This document shows, in pieces, positions 1 to 64,000 of a stretch of DNA of 64,000 nucleotides. Source of the stretch: an uncultured Saprospiraceae bacterium. GTDB lineage: Bacteria > Bacteroidota > Bacteroidia > Chitinophagales > Saprospiraceae. The stretch spans positions 62,001 to 126,000 of the forward strand of contig CALSOU010000004.1 in the NCBI GenBank assembly GCA_943788055.1, read 5' to 3'. The position numbers and the translations under genes are program-made. The notes beneath the pieces are model-generated. The model saw only the letters and a list, made by a program, of their open reading frames with translations, ran no database searches and was not told the DNA's origin. Position 1 is the first letter of the stretch. The number at the start of each line of letters is the position of its first letter.

Positions 1-99
1 GAAGAATTGATTCGAGCTATCAAAAAGAAAGCGAGTATCACTCTCGTTAATAAGGGCTGTTCCGAGTGCTATGAGATTCACCGTTTCCGCGTGCGTTAA
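1..99 (+). CDS. 3' end of an unidentified protein (partial)
   Basis: An open frame enters from the left edge and ends at a TAA at 97-99, giving the last 32 residues of a protein. The tail is basic (AIKKKAS...HRFRVR) and has two cysteines three residues apart (GCSEC). This is too little to assign a family. It is followed by about 225 bases without a gene before the next start. Confidence 0.45.
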   Translation, partial: EELIRAIKKKASITLVNKGCSECYEIHRFRVR

Positions 100-326
100 T
101 TTTCCCTAACTTATCCAGACTATTCTGACCTTCTTACTTAAGGATTAATTCGATATATCTTTCAACAGATAATGTTGGATAGAAGTAATTATTGATACTT
201 TCATAAGTAATTACCTATCGTATATTCGACAAAATGTATGATAAGTGGTTTTGGTTTTGTTTTTTTTCTTAAATTGAATTCAGACTTTTTCATGAGAATC
301 CAACAACTGAAACAAAACAAACGACC

Positions 327-1349
327 ATGGATAGCTACGAACTACAACGAAGGATATTTGAAATAATTGACATTAAGAGTGAGTTTTCAAAAGAGCTCAA
401 AGACGATTTAGCCCAATTGCTATCTATTAGTAAAGGAGCGATTTATAAGAGAATTAACGGCACCACAACGATTTCACTTGCTGATTTAGCGATTCTCATG
501 AAGACTTATAACATCAGTTTTGATGCTTTAGTGAATCCTGAACGCAGGAATATAAATTTTCAATTTCCACAGCTGGAGAGAAAAATTGTGTCATTTTTCG
601 AATATACACATACCTTCAAAGCTGCAGTCGACAATTTTGCAGGCTTGCCGAATCCACAGATATATTATGCAACAAATGAGTTGCCATTCTTCTACTACTT
701 CCTTGATAAGGATTTAACTTATTTCAAGTTTTACATATACGCAAAAACAGTTTGGAATTTAGATTCCTACAAGGATAGAAATTTGCAGATTAGAGAATTT
801 AATGAGGAGTTCGGAGTGATGAATGTTTTGAACGAATCCTTGAAAAAGTATTACGATGAGCTACCTAATATTGAGTTTTGGAATGAGAATATACTGAATA
901 ATACACTTAATCAAATTACGTATTTTCTTTCGACCGGAGATTTTGAGATTCCCGAAGAGGCTTTCATTTTATGTGATAAGTTGGAAGAAATTATGAAGCA
1001 TGTTGAATCAATGGCCGAACACGGTCGGAAGTTTATGCCAGGAAAGGAGCCTACTGAGAAATCACCAGAATTTCTAATGTATTACAATGAAATTTCTCAC
1101 ACGAACAATATACTTCTGATTGTGAACTCACTTCAGAGTGCCATATTTACCGCATATGATAATCCCAATTACATAATCAGTACAGATGAGCAATTGGTAG
1201 ACTATACTTTGAATTGGTTTAAGAATATTCAGAAATCTTCATTGCCTATATCGAATGATGCAGCAAAAACTCGAAGAGCTATGTTTGGTAAAATTCATAA
1301 GCGAATTGATCATACAAGATCAGAAATTGAAAGCATATTAGCTCAGTAA
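327..1349 (+). CDS. helix-turn-helix transcriptional regulator with large C-terminal helical domain
   Basis: 340-residue putative DNA-binding protein. Residues about 20-70 form an XRE-like helix-turn-helix (LLSISKGAIYKRINGTTTIS, then a second helix pair), a pattern I recognise from Bacteroidota regulators. The remaining ~270 residues are mostly helical and aromatic-rich, with no enzyme motif that I recognise; they probably sense a ligand or mediate dimerisation. Start is ATG at 327. The next gene, a ROK kinase, begins 15 bases after the stop, so the two are probably co-transcribed and the regulator may control sugar metabolism; that is inference. The HTH also resembles the 75-residue protein at 56295. 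Confidence 0.8.
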   Translation: MDSYELQRRIFEIIDIKSEFSKELKDDLAQLLSISKGAIYKRINGTTTISLADLAILMKTYNISFDALVNPERRNINFQFPQLERKIVSFFEYTHTFKAAVDNFAGLPNPQIYYATNELPFFYYFLDKDLTYFKFYIYAKTVWNLDSYKDRNLQIREFNEEFGVMNVLNESLKKYYDELPNIEFWNENILNNTLNQITYFLSTGDFEIPEEAFILCDKLEEIMKHVESMAEHGRKFMPGKEPTEKSPEFLMYYNEISHTNNILLIVNSLQSAIFTAYDNPNYIISTDEQLVDYTLNWFKNIQKSSLPISNDAAKTRRAMFGKIHKRIDHTRSEIESILAQ

Positions 1350-1363
1350 AATGAAGGCGTATT

Positions 1364-2296
1364 ATGAATCATCTATGGGGAATTGATCTAGGAGGTACAA
1401 AAATCGAATGTGTAGTAATTACATTTGATAAGAAAATGGGTACTGAGAATGAATTCGAAATACTGGGCAGGGAAAGAATTCCTACTGAATCAGCGGGCGG
1501 TTATCAACATGTGATAGGACAGGTAGTAAAACTCGTAAACCTAGTTGCCGATAAGATAGGGTACCGTCCCGAAAAAATGGGTATTGGCACACCAGGAGCA
1601 ATTGAGCCCAGTAATAAACTCATGAAGAATAGTAATTCAACTTGTTTGAATGGGATGCCGTTTGAAGAAGATTTGCAGGAAGCGCTAGGCATCGAACTAA
1701 GAATGGTTAATGATGCAAATTGCTTTGCAATTGCTGAAACAAAATTGGGTATTGTTCAAGAATTAAATGAAGATGTAGAAACTGTTTTCGGAGTAATTAT
1801 GGGAACAGGAGTTGGAGGTGGTATTGTAGTAAACGGTCAAGCGTTAATAGGAAGACATGGAATAGCTGGTGAGTGGGGACATAATCACTTACATGATTCT
1901 GGAGGGATGTGCTATTGCGGACGGGTAGGTTGTACTGAAACGATTATATCAGGGCCTGCCCTCGAGCGTTACTACCATTCAATATCACATGATAAAAGAC
2001 CACTAGAAGAAATTGTCTCTCGATATCGTGTAGGTAGAGATCATTATGCAGAAGCAACTATGAAACGCTTATATAATATGTTTGGTAAGGGAATTGCTAG
2101 AATTATCAATGTGTTAGATCCAGCAATTATTGTGATCGGAGGAGGGGTTGGTAATATCGAAGAGATATATACGCTTGGAGTAGAGGAAGCTAAACAATAT
2201 ATTTTCAATGACACTCTCAATACTAAATTCCTCAAGCCAAAACTCGGGGACAGTGCTGGAGTATTTGGAGCTGCTCTTCTTTTTTCAAATCATTGA
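1364..2296 (+). CDS. ROK family sugar kinase (glucokinase/fructokinase-like)
   Basis: 310-residue cytoplasmic ATP-dependent sugar kinase, predicted to phosphorylate glucose, fructose or an amino sugar. The N-terminus has the ATP phosphate-binding motif DLGGTK (residues 8-13); the catalytic Asp lies in VNDAN (D117); a second glycine-rich loop is MGTGVGGG (~146-153). The ROK zinc site is complete: H173 (GEWGHN) plus C183, C185 and C190 (CYCGRVGC). Length and order match full-length ROK kinases rather than ROK repressors, because no N-terminal winged helix is present. It lies 15 bases behind the HTH regulator at 327. The exact sugar cannot be told from sequence. Confidence 0.92.
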   Translation: MNHLWGIDLGGTKIECVVITFDKKMGTENEFEILGRERIPTESAGGYQHVIGQVVKLVNLVADKIGYRPEKMGIGTPGAIEPSNKLMKNSNSTCLNGMPFEEDLQEALGIELRMVNDANCFAIAETKLGIVQELNEDVETVFGVIMGTGVGGGIVVNGQALIGRHGIAGEWGHNHLHDSGGMCYCGRVGCTETIISGPALERYYHSISHDKRPLEEIVSRYRVGRDHYAEATMKRLYNMFGKGIARIINVLDPAIIVIGGGVGNIEEIYTLGVEEAKQYIFNDTLNTKFLKPKLGDSAGVFGAALLFSNH

Positions 2297-2470
2297 TCCA
2301 ACTATTTTAGCTTCATAACATCAGACGTAAGATTTAGTCTTAGGAGATGAACTAGTATCTGTATCTAGATTTAATCTAATCTTAAGGCTCGCTAATGTAT
2401 GAACTGTATCTTTTTAAGATATTTCACTATTTTAGAGTTTCTTCAAATCAAATTTCGACAAAGTGCGTTC

Positions 2471-2478
2471 TATCTTCG
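2471..2478 (+). promoter_or_regulatory. Bacteroidota-type -7 element for ferritin gene
   Basis: TATCTTCG matches TAnnTTTG at seven of eight positions and ends 25 bases before the ferritin ATG at 2504. It lies inside the longest open frame from 2399, so that upstream start is unlikely. No clear -33 TTG was seen. Confidence 0.45.
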
Positions 2479-2503
2479 CACACTTAAATCAAAACTAATT
2501 TCC

Positions 2504-3013
2504 ATGTTATCAAAAAAAATGCAAGCTGCACTGAATGAGCAGATCAAGATTGAAGGGCAATCTTCACAAGTTTATTTGGCAATGGCCTCATGGGCAGAAA
2601 TTCAGCCAGGTATCGATAACGTAGTAGCTTTTTTCTATCGTCATAGTGATGAGGAAAGAATGCATATGTTGAAATTAATTCACTTCGTGAACGATCGTGG
2701 AGGTTTCGCAATGATACCTGCACTCGAACAGCCGACTCTGACTTACCCCTCTATCAAACATGCTTTTGAGGAGTTGTTGAAACACGAACAGTTTGTCTCT
2801 GAATCAATTAACAAACTGGTCGACATTGCACTTCAGGAAAAAGATTATGCAACACATAATTTCCTTCAGTGGTATGTTGCGGAACAGATCGAAGAAGAAG
2901 CACTTGCTCGCACCATGAATGACAAGCTTGAACTTATTGGAGATGATAAGAGCGGTCTTTATATGTTCGATCGTGATATTTTGATGGTAAGTGTCCAAGA
3001 AGAAGGAGCTTAA
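2504..3013 (+). CDS. ftnA: ferritin (non-haem iron storage)
   Basis: 169-residue four-helix-bundle ferritin that oxidises Fe(II) and stores it in a 24-mer shell. Ferroxidase ligands are visible: E17 (IEGQSS), the EExxH motif at 50-54 (EERMH), E95, Q128 and E131 (AEQIEEE). Length is normal for bacterial FtnA and there is no haem-ligand pattern of bacterioferritin. The frame is open upstream to 2399, but the extension is unlike ferritins and contains the promoter element at 2471, so I chose ATG 2504, whose product begins MLSKKMQAAL as in other ferritins. Monocistronic by spacing. Confidence 0.95.
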   Translation: MLSKKMQAALNEQIKIEGQSSQVYLAMASWAEIQPGIDNVVAFFYRHSDEERMHMLKLIHFVNDRGGFAMIPALEQPTLTYPSIKHAFEELLKHEQFVSESINKLVDIALQEKDYATHNFLQWYVAEQIEEEALARTMNDKLELIGDDKSGLYMFDRDILMVSVQEEGA

Positions 3014-3030
3014 GATATAGTCATAATCCC

Positions 3031-3038
3031 TATATTTG
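3031..3038 (+). promoter_or_regulatory. -7 element (TATATTTG)
   Basis: Exact TAnnTTTG match, 22 bases before the GTG start at 3061. It lies between the ferritin stop and the next gene, suggesting that the small gene has its own promoter. Confidence 0.5.
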
Positions 3039-3060
3039 CCAAAATTAAAAATTGTAGGCA

Positions 3061-3438
3061 GTGGAAGATTGGGAATTAGACTTTGAATGGGTGCGCGTCA
3101 AGCATATCGTTAAAGATACAATGGGCAGCAGTATTCTGCCAGATTTTCAAACAGTCTTATTTCTCATTGGCGTTCAAGAGCTTGGTTTGATTCAACATGA
3201 ATTTACGAAAGAGGAAAAGCAAGACTTAATGCACATTGCTGTTTGCAAGCTTCTTAGTTATGATGAGTACTATGAGTTTGTCGGAAGAGACCAAGACGGT
3301 TGGCCACACTATAAACCAATCAAGGATGTACCTATCGAAGGAGCTGATGATCAAGAGCAATTTCTTAAACAATTTGTAATCAGGTATTTTAAAGAACTTG
3401 AAGTTGAAAATGGCGGATTTGAGAAGCACAGTCCTTAA
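3061..3438 (+). CDS. conserved small acidic protein of unknown function
   Basis: 125-residue soluble acidic protein with a GTG start and no signal peptide, membrane segment or recognisable catalytic motif. The N-terminal block (EDWELDFEWVRVKHIVKD) and the stretch DGWPHYKPIKDVP look like a family I have seen in Bacteroidota genomes, always uncharacterised; I cannot name a domain. Predicted mainly helical. A -7 element at 3031 and a 33-base gap to the cyclophilin gene at 3472 suggest it could lead a short operon with the two cyclophilins, but no functional link is evident. Confidence 0.75.
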   Translation: MEDWELDFEWVRVKHIVKDTMGSSILPDFQTVLFLIGVQELGLIQHEFTKEEKQDLMHIAVCKLLSYDEYYEFVGRDQDGWPHYKPIKDVPIEGADDQEQFLKQFVIRYFKELEVENGGFEKHSP

Positions 3439-3471
3439 CTATAATATTTTATTCAGAATACATCACCTATA

Positions 3472-4116
3472 ATGAAACATCTATTTATTTTTTTATTTGC
3501 TAGTCTATTTATCATCGCTTGTGGAGGTGAACAAAATCGTAAGGTGCAGATTCAAACGGAATATGGAAACATGACTGTTGAATTGTTCAATACAGCACCT
3601 TTACATAGAGATAACTTTGTGAAGTTAGTCAAAGAAGGATTCTATGATGATCTGCTCTTTCATAGAGTAATTAATGGGTTTATGATTCAAGGTGGTGATC
3701 CAGAGTCAAAGGAAGCGCCTCAGGAACAGAATCTAGGTAGTGGAGGACCTGGATATAGAATTAAGGCAGAAATAGGTGAAAAACATTTTAAAGGTAGACT
3801 AGCTGCTGCAAGAACTGGAGACACAGCCAATCCTGAAAGAGAATCATCTGGCTCTCAATTTTATATTGTTGATGGAAGACCGGCAACTGCAAATACAATA
3901 AATCAAATTGCTCAGAGACAAGGGTTTACCTACAGTCAGCAGGATATCGACATATATGAGTCTTTTGGTGGAACTCCCAATTTGGATGGTCAATATTCAG
4001 TTTTTGGACAAGTGGTAGAAGGTTTAGATGTAATCGATAAAATTGCTGCTGTTCAGACTAGACCAGGTGATAGACCTGTGAAAGATGTCAAGATGAAAAT
4101 TGTTTTATTAAACTAG
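3472..4116 (+). CDS. cyclophilin-type peptidyl-prolyl isomerase, lipoprotein
   Basis: 214-residue secreted proline cis-trans isomerase, probably anchored in an envelope membrane. A signal peptide ends in a lipobox with C17 (FIIACGG). The cyclophilin domain covers about 24-213 and keeps the core FHRVINGFMIQGGD with the catalytic arginine R65, then GSGGPGY, SSGSQFYI and YSVFGQVVEG. It sits 14 bases before a second cyclophilin lipoprotein at 4131, and the two share the same internal insert style (NQIAQRQG...YESFGGTP compared with the sister), so they look like a tandem duplication. Likely role: folding of periplasmic or outer-membrane proteins. Confidence 0.94.
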   Translation: MKHLFIFLFASLFIIACGGEQNRKVQIQTEYGNMTVELFNTAPLHRDNFVKLVKEGFYDDLLFHRVINGFMIQGGDPESKEAPQEQNLGSGGPGYRIKAEIGEKHFKGRLAAARTGDTANPERESSGSQFYIVDGRPATANTINQIAQRQGFTYSQQDIDIYESFGGTPNLDGQYSVFGQVVEGLDVIDKIAAVQTRPGDRPVKDVKMKIVLLN

Positions 4117-4130
4117 ATAATCTTCTTTAG

Positions 4131-5027
4131 ATGCATATTGTAAGTGGAATTAAGTTACTTGTCTTAACTACAGTTTCAATTTTCTTGGTTTCCTGTGGAC
4201 CAACTGCTAGGTTTACATATCAACAGTCTGATAAGGTTGCTCCGTCCATTGTGGATTTTCAAAATGACTCTAAAAAAGCTGAAAGCTATACATGGGATTT
4301 TGGAGATGGAAAAACTAGTTCAGATAAAAATCCAAACCACAAGTACTATTTGTCAGGCAAATACGAAGTTGCTTTAACAGCTAAGAAAGGTAAAAAAGAG
4401 AAAGTTACGGTACAAGAAATATTTGTTGATGCACCGGATATCTGCCTTTTAGCACTTGAAACAGATTATGGGACTATCATAATGCATCTATTTGACAATA
4501 CCCCAAAACATAGAGATAATTTCATCAAATTAGCGGAAGAAGGTTTTTTTGATGGTCTACTATTTCACCGCGTGATCGATGGATTTATGATTCAGGGTGG
4601 AGACCCTAATTCAAGAGATGCAAAAGCCGGAAAACCACTTGGTAGTGGTGGTCCTGGATACCAAATTCCTGCGGAATTCAATAAGGAAAATGTACACATT
4701 CGAGGAGCGATTGCAGCGGCAAGGACATCTGATAGTATGAACCCGCAAAAAAAGTCGTCAGGCTCTCAATTCTATATAGTTCACGGTAAGCCACTTGAAG
4801 AAAGTCAATTGAGAAACTTTGAGCTAATGAAAGGCTTGAACTATACCGATGAGCAAAAGCGCATCTTTATGGAAGATGGAGGAACACCTTTTCTTGACAT
4901 GGGATACACTGTTTTTGGTCAAGTGCTAGAAGGTTTTGATGTTATCGAAGATATCGCACAAGCAAAGAAAGATAATAGAGATAGACCTATTGAGGATATC
5001 AAGATGCAAATAAATGTAATAAAATAA
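4131..5027 (+). CDS. PKD domain-cyclophilin fusion lipoprotein (peptidyl-prolyl isomerase)
   Basis: 298-residue lipoprotein. The signal peptide ends at C22 (FLVSCGP). Residues ~26-100 form a PKD-type beta-sandwich with the hallmark WDFGDG at 55-60 and the trailing GKYEVALTA strand. The cyclophilin domain follows from ~104, with FHRVIDGFMIQGGD (R147), GSGGPGY and SSGSQFYIV, ending at the C-terminus. The catalytic core appears intact. PKD domains usually bind proteins or sugars, so this domain may position the isomerase on a surface client; that is inference. The gene lies 14 bases after its sister cyclophilin and two bases before the next start, so the three are probably one transcript. Confidence 0.92.
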   Translation: MHIVSGIKLLVLTTVSIFLVSCGPTARFTYQQSDKVAPSIVDFQNDSKKAESYTWDFGDGKTSSDKNPNHKYYLSGKYEVALTAKKGKKEKVTVQEIFVDAPDICLLALETDYGTIIMHLFDNTPKHRDNFIKLAEEGFFDGLLFHRVIDGFMIQGGDPNSRDAKAGKPLGSGGPGYQIPAEFNKENVHIRGAIAAARTSDSMNPQKKSSGSQFYIVHGKPLEESQLRNFELMKGLNYTDEQKRIFMEDGGTPFLDMGYTVFGQVLEGFDVIEDIAQAKKDNRDRPIEDIKMQINVIK

Positions 5028-5028
5028 T

Positions 5029-5772
5029 ATGGAGAGAATCTTAGGCATAGATGTGGGCGCAACGGGAATCAAAGGAAATTTGGTAGACCCTGTAAAAGGT
5101 GTTGTCTTGGAAGATAGATATAAACTAAAAACACCCAAGGATTCCACTCCTAAGAATGTTTTAGCAACTGTAAATAGTATCATTGACCACTTTGATTGGC
5201 AAGGACTACCAGTAGGTCTTGGTTTTCCTGCAATCGTTCAACATGGTATTACACGTTCAGCTTCCAACGTTGATAAGAAGTGGTTGGACTTTTCAGCTCA
5301 AGAATTTTTGCAAAAAGGTACAGGTTGTCCACTAACTATGGTGAATGACGCTGATGCAGCTGGACTTGCGGAAATAGTCTTTGGGCAGGGAAAAGGAATT
5401 AAAGGCACTGTCATTCTTCTTACTTTAGGAACAGGTATCGGTTCAGCTATTTTTGTCAATGGTAAATTACTTCCAAATACAGAAATGGGACACCTCAAAT
5501 GGAAGGACAAAGTTCTAGAAAAGTATATGTCCAATAAAGTAAGGGAGATTAATAGCCAATCTTGGAAGACTTGGGGGAAAGAGTTTAGCAAAGGATTGGC
5601 ACATATTGATTTTCTTTTTTCTCCTGATGTAATTATACTTGGGGGTGGAATAAGTAAGAATTTTGATCTTTATAAGAAGTATCTGACTGGTTCAAAGTGC
5701 CCTGTAGTACCTGCCAAAATGCAAAATGATGCTGGTATCATTGGTGCAGCTATGTCTTATATTCAAAAGTAG
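5029..5772 (+). CDS. ppgK: polyphosphate glucokinase-like ROK protein
   Basis: 247-residue ROK-fold kinase that by family would transfer phosphate from polyphosphate (and possibly ATP) to glucose. Phosphate loop DVGATGIK is at 8-15, catalytic Asp in VNDADAAG (D107), and the second nucleotide loop LGTGIGSA at ~133-140. It lacks the HxCxCxxxxC zinc motif seen in the ROK kinase at 1364; its shorter length and the EMGHLKWK segment are typical of polyphosphate glucokinases. The start ATG lies one base after the TAA of the cyclophilin gene, so translation is probably coupled. Confidence 0.9.
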   Translation: MERILGIDVGATGIKGNLVDPVKGVVLEDRYKLKTPKDSTPKNVLATVNSIIDHFDWQGLPVGLGFPAIVQHGITRSASNVDKKWLDFSAQEFLQKGTGCPLTMVNDADAAGLAEIVFGQGKGIKGTVILLTLGTGIGSAIFVNGKLLPNTEMGHLKWKDKVLEKYMSNKVREINSQSWKTWGKEFSKGLAHIDFLFSPDVIILGGGISKNFDLYKKYLTGSKCPVVPAKMQNDAGIIGAAMSYIQK

Positions 5773-5963
5773 ATTTCTAGTCACTTAGCATAGTACCAAT
5801 TCACTCAACAAAAGTCTTTTTGAACAATCTTCTGGTAAATAAATATTTACTCTAGCAGTGAATTTTTTTCATTTTAGTTTGTTTAGTTGAGTTATCTTTA
5901 TAAGTTGTTTGAAATATAATAACTTCTTACCCTACCTGCCAAAGACAGTAGATCTTGACGAGA

Positions 5964-5971
5964 TATTTTTG
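5964..5971 (+). promoter_or_regulatory. -7 element (TATTTTTG)
   Basis: Exact TAnnTTTG match 36 bases before the ATG at 6008, in the 235-base intergenic region after ppgK. It is a likely promoter for the four-gene cluster 6008-9814. No TTG at the expected -33 distance. Confidence 0.45.
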
Positions 5972-6007
5972 GCGAGGAGAAGAGTAACTAATCGCTAACA
6001 AATCTTA

Positions 6008-7456
6008 ATGAATTATAAAACAGAATTTGTTCAACCTAAGTCATTTGAGGCTGAAAATCATTTTTACCCAAAAGCTCTGAATGCAACGATTCACCCCATG
6101 GTAAATTTCTTTCTTAATCTTTCGAAAGATCGAATAATAAATAGGTACTGTCATCTTAATCCAATGGTTAATAAAGAAAAACTTGCTGAAGTTTTGGATT
6201 ATAAGTGCAAGTATTTTCTCTGGGGAGGTGCCGATCTGATCAATTCAACAAAGGCAGGTGGAGATAGACAAATGGTCATTATTGAGAATAATTCTTGTCC
6301 TTCTGGACATAAATCAATGCCTTTGCAGGATGACCATCAAGAGTCAGGTTCATACCTCCATCTAATAGAAAGAACATTTCGAAGAATGCTGCGCCCTAGG
6401 CAGGGTGTCACTGAAATTGCAGGTAAGTTGGGAATGGTATATGACAAAAACTTCATGGAGGTTTCTGGCTATGCTGCTGTGATGGCAGATGTTTTCGAAG
6501 AGGAAGTACTTATGGTGCCATACTTCAACGGTGAAGATAACGCCCATGTTAAGTTTGAAAATGGCATTATGTACGTGTACCATGAGAATGAATGGCATAC
6601 GATGCGTGCGGTGTTTAGATATTTAACTCAAAAGCCTTGGACGAGGTTGCCTTTGGTGAGCAAGACCAGGATTATGAATCCGATAATTGCATGTCTTGCT
6701 GGAGGAAGGAATAAAATGGTGGCTGCAAAAGCATATGATATTTACAATACAGAAATTAAGGAGTTTGGACTGAAGATTAGTACTCCCGAAACTATTTGGG
6801 ACGTAAGCAAAGATGAAATTCCATTGTGGGTCCAAAAGCTGGGAGGTCAAGCTGTAATTAAGATTCCTTATAGCAATGCAGGACAAGGTGTTTATACGAT
6901 CATTAATCAAGATGAACTAGACACTTTTATGGAATTAGATATCAATTATAAGAAGTTCATCGTTCAGAGTCTGATTGGAAACTACAATTGGAGTTCAACA
7001 AGTAGCGAGGGTAAGTACTATCATGTGGGAACAATTCCAACACCCAAAGGGGACACATTTGTAACAGACTTGAGATTGATGGTAAGTTCAACAGAAAATG
7101 GAATCAAACCACTTTGTGTATATGCACGAAGAGCGGCGCGCCCTTTGGCCGATGAAATAGACTCTGGTAGTGACTCATGGAGTATGCTTGGTACAAATCT
7201 TTCTATCAAGGAAGCAGAGAATCAGTGGGGGTCAGATACAAATCGCTTAATGCTGATGGATAGAAGGGACTTCAATAAGTTGGGGCTTGGTCTAGACGAT
7301 ATGATAGAAGCATATATTCAGACGGTTCTTTCTACGATAGCAATAGACAAGATGTGTATTAACCTCTATAATTCCAAGGGCAAGTTTAGACAGCGACTTT
7401 TCAAGTCTCTGAATAATGACAAGACCTTACTAGACGAAATAATGAAATATGACTAA
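6008..7456 (+). CDS. ATP-grasp-like protein of unknown function
   Basis: 482-residue soluble protein. The C-terminal half looks like an ATP-grasp fold: GGQAVIKIPYSNAGQGV (~278-294) resembles the lysine plus glycine-loop strand, KFIVQSLIG the hinge strand, and DLRLMVSS...YARRAARPL the acidic and basic core strands. The N-terminal ~230 residues have no motif I know; NNSCPSGHKSMPL with its Cys/Ser/His is notable. It overlaps the next gene, a GshB-like ATP-grasp ligase, by eight bases, and precedes an AstE-type hydrolase and a DUF2750 gene. It may be one of two ligases acting in succession on an amino-acid or peptide substrate (inference). Family unnamed by me. Confidence 0.7.
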   Translation: MNYKTEFVQPKSFEAENHFYPKALNATIHPMVNFFLNLSKDRIINRYCHLNPMVNKEKLAEVLDYKCKYFLWGGADLINSTKAGGDRQMVIIENNSCPSGHKSMPLQDDHQESGSYLHLIERTFRRMLRPRQGVTEIAGKLGMVYDKNFMEVSGYAAVMADVFEEEVLMVPYFNGEDNAHVKFENGIMYVYHENEWHTMRAVFRYLTQKPWTRLPLVSKTRIMNPIIACLAGGRNKMVAAKAYDIYNTEIKEFGLKISTPETIWDVSKDEIPLWVQKLGGQAVIKIPYSNAGQGVYTIINQDELDTFMELDINYKKFIVQSLIGNYNWSSTSSEGKYYHVGTIPTPKGDTFVTDLRLMVSSTENGIKPLCVYARRAARPLADEIDSGSDSWSMLGTNLSIKEAENQWGSDTNRLMLMDRRDFNKLGLGLDDMIEAYIQTVLSTIAIDKMCINLYNSKGKFRQRLFKSLNNDKTLLDEIMKYD

Positions 7457-8456
7457 GGCACTCAAGTTCTTAGTTCTCACGGACCACAGTGGTCACAGTG
7501 AACACAATTCGATATATCCTCTCATTAGAGAATTAGTTAAACATCCTCAAATTCATTCTGTTGACATTGCGAGTCGAGGAGTCTTTGAAAATGATAAATT
7601 CTTTAAAAACAAGAAATTAGATGGTCTACACGTAGTAGCCGTGGATACAGATTTTCAATATCAAGAATCTGGCGTACAGTTTTCGCAAGCTTTGAAAAAA
7701 GTAGACTATAAGAGTTATGATGCAGTCTGGCTGAGACTTCCTCGTCCAGTTGAAGATGATTTTCTACTGTGGTTGGAAGATGAAGTAGACGGTGTGATCT
7801 TCAATCGTCCTCGAGGAATTCTTGAAACGAGTAATAAATCTTTTTTACTCGAGATTCAGAAAGTCTGTCCACCTATCAAGAAAGTACATACTGTTGAAGA
7901 AGTTCTGTCTTTCGCTCTGCAAATGGACATAGTACTAAAGCCACTTAAGGAATATGGAGGGAGAGGTCTTATTAAGATATCGGATGGTATGGTCGATGAT
8001 GGTAAAGAAATTCACAATGCAAAGGCTTATTTAGTACAGCTTGAACCAGCACTTCGTCGTGATGGGTATCTAGCTATGAAGTTTCTCAAAAATGTTTCCA
8101 AAGGAGACAAAAGAATACTCGTTGTCAATGGTGAATTACTTGCTGCATCTTTACGATTACCAGCAGAAGGCTCTTGGTTGTGTAATGTTGCACAGGGAGG
8201 GACATCAGTTGCAACAGAAGTGACGAATGAAGAGAGAGAGATTATTGAATTTATCAGCCCAATTTTAACGGAGAAAGGTATAGTCATGTTTGGCGCTGAT
8301 ACTTTGACCGATGACGACGGAAAACGTGTGCTTTCTGAAGTTAATACATTAAGTATTGGTGGATTTCCTCATGCAGAAGCTCAAACAGGGAAACCCATCA
8401 TTTCAATCACAATTCAAAAGATAATTGACTATGTCCGTACTAGGATCGATGAATAA
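7449..8456 (+). CDS. glutathione synthetase-like / RimK-type ATP-grasp ligase
   Basis: 335-residue ATP-grasp carboxylate-amine ligase. ATP-binding lysine and loop are seen in DIVLKPLKEYGGRGLIKI (~157-174); PAEGSWLCNVAQGGTS (~238-253) matches the GshB-type glycine/arginine segment; MFGADTL and SEVNTLSIGG supply the acidic and Asn metal ligands near the C-terminus. Family members join an amino group to a carboxylate with ATP (glutathione synthesis, or glutamate addition). No GshA is adjacent, so ordinary glutathione synthesis cannot be assumed. It overlaps the upstream gene by eight bases and the downstream hydrolase gene by eight. Confidence 0.85.
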   Translation: MTKALKFLVLTDHSGHSEHNSIYPLIRELVKHPQIHSVDIASRGVFENDKFFKNKKLDGLHVVAVDTDFQYQESGVQFSQALKKVDYKSYDAVWLRLPRPVEDDFLLWLEDEVDGVIFNRPRGILETSNKSFLLEIQKVCPPIKKVHTVEEVLSFALQMDIVLKPLKEYGGRGLIKISDGMVDDGKEIHNAKAYLVQLEPALRRDGYLAMKFLKNVSKGDKRILVVNGELLAASLRLPAEGSWLCNVAQGGTSVATEVTNEEREIIEFISPILTEKGIVMFGADTLTDDDGKRVLSEVNTLSIGGFPHAEAQTGKPIISITIQKIIDYVRTRIDE

Positions 8457-9411
8457 TATCCCGTTGATAAAGGAATTTAATATTGAAGAAGTCAAACCTG
8501 GCACCCGCGCTAATTTTTGGCTTCACTTGATTAGTGACGGTTTTGGGAGCCCTATCAGCATTCCAGTAATTGTATTACGTGGAAAGCATGACGGTCCTGT
8601 TTTGGGTTTAACAGCTGCAGTACATGGAAATGAACTGAATGGCATCTCTGTCATACAGCGCCTTTGTGGAGAGATTGATGTGGAAGAACTCAGAGGAAGC
8701 ATAGTAGCAGTGCCAGTTGTTAATGTACCCTCATTTATGCGTAAAAAGCGCAGATTTAACGATGGTGTAGATCTAAATCACATTATGCCAGGACGAAAGG
8801 ATGGTAATGTTAGTCAGGTTTATGCCTATCGTTTTATCGACAGGATTGCGAAGAAATTTGATTTCTTACTTGATCTACACACAGCCAGTTTTGGACGAGT
8901 CAATAGCTACTACGTCCGTGCAGACTTGTCTAGTGATGTGACAAAGGATCTAGCAATACTCCAGAATGCTGATATTATAGTTCATAATCCTCCTTCTGAC
9001 GGAACTTTACGTGGGGCTGCCGATGAAATGGGAATTCCTGCTATTACAGTTGAAGTTGGGAACCCTAATACCTTTCAGAAACGTCTCATCCGTAGTGGTG
9101 TAACTGGTATCCATAATACGCTTTGCTATCTTAACATGATCGATGATGAGATCGTGAAAGAGGAAAAAAATACAGTTCTGTGTGATTCTAGTTTTTGGAT
9201 GTATACTGACAAGGGAGGACTTTTGACTGTTCATACTGAATTACGAGATGTCGTCGAGAAAGGCGAAGTTATAGCGACATTGAGAAATGTTTTTGGAGAT
9301 AAGATTACTGAATATGTAGCAGAAGAATCTGGTATAGTGATAGGTAAAAGTGTTTCACCAGTAAATCAGACGGGAGGAAGAATCTTACATATGGGTCGAA
9401 TAAAAAAATAA
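8449..9411 (+). CDS. succinylglutamate desuccinylase/aspartoacylase-family zinc hydrolase
   Basis: 320-residue zinc-dependent amidohydrolase of the M14-like AstE/AspA family. Zinc ligands are H59 and E62 (AAVHGNE) and H144 (DLHTASFG); the substrate-binding VDLNHIMPG and the later glutamate in TVEVGNP are also present. A C-terminal beta-barrel domain (~235-320) resembles a barrel-sandwich hybrid. I chose ATG 8449, which overlaps the upstream stop (ATGAATAA) and has AGGA five bases upstream; ATG 8431 and TTG 8425 are alternatives. Placement behind a GshB/RimK-like ligase suggests it trims or recycles the ligase product, a pairing seen elsewhere for RimK-type ligases. Confidence 0.9.
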   Translation: MNNIPLIKEFNIEEVKPGTRANFWLHLISDGFGSPISIPVIVLRGKHDGPVLGLTAAVHGNELNGISVIQRLCGEIDVEELRGSIVAVPVVNVPSFMRKKRRFNDGVDLNHIMPGRKDGNVSQVYAYRFIDRIAKKFDFLLDLHTASFGRVNSYYVRADLSSDVTKDLAILQNADIIVHNPPSDGTLRGAADEMGIPAITVEVGNPNTFQKRLIRSGVTGIHNTLCYLNMIDDEIVKEEKNTVLCDSSFWMYTDKGGLLTVHTELRDVVEKGEVIATLRNVFGDKITEYVAEESGIVIGKSVSPVNQTGGRILHMGRIKK

Positions 9412-9418
9412 TTAAGTA

Positions 9419-9814
9419 ATGACAAAACTATCTGACAACGAGATTAAGCGTACCACTAAGTTGTTACCCGAAAAGCGCTACGCATATTCTCTAGAAAAGA
9501 TTATTAAGAATCAGTTCGTATATGTTCTTGAACGGGAAGTAAATGGCTACGCTTCTTCCGAAATTGAAGGAAATCGATTAGTTGCAATTTGGCCATCTAA
9601 AGAGTATGCCACTTTAAATGCTCGAGCAGATTGGTCGGACTTTCGTCCAAAAGAAATAGCTCTTGCATCAATCGAGCCTTTGCTCGAAGCTATAGAATCT
9701 GAAGGTTGGAATCTGGATGTCTTCCCAAATGGTGCAAAAACTGGTCAAGTGGTAACTGTCGATGAGTTCATCAACGATCTGAATGCTATGGTAAATAACA
9801 CTGTTGAAGTGTAA
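9419..9814 (+). CDS. DUF2750 family protein
   Basis: 131-residue small soluble protein. The arrangement RYAYSLEKI...ERE..GYASSEIEGNRLVAIWPSKEYA...EIALASIEPLLEAIESEGW matches my memory of the uncharacterised DUF2750 family. No catalytic motif is obvious. It starts seven bases after the stop of the zinc hydrolase, so it is probably the last gene of the 6008-9814 operon. DUF2750 proteins have been linked by some to immunity-like or stress functions, but I see nothing here to support a role. Confidence 0.75.
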   Translation: MTKLSDNEIKRTTKLLPEKRYAYSLEKIIKNQFVYVLEREVNGYASSEIEGNRLVAIWPSKEYATLNARADWSDFRPKEIALASIEPLLEAIESEGWNLDVFPNGAKTGQVVTVDEFINDLNAMVNNTVEV

Positions 9815-9907
9815 TAATAATCAAGCACAGAAATGTTTTTGCGAACGAATCATAGTAACAGTGTTATCTTATTTATCCGTTATTCTACAATATTCAGTCT
9901 TCCTCTG

Positions 9908-9915
9908 TATTTTTG
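9908..9915 (+). promoter_or_regulatory. -7 element for ligA (TATTTTTG)
   Basis: Exact TAnnTTTG match 21 bases before ATG 9937. The TTG codon at 9913, which would give a longer LigA, lies inside this element, so translation should begin at 9937. Confidence 0.55.
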
Positions 9916-9936
9916 GCCCTCATCTATAAAACAGCT

Positions 9937-12036
9937 ATGTATTCGGATTTACAGCAAAAGAACTATTTTGAACGATCAAAAGCTTTTCTTAAGCAAGCCC
10001 CATCAATTCTTGATATAGATCTGCTTCGAGAAGTGCTTGTTTTTCATGAATGGAAATACTACGTTCAGAATGCACCTCTATTGTCAGATTATGAATATGA
10101 TTTGTTGTTCAAGATGCTTGAGAAATTGGAGGAAGATCATCCAAGTTCTATAACTCCTGATTCCCCTACACAGCGTGTTTCACAAGACTTGACAGATGAG
10201 TTTCAGAAAGTCAAGCACCTCACACCAATGCTATCTTTAGGCAATAGTTACAACGAAGTAGATCTGCAAGCTTTCGATGTTTCTGTTAAAAAGATAACTG
10301 CAATGGAAGAAGTGAAATATTCGGTTGAACCGAAATTTGATGGCGGTAGCATTGCACTTGTTTATGAAAATGATTTGCTAGTCAGAGGAGCGACTCGAGG
10401 TGACGGTTCATTTGGTGAAGAAATGACTTCAAATGCTAAAAGCATCCGATCTATTCCGCTTCGTGCTGCTTTTTCAGAATATGGTATCGTAAAAGCAGAA
10501 CTTAGAGGTGAAGCTGTGATTCGCAAAGATATTTTTGACAAAGTCAATAGAGAAAGATTGGCATCTGACAAAGTTTTGTTTGCTAACCCAAGAAATGCAG
10601 CAACAGGAGGACTTCGTATGAAAGATCCAAATGAAACAGCAAAGCGAGGTATTGATGTGTTTATCTTCCAATTGTCATTCGCCGTTGATGCCGATGGTAA
10701 TGACATGCTGCCATCTTTAAAGAGCCACTCTGACTCCATAAATCTGCTTCGCAAATTGGGATTTAAAGTTCCAGCAAATGAATTCGGAGTTTATCAATCT
10801 ATTGATGGTGTTGTTCAACATTGTCGCGATTGGGAAGTGAAGAGAGACAACTATCCATATGAAATTGACGGAATGGTTGTGAAGGTAGATAACTATGCTA
10901 CTCAAAGTATTGCTGGCTACACGCAGCACCATCCTCGTTGGGCTATTGCTTTCAAGTTTAAAGCTAAGCAAGCTACAAGTAGACTCGAAACGGTTGAGTA
11001 CCAAGTTGGAAAGACAGGATTCATAACACCAGTAGCGAAAATTACGCCGGTTGCATTGGCAGGAGTTACGATTTCTTCAATTTCACTTCACAATGAGGAA
11101 TTCATACAGTCGAAGGACATTAGATTGGGTGATATTGTCCTTGTCGAACGTGCGGGAGATGTGATTCCTTACATTGTGAAATCGCTTGAAGAACTGCGCA
11201 ATGGCGACGAAGTTCCTATTGAATTTCCCACGAATTGCCCTTCTTGCCAAACTAGTCTGATCAAACCTGAAGATGAAGCAAAGTGGAGATGTGTAAATCC
11301 ACATTGTGACGCGCAGGCCATTCAGAGGATGGTTTTTCATGTTTCAAAAGAGGCTATGAATATCGATGGCTTCGGTAAGTCGTATGTGGAGCGTTTTCGC
11401 GAATTAGGTTGGCTTAAGGATATTTCGGACATATATAATTTAGACTACGATCAGATAGCTAATCTAGAGGGATTTGGTCCCAAATCAGCTGCTAAACTGG
11501 AAAAAGCAATAAGTCTAGCGAAAAGGAATCCAATTTATCGATTATTAAATGCTTTGAATATTTATCATCTAGGTAAGAAGGCTAGTAAACTAATAGCAGA
11601 GCGAATAGACCATGTACTAGATCTAGCGAATTGGGTTGAGGAAGATTTTGTAAATATTAAAGATGTAGGGCCGACGATAGCAAGAGAAGTTATGGCATAT
11701 TTTTCCGATGAAAAAAATATTGAAATTCTTTCAAGGATGGAGTCGCTAGGAGTAAATCTAAAACAAACTGAGGATGATAAACCGCTCGAAGTCGCAGATG
11801 ATGCTCCTTTAGTCGGGAAGTCCATTCTATTTACAGGATCGCTAAGTCGAATGACTAGGAAAGAAGCTCAAGAGAAAGCAACTCTTGCTGGTGCTAAGAA
11901 TATCAGTGCTGTCAGTTCAAAACTTGATATTCTAGTCGTCGGTGAAAAGGCAGGGTCGAAACTTAGAAAAGCAGAAGCACTAGGTACAGTTTTAATTATG
12001 ACTGAGGATGATTTTTTAGCTTTGGCAGATAGTTAA
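9937..12036 (+). CDS. ligA: NAD-dependent DNA ligase LigA
   Basis: 699-residue replicative ligase that seals nicks using NAD+. Domains in order: Ia NAD-binding helices (YY...PLLSDYEYD, 41-55), adenylation domain with the nucleophile K133 in EPKFDGGSIA, OB fold, a four-cysteine zinc finger (CPSCQTSL...CVNPHCDAQ), the HhH domain (LEGFGPKSA) and a C-terminal BRCT domain from ~617 (GKSILFTGSLSRMTRKEA). All are complete and the length is standard. The frame opens at TTG 9913, but the -7 element at 9908 covers that codon, so ATG 9937 is chosen. Essential gene; not co-directional with any operon partner except by proximity to DUF2750. Confidence 0.97.
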   Translation: MYSDLQQKNYFERSKAFLKQAPSILDIDLLREVLVFHEWKYYVQNAPLLSDYEYDLLFKMLEKLEEDHPSSITPDSPTQRVSQDLTDEFQKVKHLTPMLSLGNSYNEVDLQAFDVSVKKITAMEEVKYSVEPKFDGGSIALVYENDLLVRGATRGDGSFGEEMTSNAKSIRSIPLRAAFSEYGIVKAELRGEAVIRKDIFDKVNRERLASDKVLFANPRNAATGGLRMKDPNETAKRGIDVFIFQLSFAVDADGNDMLPSLKSHSDSINLLRKLGFKVPANEFGVYQSIDGVVQHCRDWEVKRDNYPYEIDGMVVKVDNYATQSIAGYTQHHPRWAIAFKFKAKQATSRLETVEYQVGKTGFITPVAKITPVALAGVTISSISLHNEEFIQSKDIRLGDIVLVERAGDVIPYIVKSLEELRNGDEVPIEFPTNCPSCQTSLIKPEDEAKWRCVNPHCDAQAIQRMVFHVSKEAMNIDGFGKSYVERFRELGWLKDISDIYNLDYDQIANLEGFGPKSAAKLEKAISLAKRNPIYRLLNALNIYHLGKKASKLIAERIDHVLDLANWVEEDFVNIKDVGPTIAREVMAYFSDEKNIEILSRMESLGVNLKQTEDDKPLEVADDAPLVGKSILFTGSLSRMTRKEAQEKATLAGAKNISAVSSKLDILVVGEKAGSKLRKAEALGTVLIMTEDDFLALADS

Positions 12037-12110
12037 AATATTCTTTTCTGCTATCGTTCTAAACTAGTACTTTGAGCAAAAGGCGATAGATTCCTTAGAA
12101 TTTTCTTAAC

Positions 12111-12118
12111 TATTTTTG
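12111..12118 (+). promoter_or_regulatory. -7 element upstream of pseudogene (TATTTTTG)
   Basis: Exact TAnnTTTG match five bases before an ATG (12124) that is in frame with the broken gene 12124-12714. The promoter appears to have survived decay of the gene. Confidence 0.4.
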
Positions 12119-12123
12119 CAATT

Positions 12124-12714
12124 ATGCAACCCCTTAAAAGAAGCACTCGTCTTTAGGGTATCACTCAAATTATTTCAATAAAGGTGAAAGGGATAGCAAC
12201 TGATATTATAGATTCTTGCAAGAAAGTTGATTCGAAATATAGCGATCATAGGTATGGAAAAATACAGAATCTTACTTTAGACTCGGGATAGGACGATTTT
12301 GTCATAGAATCTTTGAATAGACTTAAAAACAGTGGTAAGTATGATGACTTCAAAATCGGTACAGCAAATGAGATATTGTTTGACAGCAAGTATTCAGACA
12401 TTGAGATCAAGAACTTGTTAGAAAAGGGAGCATTTTACACAAAGTATGGAGATATGGAAATAGGTAATCTAGGAGAAGTAGCTTCGGAAGTTATATTGGA
12501 CATTAATTACTCTGACTTTATTGTTCGTAAAGTCAATAGTGGTATACAGTTTGATATTGAAGCAGATTATTCAGACATTATCTTGCCAAGTGGGACAGAG
12601 TATACTCTAAATGATAGGGATGGAAACTCTCTCCATAAAAAAGGAAATAGCAGTAACGCACAAACGATAATTAGAGGAGTCAGCCGTTATGGCGATGTTA
12701 TCATTAGAGACTAA
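12124..12714 (+). pseudogene. broken beta-repeat (DUF4097/adhesin-like) protein
   Basis: One reading frame carries repeated motifs of the form KYSD/KYGD/NYSD/DYSD every ~25 residues (KVDSKYSD, SGKYDDFKIG, DSKYSDIEI, TKYGDMEIG, INYSDFIV, ADYSDIIL), the signature of a beta-helix, auto-adhesin-like repeat protein of Bacteroidota. The frame is interrupted by TAG at 12154-12156 and TAG at 12289-12291; the second falls where the repeat predicts a tyrosine (LDSG-stop-DDF). An N-terminal signal peptide is missing, so the 5' part is also deleted. The longest intact piece starts at TTG 12313 (133 residues). Probably a non-functional relic; a strong hairpin follows at 12737. Confidence 0.75.
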
Positions 12715-12736
12715 AAAAAGTAAATAACAATGAAGT

Positions 12737-12766
12737 AAAGCGCATAATCGAAAGATTGTGTGCTTT
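12737..12766 (+). terminator. hairpin terminator candidate after pseudogene
   Basis: 13-bp stem (12737-12749 with 12754-12766, two G-U pairs) closed by a GAAA tetraloop and followed by a pyrimidine-rich CTCTTTG. The T-run is short, so efficiency is uncertain. Confidence 0.55.
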
Positions 12767-12878
12767 CTCTTTGCGATTCCTTTTATTAACTATTGATCCA
12801 ATGCAATATAGTCTAAGGAGCTAATCGAATTCAAGGGTCAATCCAAGCCTTTGAATTTAGTAGAGATCACCGAAAAAA

Positions 12879-13565
12879 CTACCTATCCTGAGGCCCATTG
12901 TAGAAAATCACCGTCAAGCCAAAAGTACAAGGAACATCTCCAACAGTTGATTTGATTGGCGAAATGTCCATTTCACTGATCAGGGGTGCAAAGTTCAGAT
13001 CCTCATAGAAGAGAGTGTAATACGGGCGTAGTACAAGTGATATACGATCTGATTGATGAAGCTGAAATGAAATATGAAATATGAAATTGTGTTGTGTATA
13101 TTGGTTGTCTTGAAAATACTTTGATAGGAGAGTCTTTTGTAGCCATTGTAAAAACATCGCGATTAAGAGTGGCACCAATACCAAATTTTTGGATGATGAA
13201 TTCATATCCTAGTTGAAAACCACTTCTGCGATATCGAATTCCAAGATCATATGCTTGTGCAGCTGTGCTAGCTGTTGCTTCAATCGTCCCGAAAGCGTCT
13301 CGTTCTCTTGAGACTAAGTGCCAACCCAGTTCAATTCGCGAAAATCAGGTTCGATAAGAAACTCCTAAGTTTATTCCATTCATGAAGCGAAGAGAGGACT
13401 TTCTCCATTTTCTAGAAAACTAAATTCACTGTTATACTGATCAACAATACAACATTGAGAATTGCTATTGAAGTAGTCAAGCTTATAGCCAATCTTGACG
13501 TTGAATTGAGCTTGAAGTGAAGTGAATCCAAGGAAAAACAGTAAATAAAGGTAAAATGATTTCAT
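12879..13565 (-). pseudogene. broken outer-membrane beta-barrel protein
   Basis: Read on the minus strand, an ATG at 13565 opens a signal peptide (FLGFTSLQAQFNVKIGYKLD) and the barrel can be followed to FGLTVIFYNGPQDR and TAG at 12879, but only across three lesions. First, a one-base deletion near 13385 breaks ESPLF from RFMNGINLGVSYR. Second, an in-frame TGA follows SYRT near 13345. Third, three tandem copies of the 7-mer ATGAAAT at 13067-13087 shift the frame; removing one copy restores HISFQLHQSDRISL exactly. The protein would have been ~220 residues. Its 5' end lies only 60 bases from the divergent glycosyltransferase gene. Confidence 0.8.
13067..13087. repeat. three tandem copies of ATGAAAT
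   Basis: Perfect 7-bp unit repeated three times inside the broken barrel gene. A two-copy version would keep the barrel frame open, so the extra copy is a slippage mutation. Confidence 0.85.
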
Positions 13566-13625
13566 TTTGTGGAACAGCTGAATGCTTTACGATATATTTA
13601 CCGTAAAATTGGAATATTTTCCGAG

Positions 13626-15578
13626 ATGGCAGCTAAAAAGAAACAGAAAACTAATAAAGTAAGTGCTAAGAGGCAAGATTTCAAAGCTTCTAAAGCCCAT
13701 AAGCCTAAAAGAGAAAAAACGATCTGGCCAGCTATTGAGACTTATGGAGTTTCAAAGAGAACCTCTATTATTCTTTTTGCGATAATGATGGTAATATCCT
13801 TTTTCTTGTATGTCCAGACGCTTCCTTATGAATTTGTCTTAGATGACCAAATTGTAGTTAGTGAAAACAGCTTTGTGAAGCAAGGGATTTCTGGCATTAA
13901 TGATTTATTATTAACTGAAAGCTTTGTTGGCTATTTTGGTGAGCAAAAGGATTTGATTCCTGGTGCTAGATATCGTCCATTGTCGATGATTACATACGCT
14001 ATAGAGTATCGAATATTTGGTGGATTAAATAGCCGAATGAATCATTTGTTTAATGTTATCTTATATGGGCTTTGTGGTTGGTTAGTATTTTTGGGATTGT
14101 CTCAGTTCTTCAGTCGTAAGAAAGTATGGTGGTTGTCTATTCCATTTCTAGCCACAGTTATTTGGATGTTCCACCCAGTGCATATTGAGGTAGTTGCGAA
14201 CATAAAAGGACGAGACGAAATTATGTCACTTATCTTTTCCATGCTATCCTTACTTAGTGCATTTGCTTTTTATAGATGGGATAGTAAGAAATGGCTAGCA
14301 TTAATTTCATTGATAATTAGTTTTTTGTTGGGACTCTTGTCCAAAGAAACAACTCTGACATTTTTAGCTGTTATTCCTACTAGTTTATACTTTTTCAGGG
14401 AGTCTTCAATCTCAAAAATGCTAAGTGTTGTCAGCGCTATAGTAGTAGCTTTTATTGCGTATTTGGCCTTGCGTTATATTGCTGTGGGGTACTTCTTTTC
14501 AGGAACGGAAGTTACAGATGTAATGAATAATCCTTTCGTTGGTATGGCTTTTCATGAACGATTAGCTACAGTTTTCTATGTGCTTTTAAAATACGTGGGA
14601 CTATCGTTTGTTCCCTACCCACTAACACACGATTACTATCCATTTCAGATACCTAGAGTCGGTTGGTTAAATCTTTGGGTTATAGTTTCTGTAGTTGTTC
14701 ATTTATTATTGGCAGCATTTGCTGCAGTGAAGTTCAAATCAAGAAATTTATGGGCGTACATAATTTTCTTTTATATCTCAACTCTTAGTATAGCGAGTAA
14801 TATTGTGGTTAATGTAGGAACTACGATGAATGAGCGGTTTCTATTTACACCTAGTATTGCTGCTGCTCTTGCTATAATATGGACTCTCAAAAGTAAAATC
14901 CCCGAAAAGACATGGAAGAAGTACTTAATGCTTTCCTCAACAGGGCTTATATGTATTGTTTTTGCTATTGTAGCATTTCAGCGTATACCAGTTTGGGAAA
15001 ATGCACTAACACTAAATACAGCCGCAGTTAAAGTGTCAACAAACAGTGCTAGATCCAATTCCTTTATGGCTACAGCCATGTTTGATGAAGCAAAAACCAC
15101 TCCAAATGTAAATCAAGCTAGGAAGAAGTTACTAAATGAAGCAATGATTTATGCAGATCGAGCAACTAAGATTCTACCTACTTACTCAAATGGTAATTTA
15201 ATGAAAGCGGGAATCGCAGCTGAAATTCATAAGATTGACCAGAAATTACCACCACTGCTGAAGGCATTCAAAGAGGTTGCAGCGGTGCGACCCGGACTTT
15301 CTTTTATGCATGAGTACCTCGTGTATATCAAAAATAGATCTGGAGGTGAACCTGATCTGATGAAGTTTTTATACGAAACTGGTTATGAAATGTTGATTTT
15401 GGAGAAGCGCGACTATCAATGGGGACTAAAATTTCTTAACTATTATTACGATGTGAACCCATATGACCCTAAAGTAACGTACGCAATTTCGCAAGGCTAT
15501 CGATTTTTAGGTAATGAAACTCAAGCAGAGTACTATCTTGGAAAGACACTTTCTTTAGATCCAAATTTTAAAATTTGA
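13626..15578 (+). CDS. TMTC-like GT-C glycosyltransferase with C-terminal TPR-like region
   Basis: 650-residue integral membrane protein. A basic, lysine-rich N-terminus (~1-35) precedes ~10-11 membrane segments (~48-470) and a soluble C-terminal region (~480-650) with TPR-like helices. The first extracytoplasmic loop holds the GT-C acidic pair D73-D74 (EFVLDDQIV); ARYRPLSM and FHPVHIEVVANIKGRDE (H183, H186, R196-D-E) match the eukaryotic TMTC O-mannosyltransferase family. By family it would transfer a sugar from a lipid donor to protein or glycan outside the membrane. The frame opens at GTG 13569, but ATG 13626 gives a normal start. dprA follows after four bases. Confidence 0.85.
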   Translation: MAAKKKQKTNKVSAKRQDFKASKAHKPKREKTIWPAIETYGVSKRTSIILFAIMMVISFFLYVQTLPYEFVLDDQIVVSENSFVKQGISGINDLLLTESFVGYFGEQKDLIPGARYRPLSMITYAIEYRIFGGLNSRMNHLFNVILYGLCGWLVFLGLSQFFSRKKVWWLSIPFLATVIWMFHPVHIEVVANIKGRDEIMSLIFSMLSLLSAFAFYRWDSKKWLALISLIISFLLGLLSKETTLTFLAVIPTSLYFFRESSISKMLSVVSAIVVAFIAYLALRYIAVGYFFSGTEVTDVMNNPFVGMAFHERLATVFYVLLKYVGLSFVPYPLTHDYYPFQIPRVGWLNLWVIVSVVVHLLLAAFAAVKFKSRNLWAYIIFFYISTLSIASNIVVNVGTTMNERFLFTPSIAAALAIIWTLKSKIPEKTWKKYLMLSSTGLICIVFAIVAFQRIPVWENALTLNTAAVKVSTNSARSNSFMATAMFDEAKTTPNVNQARKKLLNEAMIYADRATKILPTYSNGNLMKAGIAAEIHKIDQKLPPLLKAFKEVAAVRPGLSFMHEYLVYIKNRSGGEPDLMKFLYETGYEMLILEKRDYQWGLKFLNYYYDVNPYDPKVTYAISQGYRFLGNETQAEYYLGKTLSLDPNFKI

Positions 15579-15582
15579 TCTG

Positions 15583-16677
15583 ATGCAAATTAGAACAGAA
15601 AAGATTTCCCAGATTGCTTTTAGTTTAATCAAGGGCATGGGTCCGCGTGCCTTCAGATTGATAATGCAGGATTTTCATAATGTTTCTGAAATATATGATC
15701 TGCCAGAGGCAAAGCTCAAGGAGTTCATACCGAGGGAAAGCATCAGAAAACAAGTACTCAATAGAAATAGTTTCGAGCGAGCTGAGCTTGAATATGAATA
15801 CTGTTTGAAGCATGGAATCGATGTCCTATTTTTTCAAGATAGAACATACCCTCAAAGACTCAATTTTTACGAAGCTTCACCTTGTGTGCTCTATTTTAAG
15901 GGAGAATCTGATCTAAACAAACAAAGGGTAGTATCCATAGTTGGTACCAGAGATCCTTCTGAGCATGGGAAGGTTGCATGTGCACGTGTGGTGAAAGATT
16001 TAGCAAAATATGATTGTCTCGTAGTTTCAGGATTGGCATATGGAATTGATGTAACTGCTCATAAAGCTTCGCTTTCCAATAATTTGAAGACCATTGGCGT
16101 GACTGCGCATGGACTAGATCAGCTGTACCCGAATGATCATTTGGATATTGCTAAAAAGATGATCATGCAAGGTGGACTATTGACTGAGTATCCTACTGGA
16201 ACAGAAATGATTCCTAAGCTGTTTCCAACGAGAAATAGAATCGTTGCTGCGATGAGTGACGCAGTAATTGTAATCGAATCAGCACGAAAGGGAGGATCAC
16301 TAATTACCGCTGAGTTTGCCAATGAATATGGAAAGGATGTTTTTGCGATTCCTGGAAGACCAACTGACAAGCGAAGTGAAGGGTGTAATCTTCTTATAAA
16401 GAGTCACAAAGCACATCTTTATGATTCTATAAAGGATCTCGAGTATATAACACGTTGGAATTCTGCTCCTTCAGTCTTGCAAGGAAGTCTTTTTGAGGAG
16501 TTATCTGAAGAAGAGTTACAGATAGTAAATTTTGTTAGGTATCAGCCAAAGGTTCATGTTGATATAATTAACCAACATCTCGAAAAGCAAGCAGGGGAAT
16601 TATCTGCCTTGATTCTTAACCTTGAGTTAAAGGGCATTCTGAAATCACTTCCAGGTAAGCGTTATATTTGCACCTAG
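15583..16677 (+). CDS. dprA: DNA-processing protein DprA
   Basis: 364-residue cytoplasmic protein that binds incoming single-stranded DNA and loads RecA during natural transformation. N-terminal HhH/SAM-like helices (~1-75), then the Rossmann-like DprA core (~115-300) with VSIVGTRDPS, VSGLAYGIDVTAH, LFPTRNRI, ARKGGSLITAEFA and FAIPGRP, and a C-terminal winged helix (~300-364). All hallmark segments are present and length is normal. It starts four bases after the TMTC-like gene, so they share a transcript, although no functional link is evident. The promoter of the following phosphatase appears to lie inside its 3' end (16663). Confidence 0.95.
   Translation: MQIRTEKISQIAFSLIKGMGPRAFRLIMQDFHNVSEIYDLPEAKLKEFIPRESIRKQVLNRNSFERAELEYEYCLKHGIDVLFFQDRTYPQRLNFYEASPCVLYFKGESDLNKQRVVSIVGTRDPSEHGKVACARVVKDLAKYDCLVVSGLAYGIDVTAHKASLSNNLKTIGVTAHGLDQLYPNDHLDIAKKMIMQGGLLTEYPTGTEMIPKLFPTRNRIVAAMSDAVIVIESARKGGSLITAEFANEYGKDVFAIPGRPTDKRSEGCNLLIKSHKAHLYDSIKDLEYITRWNSAPSVLQGSLFEELSEEELQIVNFVRYQPKVHVDIINQHLEKQAGELSALILNLELKGILKSLPGKRYICT
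16663..16670 (+). promoter_or_regulatory. -7 element (TATATTTG) inside 3' end of dprA
   Basis: Exact TAnnTTTG match overlapping the last codons of dprA and 36 bases before the alkaline phosphatase ATG at 16707. Plausible separate promoter for the phosphatase. Confidence 0.4.
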
Positions 16678-16706
16678 GTTTTATTAATTGAAATTAAAGA
16701 TATCAT

Positions 16707-17852
16707 ATGCGATTTTTACAAATCAAAATTATGTTGGCTTCGATTGCTATTTTTCTAGTAGCGTGTCAAGCACCAAAACAAGCAGTTCAATATGTTCCTC
16801 CAGAAATGACTTTCGAGGCTGAAAATTCTGTCGCAAAGAATGTTATTTTCATGGTGGGAGATGGAATGGGACTTTCTCAAATTACTGCAGGTATGTACGC
16901 AAATGGTAATTCAATCGCTTTCGAAAAATTTCGAAAGATTGGTTTTCATAAGTGTTATGCATATAATGATTTAGTTACAGACTCAGCAGCTGGGGCTACA
17001 GCTTTTTCAACTGGTCATAAGACCTATAATGGAGCAATTGGCGTGGGACCTGATACTTTAGCGCTAGAAACAATAATAGAAGAAGCTGAAGAGCGAGGAT
17101 ATCACACTGGAATGGTGACTAGTTCAACTATTGTACATGCAACTCCTGCGTCTTTCATCGCACATAATAGACTTCGACGAAATTATGAAGAAATTGCAGC
17201 AGACTTCCTTGAAACAGATATAGACCTATTCATTGGTGGAGGATTGAAATATTTCAATAGAAGGCAAGATGGGCGAGATCTAACTGCTGAATTGGAGCAG
17301 AAAGGATATTTTATGTCCGATTATTTCAAAGAAGATCTTGACCAGATAGATTTCTCTGAGCATTCCAAAGTAGGATACCTTACGTCAGATGCAGATCCTC
17401 TTCCAGTAGCACAAGGTCGAGACTATCTTCCTTCAGCTACTTCTAAAGCTTTAGATTTCCTTCATGCAAAATCAAAAGGCGAGAAGGGATTTTTTCTCAT
17501 GATCGAAGGTGCTCAGATAGATTGGGGTGGACATGCCAACAATGGCGAATACATTGTTTCTGAAATGATAGACTTTAGTAAGACGATAGATGTTGTGTGG
17601 GAATTTATCCAATACCATCCTGAAACTATTGTTATCATTACAGCAGATCATGAAACTGGTGGTCTAGCTATCAATAAAGGTTCACGCTTGGATTCGTTGG
17701 ATATGCGATTCACTTCTGATTACCATACTGCTGACATGATACCAGTTTTTGCTGAAGGTCCTGGAGACGAGGAATTTATGGGTATCTATGAGAATACTGC
17801 AATATATAATAAAATGAGACGTGCATTTGGTTGGGAAGAAATATCGAATTAA
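16707..17852 (+). CDS. phoA: alkaline phosphatase, lipoprotein
   Basis: 381-residue envelope phosphomonoesterase. Signal peptide with lipobox C20 (FLVACQAP). The core begins NVIFMVGDGMG (metal Asp D52); nucleophile S93 lies in TDSAAGATAFSTG; further metal ligands are E267, D272 and H276 (EGAQIDWGGHANNG), D314-H315 (TADHETGG) and H340 (DYHTAD). These correspond to the PhoA two-zinc plus magnesium site. Length is on the short side for PhoA but all ligands are present. Role: phosphate release from organic phosphoesters at the cell surface. Likely own promoter at 16663; the GH20 gene follows after 43 bases. Confidence 0.93.
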   Translation: MRFLQIKIMLASIAIFLVACQAPKQAVQYVPPEMTFEAENSVAKNVIFMVGDGMGLSQITAGMYANGNSIAFEKFRKIGFHKCYAYNDLVTDSAAGATAFSTGHKTYNGAIGVGPDTLALETIIEEAEERGYHTGMVTSSTIVHATPASFIAHNRLRRNYEEIAADFLETDIDLFIGGGLKYFNRRQDGRDLTAELEQKGYFMSDYFKEDLDQIDFSEHSKVGYLTSDADPLPVAQGRDYLPSATSKALDFLHAKSKGEKGFFLMIEGAQIDWGGHANNGEYIVSEMIDFSKTIDVVWEFIQYHPETIVIITADHETGGLAINKGSRLDSLDMRFTSDYHTADMIPVFAEGPGDEEFMGIYENTAIYNKMRRAFGWEEISN

Positions 17853-17895
17853 GTAGATCAGTTTTCAATGATGTTGCGTTTGTAAATTTAGTCGG

Positions 17896-20139
17896 ATGCA
17901 TAAAATTTCAAGGTTTTTTATCTTAGTACTATTGGGTCTAATTGGAATTCAGTGTGCACCCTCTGTTGAAAATGTAGTCATTTCCGATACTCAGGTAAAA
18001 CTCATACCTGCTCCCGATTCTTTGTCAATGTCTGGCTCGTTCTCAACCATTTCAGAGATACGCCTAGATGACGTGCACTTTTGGAATTTGCATAAAAGCT
18101 GGTTGGAAACTTACCCAATAGCTGTCAAACTAGATACTATTAGCAGCAACCTAAAAATGGAGGTTGACAGCTCGCTTCTACCCTTACAATATATTCTCAA
18201 TATTGGTGCTGATCGAATTTCTATTTATGGGCATACTTTTGCAGACATAAGAAATGGATTTATTTCATTACTCCAATTACTGCAAAAGCATGAAAGACTG
18301 CCTATGCTTCATATAGAAGACAGGGCAGAGTTTGATTATCGTGGAATGCATCTTGACGTTGGGAGGCACATGTTTGATATCGAAGATATAAAGCAATATA
18401 TTGATTTTTTGACTTACTATAAATACAATCGTTTTCATTGGCACCTTACAGAAGATCAAGGCTGGAGAATAGAAATCCCATCATATCCAAAATTACAAGA
18501 AATTGCCGCCTTTCGAAAAGAGACATTAGTCGGGCATTATAATGATCAACCGCATGAGTTTGACCAAACTAAATATGGTGGTTTTTATACGCAGCTAGAA
18601 ATAAGAGAAATTGTTGCGTACGCTGATGCAAGAGGAGTTGAAGTGATTCCAGAAATTGAAATGCCTGGGCACGCACAAGCTGCTATAGCAGCTTATCCGG
18701 AATTTGGTTGTACTGGAGATCAGATAGATGTTGCAACAAAGTGGGGTGTTTTTCCAGATGTATTTTGTCCAAATCCAGAAACATTTAATTTTCTTAAAGT
18801 AGTTATCGATGATGTTGTTGATTTATTTCCATCGTCATATATCCATATAGGTGGAGATGAATGTCCTAAGGATCAGTGGAAAGCTTCAGAGTTTTGTCAG
18901 GACTTGATGAGGCGTGAGGGTATTAAAGATGAATATGAATTACAGTCCTATTTTATTGGGGTAATTGCTGACTATATCCAATCAAAAGGTAAATCAATTA
19001 TTGGCTGGGATGAAATATTGGAAGGAGGCCTACATCCAAGCGCAACCGTCATGTCTTGGAGGGGAACGGTAGGTGCCGTTGCAGCAGTCAAAGAAGGCCA
19101 TAAAGCTATCATGACTCCTGGATCTCATTGTTATTTCGATCATTACCAGAGCTCTCATCCAGATGAGCCTCTGGCGATTGGAGGGTTGACTACTCTAGAA
19201 GATGTATACCATTTTGATCCAATACCGAAGGGGTTGAATTTAGAGCAACGTAAGCTGATATGGGGTGTACAAGGAAATGTATGGACTGAGTATATGAAGG
19301 ATTTCGACCAAGTTAGTTATATGGCACTTGCTAGAATGATGGCATTGAGCGAAGTACAATGGAATCTGCCAAGTGAAAGAGACTATGATGGATTCTTGAA
19401 TCGATATGTAGATCATGTAGACTTCTGGGAAGCCAAAGGAGTTAGTATTGCAAATCATCTACTTGATTTAGATGTGGTGGTGCGAAGCAGCCCTCTTGGA
19501 AGTTACGCTCTCATGCGAATGCCCAATGAGAATACTGAGGTTTATGCAGTTTATCCAGCTGGAAAATCTAGCTTGAAAAATGATTCATTTTATCTTGAAA
19601 AAGATGGAGCCTACAGTTTTTTTGCTGAATATGATGGACAGGAAGGTAGACAAAGTTCAATAGATTTTAAGGGGCATTTAGGTAACAAAGCTAGTATAGA
19701 TTTGGAGAATCTACCTTCAAAAACATATGCAGGTTCAGGTAAGGATGCTCTAGTGAATGGAATTGCAGCTTCAGAGAAAAAGTATGGTGGACCTGAGTGG
19801 TTAGGATTTTCAGGCAAAGATTTGATTGCAACTATTGGATTTGAAGAATCAAGCGAGCTTAGTAATATCACGATTCAGTTTTTCAAGGGCGAAGGTCAGT
19901 GGATTTACTTACCTCGGTCCATTGATATTTCCGTTTCTGAAGATGGACTGACATATTCGAGTATTACCGCCGTGAATAAGGTCGAAACCGAAGGTAAAAT
20001 GGCAACTGTTTCAATTCCACTTGAGACAGAGGCAAAGTTCGTAAGAATCACAGCGAGAAAGCATGGAATAATAGAACAGGGAAGACAAGGCGCTGGACAC
20101 CAAGCTTGGCTTTTTGTGGGTGAAATAATATTGGAATAA
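17896..20139 (+). CDS. GH20 beta-N-acetylhexosaminidase, lipoprotein
   Basis: 747-residue envelope glycosidase that removes terminal GlcNAc or GalNAc from chitin fragments, peptidoglycan or glycans. Signal peptide ends at lipobox C20 (LIGIQCAP). The GH20b domain (~30-145) precedes the TIM barrel (~148-500), which has YRGMHLDVGRHMF, RFHWHLTEDQGWRIE, and the catalytic pair D321-E322 in HIGGDECPK. The C-terminal part (~600-747) looks like a chitobiase/F5-8-type carbohydrate-binding region (YGGPEWLGFSGKDL, FVRITARKHG). Complete by length and motif. A -7-like TAAATTTA lies at 17883. A terminator hairpin follows at 20293. Confidence 0.93.
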   Translation: MHKISRFFILVLLGLIGIQCAPSVENVVISDTQVKLIPAPDSLSMSGSFSTISEIRLDDVHFWNLHKSWLETYPIAVKLDTISSNLKMEVDSSLLPLQYILNIGADRISIYGHTFADIRNGFISLLQLLQKHERLPMLHIEDRAEFDYRGMHLDVGRHMFDIEDIKQYIDFLTYYKYNRFHWHLTEDQGWRIEIPSYPKLQEIAAFRKETLVGHYNDQPHEFDQTKYGGFYTQLEIREIVAYADARGVEVIPEIEMPGHAQAAIAAYPEFGCTGDQIDVATKWGVFPDVFCPNPETFNFLKVVIDDVVDLFPSSYIHIGGDECPKDQWKASEFCQDLMRREGIKDEYELQSYFIGVIADYIQSKGKSIIGWDEILEGGLHPSATVMSWRGTVGAVAAVKEGHKAIMTPGSHCYFDHYQSSHPDEPLAIGGLTTLEDVYHFDPIPKGLNLEQRKLIWGVQGNVWTEYMKDFDQVSYMALARMMALSEVQWNLPSERDYDGFLNRYVDHVDFWEAKGVSIANHLLDLDVVVRSSPLGSYALMRMPNENTEVYAVYPAGKSSLKNDSFYLEKDGAYSFFAEYDGQEGRQSSIDFKGHLGNKASIDLENLPSKTYAGSGKDALVNGIAASEKKYGGPEWLGFSGKDLIATIGFEESSELSNITIQFFKGEGQWIYLPRSIDISVSEDGLTYSSITAVNKVETEGKMATVSIPLETEAKFVRITARKHGIIEQGRQGAGHQAWLFVGEIILE

Positions 20140-20283
20140 GATTCAAATTAATAATAGTACTTTGAAAGTCAAAGTAAGGAAACTTGTAGATTAGTTGTGG
20201 CACCGTATGATTGAAAAGTTGATTGCTGATGCATGAGAACTCTATAACATGTTACCTTACTGATGATTTTCAGAAATATATTC

Positions 20284-20316
20284 ACAAAAAAAGAGCTTAT
20301 CCTTTCGAATAAGCTC
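20284..20316 (-). terminator. intrinsic terminator between convergent genes
   Basis: Perfect 8-bp stem GAGCTTAT/ATAAGCTC (20293-20300 with 20309-20316) and an 8-base loop. On the minus strand the stem is followed by a seven-T run, ideal for ending the TPR gene at 20343; on the plus strand CCTCCTATTTTT follows, so it may also serve the hexosaminidase gene. Confidence 0.8.
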
Positions 20317-20342
20317 CTCCTATTTTTCGTACTGCTTATATT

Positions 20343-21746
20343 CTATTGGTAATCCAATCTCACAGTTTCGCCAATCCAACAGCTAACGCTAACTGCATCA
20401 CCTTTTTTCTTTCCTCGCATAAAGCCCATGTCTTGAGTTGGCTTTGATCTAGAATAGATACCGATCTTGTTATTTGCTTCATCTGTCACTGATTCATCAA
20501 CTCTTTTCGCATATCGATATTTTTCAATTGCCGCAAGAACTGCTAAACGTTGGTTCCAATCGTCTCCACATTTTCTAGAGCTCTTCGCATACATGTCACC
20601 GATTAGAAGATAAGGGCGTCCCCATCCCGGTCGTAATTCAGCAGCTTTTAATGCACTCTTTCTAGCAGCTGAATATTGACTTAATTTACGGAATTGGATC
20701 GATGCCATTGAAAAATAATATCCTGCTTTTTTCTCGTCTTCTGTCCCTTTTTCAATAGCTTCTTGATATTTAGCAACAGCTTCTGTGAATTTTCCTTGAT
20801 CATATAACTTCTTCGCAGCTACGGAAGGATTCTTCTTTTCAAACTCTGCTTGAATCTTTGCATTTTCTTCAGAAGCATATTTTTTCCACTTTGCGTCAAT
20901 CTCATCAAAGAAAGCGTTACCTGGCTCACACCCTTGCTTCTTTAGGATTGCCAAGGTTGTTTTAAGAGTCTCAGGGTTGTCTGGATCAGCTTCATAGTCT
21001 GGACGTAGCTTTGCTACAAAATACTCACAATCGAATACTTCTCTTGCAATCTTGTTGTATGTAGATTCAACGATTTTTTTGGAATCTTTGTAATACTGAA
21101 CATAATTACCATTCTGATCAATTTTCATGTCGAGTAAGTCAATCATGCTTTCGTACAAAGTTCTTGCAGTGTTCTTGTCCATTCTGCCTTTTTGGAATTG
21201 GTAAACCGCGATGTTTGCAAGGGGAGCAAAAACAACATATTCTACCTCATCACCAGAGAACTCTATTGCGTCAGTAAGTGCCTCCAAGTTCTTAGAGTAT
21301 GGACTATTGAGCGTGTAGTACATATCATAACCTTTTCGTCCTTCTAACATTCCAATTTTTTGGTTATAACACACGTCCGTATCACACTTTAGTTTGATGG
21401 TGCGACTTTTGTAGCACTCGATCGCTTGATCATACATAGCTATAATCTGCTCTTTGATTTCTTTCTTCTTCGTTTCATCAGTCTCATTAGCCAACTTCTC
21501 TTTCAGAAGGGTGACACCATCAATAAAATGAGAATCACGTTTACCATCAGCTGCTGGAGCCGCAGCATATGCCAATTTCCAGTTTTCTTCAGCAAAAGCG
21601 TAATCTTTAGCTTTCAGAGCAGACCGGTAAATTGTATGCCATTCTTTAATCTCATTTTCATTTGATTTACCAACCCAAATTTCGCACTGCGACTGCAGTT
21701 GAACTGTGAATAGAAGTGCTAACATTCCTAGTAATACTCTCATCAT
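20343..21746 (-). CDS. secreted TPR-repeat protein
   Basis: 467-residue envelope protein. Start ATG 21746 gives a clean signal peptide (MMRVLLGMLALLFTVQLQSQ); the upstream ATG at 21782 lies inside the -7 element at 21780. The mature part is helical with TPR-like units, clearest at ~KKLYDQGKFTEAVAKYQEAI and SAARKSALKAAELRPGWGRPY. The C-terminus is a short beta-rich tail. No enzyme motif. It lies downstream of purH-coaX-OMP in the order coaX/outer-membrane protein/TPR, which I recall from other Bacteroidota, suggesting an outer-membrane assembly role; this is inference. Ends at the terminator at 20284-20316. Confidence 0.85.
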   Translation of the reverse strand: MMRVLLGMLALLFTVQLQSQCEIWVGKSNENEIKEWHTIYRSALKAKDYAFAEENWKLAYAAAPAADGKRDSHFIDGVTLLKEKLANETDETKKKEIKEQIIAMYDQAIECYKSRTIKLKCDTDVCYNQKIGMLEGRKGYDMYYTLNSPYSKNLEALTDAIEFSGDEVEYVVFAPLANIAVYQFQKGRMDKNTARTLYESMIDLLDMKIDQNGNYVQYYKDSKKIVESTYNKIAREVFDCEYFVAKLRPDYEADPDNPETLKTTLAILKKQGCEPGNAFFDEIDAKWKKYASEENAKIQAEFEKKNPSVAAKKLYDQGKFTEAVAKYQEAIEKGTEDEKKAGYYFSMASIQFRKLSQYSAARKSALKAAELRPGWGRPYLLIGDMYAKSSRKCGDDWNQRLAVLAAIEKYRYAKRVDESVTDEANNKIGIYSRSKPTQDMGFMRGKKKGDAVSVSCWIGETVRLDYQ

Positions 21747-21779
21747 GTAATATTTTATTCTGCACATTTTTTGAAGAAG

Positions 21780-21787
21780 CAAATTTA
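21780..21787 (-). promoter_or_regulatory. -7 element (TAAATTTG) for TPR gene
   Basis: Minus-strand exact TAnnTTTG match ending 33 bases before ATG 21746. It covers the upstream ATG at 21782, which decides the start. Confidence 0.5.
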
Positions 21788-21900
21788 TTGTTCCTAGTTC
21801 ATTTAGGGAAGAAAATCATAATCATTTCTTACCGTAATTATATGACGCTACTAACAAAAACTTTGCAGTTAATTTCTGGTTAAGCATTTCTTAAGAAATC

Positions 21901-23229
21901 CTAATTGTATTTTCTTCGAATAAACCAACTATCATCATTAAAGTTTAGTCCAAGACCTATTTGAGCATAGTTTTCAGAGATGATAGAACCTACGCCTCTT
22001 TGTCCTAGCTCGATGTTTACATGAATTCTTGAGTAGTTTTGCTGGTAGAAGAAAGGCATTGAAAGACCTAAGTTTATTCCGTAAGCGTCTAATTCCTGAT
22101 CTTGAATTATTCGTGGATCTTCATTGTAGAATAATCCAAAAGTATACGATGTACGTTCCAAGAATGACCCAAAACCTCTAGCATCTGGTGTAAATTTCCC
22201 TCCTAGCCCTAGTGAAAGCGTGTTCCTAAATTCCTGCTCAGGTCGAATCGAATTTTCAAATGATGAATATGGACTATAGTTTATATTAACTCCTACGTTC
22301 GCTTTACGACCATCAACAAAGTTTACTCCAAAACCGATTTGTGCAGGGATAAATCCTGTTCCTGACAATGCTGATTGGTTAATCGTATCTAAACCGTTGA
22401 TGATTGGAAATATTCCTACGTGAAGAAACTCGCCACTTGTAGTAAAAGATTGTCCAACATGACCATTCAAGCCGAACATCAGATACTTTTCCCGCACGGA
22501 TTTCTTTTGTTCTTTTTGCTTTTTGTTGAGTTGGTACTTGTACATTATACCTGCTTCGTACTTAAATCCAGCTACACTGTATTCATTTGTTATTTCATCA
22601 ACAAATTGAGCTGATTCATTGACAATGTTTATTTCTTGGTTATTACTTATTTTACCAAAAAGGTAACCTAGGTTAACGCCAATCGATAAGTTTGAAAATC
22701 GTATACTATTTCCCCAATTCACTGAGTATGTACCTCCAGTTCCAAAAAACTGTCTGTCAATATCTTCCTCGTCTGTAAGAACTTCACGTGTAGTGACATC
22801 ATAGCTCACACGAGATTCTGGTCGAGCAAAGAATGCCATTCCTAACTTATATTTTTTTGTGGAGGGATCCAAAAGCTCATTTTTGTAATTTCTTAACGGA
22901 AAAGCGATTCCTAAATATTCTAAGTTACCAGTCCATCGGTCTTCAGTAACAATGCCGTCTTGAATTTGAGCATACTCTGAGAAAAAGCCTACATTGTAAC
23001 TAGCCAATGTTAACCAACTATAACTGGCAGGATTGACCGGATTCATCGAAGAATTATCAGCATATGAAGAGCCTGTGCTTCCCATTGCACGAGTCAACAT
23101 GAAATTACTGTTCGTTAGATCACCTAATCCAAACCTAGAGTATGGAGAATTATACTCTTGCGCAGAAATACTAGAGATTGCGCAGAACACTAGTAGTAAG
23201 ATTAAATGTGCGTTTACTATTTTTTTCAT
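21901..23229 (-). CDS. outer-membrane beta-barrel protein
   Basis: 442-residue predicted barrel. The frame opens at 23268, but an AAGGAGAT Shine-Dalgarno lies seven bases before ATG 23229, a strong one for this phylum, and this start yields a signal peptide ending SISAQEYNSPYSRFGLG. The mature protein alternates polar and aromatic residues in amphipathic strands, with the recurring motif SPYSRFGLGDL at the N-terminus and a final strand YAQIGLGLNFNDDSWF. FadL-like or general porin fold is possible but I cannot assign a substrate. Lies 52 bases after coaX, so probably part of the purH-coaX transcript. Confidence 0.85.
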   Translation of the reverse strand: MKKIVNAHLILLLVFCAISSISAQEYNSPYSRFGLGDLTNSNFMLTRAMGSTGSSYADNSSMNPVNPASYSWLTLASYNVGFFSEYAQIQDGIVTEDRWTGNLEYLGIAFPLRNYKNELLDPSTKKYKLGMAFFARPESRVSYDVTTREVLTDEEDIDRQFFGTGGTYSVNWGNSIRFSNLSIGVNLGYLFGKISNNQEINIVNESAQFVDEITNEYSVAGFKYEAGIMYKYQLNKKQKEQKKSVREKYLMFGLNGHVGQSFTTSGEFLHVGIFPIINGLDTINQSALSGTGFIPAQIGFGVNFVDGRKANVGVNINYSPYSSFENSIRPEQEFRNTLSLGLGGKFTPDARGFGSFLERTSYTFGLFYNEDPRIIQDQELDAYGINLGLSMPFFYQQNYSRIHVNIELGQRGVGSIISENYAQIGLGLNFNDDSWFIRRKYN

Positions 23230-23230
23230 A

Positions 23231-23245
23231 AATTTTATCTCCTTC
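23231..23245 (-). promoter_or_regulatory. strong Shine-Dalgarno (AAGGAGAT) of the outer-membrane protein gene
   Basis: On the minus strand GAAGGAGAT precedes ATG 23229 by about seven bases. Bacteroidota genes rarely show such a close match to the anti-SD, so it both decides the start and suggests high translation. Confidence 0.6.
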
Positions 23246-23281
23246 AAAGAGGTTGATTCATTATCCATTAATGTGGATTTT

Positions 23282-24052
23282 CTATAAATTATATTGCATC
23301 AAGGCATTGAGCCCGATGTGTATTAACTGCGGTTCAAGATGAATTTTGGTTTGTAAGTTTTCTTCCAAGGCATTGTACATGAATGCCCCATCTCCACCAG
23401 TAAGTATTAATTGAACATCATCTAGTTTCTGTGGGTCAGACCCCAAAAATTTCTTGACACGTCCAATAAACGATTCTATTTCCATTTGTGTCCCTAAGAT
23501 TGCTCCATTTTTGATAGCATCGTTAGTAGACTGACCAATCCAGTTTGTTACAAGCTCAAATTCTACTAGAGGTAGTCTAGCTGTGTAATCATGCATAGAT
23601 TGCAATCTCATTTGCATACCTGGAGCAATATTGCCTCCAATATAGATACCATCTGAGGAAAGGACTTCATAGGTTATACATGTTCCCAAATCGATTACCA
23701 CAATATGTTGCTTTGGAAATAAAGCATAAGCACCCAACACCGCCGCAATTCGATCTTTACCGAGTGTTTCAGGTGTTTTGTACGCTATCTCAATGGGCAT
23801 TGGTGATAATGATGAGAGGAAAATATGATTGTCAAAGTTTTCAATGTATTCGATGATTTCTTCAACGTCATTTCCACTAGCACTATAACTGATAGCCTTT
23901 ACATCGTATTGTCTAATCCATCTTTTTAGCAGAGCTACGTTTAGCTCGTTTATTCTTTTGGAATGTAAACACAAGTTATCGGAAAATACAGCCATTTTGG
24001 TAGTGGTATTACCCACGTCTATGGTTAGTACGACGATTTTTTGCGTTGACAT
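23282..24052 (-). CDS. coaX: type III pantothenate kinase
   Basis: 256-residue cytoplasmic enzyme for the first step of coenzyme A synthesis (pantothenate to 4'-phosphopantothenate). Acetate-kinase/Hsp70-fold motifs: IDVGNTTTKM (D12), GKDRIAAVLGA, VIDLGTCITYE and GGNIAPGMQMR, then LTGGDG near the C-terminus; all CoaX hallmarks. The open frame begins at TTG 24055, but ATG 24052 is the more natural start. It lies 14 bases after purH and 52 bases before the outer-membrane protein gene. CoaX enzymes do not need feedback control by CoA; no regulatory site is seen here. Confidence 0.95.
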   Translation of the reverse strand: MSTQKIVVLTIDVGNTTTKMAVFSDNLCLHSKRINELNVALLKRWIRQYDVKAISYSASGNDVEEIIEYIENFDNHIFLSSLSPMPIEIAYKTPETLGKDRIAAVLGAYALFPKQHIVVIDLGTCITYEVLSSDGIYIGGNIAPGMQMRLQSMHDYTARLPLVEFELVTNWIGQSTNDAIKNGAILGTQMEIESFIGRVKKFLGSDPQKLDDVQLILTGGDGAFMYNALEENLQTKIHLEPQLIHIGLNALMQYNL

Positions 24053-24066
24053 CAAGTATTTTTATG

Positions 24067-25593
24067 TTAATGTTTAAAGTGACGAACTCCAGTAAATACC
24101 ATTGCAACATCATGCTCATCGCAAAAGTCTATGCTTAATTGGTCTTTAATAGAGCCACCAGGCTGCACTACACTTCTAATTCCAGCATTAAATGCGATTT
24201 CTACACAATCAGGGAATGGAAAGAACGCATCACTAGCCATAGCTGCGCCCTCCAGATCAAATCCAAATGAGCGAGCTTTCTTAATAGCTTGCTTACAAGC
24301 ATCAACTCTACTAGTTTGACCGCAGCCCATTCCTAGAAGTTGATCATTTTTAGCAAGTACTATCGTATTTGATTTTAGATGTTTTGCCAATTTATTCGCG
24401 AAACTTAGATCTTTTAGCTCTTGTGTGGTTGGGTTACGTTTTGTCTTAGCTTCAAAGTTTTCAGCATTTTCGGTATTTAGATCAGTGTCTTGTTCAATCA
24501 CACCGTTAAGAAGACTCTTAAAGCTTTTAAGTTGAGCCCCATAATGCTTCAATTTCAGAAGTATTCGCTTGGATTTTTTCATAAGAAGCTGTTGTGCTTC
24601 GGCAGAAAAAGAAGGCGCAATTAATACTTCGTAAAATAGTTTATTGATTTCTTCAGCGGTTGTAAGATCAATTTCCGTATTTGAAATTAGGATGCCTCCA
24701 AAGGCAGATACTGGATCACCAGCTAAAGCTGCATGCCATGCTTCGCTAACAGTAGATCGCGTTGCAACGCCACAAGCATTGGTATGTTTCAACACTGCAA
24801 ATGTTGGTTCGATGTCTTTGAATTCTCTCATTAAGTTTACTGCGGCATCGACATCAACTAGGTTGTTAAAAGACAATTCTTTTCCTCCAAGTTTTTCAAA
24901 CATAGTATCCATTTCACCGTAGTAGATACCTTGTTGATGTGGATTCTCTCCGTAGCGAAGAGTTTTTGCTTGTTGCAAGCTTTTCTTGAATACGTTCGAA
25001 GATTCATCTTCGAGATAGTATTCAAAAATTGCTGTATCATAGTGTGAAGAAATTTTGAAAGCTTCCTTTGCAAAAGATTTTCGTTCAGCTTTATTGGTAG
25101 AACCTGCCTTATCATTAAGTAGGTTCAAAAAAGGTTCGTATGATTCCTGTGAAGGAATAACAACAACGTCACCAAAATTCTTAGCAGCAGCTCGAATAAG
25201 CGAAATTCCTCCTATATCAATCTTTTCAATAATTTCAGATTCATTATCTGTCGATTTCACTGTTTCTTCAAAAGGATAAAGATCGACTATGACTAGGTCA
25301 ATTTCAGGAATCTCATACTTTTCCAATTGTGTCAAGTGATCATCTTTACGTCTGGCAAGTATTCCTCCGAAAATTTTTGGATGTAAAGTCTTGACTCGAC
25401 CGTCTAGAATAGAAGGGTAGCTTGTTAAGTCTTCAACACGTTGAACAGGGATGTCTAAAGATTCAATGAATGCTTGAGTGCCTCCAGTGGAATAAATAGT
25501 GACATTTAGCTCGTGTAATTTTTGCACAATTGCATCAAGTCCATCCTTATGATAAACAGATATCAATGCAGATTTTATAGTTTTATCAGCCAT
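24067..25593 (-). CDS. purH: bifunctional AICAR formyltransferase/IMP cyclohydrolase
   Basis: 508-residue enzyme for the last two steps of IMP synthesis. The N-terminal MGS-like cyclohydrolase domain (~1-195) shows STGGTQAFIES and DGRVKTLHPKIFGGILARR; the AICARFT domain follows with LRYGENPHQQG, LKHTNACGVATRS (catalytic Lys-His), DPVSAFGG and a C-terminal VQPGGSIKDQ and FTGVRHFKH. Length and order are standard. ATG 25593 is preceded by a -7 element at 25621. First gene of the purH-coaX-OMP minus-strand unit. Confidence 0.97.
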   Translation of the reverse strand: MADKTIKSALISVYHKDGLDAIVQKLHELNVTIYSTGGTQAFIESLDIPVQRVEDLTSYPSILDGRVKTLHPKIFGGILARRKDDHLTQLEKYEIPEIDLVIVDLYPFEETVKSTDNESEIIEKIDIGGISLIRAAAKNFGDVVVIPSQESYEPFLNLLNDKAGSTNKAERKSFAKEAFKISSHYDTAIFEYYLEDESSNVFKKSLQQAKTLRYGENPHQQGIYYGEMDTMFEKLGGKELSFNNLVDVDAAVNLMREFKDIEPTFAVLKHTNACGVATRSTVSEAWHAALAGDPVSAFGGILISNTEIDLTTAEEINKLFYEVLIAPSFSAEAQQLLMKKSKRILLKLKHYGAQLKSFKSLLNGVIEQDTDLNTENAENFEAKTKRNPTTQELKDLSFANKLAKHLKSNTIVLAKNDQLLGMGCGQTSRVDACKQAIKKARSFGFDLEGAAMASDAFFPFPDCVEIAFNAGIRSVVQPGGSIKDQLSIDFCDEHDVAMVFTGVRHFKH

Positions 25594-25620
25594 CAGATTT
25601 ATGTCCTATTAGTAAAAGCG

Positions 25621-25628
25621 CAAAAGTA
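25621..25628 (-). promoter_or_regulatory. -7 element for purH (TACTTTTG)
   Basis: Minus-strand exact TAnnTTTG match 27 bases before the purH ATG. No purine riboswitch-like structure was recognised in the short leader. Confidence 0.5.
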
Positions 25629-25796
25629 ATGGAAATTAGGGGCTTAGAGGGAAAATATGTAACAAATAATGCCGTGTGCTGATGTTCTCGACCGCCAAAC
25701 ACGAAATTGAAGAAGGGTATATGCTTTATTGGGTCAATTTCGTAAATTAAGATTTGAAACTCAACGATTGAAGGCACAGTCTAATTCAGGCTGATA

Positions 25797-25816
25797 CAAA
25801 AAAAGGAAATGCCTTT
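25797..25816 (-). terminator. weak terminator candidate after sdhB
   Basis: On the minus strand AAAGG-CATTT-CCTTT forms a 5-bp stem whose second arm runs into a seven-T tract. The stem is short, so this is tentative. Confidence 0.35.
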
Positions 25817-25856
25817 CGACACTCCCTTCTAATATTTTGTAGTCTCGCTATTACTC

Positions 25857-26597
25857 TTATGCTTTAATCTTCGCAGCAAAGTATTGTCGATTCATACGAG
25901 CTATGTTTTCTAGCTTGATTTCTTTTGGACATTCAACGTGGCAAGCTCCGATATTTGTACAATTTCCGAAACCTTCGTCATCCATAGTCTCAACCATTTT
26001 GACAACACGTTTGTCTTGCTCAACTTTACCTTGAGGTAAAAGTCCTAAGTGTGATACTTTCGCGGAAGTGAATAACATAGCTGCTCCGTTAGGACATGCC
26101 GCAACGCAAGCTCCACAGCCGATACAGGTAGCTGCATCAAAAGACTCTGCTGCAATCTCTTTTTCGATCGGAATTGAATTCCCATCTACTGCTTGACCAG
26201 TGTTCACTGAGATGAAACCACCTGCCTGAATAATGCGATCAAAAGAAGAGCGATCAACAACTAAATCTTTTACAACTGGAAAGGCTTCTGCTCTCCATGG
26301 TTCGATTGTTATTGTATCTCCATCATTGAAGTGACGCATATGCAGTTGACAAGTAGTAGTTCCGCGATTTGGGCCGTGTGGACGGCCATTGATCGTTAGG
26401 CTACAAGTACCACAGATTCCCTCTCGGCAATCATGGTCAAATGCCACTGGTTCACCTTTATTCTCTAAAATATCTTCGTTTAGGACATCTAGCATTTCAA
26501 GAAACGACATATGTTCAGTCGCTTCGACCTGGTATTCTTCGAACTTACCAGATGCTTTGTCGTTTTTTTGTCTCCAAACTTTTAACGTTAGATTCAT
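25857..26597 (-). CDS. sdhB: succinate dehydrogenase/fumarate reductase iron-sulfur subunit
   Basis: 246-residue subunit that carries electrons from FAD to quinone in complex II. Cysteine clusters in order: [2Fe-2S] site [11 protein letters not shown] plus a later CQLHM; then [15 protein letters not shown] for [4Fe-4S]; and [15 protein letters not shown] for the third cluster. In the second cluster region the spacing is of the Bacteroidota/epsilon fumarate-reductase-like type. It lies 93 bases after sdhA in the order C-A-B. Complete. Confidence 0.97.
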
Positions 26598-26690
26598 ATC
26601 TATTTCTTTTTACATTTGAAATTACTCTGTGCTCTATTAAAGTGTATAAAAGCACAGAAAAAATAAGTATGCATTTTGGGCGAAAGCCCG

Positions 26691-28685
26691 CTACTTATAA
26701 CTTCTTGTTTTCAATTCTACATTATCGAACTTCAGCTCTTCTTTGTGAAGTTTTGGTTCTTTATCATCCCATTCCCAAGCAGCTACGTATGTAAACTCGT
26801 CATCACGTCTCAGCGCTTCACCTTCTTCAGTTTGATATTCTTCACGGAAGTGACCACCGCATGATTCTTCACGATTTAACGCATCCAGAATCATTGTTTC
26901 ACCCAATTCCAAAAAGTCTGCAACTCTACCAGCTTTCTCTAGTTCAGGGTTAAACTCTTCGTTGGTCCCAGGAATGAAAACGTCTTTGTAGAACTCGTCC
27001 CGTAAGTCTCTTACCTGTTGTCTCGCTTTTTTCAAGTCTACTGCATTTCTCGACATTCCGCAATTATCCCACATGATGAGACCTAGTCTACGGTGGAATG
27101 ATTCAACAGTTTGATTTCCCTTCATGGAAAGGAATTTGTCAATTCTTGCCCGAACCTCCTTTTCTGCTGCTTCAAATTCTGGAAGATCTGTTGAAGGAAC
27201 AGGATTTTGTATTTCACCTGATAGAAATTGTCCGATAGTGTATGGAATAACAAAGTATCCATCAGCAAGACCTTGCATTAGTGCCGATGCACCAAGCCGA
27301 TTTGCTCCGTGATCTGAGAAATTAGATTCTCCCAATGCAAATAAGCCAGGAACATTAGTTTCTAAATTATAATCAACCCAAACACCACCCATCGTATAAT
27401 GAACAGCAGGGTATATCTTCATTGGAAGTTTATACGGATTTTCTCCAGTAATCTTCTCGTACATTTCAAATAAGTTACCATACTTATTCTCAATTACTTT
27501 AGTTCCAAGTTCTTTGACTTTAGCATCCGAAGGATTGTGATCTCCTTGCGAATTTGCTTCAATCCTTCCATAACGCATAATTGCATCTGAAAAATCGAGA
27601 TAGACAGCTAATCCTGATTTGTTGACACCGAATCCTTCGTCACATGCTGTCTTTGCAGCTCTTGAAGCTACATCTCTAGGAACCAAGTTTCCAAACGCCG
27701 GATAACGTCTTTCTAAGTAATAATCTCTATCACTTTCTGGAATATCATTCCCCGTCTTGTTACCCTCACGGATAGCTTTGACGTCTTCTAATTTTTTAGG
27801 AACCCATACTCGGCCATCATTACGAAGTGACTCTGACATAAGAGTAAGTTTCGATTGATAAGTTCCGGATACGGGTATACAAGTTGGGTGAATTTGCGTG
27901 AAACATGGATTCGCCATGAGTGCTCCTCGTTTCACAGACTTCCAAGCGGCAGTTACGTTACAACCCATTGCATTAGTAGACAGATAAAATACGTTACCAT
28001 ATCCTCCTGTAGCCAAAACTACACAATGTGCCGAGTGTCGTTCTATTTCTCCATTGATGAGATTCCGAGTAATTATTCCTCGAGCTTTACCATCTACGGT
28101 CACTAAATCAAGCATTTCATGACGATTATACATATGAACTTGACCTATTGAAATCTGTCTTTCTAGAGATTGGTAAGCACCTATTAGAAGTTGCTGACCA
28201 GTCTGTCCTCTAGCATAGAAAGTACGACTTACTTGAACACCACCGAAAGATCTATTTTCGAGAAGTCCACCATACTCACGTGCAAATGGAACTCCTTGTG
28301 CAACACATTGGTCGATTATGTCTGTACTTACTTCAGCAAGTCTGTGAACATTTGCTTCTCTTGATCTGTAGTCACCACCCTTTATTGTATCGTAAAATAG
28401 TCTATAAACACTATCACCATCATTTTGATAGTTCTTAGCGGCATTGATACCACCTTGTGCAGCAATAGAGTGAGCACGTCTCGGTGAATCGTGGAATGTA
28501 AAGTTTTTGACAGTATATCCCAATTCAGCTAATGTAGCTGCTGCAGATGCACCGGCAAGACCAGTTCCTACTACGATTACACTTATTCGTCGCTTATTAT
28601 TAGGAGCGACAAGATTCATTTTAGATTTATACTCAGTCCATTTGGTAGCTAATTCGCCTTCTGGAACATTTGATTCTAATTTCAT
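26691..28685 (-). CDS. sdhA: succinate dehydrogenase/fumarate reductase flavoprotein subunit
   Basis: 664-residue catalytic subunit with covalently bound FAD that oxidises succinate to fumarate (or the reverse). N-terminal dinucleotide motif [18 protein letters not shown] (~38-55), FAD attachment region [15 protein letters not shown] with its histidine, [23 protein letters not shown], active-site HPTCIP and [12 protein letters not shown], then [20 protein letters not shown]-terminal capping and helical domains are present. Somewhat longer than proteobacterial SdhA, normal for the phylum. 44 bases after sdhC. Confidence 0.97.
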
Positions 28686-28729
28686 ATCGATATTTCTTTA
28701 TGATTATTCAAAATTCAGTCAATGCTTGT

Positions 28730-29410
28730 TTACCTAAGGTAATGTATGATTGGGATAAGAGCGTATCCTATTGGGACTACTACTGCGAAAATTCTTCCAA
28801 TCGCATTGATTATTGGAGAATACTTTTTGTTGTTTAGACCTAAAGTAACAAAGCCCGAACCGAATCCGTGCCACAAGTGGAAGGCTAGAACAAGCTGTCC
28901 GATAATGTATGCTATTACGATAACAGGATTTTCAAAGGCTTGCGCAACTCTGAAGTAGAGGTCTTTAACTTCAAAGCCTAAGGATTCTGACATTACCATA
29001 GGCAATTGGTCCATTTTCATCTTAAACCAAAAATCTCCCATGTGAATGAAAATAAACGCTAATATTAGGGTTCCTAGAAGCCCCATGTTTTTTGAAGCCC
29101 ATGAAACATTAGTTGTGCCTGACTTTGCGTAAGTTTTTCCTTTTGCCTTCTTATTTTGAATTGTCAACATGATTCCTAGAATAGCGTGAACAAGAATCAT
29201 CGCATACAAGCCAAAAGATACAATCTTAATCGGTAAGAAATGCGTCATAAAATATGCATAGTCGTTGAAAGCGACCCCTTCATCTCCTTTCAGTAATTGA
29301 AAGTTTCCTAGCAAGTGAATGACTAGGAATGAACATAGGAAAAGACCTGTCAGTGACATAATCAATTTACGTCCTAGACTAGAGGTGAATAGTGTTGTGA
29401 GCCACTTCAT
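28730..29410 (-). CDS. sdhC: succinate dehydrogenase cytochrome b subunit
   Basis: 226-residue membrane anchor with five predicted helices, which binds haem and quinone for complex II. Motifs GRKLIMSLTGLFLCSFLVIHLLGN, YAMILVHAILGIMLTI, FIFIHMGDFWFK and LAFHLWHGFGSGF hold the likely haem-ligand histidines in separate helices. A single large anchor subunit (B-type, as in Bacillus and Bacteroidota) explains why there is no sdhD. First gene of the sdhCAB operon, with a -7 element 24 bases upstream. Confidence 0.95.
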   Translation of the reverse strand: MKWLTTLFTSSLGRKLIMSLTGLFLCSFLVIHLLGNFQLLKGDEGVAFNDYAYFMTHFLPIKIVSFGLYAMILVHAILGIMLTIQNKKAKGKTYAKSGTTNVSWASKNMGLLGTLILAFIFIHMGDFWFKMKMDQLPMVMSESLGFEVKDLYFRVAQAFENPVIVIAYIIGQLVLAFHLWHGFGSGFVTLGLNNKKYSPIINAIGRIFAVVVPIGYALIPIIHYLR

Positions 29411-29434
29411 AGTTTGGTTGAATTGTTTAACTCA

Positions 29435-29442
29435 CAAAAATA
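29435..29442 (-). promoter_or_regulatory. -7 element for sdhCAB (TATTTTTG)
   Basis: Minus-strand exact TAnnTTTG match 24 bases before the sdhC ATG. The imperfect palindrome ATAGTTGA...TCAACTAT just upstream (29456-29491) could be regulatory but is unproven. Confidence 0.5.
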
Positions 29443-29550
29443 CTAGATGAGGGGTTATAGTTGAACACGATCAACAAATACTCAACTATTTAGAATTAAT
29501 CTAAAGATAAGATTTTATGAACCATTGAGTTCTAGAGATAAAATCGGGAA

Positions 29551-29982
29551 TTAATTGAAAAGTTCGATAGCTTGTTCTTCTGCCTTTCTCATTTTGGCTA
29601 TGTCTTCTTTGTTGTGATCGTCAAAACCTATGAAGTGCAATAATCCATGACTCATAACACGAAGTAATTCTTTATCGAAGCTAATTTGCAGTTCTTTAGC
29701 GTTTTCCTTGACTCGTTCAATACTTATGAATATATCTCCAGAAATAGGATCCTCATTAAGAGGAAAACTGATAATGTCGGTATAGTAATCGTGATCGAGG
29801 TAAGACCTATTCATTTCTAGGAGATAATCATCAGAAGTGAACACATAAGTCAAGGTGCCAATCTCCATTTTATATGAAGTAGCAATTTTGATTAACCAAT
29901 CTTTATATTGCAGCTCGTGACTTAAGGAGAAATCAAAGTCTTCAGCATAGAATTGAATATCGTTTTTTTCTATTTCTATCAT
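29551..29982 (-). CDS. ybeY: rRNA maturation RNase YbeY
   Basis: 143-residue zinc-dependent endoribonuclease for 16S rRNA 3'-end maturation and ribosome quality control. The metal motif is SHGLLHFIGFDDHNKED, with H112 and H116 and a third histidine H123 one residue further than the canonical spacing; D121/D122 may contribute. Conserved upstream segments DIISFPLNED and SGDIFISIERV are present. The start overlaps the preceding HATPase gene by four bases (ATGA), so they are translationally coupled. Confidence 0.93.
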   Translation of the reverse strand: MIEIEKNDIQFYAEDFDFSLSHELQYKDWLIKIATSYKMEIGTLTYVFTSDDYLLEMNRSYLDHDYYTDIISFPLNEDPISGDIFISIERVKENAKELQISFDKELLRVMSHGLLHFIGFDDHNKEDIAKMRKAEEQAIELFN

Positions 29983-30341
29983 ATTCGTTTGAAGTCCATC
30001 TCGATTTTATTTCCAGGATCTTGAAAGTTACTAGGGTCACATAATGCTTTAATTACAAATATGCCTTTTCCTCTTGTGGCTTCGATATTTTCTGGAATTG
30101 TGGGGTCGGGAAGCTGTGTAAAATCGAAGCCTGCACCTTCATCGCATACTTGAAGACTTATCAGAGCGTCATTTGTCGAAACGTTAATGAGGACCTTCTT
30201 GGACTTATCGTACTGATTACCATGAACAATTGCATATTTATTGGGGTTTAAATCGAATCTAGAGATGATCTTAGCTGTCAATTCTTCCAGTCTGGAAATC
30301 TGTATTGGATTTGATTCAAGAGTTAAGATGTTACTATACAT
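29979..30341 (-). CDS. RsbW-like HATPase (anti-sigma factor family), N-box reduced
   Basis: 120-residue single GHKL ATPase domain of the serine-kinase anti-sigma type. The G1 box CDEGAGFD and the G2 box ATRGKGIFVIKAL are intact. The N box is not: RFDLNPNKYAIVHGNQYDKSKK runs straight from the first helix into AIVHGN, where relatives in my memory have a ~13-residue insert ending EAVNNAI. The ATP-Mg-binding Glu/Asn of the N box is therefore missing, and the protein is shorter than usual. It may no longer hydrolyse ATP. It is co-transcribed with the DUF4175 gene (19 bases) and ybeY (four-base overlap). Confidence 0.85.
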   Translation of the reverse strand: MYSNILTLESNPIQISRLEELTAKIISRFDLNPNKYAIVHGNQYDKSKKVLINVSTNDALISLQVCDEGAGFDFTQLPDPTIPENIEATRGKGIFVIKALCDPSNFQDPGNKIEMDFKRI

Positions 30342-30360
30342 ATATGCTTTCCGTATACTT

Positions 30361-33300
30361 TTATTCAGCTTTAAGTGATTGGTAGTACTGTTCGACCAAG
30401 AATTTATAATACGGCTTCAAAGCAGGAGACACTGTTTTGTAAGCATCGATTTCAGCTTCTCTCTTTTTGAAGTACTTCTCCAAGTCTGGTGGAAATTCAC
30501 GCACTTTTTCTGCAGTCCTTTCAGCTTTTCGTTTTTCTTCTTGATCTCTCTGTCGATCAGCTTTTTCTGCTTCTAGCAGTCGAGTAAGGATATCTTGTTG
30601 ACGAGTGATCATTTCAGAATCGAGCTTCTTATTTACTAGGTCAGTTTCAATTTTATTCATCTGATCAATGATCTCCTGTAGCTCTTGACCTCCTTGTCCG
30701 TTTTCTTGTTTTTCATTTTTCATTTGCTCAAGAGCTTTTCGAAGAGCAGCTTGCTTAGCTGCTGCTTTTGCAAAGTCTTTTGAGCTATTTCCTTTACCTT
30801 CTTTTTGCGACTGCATCATTTTTTCAAGCCCCTCTTTCATACCTTGTTGACCCTTAGATATTTTGTCAGATGGCTTTTTACCTCCTGGCTTACTTTGTCC
30901 TTTCCCACCAGGTTTATTGCACATTTGAGCTCCAGGCATCATGTTAGACATCTGTTGTTGCATTTGCTCCATAGACTCATTGAGCATGAGTGCCAAGTCG
31001 TTTAGACCAGTCATTGTATTACGCTGGTTTTCGTTTGAAAGTGATTTTGCACGTTCTTCTAAGCGTTTAATTCCAGTATCAAGATCTTTCTTAATGTCAC
31101 CAACTTTTTCAATGACAAAACTCTCTATTTGAACTTGTCTTTTGGCTAGAGCTTGGAGGCTATCTGCAATAAGACCGAAGTCGTCTTTAAGTTTAAATTG
31201 TTCTTGAACAAGCCCAACATACCGAGGAGTCTGCTCACTAGTACGGCTAATATCATTCACTAGTTCCTCCTGATCAAAAGAAAGTGTAATTATATTCTCG
31301 AGTAACTGACGTATAGCCTTCATGTCCTCTTGTGCTTGCTCCATTTCACCACTAGCAGCAGCCTCCATCATCTGGCCGGCCATTTCCTCCATTTTTTCTC
31401 CTGCTTTCTGCTGAGATTCACTAGCTCCCTTATTTTCTTTGCTTTCCATTTGCTCTTGCGCCTCATCCATATCTTCAGAAATCTCTTCCATTGCTTCTTC
31501 CTTATCTTCACCTAGATCTTTGGGGAGCTCCAATTCTTCGTTCTTCTCGTCAAGCTTTTCCATTTCTTCCTTTAGCTCTTCGAACTTCTCTTCGATCTCT
31601 TCCTGTTTCTCTTGTAGCTCTTCTTGAGGCGTTTCTGCTTTTTCTGTTTCCTTTGCCAGCTCTTTTTGTTCTTCAGCAAGCTTGTTTAGCTCTTCGATCA
31701 TTTCCTCTACTTCTTTCTCAACTTCAAGTTGCTTATAAAGTTCTTCTAGACGTTCTAGTTTGTTTTCTAATTCCTCATCACTGAATTCCATCTCCTCCAT
31801 CATTTCCATGGCGTCATCTTTCTCCAATTCCTGCATTAAATCTTTGATCTTCTCCATGAGCTCTTTCATCTCATCATCAACGACTTCTTCAAAAAGTTTT
31901 TCTAGTTTTTCTTCTTTTTCTTGCAGAGCATCTGATTTTTTCATCATCTCTCTGTTCTGCTTATTTTTGTCAAAGTTCTCCTTTGCTTGCTGCATTTTTT
32001 CTTGCAGTTCCTTTTGACGTTCAAGAAGCTTCTCTAGTTCTTTTTTTGTTTGCCAGTCAATCTCCTTTTTCTGGATTAACTTTTCTCTTAATTTCTTAAA
32101 ATCTTCCTTTATTTTCTTAGTTTCCTTTACGGCTTCCTCAAGCTTCTTTTTGATTTCTTCACTGTTTTGCTCTTCTTCATTTTTCAGTTCCTCGATTGTA
32201 GGTCTTCTGAAAAGCATTATACCGGTTTTGCTTGATTTTACGCCATTCACCTGATCATTGTCGCTAACTTCAAAGTAATAGTTGACTTGGTCACCTGGCT
32301 CAAGATTAAACTTTGCAACATCAAAAATGTACTCGTAATCTTGCTTGGAATCAGCTCGACTGCTAATTCTTTCACTTTGAGGCTCTTTCGTACCGATTTT
32401 TTCGTTGCTGATGGTGTAGTTGAATGTGATAGAACTGATACCATAATCATCAGCTGCTATTCCTACAAAATAGCTTACTTGATTGTCTAGACTATCTTCG
32501 AATTTTTGAACTTGAATTGTTGGATATTGATCCGGGATTACATTCAATGCGTAAATAAACGAATCTGGAGTAGGAATCTGCTCATTGTAAAGAAATACTT
32601 TGTATTGCTGATCCTGTTTAATGCGCTTGCTAAAGTTAAACTCTTGTGTGTCCTTTTGTTTGATCGTCTCCTGGCTTCTGCCAAAAGACATGTTAATCTT
32701 GTTGGTGTTTTCACTTTCAAAATCCCAAGTAACTACTGTGCCGGCAGGGATAGAAACATCTCCTATGTTTTGGATCGTTTCATCTTTTGATCCAGTATAT
32801 GCAGGGTAATCTAAAGAGAGTGAAAAATCAATGAGATTTGGTTTTTCCAATACGTTTAAGTCGAAGTTTGCTGATTTCACTTTTCCTGCAAAGATTCTGA
32901 ATGGCGTATCTTTTTGAACATTTTTAAAGGTATATTCAAACTGATCTTGCTTCACCTTCTTCATTCGATATTGATAATTATCAACATCAATAAAAACATC
33001 TTCTGGTAGAGCGGTACCATCAACTTGGACTTGCAGGGCGAAATCATCGTACTGTATTACTTGAAACTCATTGTGATCTAGTAAGAATTTAAAGGGTGCT
33101 GCCTTTTCAAAGTCCTTGTCATTATTGATAATTCGAAAAGTAGAGTCTTTTATTATGCTAGGAGCTCCAAAGAGTATTGCAATGAATAGCAACAGAGGCG
33201 GTAGAGCGTAACGTAGGTATTTCTTGTTCTTAGTCAGATCAATGGCATTCTTGAATGGAACGAGCTTAATGTTTTCTGACTTCTGATTTATTCCGGCAAA

Positions 33301-33690
33301 AAGTAATTCGGTGTTATCTGCTGATTCAGCTTGCCGTTTTAATTGCAGCACATTAGTTAGTTGATCTTGCACATCTCCAAAGTGCGTCCCGATAATACCG
33401 GCAGCTTGATCGTGCGAGATAGTTTGTCCTAACTTAAAGTACTTGAAGAGCGGATTTAGAACCCAATAGAAAAGTGAAGCAACACTTATGCCAATGAAAG
33501 AGTAGAATAGAACTTTTCGAATAGATTTGCTGAAGTAGAAGTTGTGCTCTGCTATACTAAAAATTAAAAACAGAAGCATCGCAAGACCTATAAAGTATAG
33601 GCTGCCTCGAATCATCTTATTCACGTAAAATTTGCGAATAAATTGATCCAACTTTTGAATAAGAACTTGATAATTGTCTGAACCCTTCAT
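30361..33690 (-). CDS. DUF4175-family membrane protein with long acidic coiled coil
   Basis: 1109-residue envelope protein. Three N-terminal membrane segments (~30-50, ~60-80, ~160-180) anchor it; a beta-rich extracytoplasmic region (~190-500, with SLDYPAYTG and GISSITFNYTISN) follows. Residues ~505-800 are a highly charged Glu/Lys coiled coil, and ~820-1000 contain Met/Gln/Gly-rich segments (MEQMQQQMSNMMPGAQ, GGKGQSKPGGKK). The pattern matches Bacteroidota DUF4175 proteins, function unknown; a scaffold role is likely. It heads the HATPase-ybeY operon. Many long plus-strand open frames over this region are shadows of the repetitive coding sequence. Confidence 0.88.
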   Translation of the reverse strand: MKGSDNYQVLIQKLDQFIRKFYVNKMIRGSLYFIGLAMLLFLIFSIAEHNFYFSKSIRKVLFYSFIGISVASLFYWVLNPLFKYFKLGQTISHDQAAGIIGTHFGDVQDQLTNVLQLKRQAESADNTELLFAGINQKSENIKLVPFKNAIDLTKNKKYLRYALPPLLLFIAILFGAPSIIKDSTFRIINNDKDFEKAAPFKFLLDHNEFQVIQYDDFALQVQVDGTALPEDVFIDVDNYQYRMKKVKQDQFEYTFKNVQKDTPFRIFAGKVKSANFDLNVLEKPNLIDFSLSLDYPAYTGSKDETIQNIGDVSIPAGTVVTWDFESENTNKINMSFGRSQETIKQKDTQEFNFSKRIKQDQQYKVFLYNEQIPTPDSFIYALNVIPDQYPTIQVQKFEDSLDNQVSYFVGIAADDYGISSITFNYTISNEKIGTKEPQSERISSRADSKQDYEYIFDVAKFNLEPGDQVNYYFEVSDNDQVNGVKSSKTGIMLFRRPTIEELKNEEEQNSEEIKKKLEEAVKETKKIKEDFKKLREKLIQKKEIDWQTKKELEKLLERQKELQEKMQQAKENFDKNKQNREMMKKSDALQEKEEKLEKLFEEVVDDEMKELMEKIKDLMQELEKDDAMEMMEEMEFSDEELENKLERLEELYKQLEVEKEVEEMIEELNKLAEEQKELAKETEKAETPQEELQEKQEEIEEKFEELKEEMEKLDEKNEELELPKDLGEDKEEAMEEISEDMDEAQEQMESKENKGASESQQKAGEKMEEMAGQMMEAAASGEMEQAQEDMKAIRQLLENIITLSFDQEELVNDISRTSEQTPRYVGLVQEQFKLKDDFGLIADSLQALAKRQVQIESFVIEKVGDIKKDLDTGIKRLEERAKSLSNENQRNTMTGLNDLALMLNESMEQMQQQMSNMMPGAQMCNKPGGKGQSKPGGKKPSDKISKGQQGMKEGLEKMMQSQKEGKGNSSKDFAKAAAKQAALRKALEQMKNEKQENGQGGQELQEIIDQMNKIETDLVNKKLDSEMITRQQDILTRLLEAEKADRQRDQEEKRKAERTAEKVREFPPDLEKYFKKREAEIDAYKTVSPALKPYYKFLVEQYYQSLKAE

Positions 33691-33742
33691 AATCTAAATT
33701 ATTCTCTCAATGTTTCCTTGCTACTAGCCTCACTAACAGTTA

Positions 33743-33750
33743 CAAATGTA
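33743..33750 (-). promoter_or_regulatory. -7 element (TACATTTG) for DUF4175 operon
   Basis: Minus-strand exact TAnnTTTG match 52 bases before ATG 33690. Confidence 0.45.
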
Positions 33751-34023
33751 CAAACAATAACGTGATCGCTTAGATAGTTATTCGAAATACGACAGTGATT
33801 TCGAATTTGCATGACAGTTTTCAGGCGCGTCTAAAAGGCTAAACAAGAAAAAGCTATTGAAAGTTACAGAAAAGTGAACACGAGCTTAGAGTTTTTGACA
33901 GTGTTAACAATTCTTTAGTACTGAGTTAAACAAGGTTCTGGAGAAAAACTTTCACATGACTTGAAATTTGAACAAGAGCAACAATCTGGAAAACTCTAGA
34001 GGTTGATTTGTAGTGTTGAGCTT
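33751..34023. other. intergenic region without recognised gene
   Basis: With the promoter-proximal bases, 333 bases separate the DUF4175 start (33690) and the end of a pseudogene at 34024. No open frame, RNA gene or convincing terminator is visible. Confidence 0.6.
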
Positions 34024-35242
34024 TTAGTCCGAATGCAATTTATAGATCTTCAATTGATTAGTTTCATCTATCCGCACGGAGTCAAAAGCTATGAATGGTA
34101 AGAGGTCTAGATATTGTTGGACACTCGAAGCGTGTTCAGCTTTTTCTTGACTAGTATTACTTTCACTAGTTATGACATAAACGGATTCAGAATCATTTAG
34201 TATTTTCTCTCTGTTTGTATTGTCACTTGTGTCTTTTATATCAGCGGTTTTTGTCCATGATGCTGAAAGTGGATTTATATATCTAATTACATTAGTATAG
34301 CCGGATTGATCATAGAGCACTTCTTGATCTGCATATCGGTTAGCTATATACTTGGCGGCATTTTCGTGTGGAGCATATAAGTCATGAAATACTTTTTGTG
34401 AGATCGGAATAAGTACAAAGGAAAATGGAGCCAAAATGAAGAAAATCAGGCTGTGTAGAAAAGGTTTTCTGTCTGTTACCTCAGCCAAGGCCAATACCAC
34501 AAAAGGAATTAATGGTAATAAGAATCTACTAGTTAATAGAGTCTTTTAGCCAACCACTGAAATCAATGGCCGAGTAATTGTATAAGAGACAGACAGCTAT
34601 AAATAATGAGGATGAAACAGCAATGCTCTTACTTGCTTTTCCTCTATAATGTAGTACGAATAGGTATCCACTAGGAATCAGTATAAGACTGATGATGAGA
34701 TAAAGTGGTAAATGAACTGAAAAGTTAGCAAAAGAAAACCCTTCGGAATGGCTTTGGAACCAAAAATCTCCATACACCCAAAATGTAAACAATAGCATTC
34801 ATTAGTAATGATGATGGCATGCCACTCATGATGCTAGGACTAAAAAATGAAACAGGAGACACGAAAAGTATAATTATCCCTAACTAATTGTACTTCAGTC
34901 GTTTAAGAGTAGTGTGCAATAGGATTACACTAATGATTGCTGCTAAAATGCTTCCCAAGAAGATACCTTTTTCGGTGAAGAGTTTTATCCAAATGGCATA
35001 GTAAGCGGATGTTTCCAGATTATACGATGGGTACAGAATTTGTTGATGACTTTGGGAAAGGAAATTAAACTGCGTTAAATAGAATTTGCCTTCTGCAAAA
35101 GCTAGTGCTTGAAAGCTGTAGCTGTAGGCGTCAGTAATCATCCATAGCTCAGGGTAAAACGCTAGGTAGGACATAAAAAAAGTATTATGCCTACAAAGAC
35201 ATAATACTTTTCAATCCAAGACACGTAACTGTTGTGTGTCAT
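34024..35242 (-). pseudogene. broken membrane glycosyltransferase-like (GT-C) gene
   Basis: Minus-strand relic of a multi-pass membrane protein. ATG 35242 begins four bases after the M28 peptidase stop and reads MTHNSYVSWIEKYYVFVGII, then a T-run (seven T near 35175-35181) loses the frame; one more T restores LFFMSYLAFYPELW and the loop TDAYSYSFQALAFAEG, as in GT-C/PMT-like enzymes. A TAG near 34882 ends the next piece (LKRLKYN), a shift near 34795 leads to FTFWVYGDFWFQSHSEGF, and another near 34535 joins KDSI to LTSRFLLPLIPFVVLALAE. The final piece ends at 34024. At least four lesions; no active enzyme can be made. Confidence 0.8.
35175..35211 (-). terminator. intrinsic terminator inside 5' end of the broken gene
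   Basis: Perfect 12-bp stem AAAAGTATTATG/CATAATACTTTT (35178-35189 with 35200-35211), 10-base loop. On the minus strand it is followed by the seven-T run, so it can end transcription of the M28 peptidase gene, 35 bases before. The same T-run holds the frameshift in the pseudogene. Confidence 0.65.
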
Positions 35243-35245
35243 AGT

Positions 35246-36871
35246 TTAGTCTTTAACGACACCATCTACTTCAATCATTTCATCTCTGTTGGCTAATTCG
35301 TATGCTAAATGAAATATGTGTTTAGCAACAAAAGCCATTTTGTCAAAATTAATTTTCTCAACCGTATCAGATGCTTGATGATAATCTGCGTGAGTACCAT
35401 TGAAAAAGAAAATAGCAGGGATGCCATTTTTAGCAAAATTATAGTGATCACTTCTGTAATAGTATCTATTTGGATCAGTCTCTGAATTGTACGTGTAGTC
35501 CATTGTCAATTGAGTAAACTCTTGATTAACCGATTCATTGATTTTATGCAAATCAGTAGATAGTCTGTCGCTTCCGATTACGTATATATAGTTTGGATTC
35601 AACTCATATTTTGCGTCTACTCGTCCTACCATGTCTACATTAATATCTACAATTGTCTTTTCCAGTGGAAAGATTGGTCTTTCAGCATAAAACTGCGATC
35701 CCAAAAGTCCTTTCTCTTCGCCAGTAACTAGTAAGAAAAGCATAGAGCGTCTTGGTCTAATTCCCTGTTTTACACCATCAGCAAATGCTTGCGCAATTTC
35801 GATTACAGTTGTTGTTCCGCTACCATTGTCATCTGCTCCATTGTAGATGGACTCTCCTCTCTTACCAAGGTGGTCATAGTGAGCGGACATGATGACTAGC
35901 TCATCTTTCTTATCTGTTCCTTCTATAAACCCTAAGACATTTTGACCTTCTATCGACACTACATTTTTATCGAGGGTAAGCGCCATGTCTGTTTTTAGTT
36001 TAACCTTTCTAAGTTTTCCTCTTTTCGTGATTAGATCTCTAGACTTGATTACTTTTTTTACTTTACCACCCATTATCTCTTTGGCAATAGTAGTAGAAAT
36101 ATATACACAAGTAGGATAGTCAGGGCGTTCAGAAATATCACCCAGACTTACCTTGGATCCAAGTAGTTGTCTTCTATTTTCAGAAAGCATTTTTTTGATA
36201 TCATCGCTTATGATGAAAACCGCATTTACTCCGTTTTTCATTGCAGCTTCCAGCTTTTTGATTGGATCTTCACTCCATACAGATCTTGTTGAAGATCCTG
36301 TAATTCTTGAATTCCCATTTGAATCCATTGGTTCTCCTGCATAGATCAAGATGTTCTTACCCTTAACTCGCTTTCGTTTGTAATCTGAGTATTTCTCGTC
36401 ATCAATACCATAGCCCATGAAGACAATCTCATCCATATTGACAGTCCCAATATCTTTGTTTTGATTCTGGAAAGCTAAGAAATCCCAAAGGTGTCGATAT
36501 CTTTGACTATTAAGATTCATTTCTGCTGTCTTCCATGATTCAAAAGTGAATGCTACAGGTTGATAGTATCCATCTTTAAGACCATCTACTGGGTTGATAC
36601 CGATATTCTTGAAATGATCTGAAATATATGCAGCAGCCTTGTTGTTACCTTCTTCACCAGTTTCTCTTCCTTCAAATTCGTCCGACGCAAGAATTGTTAA
36701 GTGTTTACGTAGGTCATCGGCTGTGATATCTTTTGCTAGCATAACTGCTGGATTACTATCATCCATATTAACAGATACAGTCGAATCAGGATATGTAACT
36801 GAAGAGATATATTGTGCTTGGCTTTGCATGATAAAAACAAGAATAAAACCTAGAATTATAGTTTTTTTCAT
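35246..36871 (-). CDS. secreted M28-family metallopeptidase with PA domain
   Basis: 541-residue exported zinc aminopeptidase. Signal peptide MKKTIILGFILVFIMQSQAQ. A PA (protease-associated) domain lies in ~150-290 inside the fold; catalytic M28 motifs follow: SAHYDHLG (H zinc ligand), NGADDNGSGT (bridging Asp), TGEEKGLLGS (general base and metal Glu), NVDMVGR (zinc Asp) and YYYRSDHYNF (last His). All ligands are present. Probably hydrolyses peptides in the periplasm or outside the cell. Separated from the following broken gene by three bases; the terminator at 35175 may end its transcript. Confidence 0.93.
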   Translation of the reverse strand: MKKTIILGFILVFIMQSQAQYISSVTYPDSTVSVNMDDSNPAVMLAKDITADDLRKHLTILASDEFEGRETGEEGNNKAAAYISDHFKNIGINPVDGLKDGYYQPVAFTFESWKTAEMNLNSQRYRHLWDFLAFQNQNKDIGTVNMDEIVFMGYGIDDEKYSDYKRKRVKGKNILIYAGEPMDSNGNSRITGSSTRSVWSEDPIKKLEAAMKNGVNAVFIISDDIKKMLSENRRQLLGSKVSLGDISERPDYPTCVYISTTIAKEIMGGKVKKVIKSRDLITKRGKLRKVKLKTDMALTLDKNVVSIEGQNVLGFIEGTDKKDELVIMSAHYDHLGKRGESIYNGADDNGSGTTTVIEIAQAFADGVKQGIRPRRSMLFLLVTGEEKGLLGSQFYAERPIFPLEKTIVDINVDMVGRVDAKYELNPNYIYVIGSDRLSTDLHKINESVNQEFTQLTMDYTYNSETDPNRYYYRSDHYNFAKNGIPAIFFFNGTHADYHQASDTVEKINFDKMAFVAKHIFHLAYELANRDEMIEVDGVVKD

Positions 36872-36904
36872 TTTGTTATTTGTAGAGTAAAGTACGAATG
36901 CTAA

Positions 36905-37336
36905 TTAGCAACTTATTTTTTTAACACGGCGTTTGTGACGTCCACCCTCAAACGCTGTGTTTAAGAAAGTATCAATCATCCTGAATGCCAATTCTTCAGA
37001 AACGAATCGAGCTGGAATTGATATTATGTTTGCATCATTATGTAAACGCGCAAGTTCTGCAATTTCATTTTGCCAACACAAAGCTGCACGTATATGTGAG
37101 TGTTTATTCGCTGTCATTGCTACACCATTGCCAGAACCACATATGATAATTCCGATGGAGTTCATATCTTGTTCCATAGCATTTGCTAACGGGTGAATGT
37201 AATCAGGATAATCAACGGAGTTCAATGACTCTGTACCAAAATCGCGGACCTTGTAACCCATGGAGATCAACCTAGTAATGACTTTCGCTTTTAGCTCAAA
37301 TCCCGCGTGGTCGCCTCCAATAAATACTTCTTTCAT
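36905..37336 (-). CDS. rpiB: ribose-5-phosphate isomerase B
   Basis: 143-residue cytoplasmic isomerase linking ribose-5-phosphate and ribulose-5-phosphate (pentose phosphate pathway). GGDHAGFELK begins the phosphate site, catalytic C66 lies in IIICGSGNGVAM, and HNDANIISIPARF and the basic C-terminal GGRHKRRVKKI complete the family pattern. Length is normal. It lies 33 bases after the DUF2723 gene and 33 bases before the M28 peptidase gene, all on the minus strand; no metabolic link with these is evident. Confidence 0.95.
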   Translation of the reverse strand: MKEVFIGGDHAGFELKAKVITRLISMGYKVRDFGTESLNSVDYPDYIHPLANAMEQDMNSIGIIICGSGNGVAMTANKHSHIRAALCWQNEIAELARLHNDANIISIPARFVSEELAFRMIDTFLNTAFEGGRHKRRVKKISC

Positions 37337-37369
37337 AACGCTATATAATATTTTTGATGCCCTGAGCTA

Positions 37370-40300
37370 TTAATTTGGCGTAGTTGGTCTTGTGTTTAGA
37401 TAATCTCTAAGCAAGTTTTCCATTTCCGCTGTAAAGTTTGGATCTCCAATTTGTCTTGCTAATCTAACTACATCATTTGCAGCATAAAGATACCGCTGTG
37501 TATCACTTCTGAAAGTGAAACTTGCATCAATTATTTCTGGATCGATGGTTTCGAAGAATAGCAAGTTCTGCTGAGCTTCTTTTCCTAAGATTGTTAGATG
37601 CTTCTTCGCAGCTTCTATATCATTTGTGCGAACGAGAATGTCTATTAATGGAATTACGTCGTACGTGTAGTGAAAGTTCATAGCTGGAAACGCTTCAAAG
37701 TACTTATCGGCGATAGCTGCAGCCTTATCTTCTTGTCCTTTTTGATAAAGATCAGCTGCTGCTCTTTTTATGGCAGAACGCATAGCAAGAATAGCGGCAC
37801 TGTAACTATCATCAACGAACAGATCTTTTTTGTCAAAATTTCCCCATTTCCAGTCATTCATGACGTTATCGTACACTTCTTCTGAATTAACGGAACCAGA
37901 ATATGCAACTCCGCCTTCTTTAACACCTCGACTTTTGTATGGTACGACTCTCAGAGCTAAGCCTTCTAGAGACATGTAGTCATTTATGCCCTGTAGTTTT
38001 GAATTTTCACATGTGATGGCAAAGTAGATCGGTCTATCATAGATATTGGATCCAATGACGTCCAAAATAGCTACATCATCTTTCAGAAGATACTGTCTCG
38101 ACTTAGGATACGTGAATATGATCGGCTCCGGATCAGGATCAGTAGGATTGATCATTCCTACATCAATTGCTTTTTGGCGATCAGGAATAATCATAAGTTT
38201 TCGTGAAGGGAAATATCCTTCCATTTTACGATTAGCTCCAGGAAGGCGTTTGTCACTATTTACAACTTTTAGCGCTTGATCAAGAGGAAATGCTTGATCG
38301 TTATCTGCGAATAGTACGACATTTCGCTGATATCCCCTGTAGTTATCTTCTGATATCGTTAAATTCAGAGGTGGTGAATCATTTACTTTATTACGCAATT
38401 TGTTTATGTACCAATCAACAGCTATCAAACTCAGATTTACCACACGCACGTCGGTTCGGATTCCTTCTACTTCTTGAGCATACCACAGTGGATAAGTATC
38501 ATTATCACCATACGTGAAGATGATTGCATTTTCTTCAACACTGTTAAGAAAATTACTTGCATAATCACGCGAAGCTTGGTGATGGCTTCGGCTGTGATCG
38601 TCAAAATTTTCACTAAGCATAATCACCGGAGCAGATAAAGCCAGTAAAGTAGCAACACCTGCTGCAATGGCGCCTTGTTTTAGACCTACCTTATTCTTGA
38701 ATAATTCATACATGGCCGCGATAGACATCCCTACCCACATCGCGAATGTCATAAAACTGCCTACTAAAACGTAATCACGCTCACGAGGCTCATTCGGAGG
38801 TTGATTTGAATAGATGATAATTCCTATACCTGTAATAATGAAAAGCATCAAAAGGAAAACAAAGTCTTTAGGACGTTTTAGCATATGCCAGAAAAGACCA
38901 ATTAATCCAAAGATTAGTGGCAAGAAATAGTAGTTATTATTTGCTTCTGAGTTCTTGAGTCTGTCTGGTTCATTATCAGAGTTATAAAGCCTTGCATCAT
39001 CAATAAATTTGATGCCTGAGCGCCAATTACCGCTAGCTTTATCCCAACTAAAATAACCCTGATCTCCATTTTGTCTACCTACGAAGTTCCACATAAAGTA
39101 TCTCCCGTACATCCACTTCAGTTGGTATGCTACTAAGAACCTAATATTGTCGGACATGTTGGGACGTCCTTTCGCATCGCCGACTGTATTGGTTCTCCAT
39201 AGGTCGTAAATCTGTTTCCTACTAGCTGTCATATCCGCTAGTCTCGGAAATAGCATCTTGTCTTTATTTCTGTATTTGTATGAGATTTTGTCACTAACAT
39301 ACTCGTAGCGATCTCCAACTTGACCGTATACTTTTTCAGAATTAGATCCACTAGGTTCAGCCTGGTAGCTTGGTCCAAAAAGTAATGGTCGCTCACCGTA
39401 CTGTTCTCTATTTATATAAGGTACAAGTCTCAACGCGTCACTTGGGACGTTCATGTTAACTGGAGTATCAGCATTCGCTCTGATTACAATGACACCAATA
39501 AGTGAGAAAGCAATAACATTCAATGTAGCAATAACTGTCACCAATTGAAGCAATTGGTTATTCTCTCTGTGTGCATATTTTAATAAGAAGTAAGCAAGTC
39601 CACCTACCAAAAGAACCGTTGGGACTAGTCCTGAATGTAAAGGTAAACCCAAAGAGTTCACGCAAAATATTTCTAGCTTAGCCCATAAAAGAGGAATATA
39701 TGCAATGACAATTTTCTGTATAAATACCATATACAACAATCCCACACCAATACTGATCAGCGCACCCATTACATTGCGATTGTCATATTTTTTGTAGTAG
39801 TACAATAGGCCCAAAGCAGGAAGAGCTAGCAAACTTAAAAGGTGTACACCAACTGATAGGCCAGCAGCAAACAAACTAAATACTAACCAACGGTCATTTT
39901 CTACCACATTGGGTAGTGAGTACCACTTTACAGCAGACCAAATGGTCATTGCTGTAAAGAACGTCGACATAGCATATACTTCACCTTCAACTGCAGAAAA
40001 CCAAACAGAACTAGCAAATGCTGTGGTTAAGCCTGCTACCAATGCTGCTCCAGCTGCCGCCCATGACTGACCTTTATCCAATTCGGCATCAGGTCCAACC
40101 ATAGCTATTTTGGTCAATAAGCCTGTTGTCCACGCAGCAAAAGCTGCAGTGAAAGCAGTACAAACACCCGACATTAAGTTCACAGCGAAAGCTATGTCAC
40201 TTAGATCGTCTGAAAATAATTCAGCGAACATTGTAAAAAATCGACCAACTATCATAAAGAGAGGAGCCCCTGGAGGGTGTACAACCTGAAGCTTATACGC

Positions 40301-40426
40301 TCCTAGTATGAATTCACCACAATCCCAGAGGGATCCGACACGTTCTGCTGATAAGTAAAAGACGACTACTGCAAGGGCAAAAGCAAGCCAACCTGCAATA
40401 TTGATTAATTTCTTAGATGATAACAT
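37370..40426 (-). CDS. DUF2723 (TMEM260-like) GT-C membrane glycosyltransferase
   Basis: 1018-residue protein with about a dozen membrane segments in ~10-330 and ~490-610, and a long soluble C-terminal region (~615-1018) ending in helical repeats. The first loop has the GT-C acidic motif D35-C-G-E38 (GSLWDCGEFILG) followed by VVHPPGAPLF, hallmarks of DUF2723. The human relative TMEM260 is an O-mannosyltransferase; here a lipid-linked donor glycosyltransferase acting outside the inner membrane is the best guess. A conserved soluble segment has FTYGDNDTYPLWYAQEVEGI. First gene of a run with rpiB and M28. Size is normal for Bacteroidota members. Confidence 0.9.
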   Translation of the reverse strand: MLSSKKLINIAGWLAFALAVVVFYLSAERVGSLWDCGEFILGAYKLQVVHPPGAPLFMIVGRFFTMFAELFSDDLSDIAFAVNLMSGVCTAFTAAFAAWTTGLLTKIAMVGPDAELDKGQSWAAAGAALVAGLTTAFASSVWFSAVEGEVYAMSTFFTAMTIWSAVKWYSLPNVVENDRWLVFSLFAAGLSVGVHLLSLLALPALGLLYYYKKYDNRNVMGALISIGVGLLYMVFIQKIVIAYIPLLWAKLEIFCVNSLGLPLHSGLVPTVLLVGGLAYFLLKYAHRENNQLLQLVTVIATLNVIAFSLIGVIVIRANADTPVNMNVPSDALRLVPYINREQYGERPLLFGPSYQAEPSGSNSEKVYGQVGDRYEYVSDKISYKYRNKDKMLFPRLADMTASRKQIYDLWRTNTVGDAKGRPNMSDNIRFLVAYQLKWMYGRYFMWNFVGRQNGDQGYFSWDKASGNWRSGIKFIDDARLYNSDNEPDRLKNSEANNNYYFLPLIFGLIGLFWHMLKRPKDFVFLLMLFIITGIGIIIYSNQPPNEPRERDYVLVGSFMTFAMWVGMSIAAMYELFKNKVGLKQGAIAAGVATLLALSAPVIMLSENFDDHSRSHHQASRDYASNFLNSVEENAIIFTYGDNDTYPLWYAQEVEGIRTDVRVVNLSLIAVDWYINKLRNKVNDSPPLNLTISEDNYRGYQRNVVLFADNDQAFPLDQALKVVNSDKRLPGANRKMEGYFPSRKLMIIPDRQKAIDVGMINPTDPDPEPIIFTYPKSRQYLLKDDVAILDVIGSNIYDRPIYFAITCENSKLQGINDYMSLEGLALRVVPYKSRGVKEGGVAYSGSVNSEEVYDNVMNDWKWGNFDKKDLFVDDSYSAAILAMRSAIKRAAADLYQKGQEDKAAAIADKYFEAFPAMNFHYTYDVIPLIDILVRTNDIEAAKKHLTILGKEAQQNLLFFETIDPEIIDASFTFRSDTQRYLYAANDVVRLARQIGDPNFTAEMENLLRDYLNTRPTTPN

Positions 40427-40464
40427 AAATGATTCTTAGCTTTGCACTGAATATTAATGCGCTA

Positions 40465-40472
40465 CAAATGTA
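40465..40472 (-). promoter_or_regulatory. -7 element (TACATTTG) for DUF2723 gene
   Basis: Minus-strand exact TAnnTTTG match 38 bases before ATG 40426. A plus-strand TAAATTTG lies next to it (40474-40481) and could serve the divergent genes from 40634, at a greater distance. Confidence 0.5.
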
Positions 40473-40633
40473 GTAAATTTGTAATCAATTCGAGTCAGTT
40501 TCATATCCGCGAGCTAACTTGGAAAAACATTCCACAAGTTGTCTAATTCTACGCTAACATCGCACAGAATTGAAAATCAATTGACTGTAAATTGTTTTAA
40601 TATCGAATTAGATAACGAAAAAGAAGCGAATTA

Positions 40634-40759
40634 ATGATTAAATATCTTTTACTAGGAATTATCCTTTCAATTGCTTATCGGTTTTGGAATAAAACGCCAA
40701 AAATCGATAAAACTGGTCAGGAGCCTGAGGAGTATGCAGATTACGAAGAAATAGATTAA
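40634..40759 (+). CDS. DUF4834-like small membrane protein
   Basis: 41-residue protein too short for routine gene calls. An N-terminal hydrophobic segment (YLLLGIILSIAYRFW) is followed by an acidic tail ending EEYADYEEID, which matches the tail of DUF4834 proteins that I know from Bacteroidota. Its TAA overlaps the ATG of the next gene (TAATG), so the pseudouridine synthase is translated by coupling. Function unknown. Real because of the family match and the exact stop-start overlap. Confidence 0.7.
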   Translation: MIKYLLLGIILSIAYRFWNKTPKIDKTGQEPEEYADYEEID

Positions 40760-41418
40760 TGAAGAAAATAGAAATTTTGTATAAGGACCATCAAATCCTT
40801 ATCATTAATAAGCCTTTTGGTATTGCTATTCAATCGACTGATAATGATCAGTTATCTGCAATCGAAATAATGGAGAAAAAAACCGGAGGTCCTCTCTTCA
40901 TTACTCATCGTTTAGATCAAGTTACTAGCGGAGCGTGCATATTTGCGAAGAATAAAAGGACTTGCGCCGCTATCAATCAATCTCTTCAATCTGGAATAGT
41001 TGAGAAAACCTATTTGGCTGTAGTTAGAACAGGTATAGCTAAACAAGAAGATTCGCTAGAAATGAAACTAGTACACAATCAAAAAGCTAGGAAGGCATTT
41101 GTGAATCCAAAGGGTAAGCTGGCAAGGCTTGATTATTTTCTTTTGTTCAGTAGCGATCGATACGATTTACTTCAAGTAAAGATAGTAGAAGGTAGATTTC
41201 ATCAGATTCGATGTATGCTTGCAGAAGAAGGAATGCCTATCAAGGGTGATGTAAAGTATGGAGCTCGACGAAGTAATAAAGACAGGTCAATTCATCTTCA
41301 TGCACATACCTTGGCATTCCCACATCCGAAAACAAAAGAAATTCTACATTTTTCTGCACCTTTGCCCTCTGAAAATTTATGGCAGTTTTTTGCAGAACAA
41401 ATGGAAAGTGGTCAATAG
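40759..41418 (+). CDS. RluA-family pseudouridine synthase
   Basis: 219-residue enzyme that isomerises uridine in rRNA or tRNA. Catalytic D53 in THRLDQVTSGACIFAK; downstream KTYLAVV, GRFHQIRCMLAE and GDVKYGARRS match family motifs. It lacks an S4 RNA-binding domain, giving the short RluA/TruC-like form typical in Bacteroidota. The specific target base is not determinable. The start overlaps the stop of the small DUF4834 gene. Confidence 0.92.
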   Translation: MKKIEILYKDHQILIINKPFGIAIQSTDNDQLSAIEIMEKKTGGPLFITHRLDQVTSGACIFAKNKRTCAAINQSLQSGIVEKTYLAVVRTGIAKQEDSLEMKLVHNQKARKAFVNPKGKLARLDYFLLFSSDRYDLLQVKIVEGRFHQIRCMLAEEGMPIKGDVKYGARRSNKDRSIHLHAHTLAFPHPKTKEILHFSAPLPSENLWQFFAEQMESGQ

Positions 41419-41477
41419 AGAATTGCTTTTGTTTAAAGTGTCCTAGCCTTCCAAAATGCTGTGTTGTAAAAATGTTT

Positions 41478-41508
41478 TTGTTTGAAGAACATCGTATCAA
41501 TAACTTTA
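41478..41508 (+). promoter_or_regulatory. promoter: TTG-N20-TAACTTTA
   Basis: TTG at 41478-41480 and TAACTTTA at 41501-41508 (7 of 8 match) with 20 bases between, near the Bacteroidota -33/-7 spacing. The barrel gene starts 26 bases later. Confidence 0.4.
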
Positions 41509-41534
41509 TTCGTTCTGTTTCCTGTATATGATAA

Positions 41535-42461
41535 ATGAAAAATATGATTGATCGCTTTAAGATATACTCAAGTTTAATTCTTGTCGTGCTTTTTCTAAGT
41601 ATCGGAAGTTCGATAATTGCGCAAGATTATAACTTCGGAATCCGCGCTGGGTTAAGTTATTCTAGATTACTAGGACCAACTATTAATGAGCCTACGCATT
41701 CAGATGCCTTTCAATTCAATAACGGTATCCATTTTGGTGTAACTTTCACATATAACATTACCGATGTATTTGGGCTTCGTACGGAAGTGTCTTATAATCA
41801 GATTGGAACTAGATATACATTTGAAAGTCAAGACGCTCCTTATGTTTTCAGAGATGGACTTGAAAGAGCACCTCGTAATGGAGAGGTTACAAGATTTTAT
41901 GACGTAAGTAATGCATATGTCCATGTTCCATTGATGGCAAACTGGAAGCCGATCAAAAAGCTTGAGCTCTTTGGTGGAATTTATACACAGTTCCTCGTAT
42001 TGCCGACGTCTGGAGGTAAAGTTGATTTTACAGCGCCAATTAATCCGGAAACAGGAGAAGTGTATAACTACTCGTTTATACAATCGATAGAAGGGAATTA
42101 TTACTCAGATGATCCACGTGAAGCAAAGGGAAATCAGGGTCTTGTAGTTGATCTGATAATAGACGGAGAAGTAACAAAAATTGGAATGAATCGACTTGTT
42201 GGGGCATATTACGAACTTGACGCAGATGAAAAACGAGGAAGCACATATAATTGGTTTGATGCAGGACTTGAAGCCGGAGCATCTTACTACATTAATCGTT
42301 CTTTATTTTTGAGCTTTAGTGCAATGTATGGATTGCTGGATGTAACCAATAATGATCTAGATGTTGACTTTTATCGATTGAATGAATTTGACAAATTCAA
42401 TTTTAGAGATGATTTCGATACAAACTTATCGTTGCAAGTATCACTTGGATTTAAATTTTAG
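41535..42461 (+). CDS. outer-membrane beta-barrel protein (PorT/OmpX-like)
   Basis: 308-residue predicted outer-membrane barrel. Signal peptide ends SSIIAQDYNFG, followed by the common RAGLSYSRLLGP. Amphipathic strands fill the mature protein, with aromatic turns (LRTEVSYNQIGTRYTF, GASYYINRSLFLSFSAMYG) and the last strand LSLQVSLGFKF. Domain looks like the outer-membrane-barrel fold found in PorT, but it is not specific enough to call PorT. ATG 41535 chosen; 41544 is an in-frame alternative. Confidence 0.85.
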   Translation: MKNMIDRFKIYSSLILVVLFLSIGSSIIAQDYNFGIRAGLSYSRLLGPTINEPTHSDAFQFNNGIHFGVTFTYNITDVFGLRTEVSYNQIGTRYTFESQDAPYVFRDGLERAPRNGEVTRFYDVSNAYVHVPLMANWKPIKKLELFGGIYTQFLVLPTSGGKVDFTAPINPETGEVYNYSFIQSIEGNYYSDDPREAKGNQGLVVDLIIDGEVTKIGMNRLVGAYYELDADEKRGSTYNWFDAGLEAGASYYINRSLFLSFSAMYGLLDVTNNDLDVDFYRLNEFDKFNFRDDFDTNLSLQVSLGFKF

Positions 42462-42605
42462 TTAAGATTCATCAATTTGTTATAAATGCTGAATTATAAT
42501 CGATCAATAGTAGTTCGAGATAATGAACTTTTGGACGTAAGCCCTCAACAATAGCTGAAGCATACAAATCAAGTCAGCTAGATTTAAAAAATGATGAACA
42601 ATGAT

Positions 42606-42613
42606 TACTTTTG
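42606..42613 (+). promoter_or_regulatory. -7 element (TACTTTTG) for ompH-like gene
   Basis: Exact TAnnTTTG match 14 bases before ATG 42628. It lies after the ATG at 42601, so that upstream start cannot be used from this promoter. Confidence 0.55.
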
Positions 42614-42627
42614 TGAAAAATATCAAA

Positions 42628-43134
42628 ATGACTTATACTAAATACACACTCGTTGCTTTATTTCTATGTTTCTTCTTCTTGGGTCAAGCCCAAAAGTTTG
42701 GACACATCAATAGCCAAGAGTTATTGGTAAATATGCAGGAAATTAAAACGGCTGACGAGCAATTATTAGCATATCAGAAGCAATTGGAAGACGAGTTTGT
42801 TACTAAAGGTCAAGCTTTTGAAGAAGAGTACAAGGCGTTTGTGGGACGTGCTAATAGCGGAGATTTTCCTCAGATTCAATTACAGAAAGAACAAGAGGCT
42901 TTAGCTGTAAAGCAGCAAAACCTTCAAAACCTACAAAGCCAATCACAACAGAAAATCTTGCAAAAGCGTGAAGAGCTTTATGCTCCTGTTCTTAAGCTGG
43001 TAGAGGACGCAGTGCAAGCAGTAGGAAAAGAACAAGAATACACGATGATTTTTGATTCAAGCCTTGGGGTCATGCTGCATGGTGATGAATCGAAAGACGT
43101 TTCTGCCCTAGTAAAAGCGAAACTTAGTATGTAA
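42628..43134 (+). CDS. OmpH/Skp-family periplasmic chaperone
   Basis: 168-residue exported chaperone that holds unfolded outer-membrane proteins. Signal peptide MTYTKYTLVALFLCFFFLGQAQ, then KFGHINSQELLVNM, a long coiled-coil arm (~40-115, rich in Gln/Glu/Lys) and a C-terminal strand YTMIFDSSLGVMLHG, the order of OmpH/Skp. Start chosen at 42628 because the -7 element (42606-42613) lies between it and the upstream ATG 42601. It follows a barrel gene, a common pairing near envelope functions. Confidence 0.9.
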   Translation: MTYTKYTLVALFLCFFFLGQAQKFGHINSQELLVNMQEIKTADEQLLAYQKQLEDEFVTKGQAFEEEYKAFVGRANSGDFPQIQLQKEQEALAVKQQNLQNLQSQSQQKILQKREELYAPVLKLVEDAVQAVGKEQEYTMIFDSSLGVMLHGDESKDVSALVKAKLSM

Positions 43135-43170
43135 TATTATCTTCCTAGGATTTTTACTTTTCAGATTTTT

Positions 43171-44448
43171 CTAGATCGAATCTATGATATTTGTTCTATA
43201 AGCTCTTATGGCGGGTATCGTTCCTGCAAGAAGACTTAATAGACAGGTCCCGACTATTAGTGCTATCTCCACGATATTGAGTCGCCATGCATCTAAGGCA
43301 TAGTGAAATTGTGCATTTAATAGTCCAGAAATTATCCACAATCCTCCATGTGCAAGTAATACGCCGAGCAATGCTCCTATCAATCCTATGTATAAAGCCT
43401 CCATCAGTATCAATGCACTTAATTGAGTTGGACTAGCTCCAGCTACACGCATCATTGCTAATTCATGCTTTCGCTCTTTCAGATTATTGTAGAGCGAAAT
43501 AAAAACGCTTAATGCACTGATAAGGCCAATGAGTATTGCTAGATAACTTACTGCTTTTAATGCAGCACCTAGGTTTGCTAAGAGCTTGTTTAATTGGTAT
43601 GTTGGAGAGGTTGCCATTATTGTTGTATTCTCATTGATATTGCGAGGCATGTTAATAACGGGAATAGCTCGTTTTTTATCAGCTTTAAATCGCACAAGTA
43701 TCGATGTGATGTCTTTGACGGGAAAGTCAGTGATTATTGGAGGAACAGCAGCTACAACAGAACTGTCAAGATCATCAGTGATTGAGTTTTGATTTACACT
43801 TAGAGTATCTGAACTATGATCGTGAGATTCATGAACTTCCCAAATTGAACGATAATCAGTAATAATCAGCTTGTCCATCACGCTATTATGTGGAGCTAAA
43901 ATACCAACCACTTTGAATGGTGCACCATGGTCATGTTCAAGATCACCTTCATTGAAACCGTGAGATGAAAAAAAAGTGGATCCTATTTTTAGTTGAGTTT
44001 CAGCCTGGACTTTAGCTCCCACTATAACTTCCATTACATTTTCTGTAATTCTACCTTGATCAATCTTGGCATCGTAAAATTCTAAAATCGAATTATCAGT
44101 TCCAACAATTCTAAAAGTTTTGTAAGAATCACCTATTGATAAAGGTACTGCATCTTCGATGTAGGGATTCTTGGGATTAAATAAAAAAGCTGCATCCTCT
44201 ACTTTGATATTTCCTGTTGGAGCATCAACATGGAACATAGAATTTAGAATTAATTGAAGTGGACTTCCTTTTGCTCCAGCTACCATATCTACACCAGCCT
44301 GATTTCTATCAAATTGCTCGGTGAATTGCTTTTTGAAGATGAATAAAAGTGAAAGCAGACCCACTCCAAAAGCGATAAGTATGACGCTTAAAACAGTCGA
44401 CCAAGGTTTTGCCCAAACATTTTTCCAACTCACTTTAGCTAGATTCAT
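43171..44448 (-). CDS. MacB/FtsX-type ABC transporter permease
   Basis: 425-residue inner-membrane protein with the FtsX plan: one N-terminal helix (~18-38), a large periplasmic domain (~40-300), then three helices near the C-terminus (~305-330, ~355-385, ~395-415). VSWKNVWAKPWSTVLSVIL and the GASPTQLSALILMEALYIGLIGALLG stretch are typical. The periplasmic part contains two HDHG/SHDHS clusters (EHDHGAPF, ESHDHSSD) that could bind a metal. It overlaps the ATPase gene by four bases (ATGA). Substrate unknown; may export lipoproteins, peptides or metals. Confidence 0.9.
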   Translation of the reverse strand: MNLAKVSWKNVWAKPWSTVLSVILIAFGVGLLSLLFIFKKQFTEQFDRNQAGVDMVAGAKGSPLQLILNSMFHVDAPTGNIKVEDAAFLFNPKNPYIEDAVPLSIGDSYKTFRIVGTDNSILEFYDAKIDQGRITENVMEVIVGAKVQAETQLKIGSTFFSSHGFNEGDLEHDHGAPFKVVGILAPHNSVMDKLIITDYRSIWEVHESHDHSSDTLSVNQNSITDDLDSSVVAAVPPIITDFPVKDITSILVRFKADKKRAIPVINMPRNINENTTIMATSPTYQLNKLLANLGAALKAVSYLAILIGLISALSVFISLYNNLKERKHELAMMRVAGASPTQLSALILMEALYIGLIGALLGVLLAHGGLWIISGLLNAQFHYALDAWRLNIVEIALIVGTCLLSLLAGTIPAIRAYRTNIIDSI

Positions 44449-45092
44449 ATCTGTTTGTTTTTAGGCGTCAAACTTAATTGGTTTTCAAATCTGTCACTTA
44501 TACGTTGATCGTGAGTGACTATTATCAGAGCACAGTTTTCAGATTCCATTTGCTCTCGTAACAAATCTGTTACAGCCAAACAATGTTCGTCATCCAGTGC
44601 GCTTGAAGGTTCATCAGCAAGTAGAATGCTTGGTTCGGATATAACAGCTCGAGCGATAGAAAGTCTTTGTTGTTCTCCTTGAGAAAGCTCATTCGGTTTA
44701 CTATTTAATTTATGCGGTATTCCTAGTCTTGCCAGTACTTCAGCAATTCTGTGATCATTCGGGATGAGTCCAGCAAGTTTGCGACAGAGTTGCAAGTTTT
44801 CTTTAACGGTCAAAGCTTGCATGAAAATTGACTTTTGAAATACCAGTCCAATATTGCTACCGCGAAATTTATCTAGTTCTTTTGGACTTAGATCATTCAT
44901 TGAAATATCGTTTACCACGACCTTGCCTGATGTAGGAGGCATGAGACCTCCAAGTATATGCAGAAAGGTACTTTTCCCAACTCCTGATTGCCCAAGAATG
45001 AGAAGTGCATTGCCCTTTTCTACTTTGATGTCGGGATAAAAAATGGGCTTACTATTGGCGTATTTATAGGTAAGCTTCGTTGTTGCGAGCAT
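44445..45092 (-). CDS. LolD/MacB-type ABC transporter ATP-binding protein
   Basis: 215-residue cytoplasmic ATPase. Walker A GQSGVGKST (~34-42), Q-loop LVFQKSIFMQ, signature LSQGEQQRLSIARA, Walker B ILLADEPSSALD and the H-loop VTHDQ are complete, and the size matches the short LolD family. Translationally coupled to the permease at 43171 (four-base overlap). A -7 element sits 17 bases upstream. Confidence 0.94.
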   Translation of the reverse strand: MLATTKLTYKYANSKPIFYPDIKVEKGNALLILGQSGVGKSTFLHILGGLMPPTSGKVVVNDISMNDLSPKELDKFRGSNIGLVFQKSIFMQALTVKENLQLCRKLAGLIPNDHRIAEVLARLGIPHKLNSKPNELSQGEQQRLSIARAVISEPSILLADEPSSALDDEHCLAVTDLLREQMESENCALIIVTHDQRISDRFENQLSLTPKNKQI

Positions 45093-45109
45093 ACTTGTCG
45101 ATTGTGTTC

Positions 45110-45117
45110 CAAAAGTA
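45110..45117 (-). promoter_or_regulatory. -7 element (TACTTTTG) for ABC transporter
   Basis: Minus-strand exact TAnnTTTG match 17 bases before ATG 45092. Confidence 0.5.
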
Positions 45118-45258
45118 ATAGTTATCTTCTATATAGTATTGATTCTTGAGTATTAGTAGTTGAAAGACTTATTGTTCAATGTCTTGATAACAAATTTTAT
45201 TGCTTAGATAAGCTTAGTTTTAACAGCGGTAAGAAAAGGAGATATCAAGTGTCAAGTA

Positions 45259-45266
45259 TACTTTTG
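45259..45266 (+). promoter_or_regulatory. -7 element (TACTTTTG) upstream of pseudogene
   Basis: Exact TAnnTTTG match 25 bases before ATG 45292 of the decayed saccharopine-dehydrogenase-like gene, so the promoter outlived the coding sequence. Confidence 0.45.
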
Positions 45267-45291
45267 CTATAGATCAAAATAGCTATTTAAA

Positions 45292-46433
45292 ATGTCATAT
45301 AATATAATTATTACTGGAGCAGGTGGAATTGGACAAGCTGCAGGTTTAATAATTACTGTACATACAGAATTTTCGTGTCAACTATATTGGTGACATTAAT
45401 CAAGCTGGATTGGATGCTTCCAAGAAGTTCATAGAAGAAGGGGCGGAGAAAAATGGAATCGTTGAGACTTTTCGGATGTCTGGGGGAAGGTGGATGATTC
45501 ATTTAAGTCTATTTTAGACAAAGGAGACATAATTTTGGATTGTTTACCCGGTCGATTTGCACCTGGCATGGCGAAACTATGAGTTTAATACAAGTTGCAT
45601 TATGTGAACTTGACCGAGTATGTCACCGAAACAAATGCTATTATCCAAATCCCTAAAAGAGCAGAAACTGGATTTATCTTGCAAACTGGAGTAGCGCCTG
45701 GCTTTGTCAGCATACTTGGGCACATGCTGTACAAGGAATTTCAGCGTAAATATAGGACTGATCAATTAGATTTGATGGAAATGAAAGTAGGAGCTATACC
45801 ACAGAACGCCTCGGTACCGCATTTTTATGCATTTACTTGGAGTCCTATTGGAGTTGCTACGGAGTATGTGAAAGAAGCAATAGTTGTCCGCGATAATGAA
45901 GTTGTTTCCGTTCCCTCCTTATCTGATTGCCAAGAGCTGATGCTTAATGGGAAGCGCTATGAAGATGAATTTACTTCGGGTGGAGCAGCAGATTTTCCAT
46001 AAGCATTTAAGGGAAAAGTGAAAAACTTACTTTACAAAACGCTTCGATTTGTGGGGCATTATGAATGGGTCCAAAATGGAATTGAACTGATCGGAAATCA
46101 ACCGAATCTCTCTACACTTTTGGAAAAGTCGATGTTATCTTCGGTACCATCCGTTGAAAATGACCATGTCGTTATCTATTGTAGAGTCCCAGGAAAAGAT
46201 CACAATGACAGATTACGAGGAATTGATAAACCTGTGAACGTCTATCCGCAAAAAGTGGAAATCAAATATTGAGAGCAATTCAGTCCACAACTGCATCTGC
46301 ACTTTGTGAAAGTGCAAGAATGTTACACACAGAGGATCTCTGAAGAATGGAGTAAATCTCCAAAGTAGCATTGAACCAGAATCTTTCATAGATGGTCCAT
46401 TTATCAAGATGGTATATGGGGATGTCTTAAATT
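45292..46433 (+). pseudogene. decayed saccharopine dehydrogenase-family oxidoreductase
   Basis: ATG 45292 starts MSYNIIITGAGGIGQAAG, a Rossmann NAD(P) motif. The reading then shifts near 45370 (to RVNYIGDINQAGLDA) and near 45480 (to KVDDSFKSILDKGDIILDCLPG). In-frame stops TGA 45580 and TAA 45586 precede LHYVNLTEYVTETN, the long piece 45595-46002 ends at TAA 46000 where the family has Glu (DFP-stop-AFKGKVKNL), and the frame continues to 46272 (RFVGHYEW...VYPQKVEIKY). Two more shifts lead to ILRAIQSTTASALCESA and to ESFIDGPFIKMVYGD. The family is recognised from this order. At least six lesions; no product. Confidence 0.85.
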
Positions 46434-46460
46434 GATTTAGAATAGAAAGCTCATTATATC

Positions 46461-47699
46461 TTAGTCCATTTTGATATAAAAGCACTTAAGATATCTTCCT
46501 TCGTCAAATGTCACAGGGTGATCAATATCATGATGCTTTTCTTCTAGTATTTCAAAATTTCGTGGTTGATTGTTCAAACAATCCGCTATAATCTCGTGGA
46601 AGTCGTCTACACTAATTCTACTTGAGCAAGATGCTAGCACAAGGATACCCTCGCAAGCTGCTAATCTTATTGCCAGCTTTGTCAACCTTGTATAGCTTTT
46701 CTTGGCAAGTTCAATTTCTGAGGCTCTTTTTGCAAAAGATGGTGGATCAACTACTACTAAGTCAAAAGTTTTATCTGTTCTTATTAGCTCGCTCATAATC
46801 TTGAATGCATCGCCATCGATGCATCTATGCTGTTGAAATTCGCCATTAAGTCTAGCATTCTCCTTTGCGAGCTTCAGTGCTTGCTTGCTTATATCTACAC
46901 TTACCACCTCTTTGGCACCTCCACACAAAGCATGTACGGAGAACCCACCTGCATATGAGAATATGTCGATAACTGATTTATTTTTTGCTAATTCACCAAC
47001 TCGTTTACGGTTCAATCGATGATCTAGAAAGTATCCTGTTTTGTGTCCTTCAATTACGTTGGCTGAGAATTTAATTCCATGCTCAACAAATGTTACCGTT
47101 TCAGAGGCAAGTGTGCCAGCTATAATTTGTCCTTCGTGAAGACCTTTGAGTTGTTTTTTTTCCTTTTGTACTGAACGACTTAACCTGAGAACAAGAGCAG
47201 AATAAATTTTGCTTTCATGTTGGAGAACCTTATTAATGCTGTTTGTTATCCATTCCATATATGGCAGCCAAATAGTAGAATACAATTTCATTACTACTAC
47301 ATCATTGTAAACATCGACGATAAGTCCTGGCAAACCGTCATTTTCTCCGTAGATCCATCTATAACTACTTGTATCTTTCTCAAGAAGTGGTTTTCTTATT
47401 TCAAAAGCTTCTTTGAATTTTTGCAGAATCCATGCTTGATCAAAAGTTTCTTTTTTTACCGCAAAGAGCATCTTAATTCGTATGATTGAAAATGGATCAA
47501 TCAAACCGAGTCCCAAAAAACGATTCTTTTTTTGATCAAAAATAATTGCGCGATCGCCAGCTTCCACATCATCGGGAATTTTGGAAATAGATTGATCGAA
47601 TATCCAAGGGTGACGACTTCGAACTACCTGCTCTGCTCGATTATAAAGCCGAACTGCTTGATTTTTTACTTTGTATTCTGGAAATGTTACTGCTTGCAT
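46461..47699 (-). CDS. RlmI-like class I SAM-dependent RNA methyltransferase (PUA domain)
   Basis: 412-residue 23S rRNA (cytosine-5)-methyltransferase-type protein. PUA-like N-terminus ~10-75 (VVRSRHPWIFDQSISKI), a middle EEHEA-type domain (RWIYGENDGLPGLIVDVY), and the SAM-binding Rossmann domain from ~215 (FLDHRLNR, VIDIFSYAGGFSVHA, VVSVDISKQAL, LVVVDPPSFA). Catalytic Cys candidate in LASCSSRI. The frame opens at TTG 47702; ATG 47699 chosen. Its -7 element at 47704 lies only five bases before the ATG, so the mRNA could be leaderless. Confidence 0.92.
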   Translation of the reverse strand: MQAVTFPEYKVKNQAVRLYNRAEQVVRSRHPWIFDQSISKIPDDVEAGDRAIIFDQKKNRFLGLGLIDPFSIIRIKMLFAVKKETFDQAWILQKFKEAFEIRKPLLEKDTSSYRWIYGENDGLPGLIVDVYNDVVVMKLYSTIWLPYMEWITNSINKVLQHESKIYSALVLRLSRSVQKEKKQLKGLHEGQIIAGTLASETVTFVEHGIKFSANVIEGHKTGYFLDHRLNRKRVGELAKNKSVIDIFSYAGGFSVHALCGGAKEVVSVDISKQALKLAKENARLNGEFQQHRCIDGDAFKIMSELIRTDKTFDLVVVDPPSFAKRASEIELAKKSYTRLTKLAIRLAACEGILVLASCSSRISVDDFHEIIADCLNNQPRNFEILEEKHHDIDHPVTFDEGRYLKCFYIKMD

Positions 47700-47703
47700 C
47701 AAA

Positions 47704-47711
47704 CAAAGCTA
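47704..47711 (-). promoter_or_regulatory. -7 element (TAGCTTTG) for RlmI-like gene
   Basis: Minus-strand exact TAnnTTTG match whose end is five bases from ATG 47699; transcription would start at about the ATG, giving a leaderless mRNA if used. Confidence 0.45.
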
Positions 47712-47724
47712 AGTCTAAATTCAA

Positions 47725-47732
47725 TATCTTTG
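47725..47732 (+). promoter_or_regulatory. -7 element (TATCTTTG) for scpA
   Basis: Exact plus-strand TAnnTTTG match 21 bases before CTG 47753. It lies after the only in-frame ATG (47684) of the scpA reading frame. Confidence 0.45.
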
Positions 47733-47752
47733 AGTCGATAAAAATTACTATT

Positions 47753-48502
47753 CTGAGCTTCCGAATAAAAATAGATCATTTTGAAGGTCCATTCGATCTT
47801 TTACTTTTCTTCATTGAACGTGACGAGCTGGATATTAATGACATACCGATTGCAAAGATTGCCAAGGATTTTCTAGAATATATAAGGCATCTTGAGAAGC
47901 TTAATATTGATGTTGCCAGTGAGTTTATTGTTGTAGCAGCAACCCTTATGCGCATCAAAGCTAAGATGCTGTTGCCAAGAAAAGAAAAAAATGAAGATGG
48001 TGAGGAAATTGATCCTCGTGAAGATCTGGTGCAGCGGTTACTTGAATACAAAAGATTCAAAGAAGTCCTTGATCAATTTTCTCAAATGGAAGAAATTCAA
48101 TCTAAAAAGCTACCAAGAGGAAATGTAGGAAAAGAAATAAGAGAGATTGCTCAGAAAGCTTTAGTCGATGTCGAGCTGGAATCAGTAAGCTTGTTTAAAC
48201 TAATGCAAGTCTTCAACAGATTACTTGACAAGATGAACAACGAAAATGAAAAAGTTGTGCATCGGATATTTGATTACGACTATACTATCGAAGAACAATC
48301 TGCTTACATAAGCACAATGTTGGATAAAAGGCAGAGAGTAGATTTTAAAGACCTATTCAGTACATTGCAAAGTAGAGTTCACGCGATAGTTACGTTCCTA
48401 GCATTGCTTGAAATGGCTAGCCAACAAAGACTTAGCCTCACCTTGGGAGAGGGTGTCAATAATTTCTGGATTAGTAAAAGGACTAGCAACGAGGAGGAGT
48501 AG
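47753..48502 (+). CDS. scpA: segregation and condensation protein A
   Basis: Kleisin subunit of the SMC-ScpAB condensin complex. N-terminal kleisin domain has FEGPFDLLLFFIERDELDI and IPIAKIAKDF, middle helices MRIKAKMLLPRKEK, and the C-terminal winged helix VTFLALLEMASQQRLSL. The frame's only ATG is 47684, inside the divergent gene's start and upstream of the -7 element at 47725; its 23 extra residues are unlike ScpA. Family proteins start ~9 residues before FEGPFD, so CTG 47753 (or ATT 47750) is the probable start. Annotation tools may report 47684. No scpB is next to it. Confidence 0.85.
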   Translation: MSFRIKIDHFEGPFDLLLFFIERDELDINDIPIAKIAKDFLEYIRHLEKLNIDVASEFIVVAATLMRIKAKMLLPRKEKNEDGEEIDPREDLVQRLLEYKRFKEVLDQFSQMEEIQSKKLPRGNVGKEIREIAQKALVDVELESVSLFKLMQVFNRLLDKMNNENEKVVHRIFDYDYTIEEQSAYISTMLDKRQRVDFKDLFSTLQSRVHAIVTFLALLEMASQQRLSLTLGEGVNNFWISKRTSNEEE

Positions 48503-48718
48503 ATAGCTTAGGCACCTTATGGCGAAGCCATACATCAAACTTCGACAGAAATTTCACTAACATATCGCGAGGGCTATCAGATGTAAACCAACATTGCAAT
48601 TACTATTCTTGAAAATTCAATCACGACTACGACAGCGCAGACAGAAAGTCAGTGCAATTGAGTCCAAGTAACCTTACCTTAACGGTTACACAGAATTAAA
48701 TAAAAGAAAATCAGACCT

Positions 48719-49024
48719 CTATTTACCTAGGAATCGATTCACTGCCTTTTGAGCTCGATCGACAACGTCGTAGTTGATAGTGTAATGAACATATTTTCCA
48801 TCTCTAAATCCATCAATGACTCCTGCAAGTCGCATGATCTTCAGATGTTGAGAGGTAATAGATTGTTCTATTTTCAATGTGTTGTAAATCTTATTGACGT
48901 TAATGATGCCATTTCTGTCAATAAATTCCAAAATTCTAAGCCGCAAAGGATGAGCCAATGCACGCATGATCTCAGAAGAAACGTCTAGCTTCTCCTGGTT
49001 AAAAATAACCTTAGTCTTACTCAT
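48719..49024 (-). CDS. ArsR-type winged-helix transcriptional regulator
   Basis: 101-residue dimeric DNA-binding protein. The winged HTH spans MRALAHPLRLRILEFI to RDGKYVHYTINYD; the recognition-helix region is IEQSITSQHLKIMRLAGVI. The ArsR metal-binding ELCVCDL motif is absent, so it is probably not a metal sensor. The frame opens at 49075, but ATG 49024 (MSKTKVIFNQ) is preferred since the preceding residues are non-homologous. Paralogous to the ArsR at 49427 (same LEQSVASQHLAILRRAGV pattern). Confidence 0.9.
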   Translation of the reverse strand: MSKTKVIFNQEKLDVSSEIMRALAHPLRLRILEFIDRNGIINVNKIYNTLKIEQSITSQHLKIMRLAGVIDGFRDGKYVHYTINYDVVDRAQKAVNRFLGK

Positions 49025-49426
49025 TTTAAGAATGATTTGTAGTTTTCTTTTCTTAAATATCGAATTATAGACCAAAGATGCGTTAAATACCTTAAGACTT
49101 CAAAATTATATATTAATTATTTTCTATATCTACAAAATGTTGTTAATCATATGGTTTTACATAACACTTTTTTGATTATATAAAACACATACTATCACCG
49201 TAATGGTGATAGATTATCATTTTTTGGATATGTCAGGGCATTAGTCTTTGGCGCAGAGTATGCAGCTTGATAGTTAACAAACTAGAAAACTAGCATTCAC
49301 AAAAGGGTAGAAATTAGGAATTGCTAAGTTAAGTTGGGTGTTCAGCGATAGATTGGCAAAATAAGTCTTTGTGCTAAGTGTATATCCGTTTTTGGGATGG
49401 GATCCACTTTTAATCTATTGCTGGTT
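49025..49426. other. AT-rich intergenic stretch between two ArsR genes
   Basis: 402 bases with no open reading frame of interest and no recognised RNA. Very AT-rich near 49090-49190. The only clear element is the inverted repeat at 49192-49212. Confidence 0.6.
49192..49212. repeat. perfect inverted repeat between two ArsR-type genes
   Basis: CTATCACC-gtaat-GGTGATAG, 8-bp arms and 5-base spacer, in the middle of the 400-base gene-free stretch. Could be an operator for an ArsR-type dimer or a hairpin. Few Ts follow on either strand, so terminator use is weak. Confidence 0.45.
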
Positions 49427-49765
49427 TTATCCAGCTAGGTCTTCAACAAGAACAGAAATCTGATTTAATCGATTTTTGTCTAGCGAATAGTAGATGAATT
49501 TACCTTGACGTTCTGTAAGCACAACTCCTGCTCTTCTCAATATAGCTAAATGCTGAGATGCTACTGACTGCTCCAATCTTAATTTGATGTAGATATCAGT
49601 TACAGTCATCGTTTCACTATCTTCCAACAAATCGATAATTCGCTGACGAAGCTTGTGATTTACTGCTCTTAAAACTAATACAGCTTTACGCAGGTCAGCG
49701 TAATCCAACTGAATCTCGGAATCACCTTTTTTCAGTGTTACTGTTTCATTTTTCTTATTTCTCAT
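49427..49765 (-). CDS. ArsR-type winged-helix transcriptional regulator (second copy)
   Basis: 112-residue winged-helix regulator. LRAVNHKLRQRIIDLLEDSE and LEQSVASQHLAILRRAGVV form the HTH, then RQGKFIYYSLDKN the wing. It shares the arrangement and several residues with the 49024 regulator, so both come from one duplicated family. No cysteine metal motif. Probably a repressor; the signal is unknown. No adjacent target operon is evident on its downstream side. Confidence 0.9.
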   Translation of the reverse strand: MRNKKNETVTLKKGDSEIQLDYADLRKAVLVLRAVNHKLRQRIIDLLEDSETMTVTDIYIKLRLEQSVASQHLAILRRAGVVLTERQGKFIYYSLDKNRLNQISVLVEDLAG

Positions 49766-50219
49766 AATATAGATTAAAAGTTAAATATTTGAAATACAGT
49801 CTATGTATATCAAGTACTATGCCAAACCTGTTAAGAGCGTTATTATTAAAAAGATAATATTTGTAAATTGATGGTTAATAGATGTTTACGAACAAAAATT
49901 ACAGCTTATTTGTTTCCAACACTTTATTTCATTGATCTTGACTCGTAATGCCAATGAGCAGTTTTCGTGGTATTAAAATGTGAATAGGCATTTGATTAAA
50001 GGTGATTCTTCAACGTGTCTAAGCAACCTCAACTGCTTTTTGAGGAAGTTTCATAAAGATGAACATTCAAAATATAGAGTTGCTGCTTTTGCTATGTACA
50101 ACAGAGTATTATATATGTAAAGTTTCGCGAATGTGTAATGAGCCCACAAGCAGAGTAAGTGAGATTCTGTATTTAAACGCAATTCAGTTAAAAAACGATG
50201 ATCTTTAACTTGTATGATC
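49766..50219. other. intergenic region without recognised gene
   Basis: 454 bases upstream of the ArsR gene and downstream of tsaB. No open frame of note, no tRNA and no exact TAnnTTTG element on the minus strand. A hairpin at its right edge may terminate tsaB (50194-50226). Confidence 0.55.
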
Positions 50220-50226
50220 TTACGTT
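50194..50226 (-). terminator. tentative terminator at tsaB 3' end
   Basis: On the minus strand AACG...GATC pairs with GATC...CGTT around a 12-base loop with small internal bulges, then six Ts. It overlaps the tsaB stop codon. The bulged stem makes this uncertain. Confidence 0.35.
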
Positions 50227-50945
50227 TTAACTAAAAGGTGTTTTGTGGATGTGGTAATATGTGGAGATTTCAGGTAAAGAGGCACACAGTAAGCAAGGTC
50301 AGAAAATTCAGACTTATTAAAACTCTTAAGTGCTAAAGAGGCTAGATGCTCTGCGCTACATAGAATTTCAGGCTGGATAATAATGCGTGACTTAAAGTCT
50401 TCAGTAAGCATTAGCTTTTCAACTTTTGACGCTCCGTTGCCAACTATGAGGATCCGATCATAGTCGGTCAGATAGCTCTGGAATTGATTTTCATCAAGTA
50501 TCGTAGCACTAATATCACCTTTGGGTCTCCCATTGTGGTCGTAAAGACATTGGTACACTTCCATTCGACGTGCATCTATCATTGAAATAATGATACTATC
50601 TTCTACTATTTTTGAATCTTCTAAGCATGCTACCGCTAAGCTCTCTAGCGTGTTAACTTCTATCAGTGGCAATTGTAGAGCGTAGGCAATACCTTTTCCA
50701 ACGCTGTATGCCACTCGGAGTCCTGTGTAAGACCCTGGACCTTGGCTTACTGCTATTGCATCTAGGTCGTTCTGATTTAAGTTCGCTTCTTCTAAAGTTT
50801 TTACGATATAGCTGGTCATCCATTCGGAATGTCTATTTCCTTCAGCACTTTCATTTATTGCTAAAACTGTGTCTCCTTTACTTATTGCTACAGAACATAC
50901 CTCAGTTGAACTTTCGAGAAGAAGTATAATTGGATTCTCTTTCAT
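50220..50945 (-). CDS. tsaB: tRNA N6-threonylcarbamoyladenosine biosynthesis protein TsaB
   Basis: 241-residue ASKHA-fold partner of TsaD in making t6A at position 37 of ANN-decoding tRNAs. Typical motifs: LLLESSTEVCSVAIS, NRHSEWM, AVSQGPGSYTGLRVAYSVGKGIA and the SMIDARRMEVYQ segment. It lacks the metal histidines of TsaD, as expected. Its ATG overlaps the stop of the Ctp protease gene by one base (TAATG), which suggests translational coupling. Confidence 0.94.
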   Translation of the reverse strand: MKENPIILLLESSTEVCSVAISKGDTVLAINESAEGNRHSEWMTSYIVKTLEEANLNQNDLDAIAVSQGPGSYTGLRVAYSVGKGIAYALQLPLIEVNTLESLAVACLEDSKIVEDSIIISMIDARRMEVYQCLYDHNGRPKGDISATILDENQFQSYLTDYDRILIVGNGASKVEKLMLTEDFKSRIIIQPEILCSAEHLASLALKSFNKSEFSDLAYCVPLYLKSPHITTSTKHLLVKT

Positions 50946-52591
50946 TAAGCTGGGTTCAGTATCGCATAATAGCGATCGGTATCTCGCAAAATAGATATAG
51001 CCTCTTGTACTTCTGGATCACTATTTAGGTTGTTTAGAATCTTACCTCGTTGATAATAGTATCGACTGATGATCTCTTCTTCAATAAGGTCAATCAAAAC
51101 GTCTTTATGTTCAGCATAATCATCCGCTTTGTCTTCTGCGATTAAATTTTTTACACTTTCTATGGCTGTAGAGGATTTTTCTACGAGAGAAATCTCATTG
51201 AGTTCTTTCTGTAATTTTTCAACTGCCTTCTCAGACTTTGAAATGAAACTATAGTTTTTAGATTTGCAAAAAGCAACAAACTTGTCATAGTCTCCAAATC
51301 TATAAGTAGCTGCTGAATCTATCGACATGTGCTCGAGAACATAATTAGTTACATATTTGAAGATCATATGATCTTTCATCAAAGCTTGGACAAATTCTGA
51401 TTTTGCAGGCTTTTTCATGACTACATCTGGTTTTACACCACCTCCGTCAAGCACCGTACGACCATTTATGGTTTTAAATTTAGACCTTTTTGCTTCTTCG
51501 ATGTCAACAGGTTCTCCATTCTCATATTCAACACTTTGAATGCAACGGCCACTTGGTATGTAGTATTTCGAAGTCGTTAACTTTACTCTACTATTATAAC
51601 CGACTTCTTGGGTGTTTTGAACAAGACCTTTTCCATATGATCTTTGGCCGATCAAAACACCTCGATCATAATCTTGAATGACTCCGCTTACTATTTCGGA
51701 AGCAGATGCTGATGATTTGTTTATCAAAACGGTAACAGGCACTTCAATATTGTACCCATTCTTCATTGTGCTGTAAGATTTATCACGCTCACGTACCTTA
51801 CCTTTTGTGGTAACAATCAGATTCCCTTTGTCAACAAATAAATTGCTTACAGCAATTGCTTCTCTTAGTAGACCACCGCCGTTATTTCGAAGGTCAAGAA
51901 CTACACCTTGTAGATCACTACCTAGTTCCTTTTGAAGTTTTCTTAGGGCTTTCTCAATATTTGCAGCAGCTTGTTGCGTGAATGTGGTAAGTGAAACGTA
52001 GGCGATATCTCCGTCTAGCAATTCGGCTACTGGCACATTGGGAATGTTTACTTGGTTACGAGAGACATTCATATCGAGTGGCTTATCTTCCCCTGGACGT
52101 TCTACTCGTATCTTAATATCAGTTCTTGGTGCACCTCGCATTATTTGATTAACCTCGTCATCTGATTTACCAATTACAGACCTACCATTAATTGCAAGAA
52201 TCTTGTCAGCTGCTTTTATTCCAGCGATTTGGGCTGGACCCCCTTCTTTAACTTCAGTAATTGTAACCTCTCCATTTATATTTCCTACGAGAATTCCGAT
52301 GCCTTCATATCGACCTTGTGTATTTAACTGATATCTTATAACCTGAGTTTCAGATATGTAGTTGGTGAAAGGATCTAGTGACCCTACCATTGCATCTATA
52401 CCAGTTCTCATTAGAACGCTTGGGTCAATGTCTTCAACATAATTCTTGTTAAGCTCTTTGTAAACATTGCTATAGATTTCAATATTCTTTATGATTTCAA
52501 AATACTTGTCATTGTTAACGAGCTTGGCAGAAATTCCAAATCCTAGACATAGAATCAAAACAGATAACATATATATTGACTTTCTTTTCAT
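50945..52591 (-). CDS. S41-family C-terminal processing peptidase
   Basis: 548-residue periplasmic serine protease. N-terminal signal anchor (SIYMLSVLILCLGFGIS), a PDZ domain (~90-165, GIGILVGNINGEV...GIKAADKILAING) and the S41 core with VVLDLRNNGGGLL, the catalytic S296 in NKSSASASEIVSG and K321 in QRSYGKGLVQ. A C-terminal helical region follows (~400-548). Possible roles are trimming of envelope proteins. It precedes tsaB by one-base overlap. No close promoter motif seen. Confidence 0.93.
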   Translation of the reverse strand: MKRKSIYMLSVLILCLGFGISAKLVNNDKYFEIIKNIEIYSNVYKELNKNYVEDIDPSVLMRTGIDAMVGSLDPFTNYISETQVIRYQLNTQGRYEGIGILVGNINGEVTITEVKEGGPAQIAGIKAADKILAINGRSVIGKSDDEVNQIMRGAPRTDIKIRVERPGEDKPLDMNVSRNQVNIPNVPVAELLDGDIAYVSLTTFTQQAAANIEKALRKLQKELGSDLQGVVLDLRNNGGGLLREAIAVSNLFVDKGNLIVTTKGKVRERDKSYSTMKNGYNIEVPVTVLINKSSASASEIVSGVIQDYDRGVLIGQRSYGKGLVQNTQEVGYNSRVKLTTSKYYIPSGRCIQSVEYENGEPVDIEEAKRSKFKTINGRTVLDGGGVKPDVVMKKPAKSEFVQALMKDHMIFKYVTNYVLEHMSIDSAATYRFGDYDKFVAFCKSKNYSFISKSEKAVEKLQKELNEISLVEKSSTAIESVKNLIAEDKADDYAEHKDVLIDLIEEEIISRYYYQRGKILNNLNSDPEVQEAISILRDTDRYYAILNPA

Positions 52592-52692
52592 TGATATTAA
52601 TTGTGCTGTAAATTTAGAAGGCTTCCCAAAATTCTATGTGTAAAGAGCACGATCTTTTCTTTTTTCATAAAATGTATTGCTAGAAGACGCTT

Positions 52693-52896
52693 TCATTTAA
52701 ACGAGAAAACAATCCTTTTCGTTCTTTCTTCAAAGATATTCTCACAAGTAACGTTTCCACTGACTAATTCTGTATGACTTTTGACTCTAAGACTACAGTC
52801 TTTTTCTACAACATCGCTGATTAGACGATGTGGAGAAATAGCATTAATTAGAAGATAAATCAAATAAAGATGGATGAATCTATAACTTTCAGTCAA
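52693..52896 (-). other. doubtful 67-residue open frame in the ctp/TPR gap
   Basis: Opens at TTG one base after the TPR lipoprotein stop. The product (ISPHRLISDVVEKDCSLRVK...) resembles nothing I know, with no strong start signal. It is probably chance or a relic, and it fills most of the 306-base gap 52592-52897. Confidence 0.2.
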
Positions 52897-52897
52897 A

Positions 52898-54517
52898 TCA
52901 GATCGCTTTGAGAATTTCCTCTCGCGATTGTTTTAAAAGACTAATTTTTAATTCTTCTCTAGCTTCATTTGAAACTCTACTGTTGTTTAGGTGGCTTGCA
53001 GCGATTTCCTTTAGCTTGAGTAGGTCGAGTTTTCTTGGAGCAAACCGAAGACCTTTTTTTATAACTTTCAGAGCTTTCTTGTGTTGATTTTCAGAAATCA
53101 ATAACTTCGCGTACATCTCATGAATTGGCTTAAAAACAACAGGAGGCCCAAAACTAATACTTAGATTTTCATAAGTCTTCGTTCCTTCCTCAAGTATTTT
53201 GAGAGCTTCTTGAGTTCGACCTGACAGCAAAACTAGTTTCGCCTTCAGCTCGGCTTCCATAACAGTAACTAAATCTACGTCGATTTGATTTGGAGGGATA
53301 CTTGGATTTCCTGCGGTATTGCACATCACAGCAACATTATCTCCGAGGTTTAAGGAAGCTATGTACTTCTTTCTAGCTATCACCTCGATGATTGTTTGTA
53401 GTTTTTTAATATCACCTGTAAAGCTAGCTTTTATTCCTTCTAGATATAGGTAGGATGCCTGTTTTGTTAAATGCAGATCATCAATTTTTACATTGATGTC
53501 TGCTATGTCTCCAGACCAGGTGTTGGTCTCTGCCATATAGATTCCTTTCATCCAAATGAGATATGTTCTCGCAAGAATTGATTGATCAGTTTTGACATAT
53601 TCAATCATGTCATACATCAGGCGAGTTGCCAGTTGTACTTCATTTTTTTGTAAGAGACCGTATTGTAACCAATTCAGAGAATGATAACCCGCTTCTTTGC
53701 TTGGGTTAATTTTTCTAGCATTGACATTGGCATTCCAGGATTCGATGTTTGAATTAATCACATCATTCCACTGTCCCAGTGACAAATAAATATGAGAAGG
53801 CATATGTAGAGCATGTGTCGCATCAGGTGCAACTTTAGCATATCTATCTGCAGCTTCTATCGCTTTGTAAGCGTTTATCGGGTCGTCATAAGCATGGATA
53901 TAATAGTGTAATGCACCTGGGTGGTCAGGATTCTGCTCAAGTAAGTCCTTCATCAGACTAGCCGCCGTTTCCGTTCCAGTCCCTGTATTAGAATCAATTG
54001 GAGCTCCCAGAAGTGAGAGCGCATAAAATGCTTGTATTTCGTGGTTGTTGGGATATTTCTTAGCTAAAATTTTATAATGCTCTCGGTAAGCTTGGTTTCT
54101 TTCTTGCTTTGTCCCATTGCCATACAATATCTCAACACTAGTTAACAAATCTTTTTCCATCTCAGTCTTAAAGAGCGCCGCTCTTTCTTGAGGGCTGCTG
54201 CCCATTTTTGAAAATGTGAGTTTTGCTAGACGACCTAATTCTCGATTGAATAGCGGATGATTATATGCCATAAGTTCTCCCCAATATGCCATTCCACATT
54301 TTGGGTCTGCTTGTTGGGCTTTAACAAAATGATTTCGAGCATCGAGGTATTCGAAACTATGAAGATACGCTAAGCCTTGATCGAAAAACTCCTGAGCTTG
54401 TTTGTTTCCCGTAACTTCTAGATCTACTCTTCCCAGTTTTTTTGTTTTATTGGAATTAGGCTTGCATGCTGTAGCTATTAGAAAGATCAAAAGGAATAGG
54501 TAATTCAAATAGCGCAT
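52898..54517 (-). CDS. TPR-repeat lipoprotein
   Basis: 539-residue envelope lipoprotein. Signal peptide with lipobox C18 (LIATACKPNS). TPR-type helices occur from EFFDQGLAYLHSFEYLDARNHF onward, then HYYIHAYDDP and THALHMPSHIYLSLGQWND, giving the pattern seen in a family of Bacteroidota and proteobacterial TPR proteins of unknown role. C-terminal repeats (EALKILEEGTKTYENL, KKALKVIKKGLRFAPRK). No catalytic motif. Likely a protein-interaction platform at the periplasmic face. Confidence 0.88.
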   Translation of the reverse strand: MRYLNYLFLLIFLIATACKPNSNKTKKLGRVDLEVTGNKQAQEFFDQGLAYLHSFEYLDARNHFVKAQQADPKCGMAYWGELMAYNHPLFNRELGRLAKLTFSKMGSSPQERAALFKTEMEKDLLTSVEILYGNGTKQERNQAYREHYKILAKKYPNNHEIQAFYALSLLGAPIDSNTGTGTETAASLMKDLLEQNPDHPGALHYYIHAYDDPINAYKAIEAADRYAKVAPDATHALHMPSHIYLSLGQWNDVINSNIESWNANVNARKINPSKEAGYHSLNWLQYGLLQKNEVQLATRLMYDMIEYVKTDQSILARTYLIWMKGIYMAETNTWSGDIADINVKIDDLHLTKQASYLYLEGIKASFTGDIKKLQTIIEVIARKKYIASLNLGDNVAVMCNTAGNPSIPPNQIDVDLVTVMEAELKAKLVLLSGRTQEALKILEEGTKTYENLSISFGPPVVFKPIHEMYAKLLISENQHKKALKVIKKGLRFAPRKLDLLKLKEIAASHLNNSRVSNEAREELKISLLKQSREEILKAI

Positions 54518-54684
54518 ATTGGTAGCATTTATTTTTGGTAGTTGATTGAAAAGTGCCTAGGCTCTGAGAAATCAAAAGTAAATATACGGAGCAAAGTTTT
54601 GAATGCAGTTCGTGATGGGTTCTTTTTTGAAACTTCTGCATCATTTCCGCAATTTTTTTAGTCAATAGGGAAAGGCATCTTATT

Positions 54685-56094
54685 ATGAAAAAGAGAATTA
54701 ACTTACTAATTCTAGCTTTAACTACTGCCTTAACTTCTGGTCGGTCAAGACTGTAACCTGCTGCCAGATACAATTTATCATTGTGGCTTTGAAACAAAGG
54801 TCTTCCTTGATTCAATAGGAGGAGATTAGAATTTTTTATACGACGCTAACGAAGGAGGCGTTGTGATTGCTGAATTTCCAAACAGCTACGAGTTACAGTT
54901 TTCCCGCTGTGGAACATATCTCGCGACTTATGAATACTCAAATTGTGATTTGGATTCTGTGATTTTTCTTATTGATGATTCGAGTATGACATCTTATCAG
55001 TTAGAAGGAAACAACAAATTTGCCTACGGAAATGTAGGCTGTCCAAGTGGTGGAAGTTCATGTGATATCTATAGTAGGAGGTTCTTTCGTAGAAAATCCA
55101 CTTTGGGATATCTGCAAGGCTTTCTCATGTTCATTTATGTATATCTTAGCGATTGAGTTTCCCAGCAATGACGAAAGTTGTATTGTTGATTCCATTGGAT
55201 ATGAAACTTTAAGTGGCTTTAGTCAGAGTGACTCATGTTGGCCCTTGAATCAAGATGAATTTGTCATAGTTGATTCAGTCTCTGGAGAAATTATCTCGAA
55301 TGATTTTTTCGATTTCATTGATTCACTTGGCAATAGACTATATGGTTTATACTAAGCCAAGCTGTGGCTCGGAAGATTCTCGTCTAATTGAACTGAACAT
55401 TATTTCAGGTGGAACTAATTCCGTAGAGTACAGATTGAACGAAGAGAATTGGGTTTCAACGCCAATCTTTGAAAACTTTATAGCAGATGACTATCTACGG
55501 GAAATTCGACAATCCGATGGATGTGTCGAACAGCAGGTGATTAGAGTTGGTTCAGTGGAGTTTATTAAATCGCTATGGAACGAAAGCATGGCACTAGAAG
55601 TGGATTTGTGTTTGAATGGTCCATTAAGAGTAGAGTTTGATCAAGTTGTAAATCAAATGGACGATTGGCAATTCACCTGGTCTGACGGATTTGCTGATAT
55701 CGAAAGAAGATTAGATAATGAAGGTTCTTATTCTCTATCTATAGATACGCAATGTGAATCAAAATTCTACGAATTCAGAATTGCGAATAGCCAGATTGAC
55801 GATGAATCGATTGTTTACGTCCCAAATACTTTTTCGCCAAATGGAGATGGAGTGAACGACGTGTTTTATTGTAGCTCTCCACATGAGTTAGAAAGCTTTG
55901 AAATTCAGATCTATGACAGATGGGGAAATGAAATCTTTCGAAGTCAATCAATTGAGCACGCTTGGTCAGGTTATATACAAAGTCAATCAGTTAATTCAAG
56001 TGCTTTCAGTTATAAGCTAGAATATCGAATGGAGGTCTGTTCTGGAAAGAGTGAGACATTTACGAAATTTGGTACGATAGTATTAGTGAAATAG
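54685..56094 (+). pseudogene. decayed type IX secretion-system substrate with gliding-motility C-terminal (type B sorting) domain
   Basis: ATG 54685 opens a signal peptide (MKKRINLLILALTTALTS). The frame then breaks near 54750; the next piece (CNLLPDTIYHCGFETK) is cut by TAG 54827-54829 and continues IAEFPNSYELQFSRCGTYLA. A shift near 55075 leads to IVGGSFVENPLWDICKAF and one near 55345 to TKPSCGSEDSRLIELN. The last frame ends with VYVPNTFSPNGDGVNDVFY, IQIYDRWGNEIFRS and the terminal strands that define the CHU_C/type B sorting domain. So the protein was exported by type IX secretion. At least four lesions. Confidence 0.82.
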
Positions 56095-56213
56095 CTTTAT
56101 GAAGTAGACTGTGAAAGGATAAGAAACAGCGAAATCATTTTTTGAGGGGTCTTCATGGCATAAGAAATCGACTTAAACATATTATAATATTTTTTAATAT
56201 AATATTAATTCAT

Positions 56214-56221
56214 TAGTTTTG
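56214..56221 (+). promoter_or_regulatory. -7 element (TAGTTTTG)
   Basis: Exact TAnnTTTG match with an AT-rich upstream region, 73 bases before ATG 56295. Probable promoter of the small HTH gene. Confidence 0.4.
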
Positions 56222-56294
56222 TCTGCTACTTTTTTTTGAAGAAGCTGACCCAAAGGTGTCTTCAATATGTTTTGCCAAAGCTAAAACCGATATT

Positions 56295-56522
56295 ATGCAT
56301 ATGAATACTTCATCTTTTACGCAGGATGTTTTCGTTACTAAATTGTACTCGCTTGCAGGTCCCCACGTGAATTTAGCGGATAGATTGATGGTTCTTTTAC
56401 AAGTAAGTAGACACGAGGTTGTTGAGAAATTAAATGGTGACAATTCTTTCAGTATGGAGGAAATGAGGGTCATTAAGCAGGGTTTCAACAATTCAGCACT
56501 TGGTGTTATTGATCTAGCATAA
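56295..56522 (+). CDS. small helix-turn-helix-like protein
   Basis: 75-residue protein. Start ATG 56295 (or in-frame 56301); the open frame extends to GTG 56256. Residues ~21-54 align without gaps to the HTH of the regulator at 327: LADRLMVLLQVSRHEVVEKL here and LKDDLAQLLSISKGAIYKRI there, both followed by NG and then a shared S. It is thus a free-standing HTH domain without the large C-terminal part. Function and target unknown; may be a remnant of a longer regulator or a small repressor. Confidence 0.6.
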   Translation: MHMNTSSFTQDVFVTKLYSLAGPHVNLADRLMVLLQVSRHEVVEKLNGDNSFSMEEMRVIKQGFNNSALGVIDLA

Positions 56523-56570
56523 GATTCTGAATATCACTTGCTTTCTATACCTTTTCTTGTTGAATAGCTA

Positions 56571-57272
56571 TTATGACTTAGCACTATTGATAAAATAGAC
56601 GCCAGCAAGTAGAATCGCACTTGCTAATATTCCAATGGGGGCAAGAATTTCATTTAGTACTAAGTATCCTAGAATCACAGCTACAACCGGGTTGAGGTAA
56701 GTTCCAGTCGCAACCTTTTCTGGAGGGACCTTCTGTAAAAGGTAGTTGAACGACGTGAAGGCAATTATGCTGCCAAAAACAATCAGAAAGGTCATCGATC
56801 CTATTGCTTTGACATCAAGTTCTATTAGATTAGTTGAGTTTTCGCCAGTAGTTTTAGAAAGAACTAACAACATCAGACCGCCTGTTATCATCTGATATGC
56901 TGAGTTAACAAATTGATTTTTGGGTAGCACAGCGGTACCCAAAAATATACTTCCGTAACCCCAATAGATAAGGCTAATCATAACCAATCCGACTCCTATC
57001 CACGAAATTTCTCCTGCAATACCTTGAGAATAAGTCAAAAGCACAATTCCAAGTATTCCAAGAAATGCCCCCATTATGGACCGCAGCTTTATGTTTTGTT
57101 TCTGAAGTATTTTTAGCCTGATGAGTAGGATTAGTGGCTGAGACGATATCAGCAACGCGGCAAATCCACTATCGATATACTTTAATGCAAATACTACACA
57201 TCCGTTTCCCGCTGTCAAGAATAAGAAGCCTGCAAGTGTCGTATTTTTGAATTGCAAGACTAAAGTATTCAA
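56571..57272 (-). pseudogene. N-terminally truncated EamA (DMT) transporter
   Basis: Frame of 233 residues with about eight membrane segments and clear EamA features: FLFLTAGNGCVVFALKYIDSG, ALLISSQPLILLIRL and the C-terminal FNYLLQKVPPEKVATGTYLNPVVAVILGYLVLNE. Full-length DMT carriers have ten segments and ~290-300 residues; the first two helices (~65 residues) are missing. The frame is open upstream to ~57400, but that part is not hydrophobic, so it looks like replaced or random sequence. First codon is TTG. Probably inactive, though the remaining frame is uninterrupted. Confidence 0.6.
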
Positions 57273-57416
57273 TTCAGCTAGGATTCTTTTAAGATTTAAG
57301 CCTATATGTTGACGAAAAGCAACGAAATTCTTGACAGGGTAGAAATTAGAATCTGTCGGAAAAGGTAAAATATTGTTATTTTTTGCCTCAGTATGATATT
57401 CTCATATCAATACTTG

Positions 57417-57424
57417 TATTTTTG
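57417..57424 (+). promoter_or_regulatory. -7 element (TATTTTTG) for M23 gene
   Basis: Exact TAnnTTTG match 31 bases before ATG 57456. Confidence 0.5.
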
Positions 57425-57455
57425 CGGGCTAAATCCCACATTGTAAAGTTCTTTT

Positions 57456-59165
57456 ATGAAGTATATTTTAGTAATATGTATCCTGCTTAGCTTATTTTTT
57501 GGAGTTTCTGCTCAAGACGAAAATTGGATGGTCCCACCTATAAAACATGGTGTGGGTTTAGCTGGAACTTTTGGTGAATTGAGGAAGAATCATTTTCATA
57601 CTGGAGTGGACATCAAATCTTCTAATGGAAGGACTGGCGATCCAATACTTGCAGTAGCAGATGGAGTAGTAAGTAGGATTAAGGTATCTTTTGCTGGCTA
57701 TGGAAATACGCTTTACATTGATCATCCCAATGGACATACAACGGTTTATGCACACCTTCAGAAATTTCGAGCAGACCTTGAAGATTTTATTGACTCTTTG
57801 CAGTATGCAAATCAAGTTTTTGAAATTGATACACTGTTAGCATCTTCAGAGTTTCTTGTCACACAAGGACAGCAAATAGGAGTTATGGGTACATCTGGAC
57901 GTTCGTATGGACCTCATCTACATTTCGAAGTAAGAAATACAAAGTCTGAAGAAGCTTTAAACCCTCTTGAACATGGCATCGAAGTCAGAGATGATATTGC
58001 TCCGCGAGTCAATTATATGATTTTACAGTATCTCAATGATGAACTAAAACTACAAAGCTCCAAAAAAATCGCATTGACGAAGGAATCGAATATATATAAG
58101 CCAAAGGAAAAGATGTTGTCAATTCCTGCTTGGAGAATTGGTGTCGTAGCCTTTGTTCGTGACCTTATGACTGGAGTTAGTAATAGAAATGGAATCTATG
58201 AAGCAGAGTTGGAGGTAGATGGAAAAGTTGAGTTTATGTTCAGAATGGATACGATCTCATTTGATGATTTTAGAAAGCTAAATGGCCATATTGATTATGA
58301 TTATTATCAAAAGAAGAAGAACGTACGTGCACATCAGCTATACAAGAAACCAGGGATGAATATGGGCATCTACAAGCAATCTCAATCCGGTGTCATACCT
58401 CTATATGCATCAAAACCTAGAGATGTAAAAGTATCCCTTCGTGATTATGAAGGTAATACGTCGGAAATTGTCTTTTCAGTTTTACGTGACACATCTATGC
58501 TTGGATATCCAGGGATTAATTACAACTATTTTTTACCTTTTGGAGAACCGCATATAATTAGTAGAGAGGATGTGAAAATTAGATTTAGTGAGTCATGCTT
58601 TTATGAGAATACTTATTTGAGCGTGGAGCGATCTGACGAAAAAGAGTACAATTACGCGAGTCCTGTTTTTCATATTGGCGATCCGAATCAAGCAACGTTT
58701 GGCTATTTTGACCTATATATTCAGCATGAGATTTCTGATAGCACTTTACTCAATAAAGCTATCGTAACTGCATGCGACAAGAATAAATATACTTCTTTTG
58801 GTGGAACTTTAGTAAATGATATGATTGGAACAAAGGTCAGAGATTTTGGCTCTTATGTCGTTATGTTAGATACTGTTCCGCCGATCGTTAGCGTGGTTTC
58901 TGCTCCGTATGAGCTAAAGAAGGGGAGTTCGGTTATTCTAAAAATTGATGATAATATGGAGGTCAGAGGGTATGCTAAAGATCTACGATATGAAGCTTTC
59001 TTAGACGGTGATTGGATACTCTTTCAATATGATCTTAAAACAAAACGAATTAAACATACAGTAGACGAAAGGTGGAAGCCAGGTAAGCATAAAATAAGCG
59101 TCAAGGTATATGATGATCGGAACAACGAGACAATTTGGACGAAGGACGTCTTGTATTCAAATTAG
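57456..59165 (+). CDS. M23-family (LytM-type) metallopeptidase
   Basis: 569-residue secreted protein acting on peptidoglycan or on envelope peptides. Signal peptide ends FFGVSAQDENW. The M23 zinc domain occupies ~40-165: NHFHTGVDIK (H48 and D52), and GPHLHFEVR with H154 and H156, all expected ligands. About 400 further residues form beta-rich domains (~180-569) without recognisable family. This organisation (N-terminal M23 and long C-terminal extension) is typical of Bacteroidota members. Monocistronic by spacing, with a promoter at 57417. Confidence 0.92.
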   Translation: MKYILVICILLSLFFGVSAQDENWMVPPIKHGVGLAGTFGELRKNHFHTGVDIKSSNGRTGDPILAVADGVVSRIKVSFAGYGNTLYIDHPNGHTTVYAHLQKFRADLEDFIDSLQYANQVFEIDTLLASSEFLVTQGQQIGVMGTSGRSYGPHLHFEVRNTKSEEALNPLEHGIEVRDDIAPRVNYMILQYLNDELKLQSSKKIALTKESNIYKPKEKMLSIPAWRIGVVAFVRDLMTGVSNRNGIYEAELEVDGKVEFMFRMDTISFDDFRKLNGHIDYDYYQKKKNVRAHQLYKKPGMNMGIYKQSQSGVIPLYASKPRDVKVSLRDYEGNTSEIVFSVLRDTSMLGYPGINYNYFLPFGEPHIISREDVKIRFSESCFYENTYLSVERSDEKEYNYASPVFHIGDPNQATFGYFDLYIQHEISDSTLLNKAIVTACDKNKYTSFGGTLVNDMIGTKVRDFGSYVVMLDTVPPIVSVVSAPYELKKGSSVILKIDDNMEVRGYAKDLRYEAFLDGDWILFQYDLKTKRIKHTVDERWKPGKHKISVKVYDDRNNETIWTKDVLYSN

Positions 59166-59264
59166 AATTACATTAGTTGTTGGAGGAATTTTGCGGATTA
59201 TTAAACCAAATGAAAGGCATTATGTTTTCACTAGGCAAGTAACTTTCAAATAGATATAAGATAT

Positions 59265-59726
59265 ATGACACATTTAAAAGTAGGAGATAATGCTCCTGAT
59301 TTTACAGGAATTATTGAAGATGAATCTCAGGTGAAATTGAGTGATTATTCTGGAAAGAAACTAATTTTATATTTTTATCCAAAAGATGATACTCCTGGCT
59401 GTACTAAACAAGGTTGTAACCTTAGAGACAACTATTCAGATTTAAAGAAAGATGGATTCGAAATCCTAGGAGTAAGTCCAGATAAACCAAGTAAGCATAT
59501 GAAGTTTAAGGAGAAGTATCAGTTTCCTTTTAGTTTGATTTCAGATGAAGAAAAAGAACTGATAAAGGCATATGGTGTTTGGGGACCAAAGAAATTTATG
59601 GGCAGAGAATATGATGGTTTACATAGAACAACTTTTGTGATAGAGGATGGAAACATCATTAAAATTATCGAAAAGGTGAAGACAAAAGACCATGCCGATC
59701 AGATTAGGGTTGCTTTGGCGAGCTAG
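59265..59726 (+). CDS. bcp: thiol peroxidase Bcp (peroxiredoxin)
   Basis: 153-residue cytoplasmic peroxiredoxin that reduces hydroperoxides. Peroxidatic C46 and resolving C51 (DTPGCTKQGCNLRD) give the atypical two-Cys BCP form. FYPKDDTPG and FSLISDEEKELIKAYGVWG match the family. Complete. It lies 43 bases before the carbonic anhydrase gene on the same strand, so the two may share a transcript. Confidence 0.95.
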   Translation: MTHLKVGDNAPDFTGIIEDESQVKLSDYSGKKLILYFYPKDDTPGCTKQGCNLRDNYSDLKKDGFEILGVSPDKPSKHMKFKEKYQFPFSLISDEEKELIKAYGVWGPKKFMGREYDGLHRTTFVIEDGNIIKIIEKVKTKDHADQIRVALAS

Positions 59727-59769
59727 CCAGAATTTCCAACTAACATGAATTAAACTAAAATAAAGCTAT

Positions 59770-60399
59770 ATGAAGATTGACCAAATATTCCAAAACAATT
59801 CAGATTGGGTTTCCAAGCGCTTAAATCTTGACAAAGATTACTTTGTAAATTTGTCCAAAGGCCAGAAACCAGAAGTTTTGTACATCGGATGTTCCGATAG
59901 TCGGGTAACTGCTGAAGAAGTGATGGGAGCAGGACCTGGTGAAGTGTTTGTGCATAGGAATATAGCCAACATGGTTCCAAATACAGACCTTAATGTTGCA
60001 TCGGTTATCGAATATGCTGTAAAGTACTTAAAGGTCAATCACGTTGTTGTTTGTGGTCATTATTTCTGCGGTGGTGTGAAAGCTGCTATGCAACCAGCAG
60101 ATTTGGGCTTATTGAATCCGTGGTTGGCAAATATTAGAGATGTTTATCGTACGCATCAAAGTGAATTGGATGCTATTCAAGACGAAGAGAAACGGTACAT
60201 GAGATTGGTAGAGCTAAATGTGCAAGAACAATGTATCAACGTTGTCAAAACTGCTGTTTATCAGGAAGCTATGCGAGATCGTGAAATCTCAGTACATGGT
60301 TGGGTGTTTGACATTCATTCGGGAAGTCTGATAGATCTTAAAATTGATTTTAAGAAGATTTTGGATGAAGTCATGGATATCTACAAATTAGCTGAATAG
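59770..60399 (+). CDS. can: beta-class carbonic anhydrase
   Basis: 209-residue zinc enzyme interconverting CO2 and bicarbonate. Zinc ligands C41, H97 and C100 (GCSDSRV and CGHYFCGG) and the Asp-Arg pair D43/R45 are all visible. Supplies bicarbonate for carboxylases. Length is normal for the family. It ends just before a strong terminator at 60436 that also covers the end of folA on the opposite strand. Confidence 0.95.
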   Translation: MKIDQIFQNNSDWVSKRLNLDKDYFVNLSKGQKPEVLYIGCSDSRVTAEEVMGAGPGEVFVHRNIANMVPNTDLNVASVIEYAVKYLKVNHVVVCGHYFCGGVKAAMQPADLGLLNPWLANIRDVYRTHQSELDAIQDEEKRYMRLVELNVQEQCINVVKTAVYQEAMRDREISVHGWVFDIHSGSLIDLKIDFKKILDEVMDIYKLAE

Positions 60400-60435
60400 G
60401 AGTTTCATTTAAAAAGCAGAATAAAGGTTAATAAG

Positions 60436-60467
60436 AATAGCGCTCAAAATGTAGCGCTATTTTTTTG
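60436..60467 (+). terminator. intrinsic terminator of carbonic anhydrase gene
   Basis: 9-bp perfect stem AATAGCGCT/AGCGCTATT (60436-60444 with 60453-60461), 8-base loop and a run of seven Ts. It encodes the last residues of the convergent folA (KNSATF). Confidence 0.85.
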
Positions 60468-60962
60468 TGCTGATTTTCGATCAAATGTCTTAAACGTAAA
60501 GGGGTATTCATGACGATCATCTTTGTCGTGAAACTTAGATTCTGAAAGACTCCAATTTTCCCAATCTAGTTTAGGGAAGAATACATCTCCTTCAGGTTCT
60601 GCTTGAACTTCTGTGTAGTATAGTCGATCCCACATGTCCATTGTCGCTTCATAAATTGCAGCACCGCCTATAATGAAAACTTCTTCTTCTCCATTGTCAT
60701 ATGCAATACTTAAGGCTTCTTCGACCGATTGCGCAACTAAACAATTTGATACGATGAAAAACGGATTTCGGCTCAGGATAATATTGGTCCTTTTTGGCAA
60801 TGGGAAACCGATGGATTGATAATTTTTGCGACCCATGATAATATGGTGTCCTTGAGTTACTTTTTTGAAGTACTTTAAATCATCTGGTAATCTCCAAGGT
60901 AGATCATTATCCTTTCCTATTACGCCATTTTGGGCAACAGCCACTATACTAGAAATCTTCAT
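60444..60962 (-). CDS. folA: dihydrofolate reductase
   Basis: 172-residue enzyme reducing dihydrofolate to tetrahydrofolate with NADPH. IGKDNDLPWRLPDDLKYFK holds the catalytic acid D28; VTQGHHIIMGRKNYQSIG and FIIGGAAIYEATM are the nucleotide loop and the last fold segment. It starts directly after the PBP2 stop (TAA then ATG, adjacent), so it is co-transcribed with PBP2. The 3' end overlaps the terminator of the convergent carbonic anhydrase. Confidence 0.95.
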   Translation of the reverse strand: MKISSIVAVAQNGVIGKDNDLPWRLPDDLKYFKKVTQGHHIIMGRKNYQSIGFPLPKRTNIILSRNPFFIVSNCLVAQSVEEALSIAYDNGEEEVFIIGGAAIYEATMDMWDRLYYTEVQAEPEGDVFFPKLDWENWSLSESKFHDKDDRHEYPFTFKTFDRKSAQKNSATF

Positions 60963-62828
60963 TTAAGGTGTGTTAACTTGAGTGTTTAGATTCATCATAC
61001 GGTCTTCCATCCATTGTTTTTCAGGAGAAATGCTTCCTTGAATGTATTTTTCGATCATTAACCCAGCTATCGGCGCAGCATAATCTGATCCCCAACCAGC
61101 ATTTTCTACAAAGACAGCTATTGCAATTTTTGGATTTTCTTTGGGAGCAAAAGCAAAAAACACTGAGTGATCTTTACCATGTGGATTTTGAGAAGTACCA
61201 GTTTTACCACAAACTGCAATTCCTGGAACGTATGCATTTCTTGCTGTTCCCGCTGTTACAACTCGTTCCATGCCTTCGATCGAAACTTCAAAGTATTCTT
61301 TGTCGATTGGTATCGTTTTTTTTGATATTGGAAAAGGATTCGTTTCCAAATTGTCATTTATGGAGCCTTTAATCATATGAGGTGTAATGAAGTATCCTCT
61401 ATTTGCTATTGCTGCTGCTAAGTTTGCCATCTGCAAAGTGGATAATTGCATCTCACCTTGGCCGACACCAAGACTCAATACATATGTTGACTTCCACCCA
61501 GTGATAACATCGTCGTAAAGATTGTCGTAAAATTCGGGAGTAGGTATAAAGCCTTTACTTTCACTACTAATGTCAATTCCAAGTTGATCTCCTAGTCCAA
61601 AAGCACGTAAATAGTCGTTATAGATCTTAAGACCTTCACCAGGTTTTGAGTATCCATTTATTTCGATCAATTCGCGAATCAATTGATAAAAATAAGAATT
61701 GCATGAATGCTGAATTGCTGTTTGCACGTCATACGGAGTTGCATGTTGATGGCAGCCTTGAGAGAAACCTTTGCTATTCACCGCATATGAGCCATTACAG
61801 TAAATAGTGCGATCTGCCTCGCAGATACCTTCTTGCATAGCTATCATTGCAAGAATAGGCTTTATAATTGATCCTGGAGGATATTTTGCCATGACAGTCC
61901 GATCATGAAACGGCTTATTTAGTGTGTCATTTAATAGCTGTTCAAAGGCTCGTCCACGATTTTGATTTATAGAAAGCAGGTTGGGATCATATGTTTTTCC
62001 GCTTACCATAGCAAGGACTTCCCCGGTAGCCGGCTCGATCGCCACAATACCACCTAGCTTATTACCAAATAGTTCTTCTCCATAAGATTGAAGGTCCAAA
62101 TCGAGTGTGGACACAAGGTCTTTTCCTTTTTCAGGATCGACATTTAATTTCCCATTTTCAAGTTCACCGACTTGTCGACCCAAGTTGTTTTTTAGGAGAA
62201 ATTCGACACCTTTTTCACCACGCAGATGTTTTTCATATGTCCTTTCCAATCCACTTACACCGATATAATCGCCAGGTGCATACCTGCTTTCCTCACGTTC
62301 TACAACACTTTTTGAAACTTCGCTAATATAACCAAGAGCATGGGCTGCATTTTCATGAGGATATGCTCGCACATTTCGAAGTTCTGAGAAGAAGCCGGGA
62401 AACTCAAATAGGTGTTCTTGAAATACAGCATATTGTTCTGGCGAGAGATTCGACATAAATGTAAAAGGCACAGATTTACTATATCTGGAACTTCGAAAGT
62501 CTTTTTCGATACTCTTTAAGAATCTACTTTCATCTATCTGCAAAAGATCACAAAGCAATGTCGTATCCATTTCGGGATTGAGTTGCTTGTAGATAACCTT
62601 GATATCGTAAGCTGGTTTATTAACGACAAGGAGTTTACCATCTCTATCGAAAATCAGTCCACGTGCAGGGTGCAATATGTTTTCACTTATTGTAGTGTTT
62701 TGAGCTGCAGTCAAGTAATTCTTATTGAACAATTGGATTGTAGCTGCCTTGATAACTAGGATAGATGCCGCTGTAAATACTAGTATAAGTATATGTAGGT
62801 GTCTTGTTCTATTTGCCGCTTCTTTCAT
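60963..62828 (-). CDS. mrdA: penicillin-binding protein 2 (cell-wall elongation transpeptidase)
   Basis: 621-residue inner-membrane transpeptidase that cross-links peptidoglycan in the elongasome. One N-terminal membrane segment (~11-31), a dimerisation domain (~55-240) and the transpeptidase domain with S320-xx-K323 (YPPGSIIKP), S375-C-N377 and K542-T-G (CGKTGTSQNPHG). The SGLERTYEKHLRG motif is typical for class B PBP2. It overlaps mreD by four bases (ATGA), and is followed at once by folA. Standard MreCD-PBP2 order. Confidence 0.95.
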   Translation of the reverse strand: MKEAANRTRHLHILILVFTAASILVIKAATIQLFNKNYLTAAQNTTISENILHPARGLIFDRDGKLLVVNKPAYDIKVIYKQLNPEMDTTLLCDLLQIDESRFLKSIEKDFRSSRYSKSVPFTFMSNLSPEQYAVFQEHLFEFPGFFSELRNVRAYPHENAAHALGYISEVSKSVVEREESRYAPGDYIGVSGLERTYEKHLRGEKGVEFLLKNNLGRQVGELENGKLNVDPEKGKDLVSTLDLDLQSYGEELFGNKLGGIVAIEPATGEVLAMVSGKTYDPNLLSINQNRGRAFEQLLNDTLNKPFHDRTVMAKYPPGSIIKPILAMIAMQEGICEADRTIYCNGSYAVNSKGFSQGCHQHATPYDVQTAIQHSCNSYFYQLIRELIEINGYSKPGEGLKIYNDYLRAFGLGDQLGIDISSESKGFIPTPEFYDNLYDDVITGWKSTYVLSLGVGQGEMQLSTLQMANLAAAIANRGYFITPHMIKGSINDNLETNPFPISKKTIPIDKEYFEVSIEGMERVVTAGTARNAYVPGIAVCGKTGTSQNPHGKDHSVFFAFAPKENPKIAIAVFVENAGWGSDYAAPIAGLMIEKYIQGSISPEKQWMEDRMMNLNTQVNTP

Positions 62829-63343
62829 GTTCTAGATCTAAAGATAACTTGGTAAATAAGAATCAAACTCACAGATAGAATAAAACTAAATAATGTATTC
62901 AGTACTATTCTTCCAAAATAGACAAAGGAAAATGCATCCATAGAAAAATATACGGCCAGAAATATCACCATACTAATGGAGAGGTAACTGATAAACCAGG
63001 AAAATTCCATATTCTCTAATCCACGAGTTTTAACGCTATACCCACCTCTTGGTTCTAAAATTTTTAAAATGTACGACCGCGCGTATGCTAGAAACACAGA
63101 AGCGGATGCATGTATACCAAGAGAGTCGTAGAAAACGTCAACCATTATACCCAATGCGAAAGCACTTAGTAAAACGTAGGGTTTTGGCATATCAACTGGT
63201 AAAAGTAGTATCGCTATAGGGTAGAAAAGTACATGGAAATATTGGAAGCTACCTTGATTAAGATTTATCCCCTTGCAAACCAGAACCTGAAACAACAGAA
63301 TCAGTATAAATCGAAGTATGTTTGATTGGATAAGCTTATTCAT
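62825..63343 (-). CDS. mreD: rod-shape determining membrane protein MreD
   Basis: 172-residue inner-membrane protein with about five membrane segments (hydrophobic stretches ILRFILILLFQVLVCKG, YFHVLFYPIAILLLPVDM, ALGIMVDVFYDSLGIHA and two C-terminal ones). MreD is poorly conserved but its position between mreC and PBP2, its length and the GIMVDVF...GIHA signature support the call. Its start overlaps mreC by eight bases and its stop overlaps the PBP2 start by four. Confidence 0.9.
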   Translation of the reverse strand: MNKLIQSNILRFILILLFQVLVCKGINLNQGSFQYFHVLFYPIAILLLPVDMPKPYVLLSAFALGIMVDVFYDSLGIHASASVFLAYARSYILKILEPRGGYSVKTRGLENMEFSWFISYLSISMVIFLAVYFSMDAFSFVYFGRIVLNTLFSFILSVSLILIYQVIFRSRT

Positions 63344-64000
63344 TTGCGCTCACTTTTTCGAATTCCTTGATTTTGTCAAAGATAATATTCTTAACTACAT
63401 AAACTTGCGCAAGACTCGATAGGTCAGCAAAGATGGAAACATCGATGTCAAAATATCCAGTTCGTGGGTTGTCGCTTACATTTTCAATCAGACCAATTTT
63501 TTGACCTTTAGGAAATACAGTGGAGTAGCCGCTAGTCACTACTGTGTCACCAATCACTACTGGGACATATTGTGGAATTGAATTGAGTTCAACAATAGCT
63601 GGATTTTTTCCTCTCCACGTCACATCGCCGAGTGTCCCAGTACGTTTTATCAATCCGCTGACTTTTGTACGAATATTGAGAATACTAAGAACGGTTGAAT
63701 AATTTTCAGAGGTATGGAGAACCACTCCTATAACTCCATCGCTTGAAATGACACCCATGCCTTTTTTAATACCTTGGTGCTCACCCTTGTTGAGAATGAT
63801 CTTATTGTTTAAACTCTGCGTAGAGTTGCTTACAATGAGAGCAGGAATAAACTCAAAGTTACTTGCAACAATACTGTCCTGCTGTCGTGCTTTAAAGTCT
63901 TTTGATAGTAAAGTGGATCGCAAAGCTGCGTTTTCCTCCGCTAGTTTTTCCATTTCATCCCGAAGACTTAGGAAGGATGTAAAATTGTTGTATTGCTCAT
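63336..64000 (-). CDS. mreC: rod-shape determining protein MreC (5' part beyond the window)
   Basis: The C-terminal 221 residues of MreC, the periplasmic elongasome scaffold. A heptad-rich coiled coil (LRDEMEKLAEENAALRST) leads into the beta-barrel core with KGEHQGIKKGMGVISSDGVIGVV and VTSGYSTVFPKGQKIG. The N-terminal membrane segment lies to the right of the window: the frame remains open to base 64000. MreC starts the visible mreC-mreD-PBP2-folA unit and overlaps mreD by eight bases. Confidence 0.93.
   Translation of the reverse strand, partial: EQYNNFTSFLSLRDEMEKLAEENAALRSTLLSKDFKARQQDSIVASNFEFIPALIVSNSTQSLNNKIILNKGEHQGIKKGMGVISSDGVIGVVLHTSENYSTVLSILNIRTKVSGLIKRTGTLGDVTWRGKNPAIVELNSIPQYVPVVIGDTVVTSGYSTVFPKGQKIGLIENVSDNPRTGYFDIDVSIFADLSSLAQVYVVKNIIFDKIKEFEKVSANE

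Follow-up and report, generated by a model that had tools for sequence, protein, structure and literature searches.

Amidoligases were reportedly surveyed by Iyer and colleagues in 2009. Among the described enzymes that resemble the locus presented here are YgiC, YjfC and GspSA of E. coli, of which YgiC and YjfC are termed peptidylpolyamine synthetases in a passage of PMC12568646 that cites a study titled on peptide-spermidine ligase activity. According to a passage of PMC9992855, beta-Proteobacteria and a phage have clusters that combine a homospermidine synthase gene with one for glutathionylspermidine synthetase, and homologues of deoxyhypusine synthase (DHS) serve as homospermidine synthases in Pelagibacter. 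Amides of agmatine, putrescine or cadaverine are the end products of the E-64 pathway, as stated in a part of PMC12568646.

In this work we describe three adjoining genes, A, B and C, from an uncultured Saprospiraceae bacterium. The window, by which we mean the whole stretch analysed, is 64,000 nucleotides long (assembly GCA_943788055.1, contig CALSOU010000004.1, positions 62,001 to 126,000). The new observation is that in many relatives this triad sits in a polyamine operon, in several gene orders.

Gene layout and families

The features of the locus are as follows, in coordinates of the window.

6008..7456, plus strand: gene A, predicted ATP-grasp-type ligase of an unnamed family, 482 aa (open reading frame; predicted structure)
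6284..6292, plus strand: E93-N94-N95 of gene A; E93 and N95 invariant (n=56 A sequences)
6860..6889, plus strand: K285 ... G292-Q293-G294 of gene A, an invariant lysine and a glycine-rich loop (n=56 A sequences)
7067..7075, plus strand: D354-x-R356 of gene A, an invariant pair (n=56 A sequences)
7449..8456, plus strand: gene B, GshB-like ATP-grasp ligase, 335 aa (PF02955, PF08443)
8449..9411, plus strand: gene C, AstE/aspartoacylase-type zinc hydrolase (PF24827; start read from the sequence)
9419..9814, plus strand: gene D, DUF2750 (PF11042, 4.8e-16), adjacent and outside the conserved module

The initial annotation had described a cluster of four genes at 6008-9814, and all four open reading frames are present in the ORF list. 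The eight-base overlap that it gave for A and B is confirmed, with A ending at 7456 and the ATG of B at 7449. The eight-base overlap of B and C holds if C starts at the ATG at 8449, and does not if the mechanical ORF start, a TTG at 8425, is used; we consider the ATG the likely start, and an AGGA lies just 5′ of it. Gene D starts at 9419, eight bases past the last base of C (9411).

Gene A returned zero Pfam families at E≤1 and the NCBIfam search was likewise without a family. Searched against PDB sequences, A had no relative either as a single sequence or as a profile; one match, to the short ‘mkDPBB_sym2’ chain (0.46), was ignored. When 24 members of the A family were compared with Pfam at E≤1, nine families were listed by scattered weak matches (best 0.013), and neither the glutathionylspermidine synthase family nor PF08886, a GshA type, was among them.

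The AlphaFold (AF2) model of gene A (pLDDT 89.1, pTM 0.92) gave 48 Foldseek matches at E≤0.001, and the matches of the fold search cover residues 14-454, with VIA Z up to 17.9. Among the 50 matches listed the best is 3k1t (Z 17.9, 4.0 Å, 331 residues), with the next best at 14.0. The polyamine ligases in that list include YjfC (13.6), YgiC (13.2) and the E. coli glutathionylspermidine synthetase/amidase (13.0), and ligases that do not act on polyamines score as high, e.g. ArgX (14.0), homoglutathione synthetase (13.8), D-Ala-D-Ala ligase (13.5) and human glutathione synthetase (13.0). Structure prediction and fold searches now support the ATP-grasp fold of A, which had been proposed only by eye, and the predicted shape is that of glutathione synthetase and glutathionylspermidine synthetase.

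Residues E93, N95, K285, G292-G294, D354, R356 and D447 of A are invariant in 56 sequences. E93 and N95 are a candidate metal site, as they resemble the E-x-N residues with which glutathione synthetases bind metal. From the ATP-grasp fold, K285 and G292-Q293-G294 are probably ATP-binding elements, and D354-x-R356 probably makes phosphate or metal contacts.

The reading of gene B as GshB/RimK-like agrees with its Pfam matches, which are to GSH-S_ATP (PF02955, 3.1e-26, 92.3 bits against a cut-off of 23) and the RimK domain PF08443 (2.4e-07, 31 against 21). Its best NCBIfam families are glutathione synthetases (2.1e-34). B falls below the equivalog cut-offs for GshB (NF003573, 118.8 against 272; TIGR01380, 107.8 against 299.05) and below that for RimK (TIGR00768, 45.5 against 143.4). 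In an alignment of 92 rows, residues K164, D220-K221-R222 and E297-x-N299 are conserved at 95% or above.

Gene C had been called AstE/aspartoacylase-type, and it matches AstE_AspA_cat (PF24827) at 6.2e-34, 117.7 bits against a cut-off of 25. It is below the NCBIfam equivalog cut-offs for DoeB (90.6 against 402.7), AstE (21.6 against 305.65) and aspartoacylase (19.7 against 180). An alignment of 93 rows shows H67-x-x-E70, H152 and E210, numbered from the TTG at 8425, conserved at 95% or above; H67, E70 and H152 (the HxxE...H motif) presumably bind zinc. Sequences were admitted to the alignments of B and C only if they matched that of the window with 38% identity or more across 80% or more of its length.

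Conservation of the gene arrangement

The arrangement of A, B and C is conserved beyond chance. From 461 confirmed candidates for A we took the best 80 named-genome loci; 71 of these contain B and 72 contain C. Gene A occurs in 36 of the 100 genomes searched, that of the window included. Over the same 100 genomes strong B matches are present in 31/36 genomes with A and 1/64 without (Fisher p 1.7e-19, kinship ignored), and strong C matches in 33/36 and 2/64 (p 1.3e-20, kinship ignored). ‘Strong’ here means E<1e-60 for B and E<1e-80 for C, thresholds set after a clear gap was seen in the matches. In the sole genome with a strong B and no A (G011), a contig begins with B, and A may therefore be cut off there. 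Three loci (L144, L146 and L148) have A and C without an adjoining B, and their genomes, G184, G205 and G258, hold only weak B matches.

DUF2750 was found near A in 0/80 named-genome loci and 0/20 loci of relatives, which rules it out as a fourth component. The proposed co-occurrence of four genes thus stands for A, B and C and fails for gene D, and the four-gene unit is unconfirmed because D is not conserved.

Elsewhere in Bacteroidota gene A is patchy, with 9 of 392 sampled genomes carrying it (the window's own included). Named strains with A loci belong to Lewinella, Neolewinella, Aureispira and Tenacibaculum. A search of plasmids found none with A, and one of viral contigs returned 47 pattern stretches and zero relatives.

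The polyamine gene neighbourhood

The polyamine operon consists of genes for a PLP decarboxylase (ADC), an agmatinase (AGM) and a DHS-like protein. Within the same best 80 of 461 loci, tblastn matches anywhere in the locus place ADC in 32, agmatinase in 26 and DHS-like genes in 23. By an ORF-based count these lie on the same strand as A in 31/32, 25/26 and 22/22 cases. The orders seen include A-B-C-Xs-ADC-AGM-DHS, A-ADC-AGM-DHS-Xs-B-C and ADC-AGM-DHS-A-B-C, where Xs is a small acidic protein of 95-147 aa present in 24 of the 80 loci. The linkage extends beyond the family of the window, to a second family of its class (f25, L144) and to a family of another class (f53, L146).

ADC lies within 10 kb of A in 10 of the 33 genomes that have both, where 0.13 are expected at random, and DHS in 7 of 10, where 0.04 are expected; these Poisson expectations ignore shared ancestry. 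The linkage is missing in the other 23 of the 33, in some cases on short contigs. A tree of A was built from 111 loci, reduced to 105 by dropping sequences shorter than 440 aa and those identical over the last 430 residues; L127 was relabelled since its sole ‘agmatinase’ is a 29% match on the opposite strand. On this tree the linkage must have changed a minimum of 12 times, five of these changes being forced by well-supported branches, and 37 of its 75 judgeable rows are unlinked to polyamine genes.

ADC is present in 30/33 genomes with A and 16/28 without in the window's family (p 0.003), in 29/32 and 14/21 when that family is restricted to genomes at least 90% complete (p 0.04), and in 33/36 and 49/64 over all 100 genomes (p 0.10). 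DHS does not co-occur with A over these 100 genomes (10/36 with A, 27/64 without, p 0.20). These counts leave out weak DHS matches in G065, G080 and G093 (26-30% identity) and a weak ADC match in G002, and count as present a 31-residue ADC fragment at a contig end in G042. Two genomes, G037 and G052, have A and lack ADC. Neither ADC nor DHS has a match in the window's own genome, which is 96.85% complete and in 13 contigs; the sole PF02784 match there was rejected as an ADC, being a diaminopimelate-decarboxylase-type gene.

One DHS-like neighbour, from L035, matches the DS domain (143.6 against a cut-off of 27) and is below the NCBIfam equivalog cut-off for ‘homospermidine biosynthesis protein’ (111.8 against 450), so the function of the DHS-like neighbour is putative. 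In the window's genome the Xs gene is encoded elsewhere, unlinked, and in G019, which lacks A, it belongs to a polyamine operon (L138). Its co-occurrence with A is weak over 100 genomes (p 0.03) and absent inside the window's family (p 0.30). Literature searches joining ‘Saprospiraceae’ with ‘homospermidine’, or glutathionylspermidine synthetase with ATP-grasp, gene cluster and polyamine, found no papers in the collection searched.

Proposed function and alternatives

Because the triad recurs beside polyamine-making genes, its likeliest activity is to couple a polyamine to an amino acid or small peptide and to undo this coupling. We tentatively favour, with somewhat less than even confidence, the view that A, B and C form a conjugate-and-release module for polyamines. 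Gene A would take an amino acid or short peptide, phosphorylate its carboxylate and couple it to an amine of putrescine, homospermidine or agmatine. B would make or extend the peptide part, and C, as a zinc amidohydrolase, would cut the amide and release the free polyamine; some lineages retain A and C without B. The genomic linkage makes a polyamine the candidate amine substrate of A, and we infer the order of the reactions, the amine and acyl partners and the hydrolytic role of C.

The initial annotation had suggested that the four genes build and trim an amino-acid or peptide conjugate. This fits A, B and C, with two ligases, a hydrolase and conserved catalytic-type residues, and leaves out DUF2750. 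The second partner of the conjugate, which is not visible in the window, is likely to be a polyamine. If A is a polyamine ligase, it represents a group of such enzymes without detectable sequence kinship to the known ones. It would then point to an unknown polyamine conjugate, and a neighbourhood that was uninformative would become a pathway open to direct testing.

A glutathione-like product is the first alternative. Here A, as a GshA-type gamma-glutamyl ligase, and B, as a GshB-type ligase that adds the final residue, would build a tripeptide or low-molecular-weight thiol and C would degrade it, the nearness to polyamine genes reflecting shared stress regulation. The clearest fold match of A among those listed, well ahead of the next, is a putative gamma-glutamylcysteine synthetase, and the best families of B are glutathione synthetases. 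Because of that fold match of A, the earlier argument that plain glutathione synthesis is unlikely without GshA is weak. PF08886, the one GshA type searched, has no match in the window's genome, and 14 control genomes are equally empty, so this result is uninformative. We nevertheless regard a thiol as unlikely: B scores far below the GshB cut-off, loci with A and C persist without an adjoining B in genomes with only weak B matches, and the polyamine linkage is left unexplained.

It is rather unlikely, in our view, that the polyamine neighbourhood is a coincidence inherited within Saprospiraceae that says nothing of the substrate, with A, B and C making an unrelated amino-acid conjugate. The window's genome, which has the triad without ADC or DHS matches, and the failure of DHS to co-occur with A would both suit this idea. 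It has to contend with the several gene orders, with loci that belong to other families and to a different class, and with the at least five forced linkage changes on the A tree.

Neighbours of another kind suggest that the triad could make and break an osmolyte or ion-balancing peptide, with mechanosensitive channels, CorA and sodium/proton exchangers as its true partners. Such domains, for which a single member of each cluster was checked, include MscS-type channels (17/80 loci), CorA (8/80), Usp (7/80) and Na/H exchangers (5/80). These counts are taken from anywhere in the locus, often from few related loci and without a background rate, and polyamine genes are commoner (ADC 32/80), which makes the osmolyte quite improbable.

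Modification of a protein in the manner of RimK, by A and B and with reversal by C, appears more doubtful still. A RimK (229.5 against the cut-off of 143.4) does adjoin an AstE-like hydrolase elsewhere in the window's genome (L131), and the acidic Xs of 24 loci is a possible target. B itself is far below the RimK cut-off, the window's genome has Xs unlinked, the A-less G019 has it in a polyamine operon, and the ligases that match A over most of its length act on small molecules. A bacterial polyaminylation cycle likened to the LysW amino-carrier system, in which A and B might load the carboxylates of Xs with agmatine, putrescine or homospermidine and C release them, is very improbable.

Comparison with known systems

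The conjugate-and-release module proposed here shares parts with several known systems. B carries the GSH-S_ATP domain of GshB, and lies well below the equivalog cut-off of that enzyme. The best listed fold match of A, 3k1t, is a putative ATP-grasp gamma-glutamylcysteine synthetase from Methylobacillus flagellatus, and we take it to be a member of PF08886. A is 11% identical to it, its members do not match that family, and A is found in a polyamine gene context.

In RimK-AstE pairs, such as L131, and in the RimK-RimB genes of Pseudomonas, an ATP-grasp ligase adjoins a hydrolase as it does here. The L131 pair differs in that its RimK passes a cut-off that B does not reach, its hydrolase is only ~27% identical to C, and A has no counterpart. 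The E-64 pathway ATP-grasp enzyme Cp1B (9cjn) is a Foldseek match to the A model (2.4e-08); it is fungal, and in its pathway an enzyme of a different class, and not Cp1B, attaches the amine.

The clusters of beta-Proteobacteria and a phage resemble the triad loci in that a polyamine synthase gene adjoins a glutathionylspermidine synthetase gene, as a passage of PMC9992855 describes them, whereas relatives of the triad use DHS-like, ADC and agmatinase genes and a ligase of another sequence family. Compared with GspSA, A lacks a match to the glutathionylspermidine synthase family (24 members, Pfam) and C is an AstE-type zinc enzyme in place of an amidase domain; compared with YgiC, YjfC and GspSA together, the triad adds the GshB-like ligase B and its substrate is putative. 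With these E. coli systems it shares the fold predicted for A, which matches along most of the protein, the partnering of a synthetase with a putative amide-cleaving enzyme and a polyamine gene context.

The conserved unit

The genes under study are co-directional neighbours in the window:

6008-7456, gene A, putative ATP-grasp ligase
7449-8456, gene B, GshB-like ATP-grasp
8425(8449)-9411, gene C, AstE-type zinc hydrolase
9419-9814, gene D, DUF2750

The eight-base overlaps reported by the initial annotation between A and B and between B and C are present, the latter if C starts at the ATG at 8449. Pfam assigns B to GSH-S_ATP (3.1e-26), C to AstE_AspA_cat (6.2e-34) and D to DUF2750 (4.8e-16), and A has no match at E<=1. 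In NCBIfam the nearest models to B and C are glutathione synthase and DoeB, both scoring far under the curated cut-offs, and A has a weak RimK-family match alone (E 0.12). Alignments show that B and C retain motifs of catalytic type.

Homologues of A occur in 36 of 100 genomes, the window's own and its relatives. Strong B matches (E<1e-60) are found in 31 of these 36 versus 1 of the 64 genomes lacking A; for strong C matches (E<1e-80) the counts are 33 and 2. Among loci with A on contigs of titled genomes (the best 80 of 461), B is present in 71 and C in 72; B directly follows A in 65 and C directly follows B in 64. By mechanical ORF starts the median gap is -4 bases for A-B and -20 bases for B-C. 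DUF2750 was found around A in 0/80 of these loci and 0/20 extended loci of relatives. Certain loci (L144, L146 and L148) carry A and C without B, and B matches are weak throughout their genomes. Since B and C recur beside A, DUF2750 does not and some loci hold A-C, the conserved unit is A-B-C, and its minimal form is A-C. Thus three genes of the four-gene cluster first proposed stand together, and DUF2750 drops out. That A-B-C is a real ligase/hydrolase module is the claim we hold more firmly than any polyamine role. A is patchy outside the window's family, as 9 of 392 sampled Bacteroidota genomes carry it, the window's own included.

Other genes recur in the same best 80 of 461 loci (L051-L130), namely a mechanosensitive channel (17/80), CorA (8), a universal stress protein (7/80) and a Na/H exchanger (5). 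On a contig labelled Alcanivoracaceae (L092), possibly mis-binned, the A-C pair groups with Tenacibaculum (support 99). The window's genome also has a RimK gene (TIGR00768, 229.5 against a cut-off of 143.4), and the gene after it encodes an AstE-like hydrolase sharing about 27% identity with C (L131:3860-5749, within G000:C9:278000-289000); weak B and C matches adjoin in further relatives (e.g. G001:C212, G005:C60, G024:C56). Within the window, two adjoining cyclophilin-type peptidyl-prolyl isomerase genes (3472-5024, the second with a PKD domain) adjoin a ROK-family gene (5029-5772).

Predicted fold of gene A

A profile of A found no relative in a PDB sequence search. AlphaFold modelling gave a pLDDT of 79.3 from 24 sequences, and a pLDDT of 89.1 and pTM of 0.92 from 56. 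Foldseek matches to the model include yeast (2.2e-09), plant and human glutathione synthetases, the putative glutathionylspermidine synthase 3n6x (8.8e-09) and Cp1B (2.4e-08). Among the VIA-align matches listed, 3k1t, a putative gamma-glutamylcysteine synthetase, is clearly first (Z 17.9, 4.0 Å, 331 residues), followed by ArgX/LysX (14.0, 13.9), homoglutathione synthetase (13.8), YjfC (13.6), D-Ala-D-Ala ligase (13.5), YgiC (13.2) and GspSA (13.0). These matches lend good support to the predicted ATP-grasp fold, which had been suspected by eye. E93, N95, K285, G292-G294, D354, R356 and D447 are invariant in the 56 sequences. The structures aligned over residues 14 to roughly 420 include several known or described polyamine ligases, but glutathione synthetases score similarly, so the fold alone leaves the substrate undecided.

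Polyamine genes beside the module

Neighbouring genes were clustered in the 20 extended loci, and one sequence per cluster was scanned against families. Three polyamine-type neighbours emerged: a PLP decarboxylase (ADC) nearest arginine decarboxylase but under its cut-off (176.7 vs 369; one sequence scanned), an agmatinase (AGM) over its cut-off (220.5 vs 174.3; one sequence scanned) and a deoxyhypusine-synthase-like enzyme (DHS). Among the best 80 of 461 loci, contigs that end early included, they occur in 32, 26 and 23, and by an ORF-based count they share A's strand in 31/32, 25/26 and 22/22. With Xs, a small acidic protein (95-147 aa), the orders in these best 80 of 461 are A-B-C-Xs-ADC-AGM-DHS (7 loci), A-B-C-ADC-AGM-DHS-Xs (7), A-ADC-AGM-DHS-Xs-B-C (3) and ADC-AGM-DHS-A-B-C (1), plus others; A-B-C stands by itself in 29. 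This varying order suggests repeated selection for proximity. ADC-AGM-DHS-Xs accompanies A-C in a genome of the same class from outside the window's family (f25), and A-C and ADC-AGM are present in a genome of another class (f53).

In a phylogeny of A (105 sequences: 38 linked to polyamine genes, 37 unlinked where both flanks extend at least 5 kb, 30 undetermined), linkage requires at least 12 changes, and well-supported branches force 5 of them. Linked sequences are the nearest to the window's A, whose exact placement is weakly supported. Genomes with A and ADC have the two no more than 10 kb apart in 10/33 cases (0.13 expected), and those with A and DHS in 7/10 (0.04 expected), figures that are optimistic owing to shared ancestry.

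An Xs homologue (G000:C2:200737-201057, holding one TAA) lies far from the cluster in the window's genome. On a Flavobacteriales contig (L096), A-C, MscS and CorA are followed by a RimK-like/AstE-like pair that immediately precedes ADC-AGM and an incomplete DHS, as though a paralogous pair had entered the same operon.

Some results count against a polyamine role. Homologue searches found neither ADC nor DHS in the window's own genome, where the sole PF02784 match is a diaminopimelate-decarboxylase-like gene (L161:1393-2637, around G000:C1:226671-227396) whose frame is interrupted by one TGA and one TAA; it is either broken or affected by assembly errors. DHS does not co-occur with A (10/36 genomes with A vs 27/64 without, p 0.20). 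ADC does so within the window's family (30/33 vs 16/28, p 0.003; 29/32 vs 14/21, p 0.04, in family genomes at least 90% complete), and over all 100 genomes the association is not significant (33/36 vs 49/64, p 0.10). The organism may import polyamines or no longer have the pathway, or the module may work without polyamines.

Proposed role and known systems

We tentatively favour a polyamine-conjugate role for A-B-C as the best-supported reading, at somewhat less than even confidence. A and B would form an acyl-phosphate ligase pair joining an amino acid or peptide to a polyamine or agmatine, and C would be the zinc hydrolase undoing this conjugation. The predicted fold, the gene module and its linkage are demonstrated above; we infer both the substrates and the direction of reaction. 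The unnamed build-and-trim pathway for an amino-acid or peptide conjugate, as originally suggested, may therefore exist, and the polyamine link was beyond the reach of that sequence-only reading.

The proposed working logic resembles that of glutathionylspermidine synthetase/amidase, although A is no member of the synthetase family by sequence. Published parallels appear in passages of PMC9992855, on homospermidine synthase-glutathionylspermidine synthetase gene clusters, and of PMC12568646, where YgiC/YjfC are termed peptidylpolyamine synthetases and E-64 is made from agmatine.
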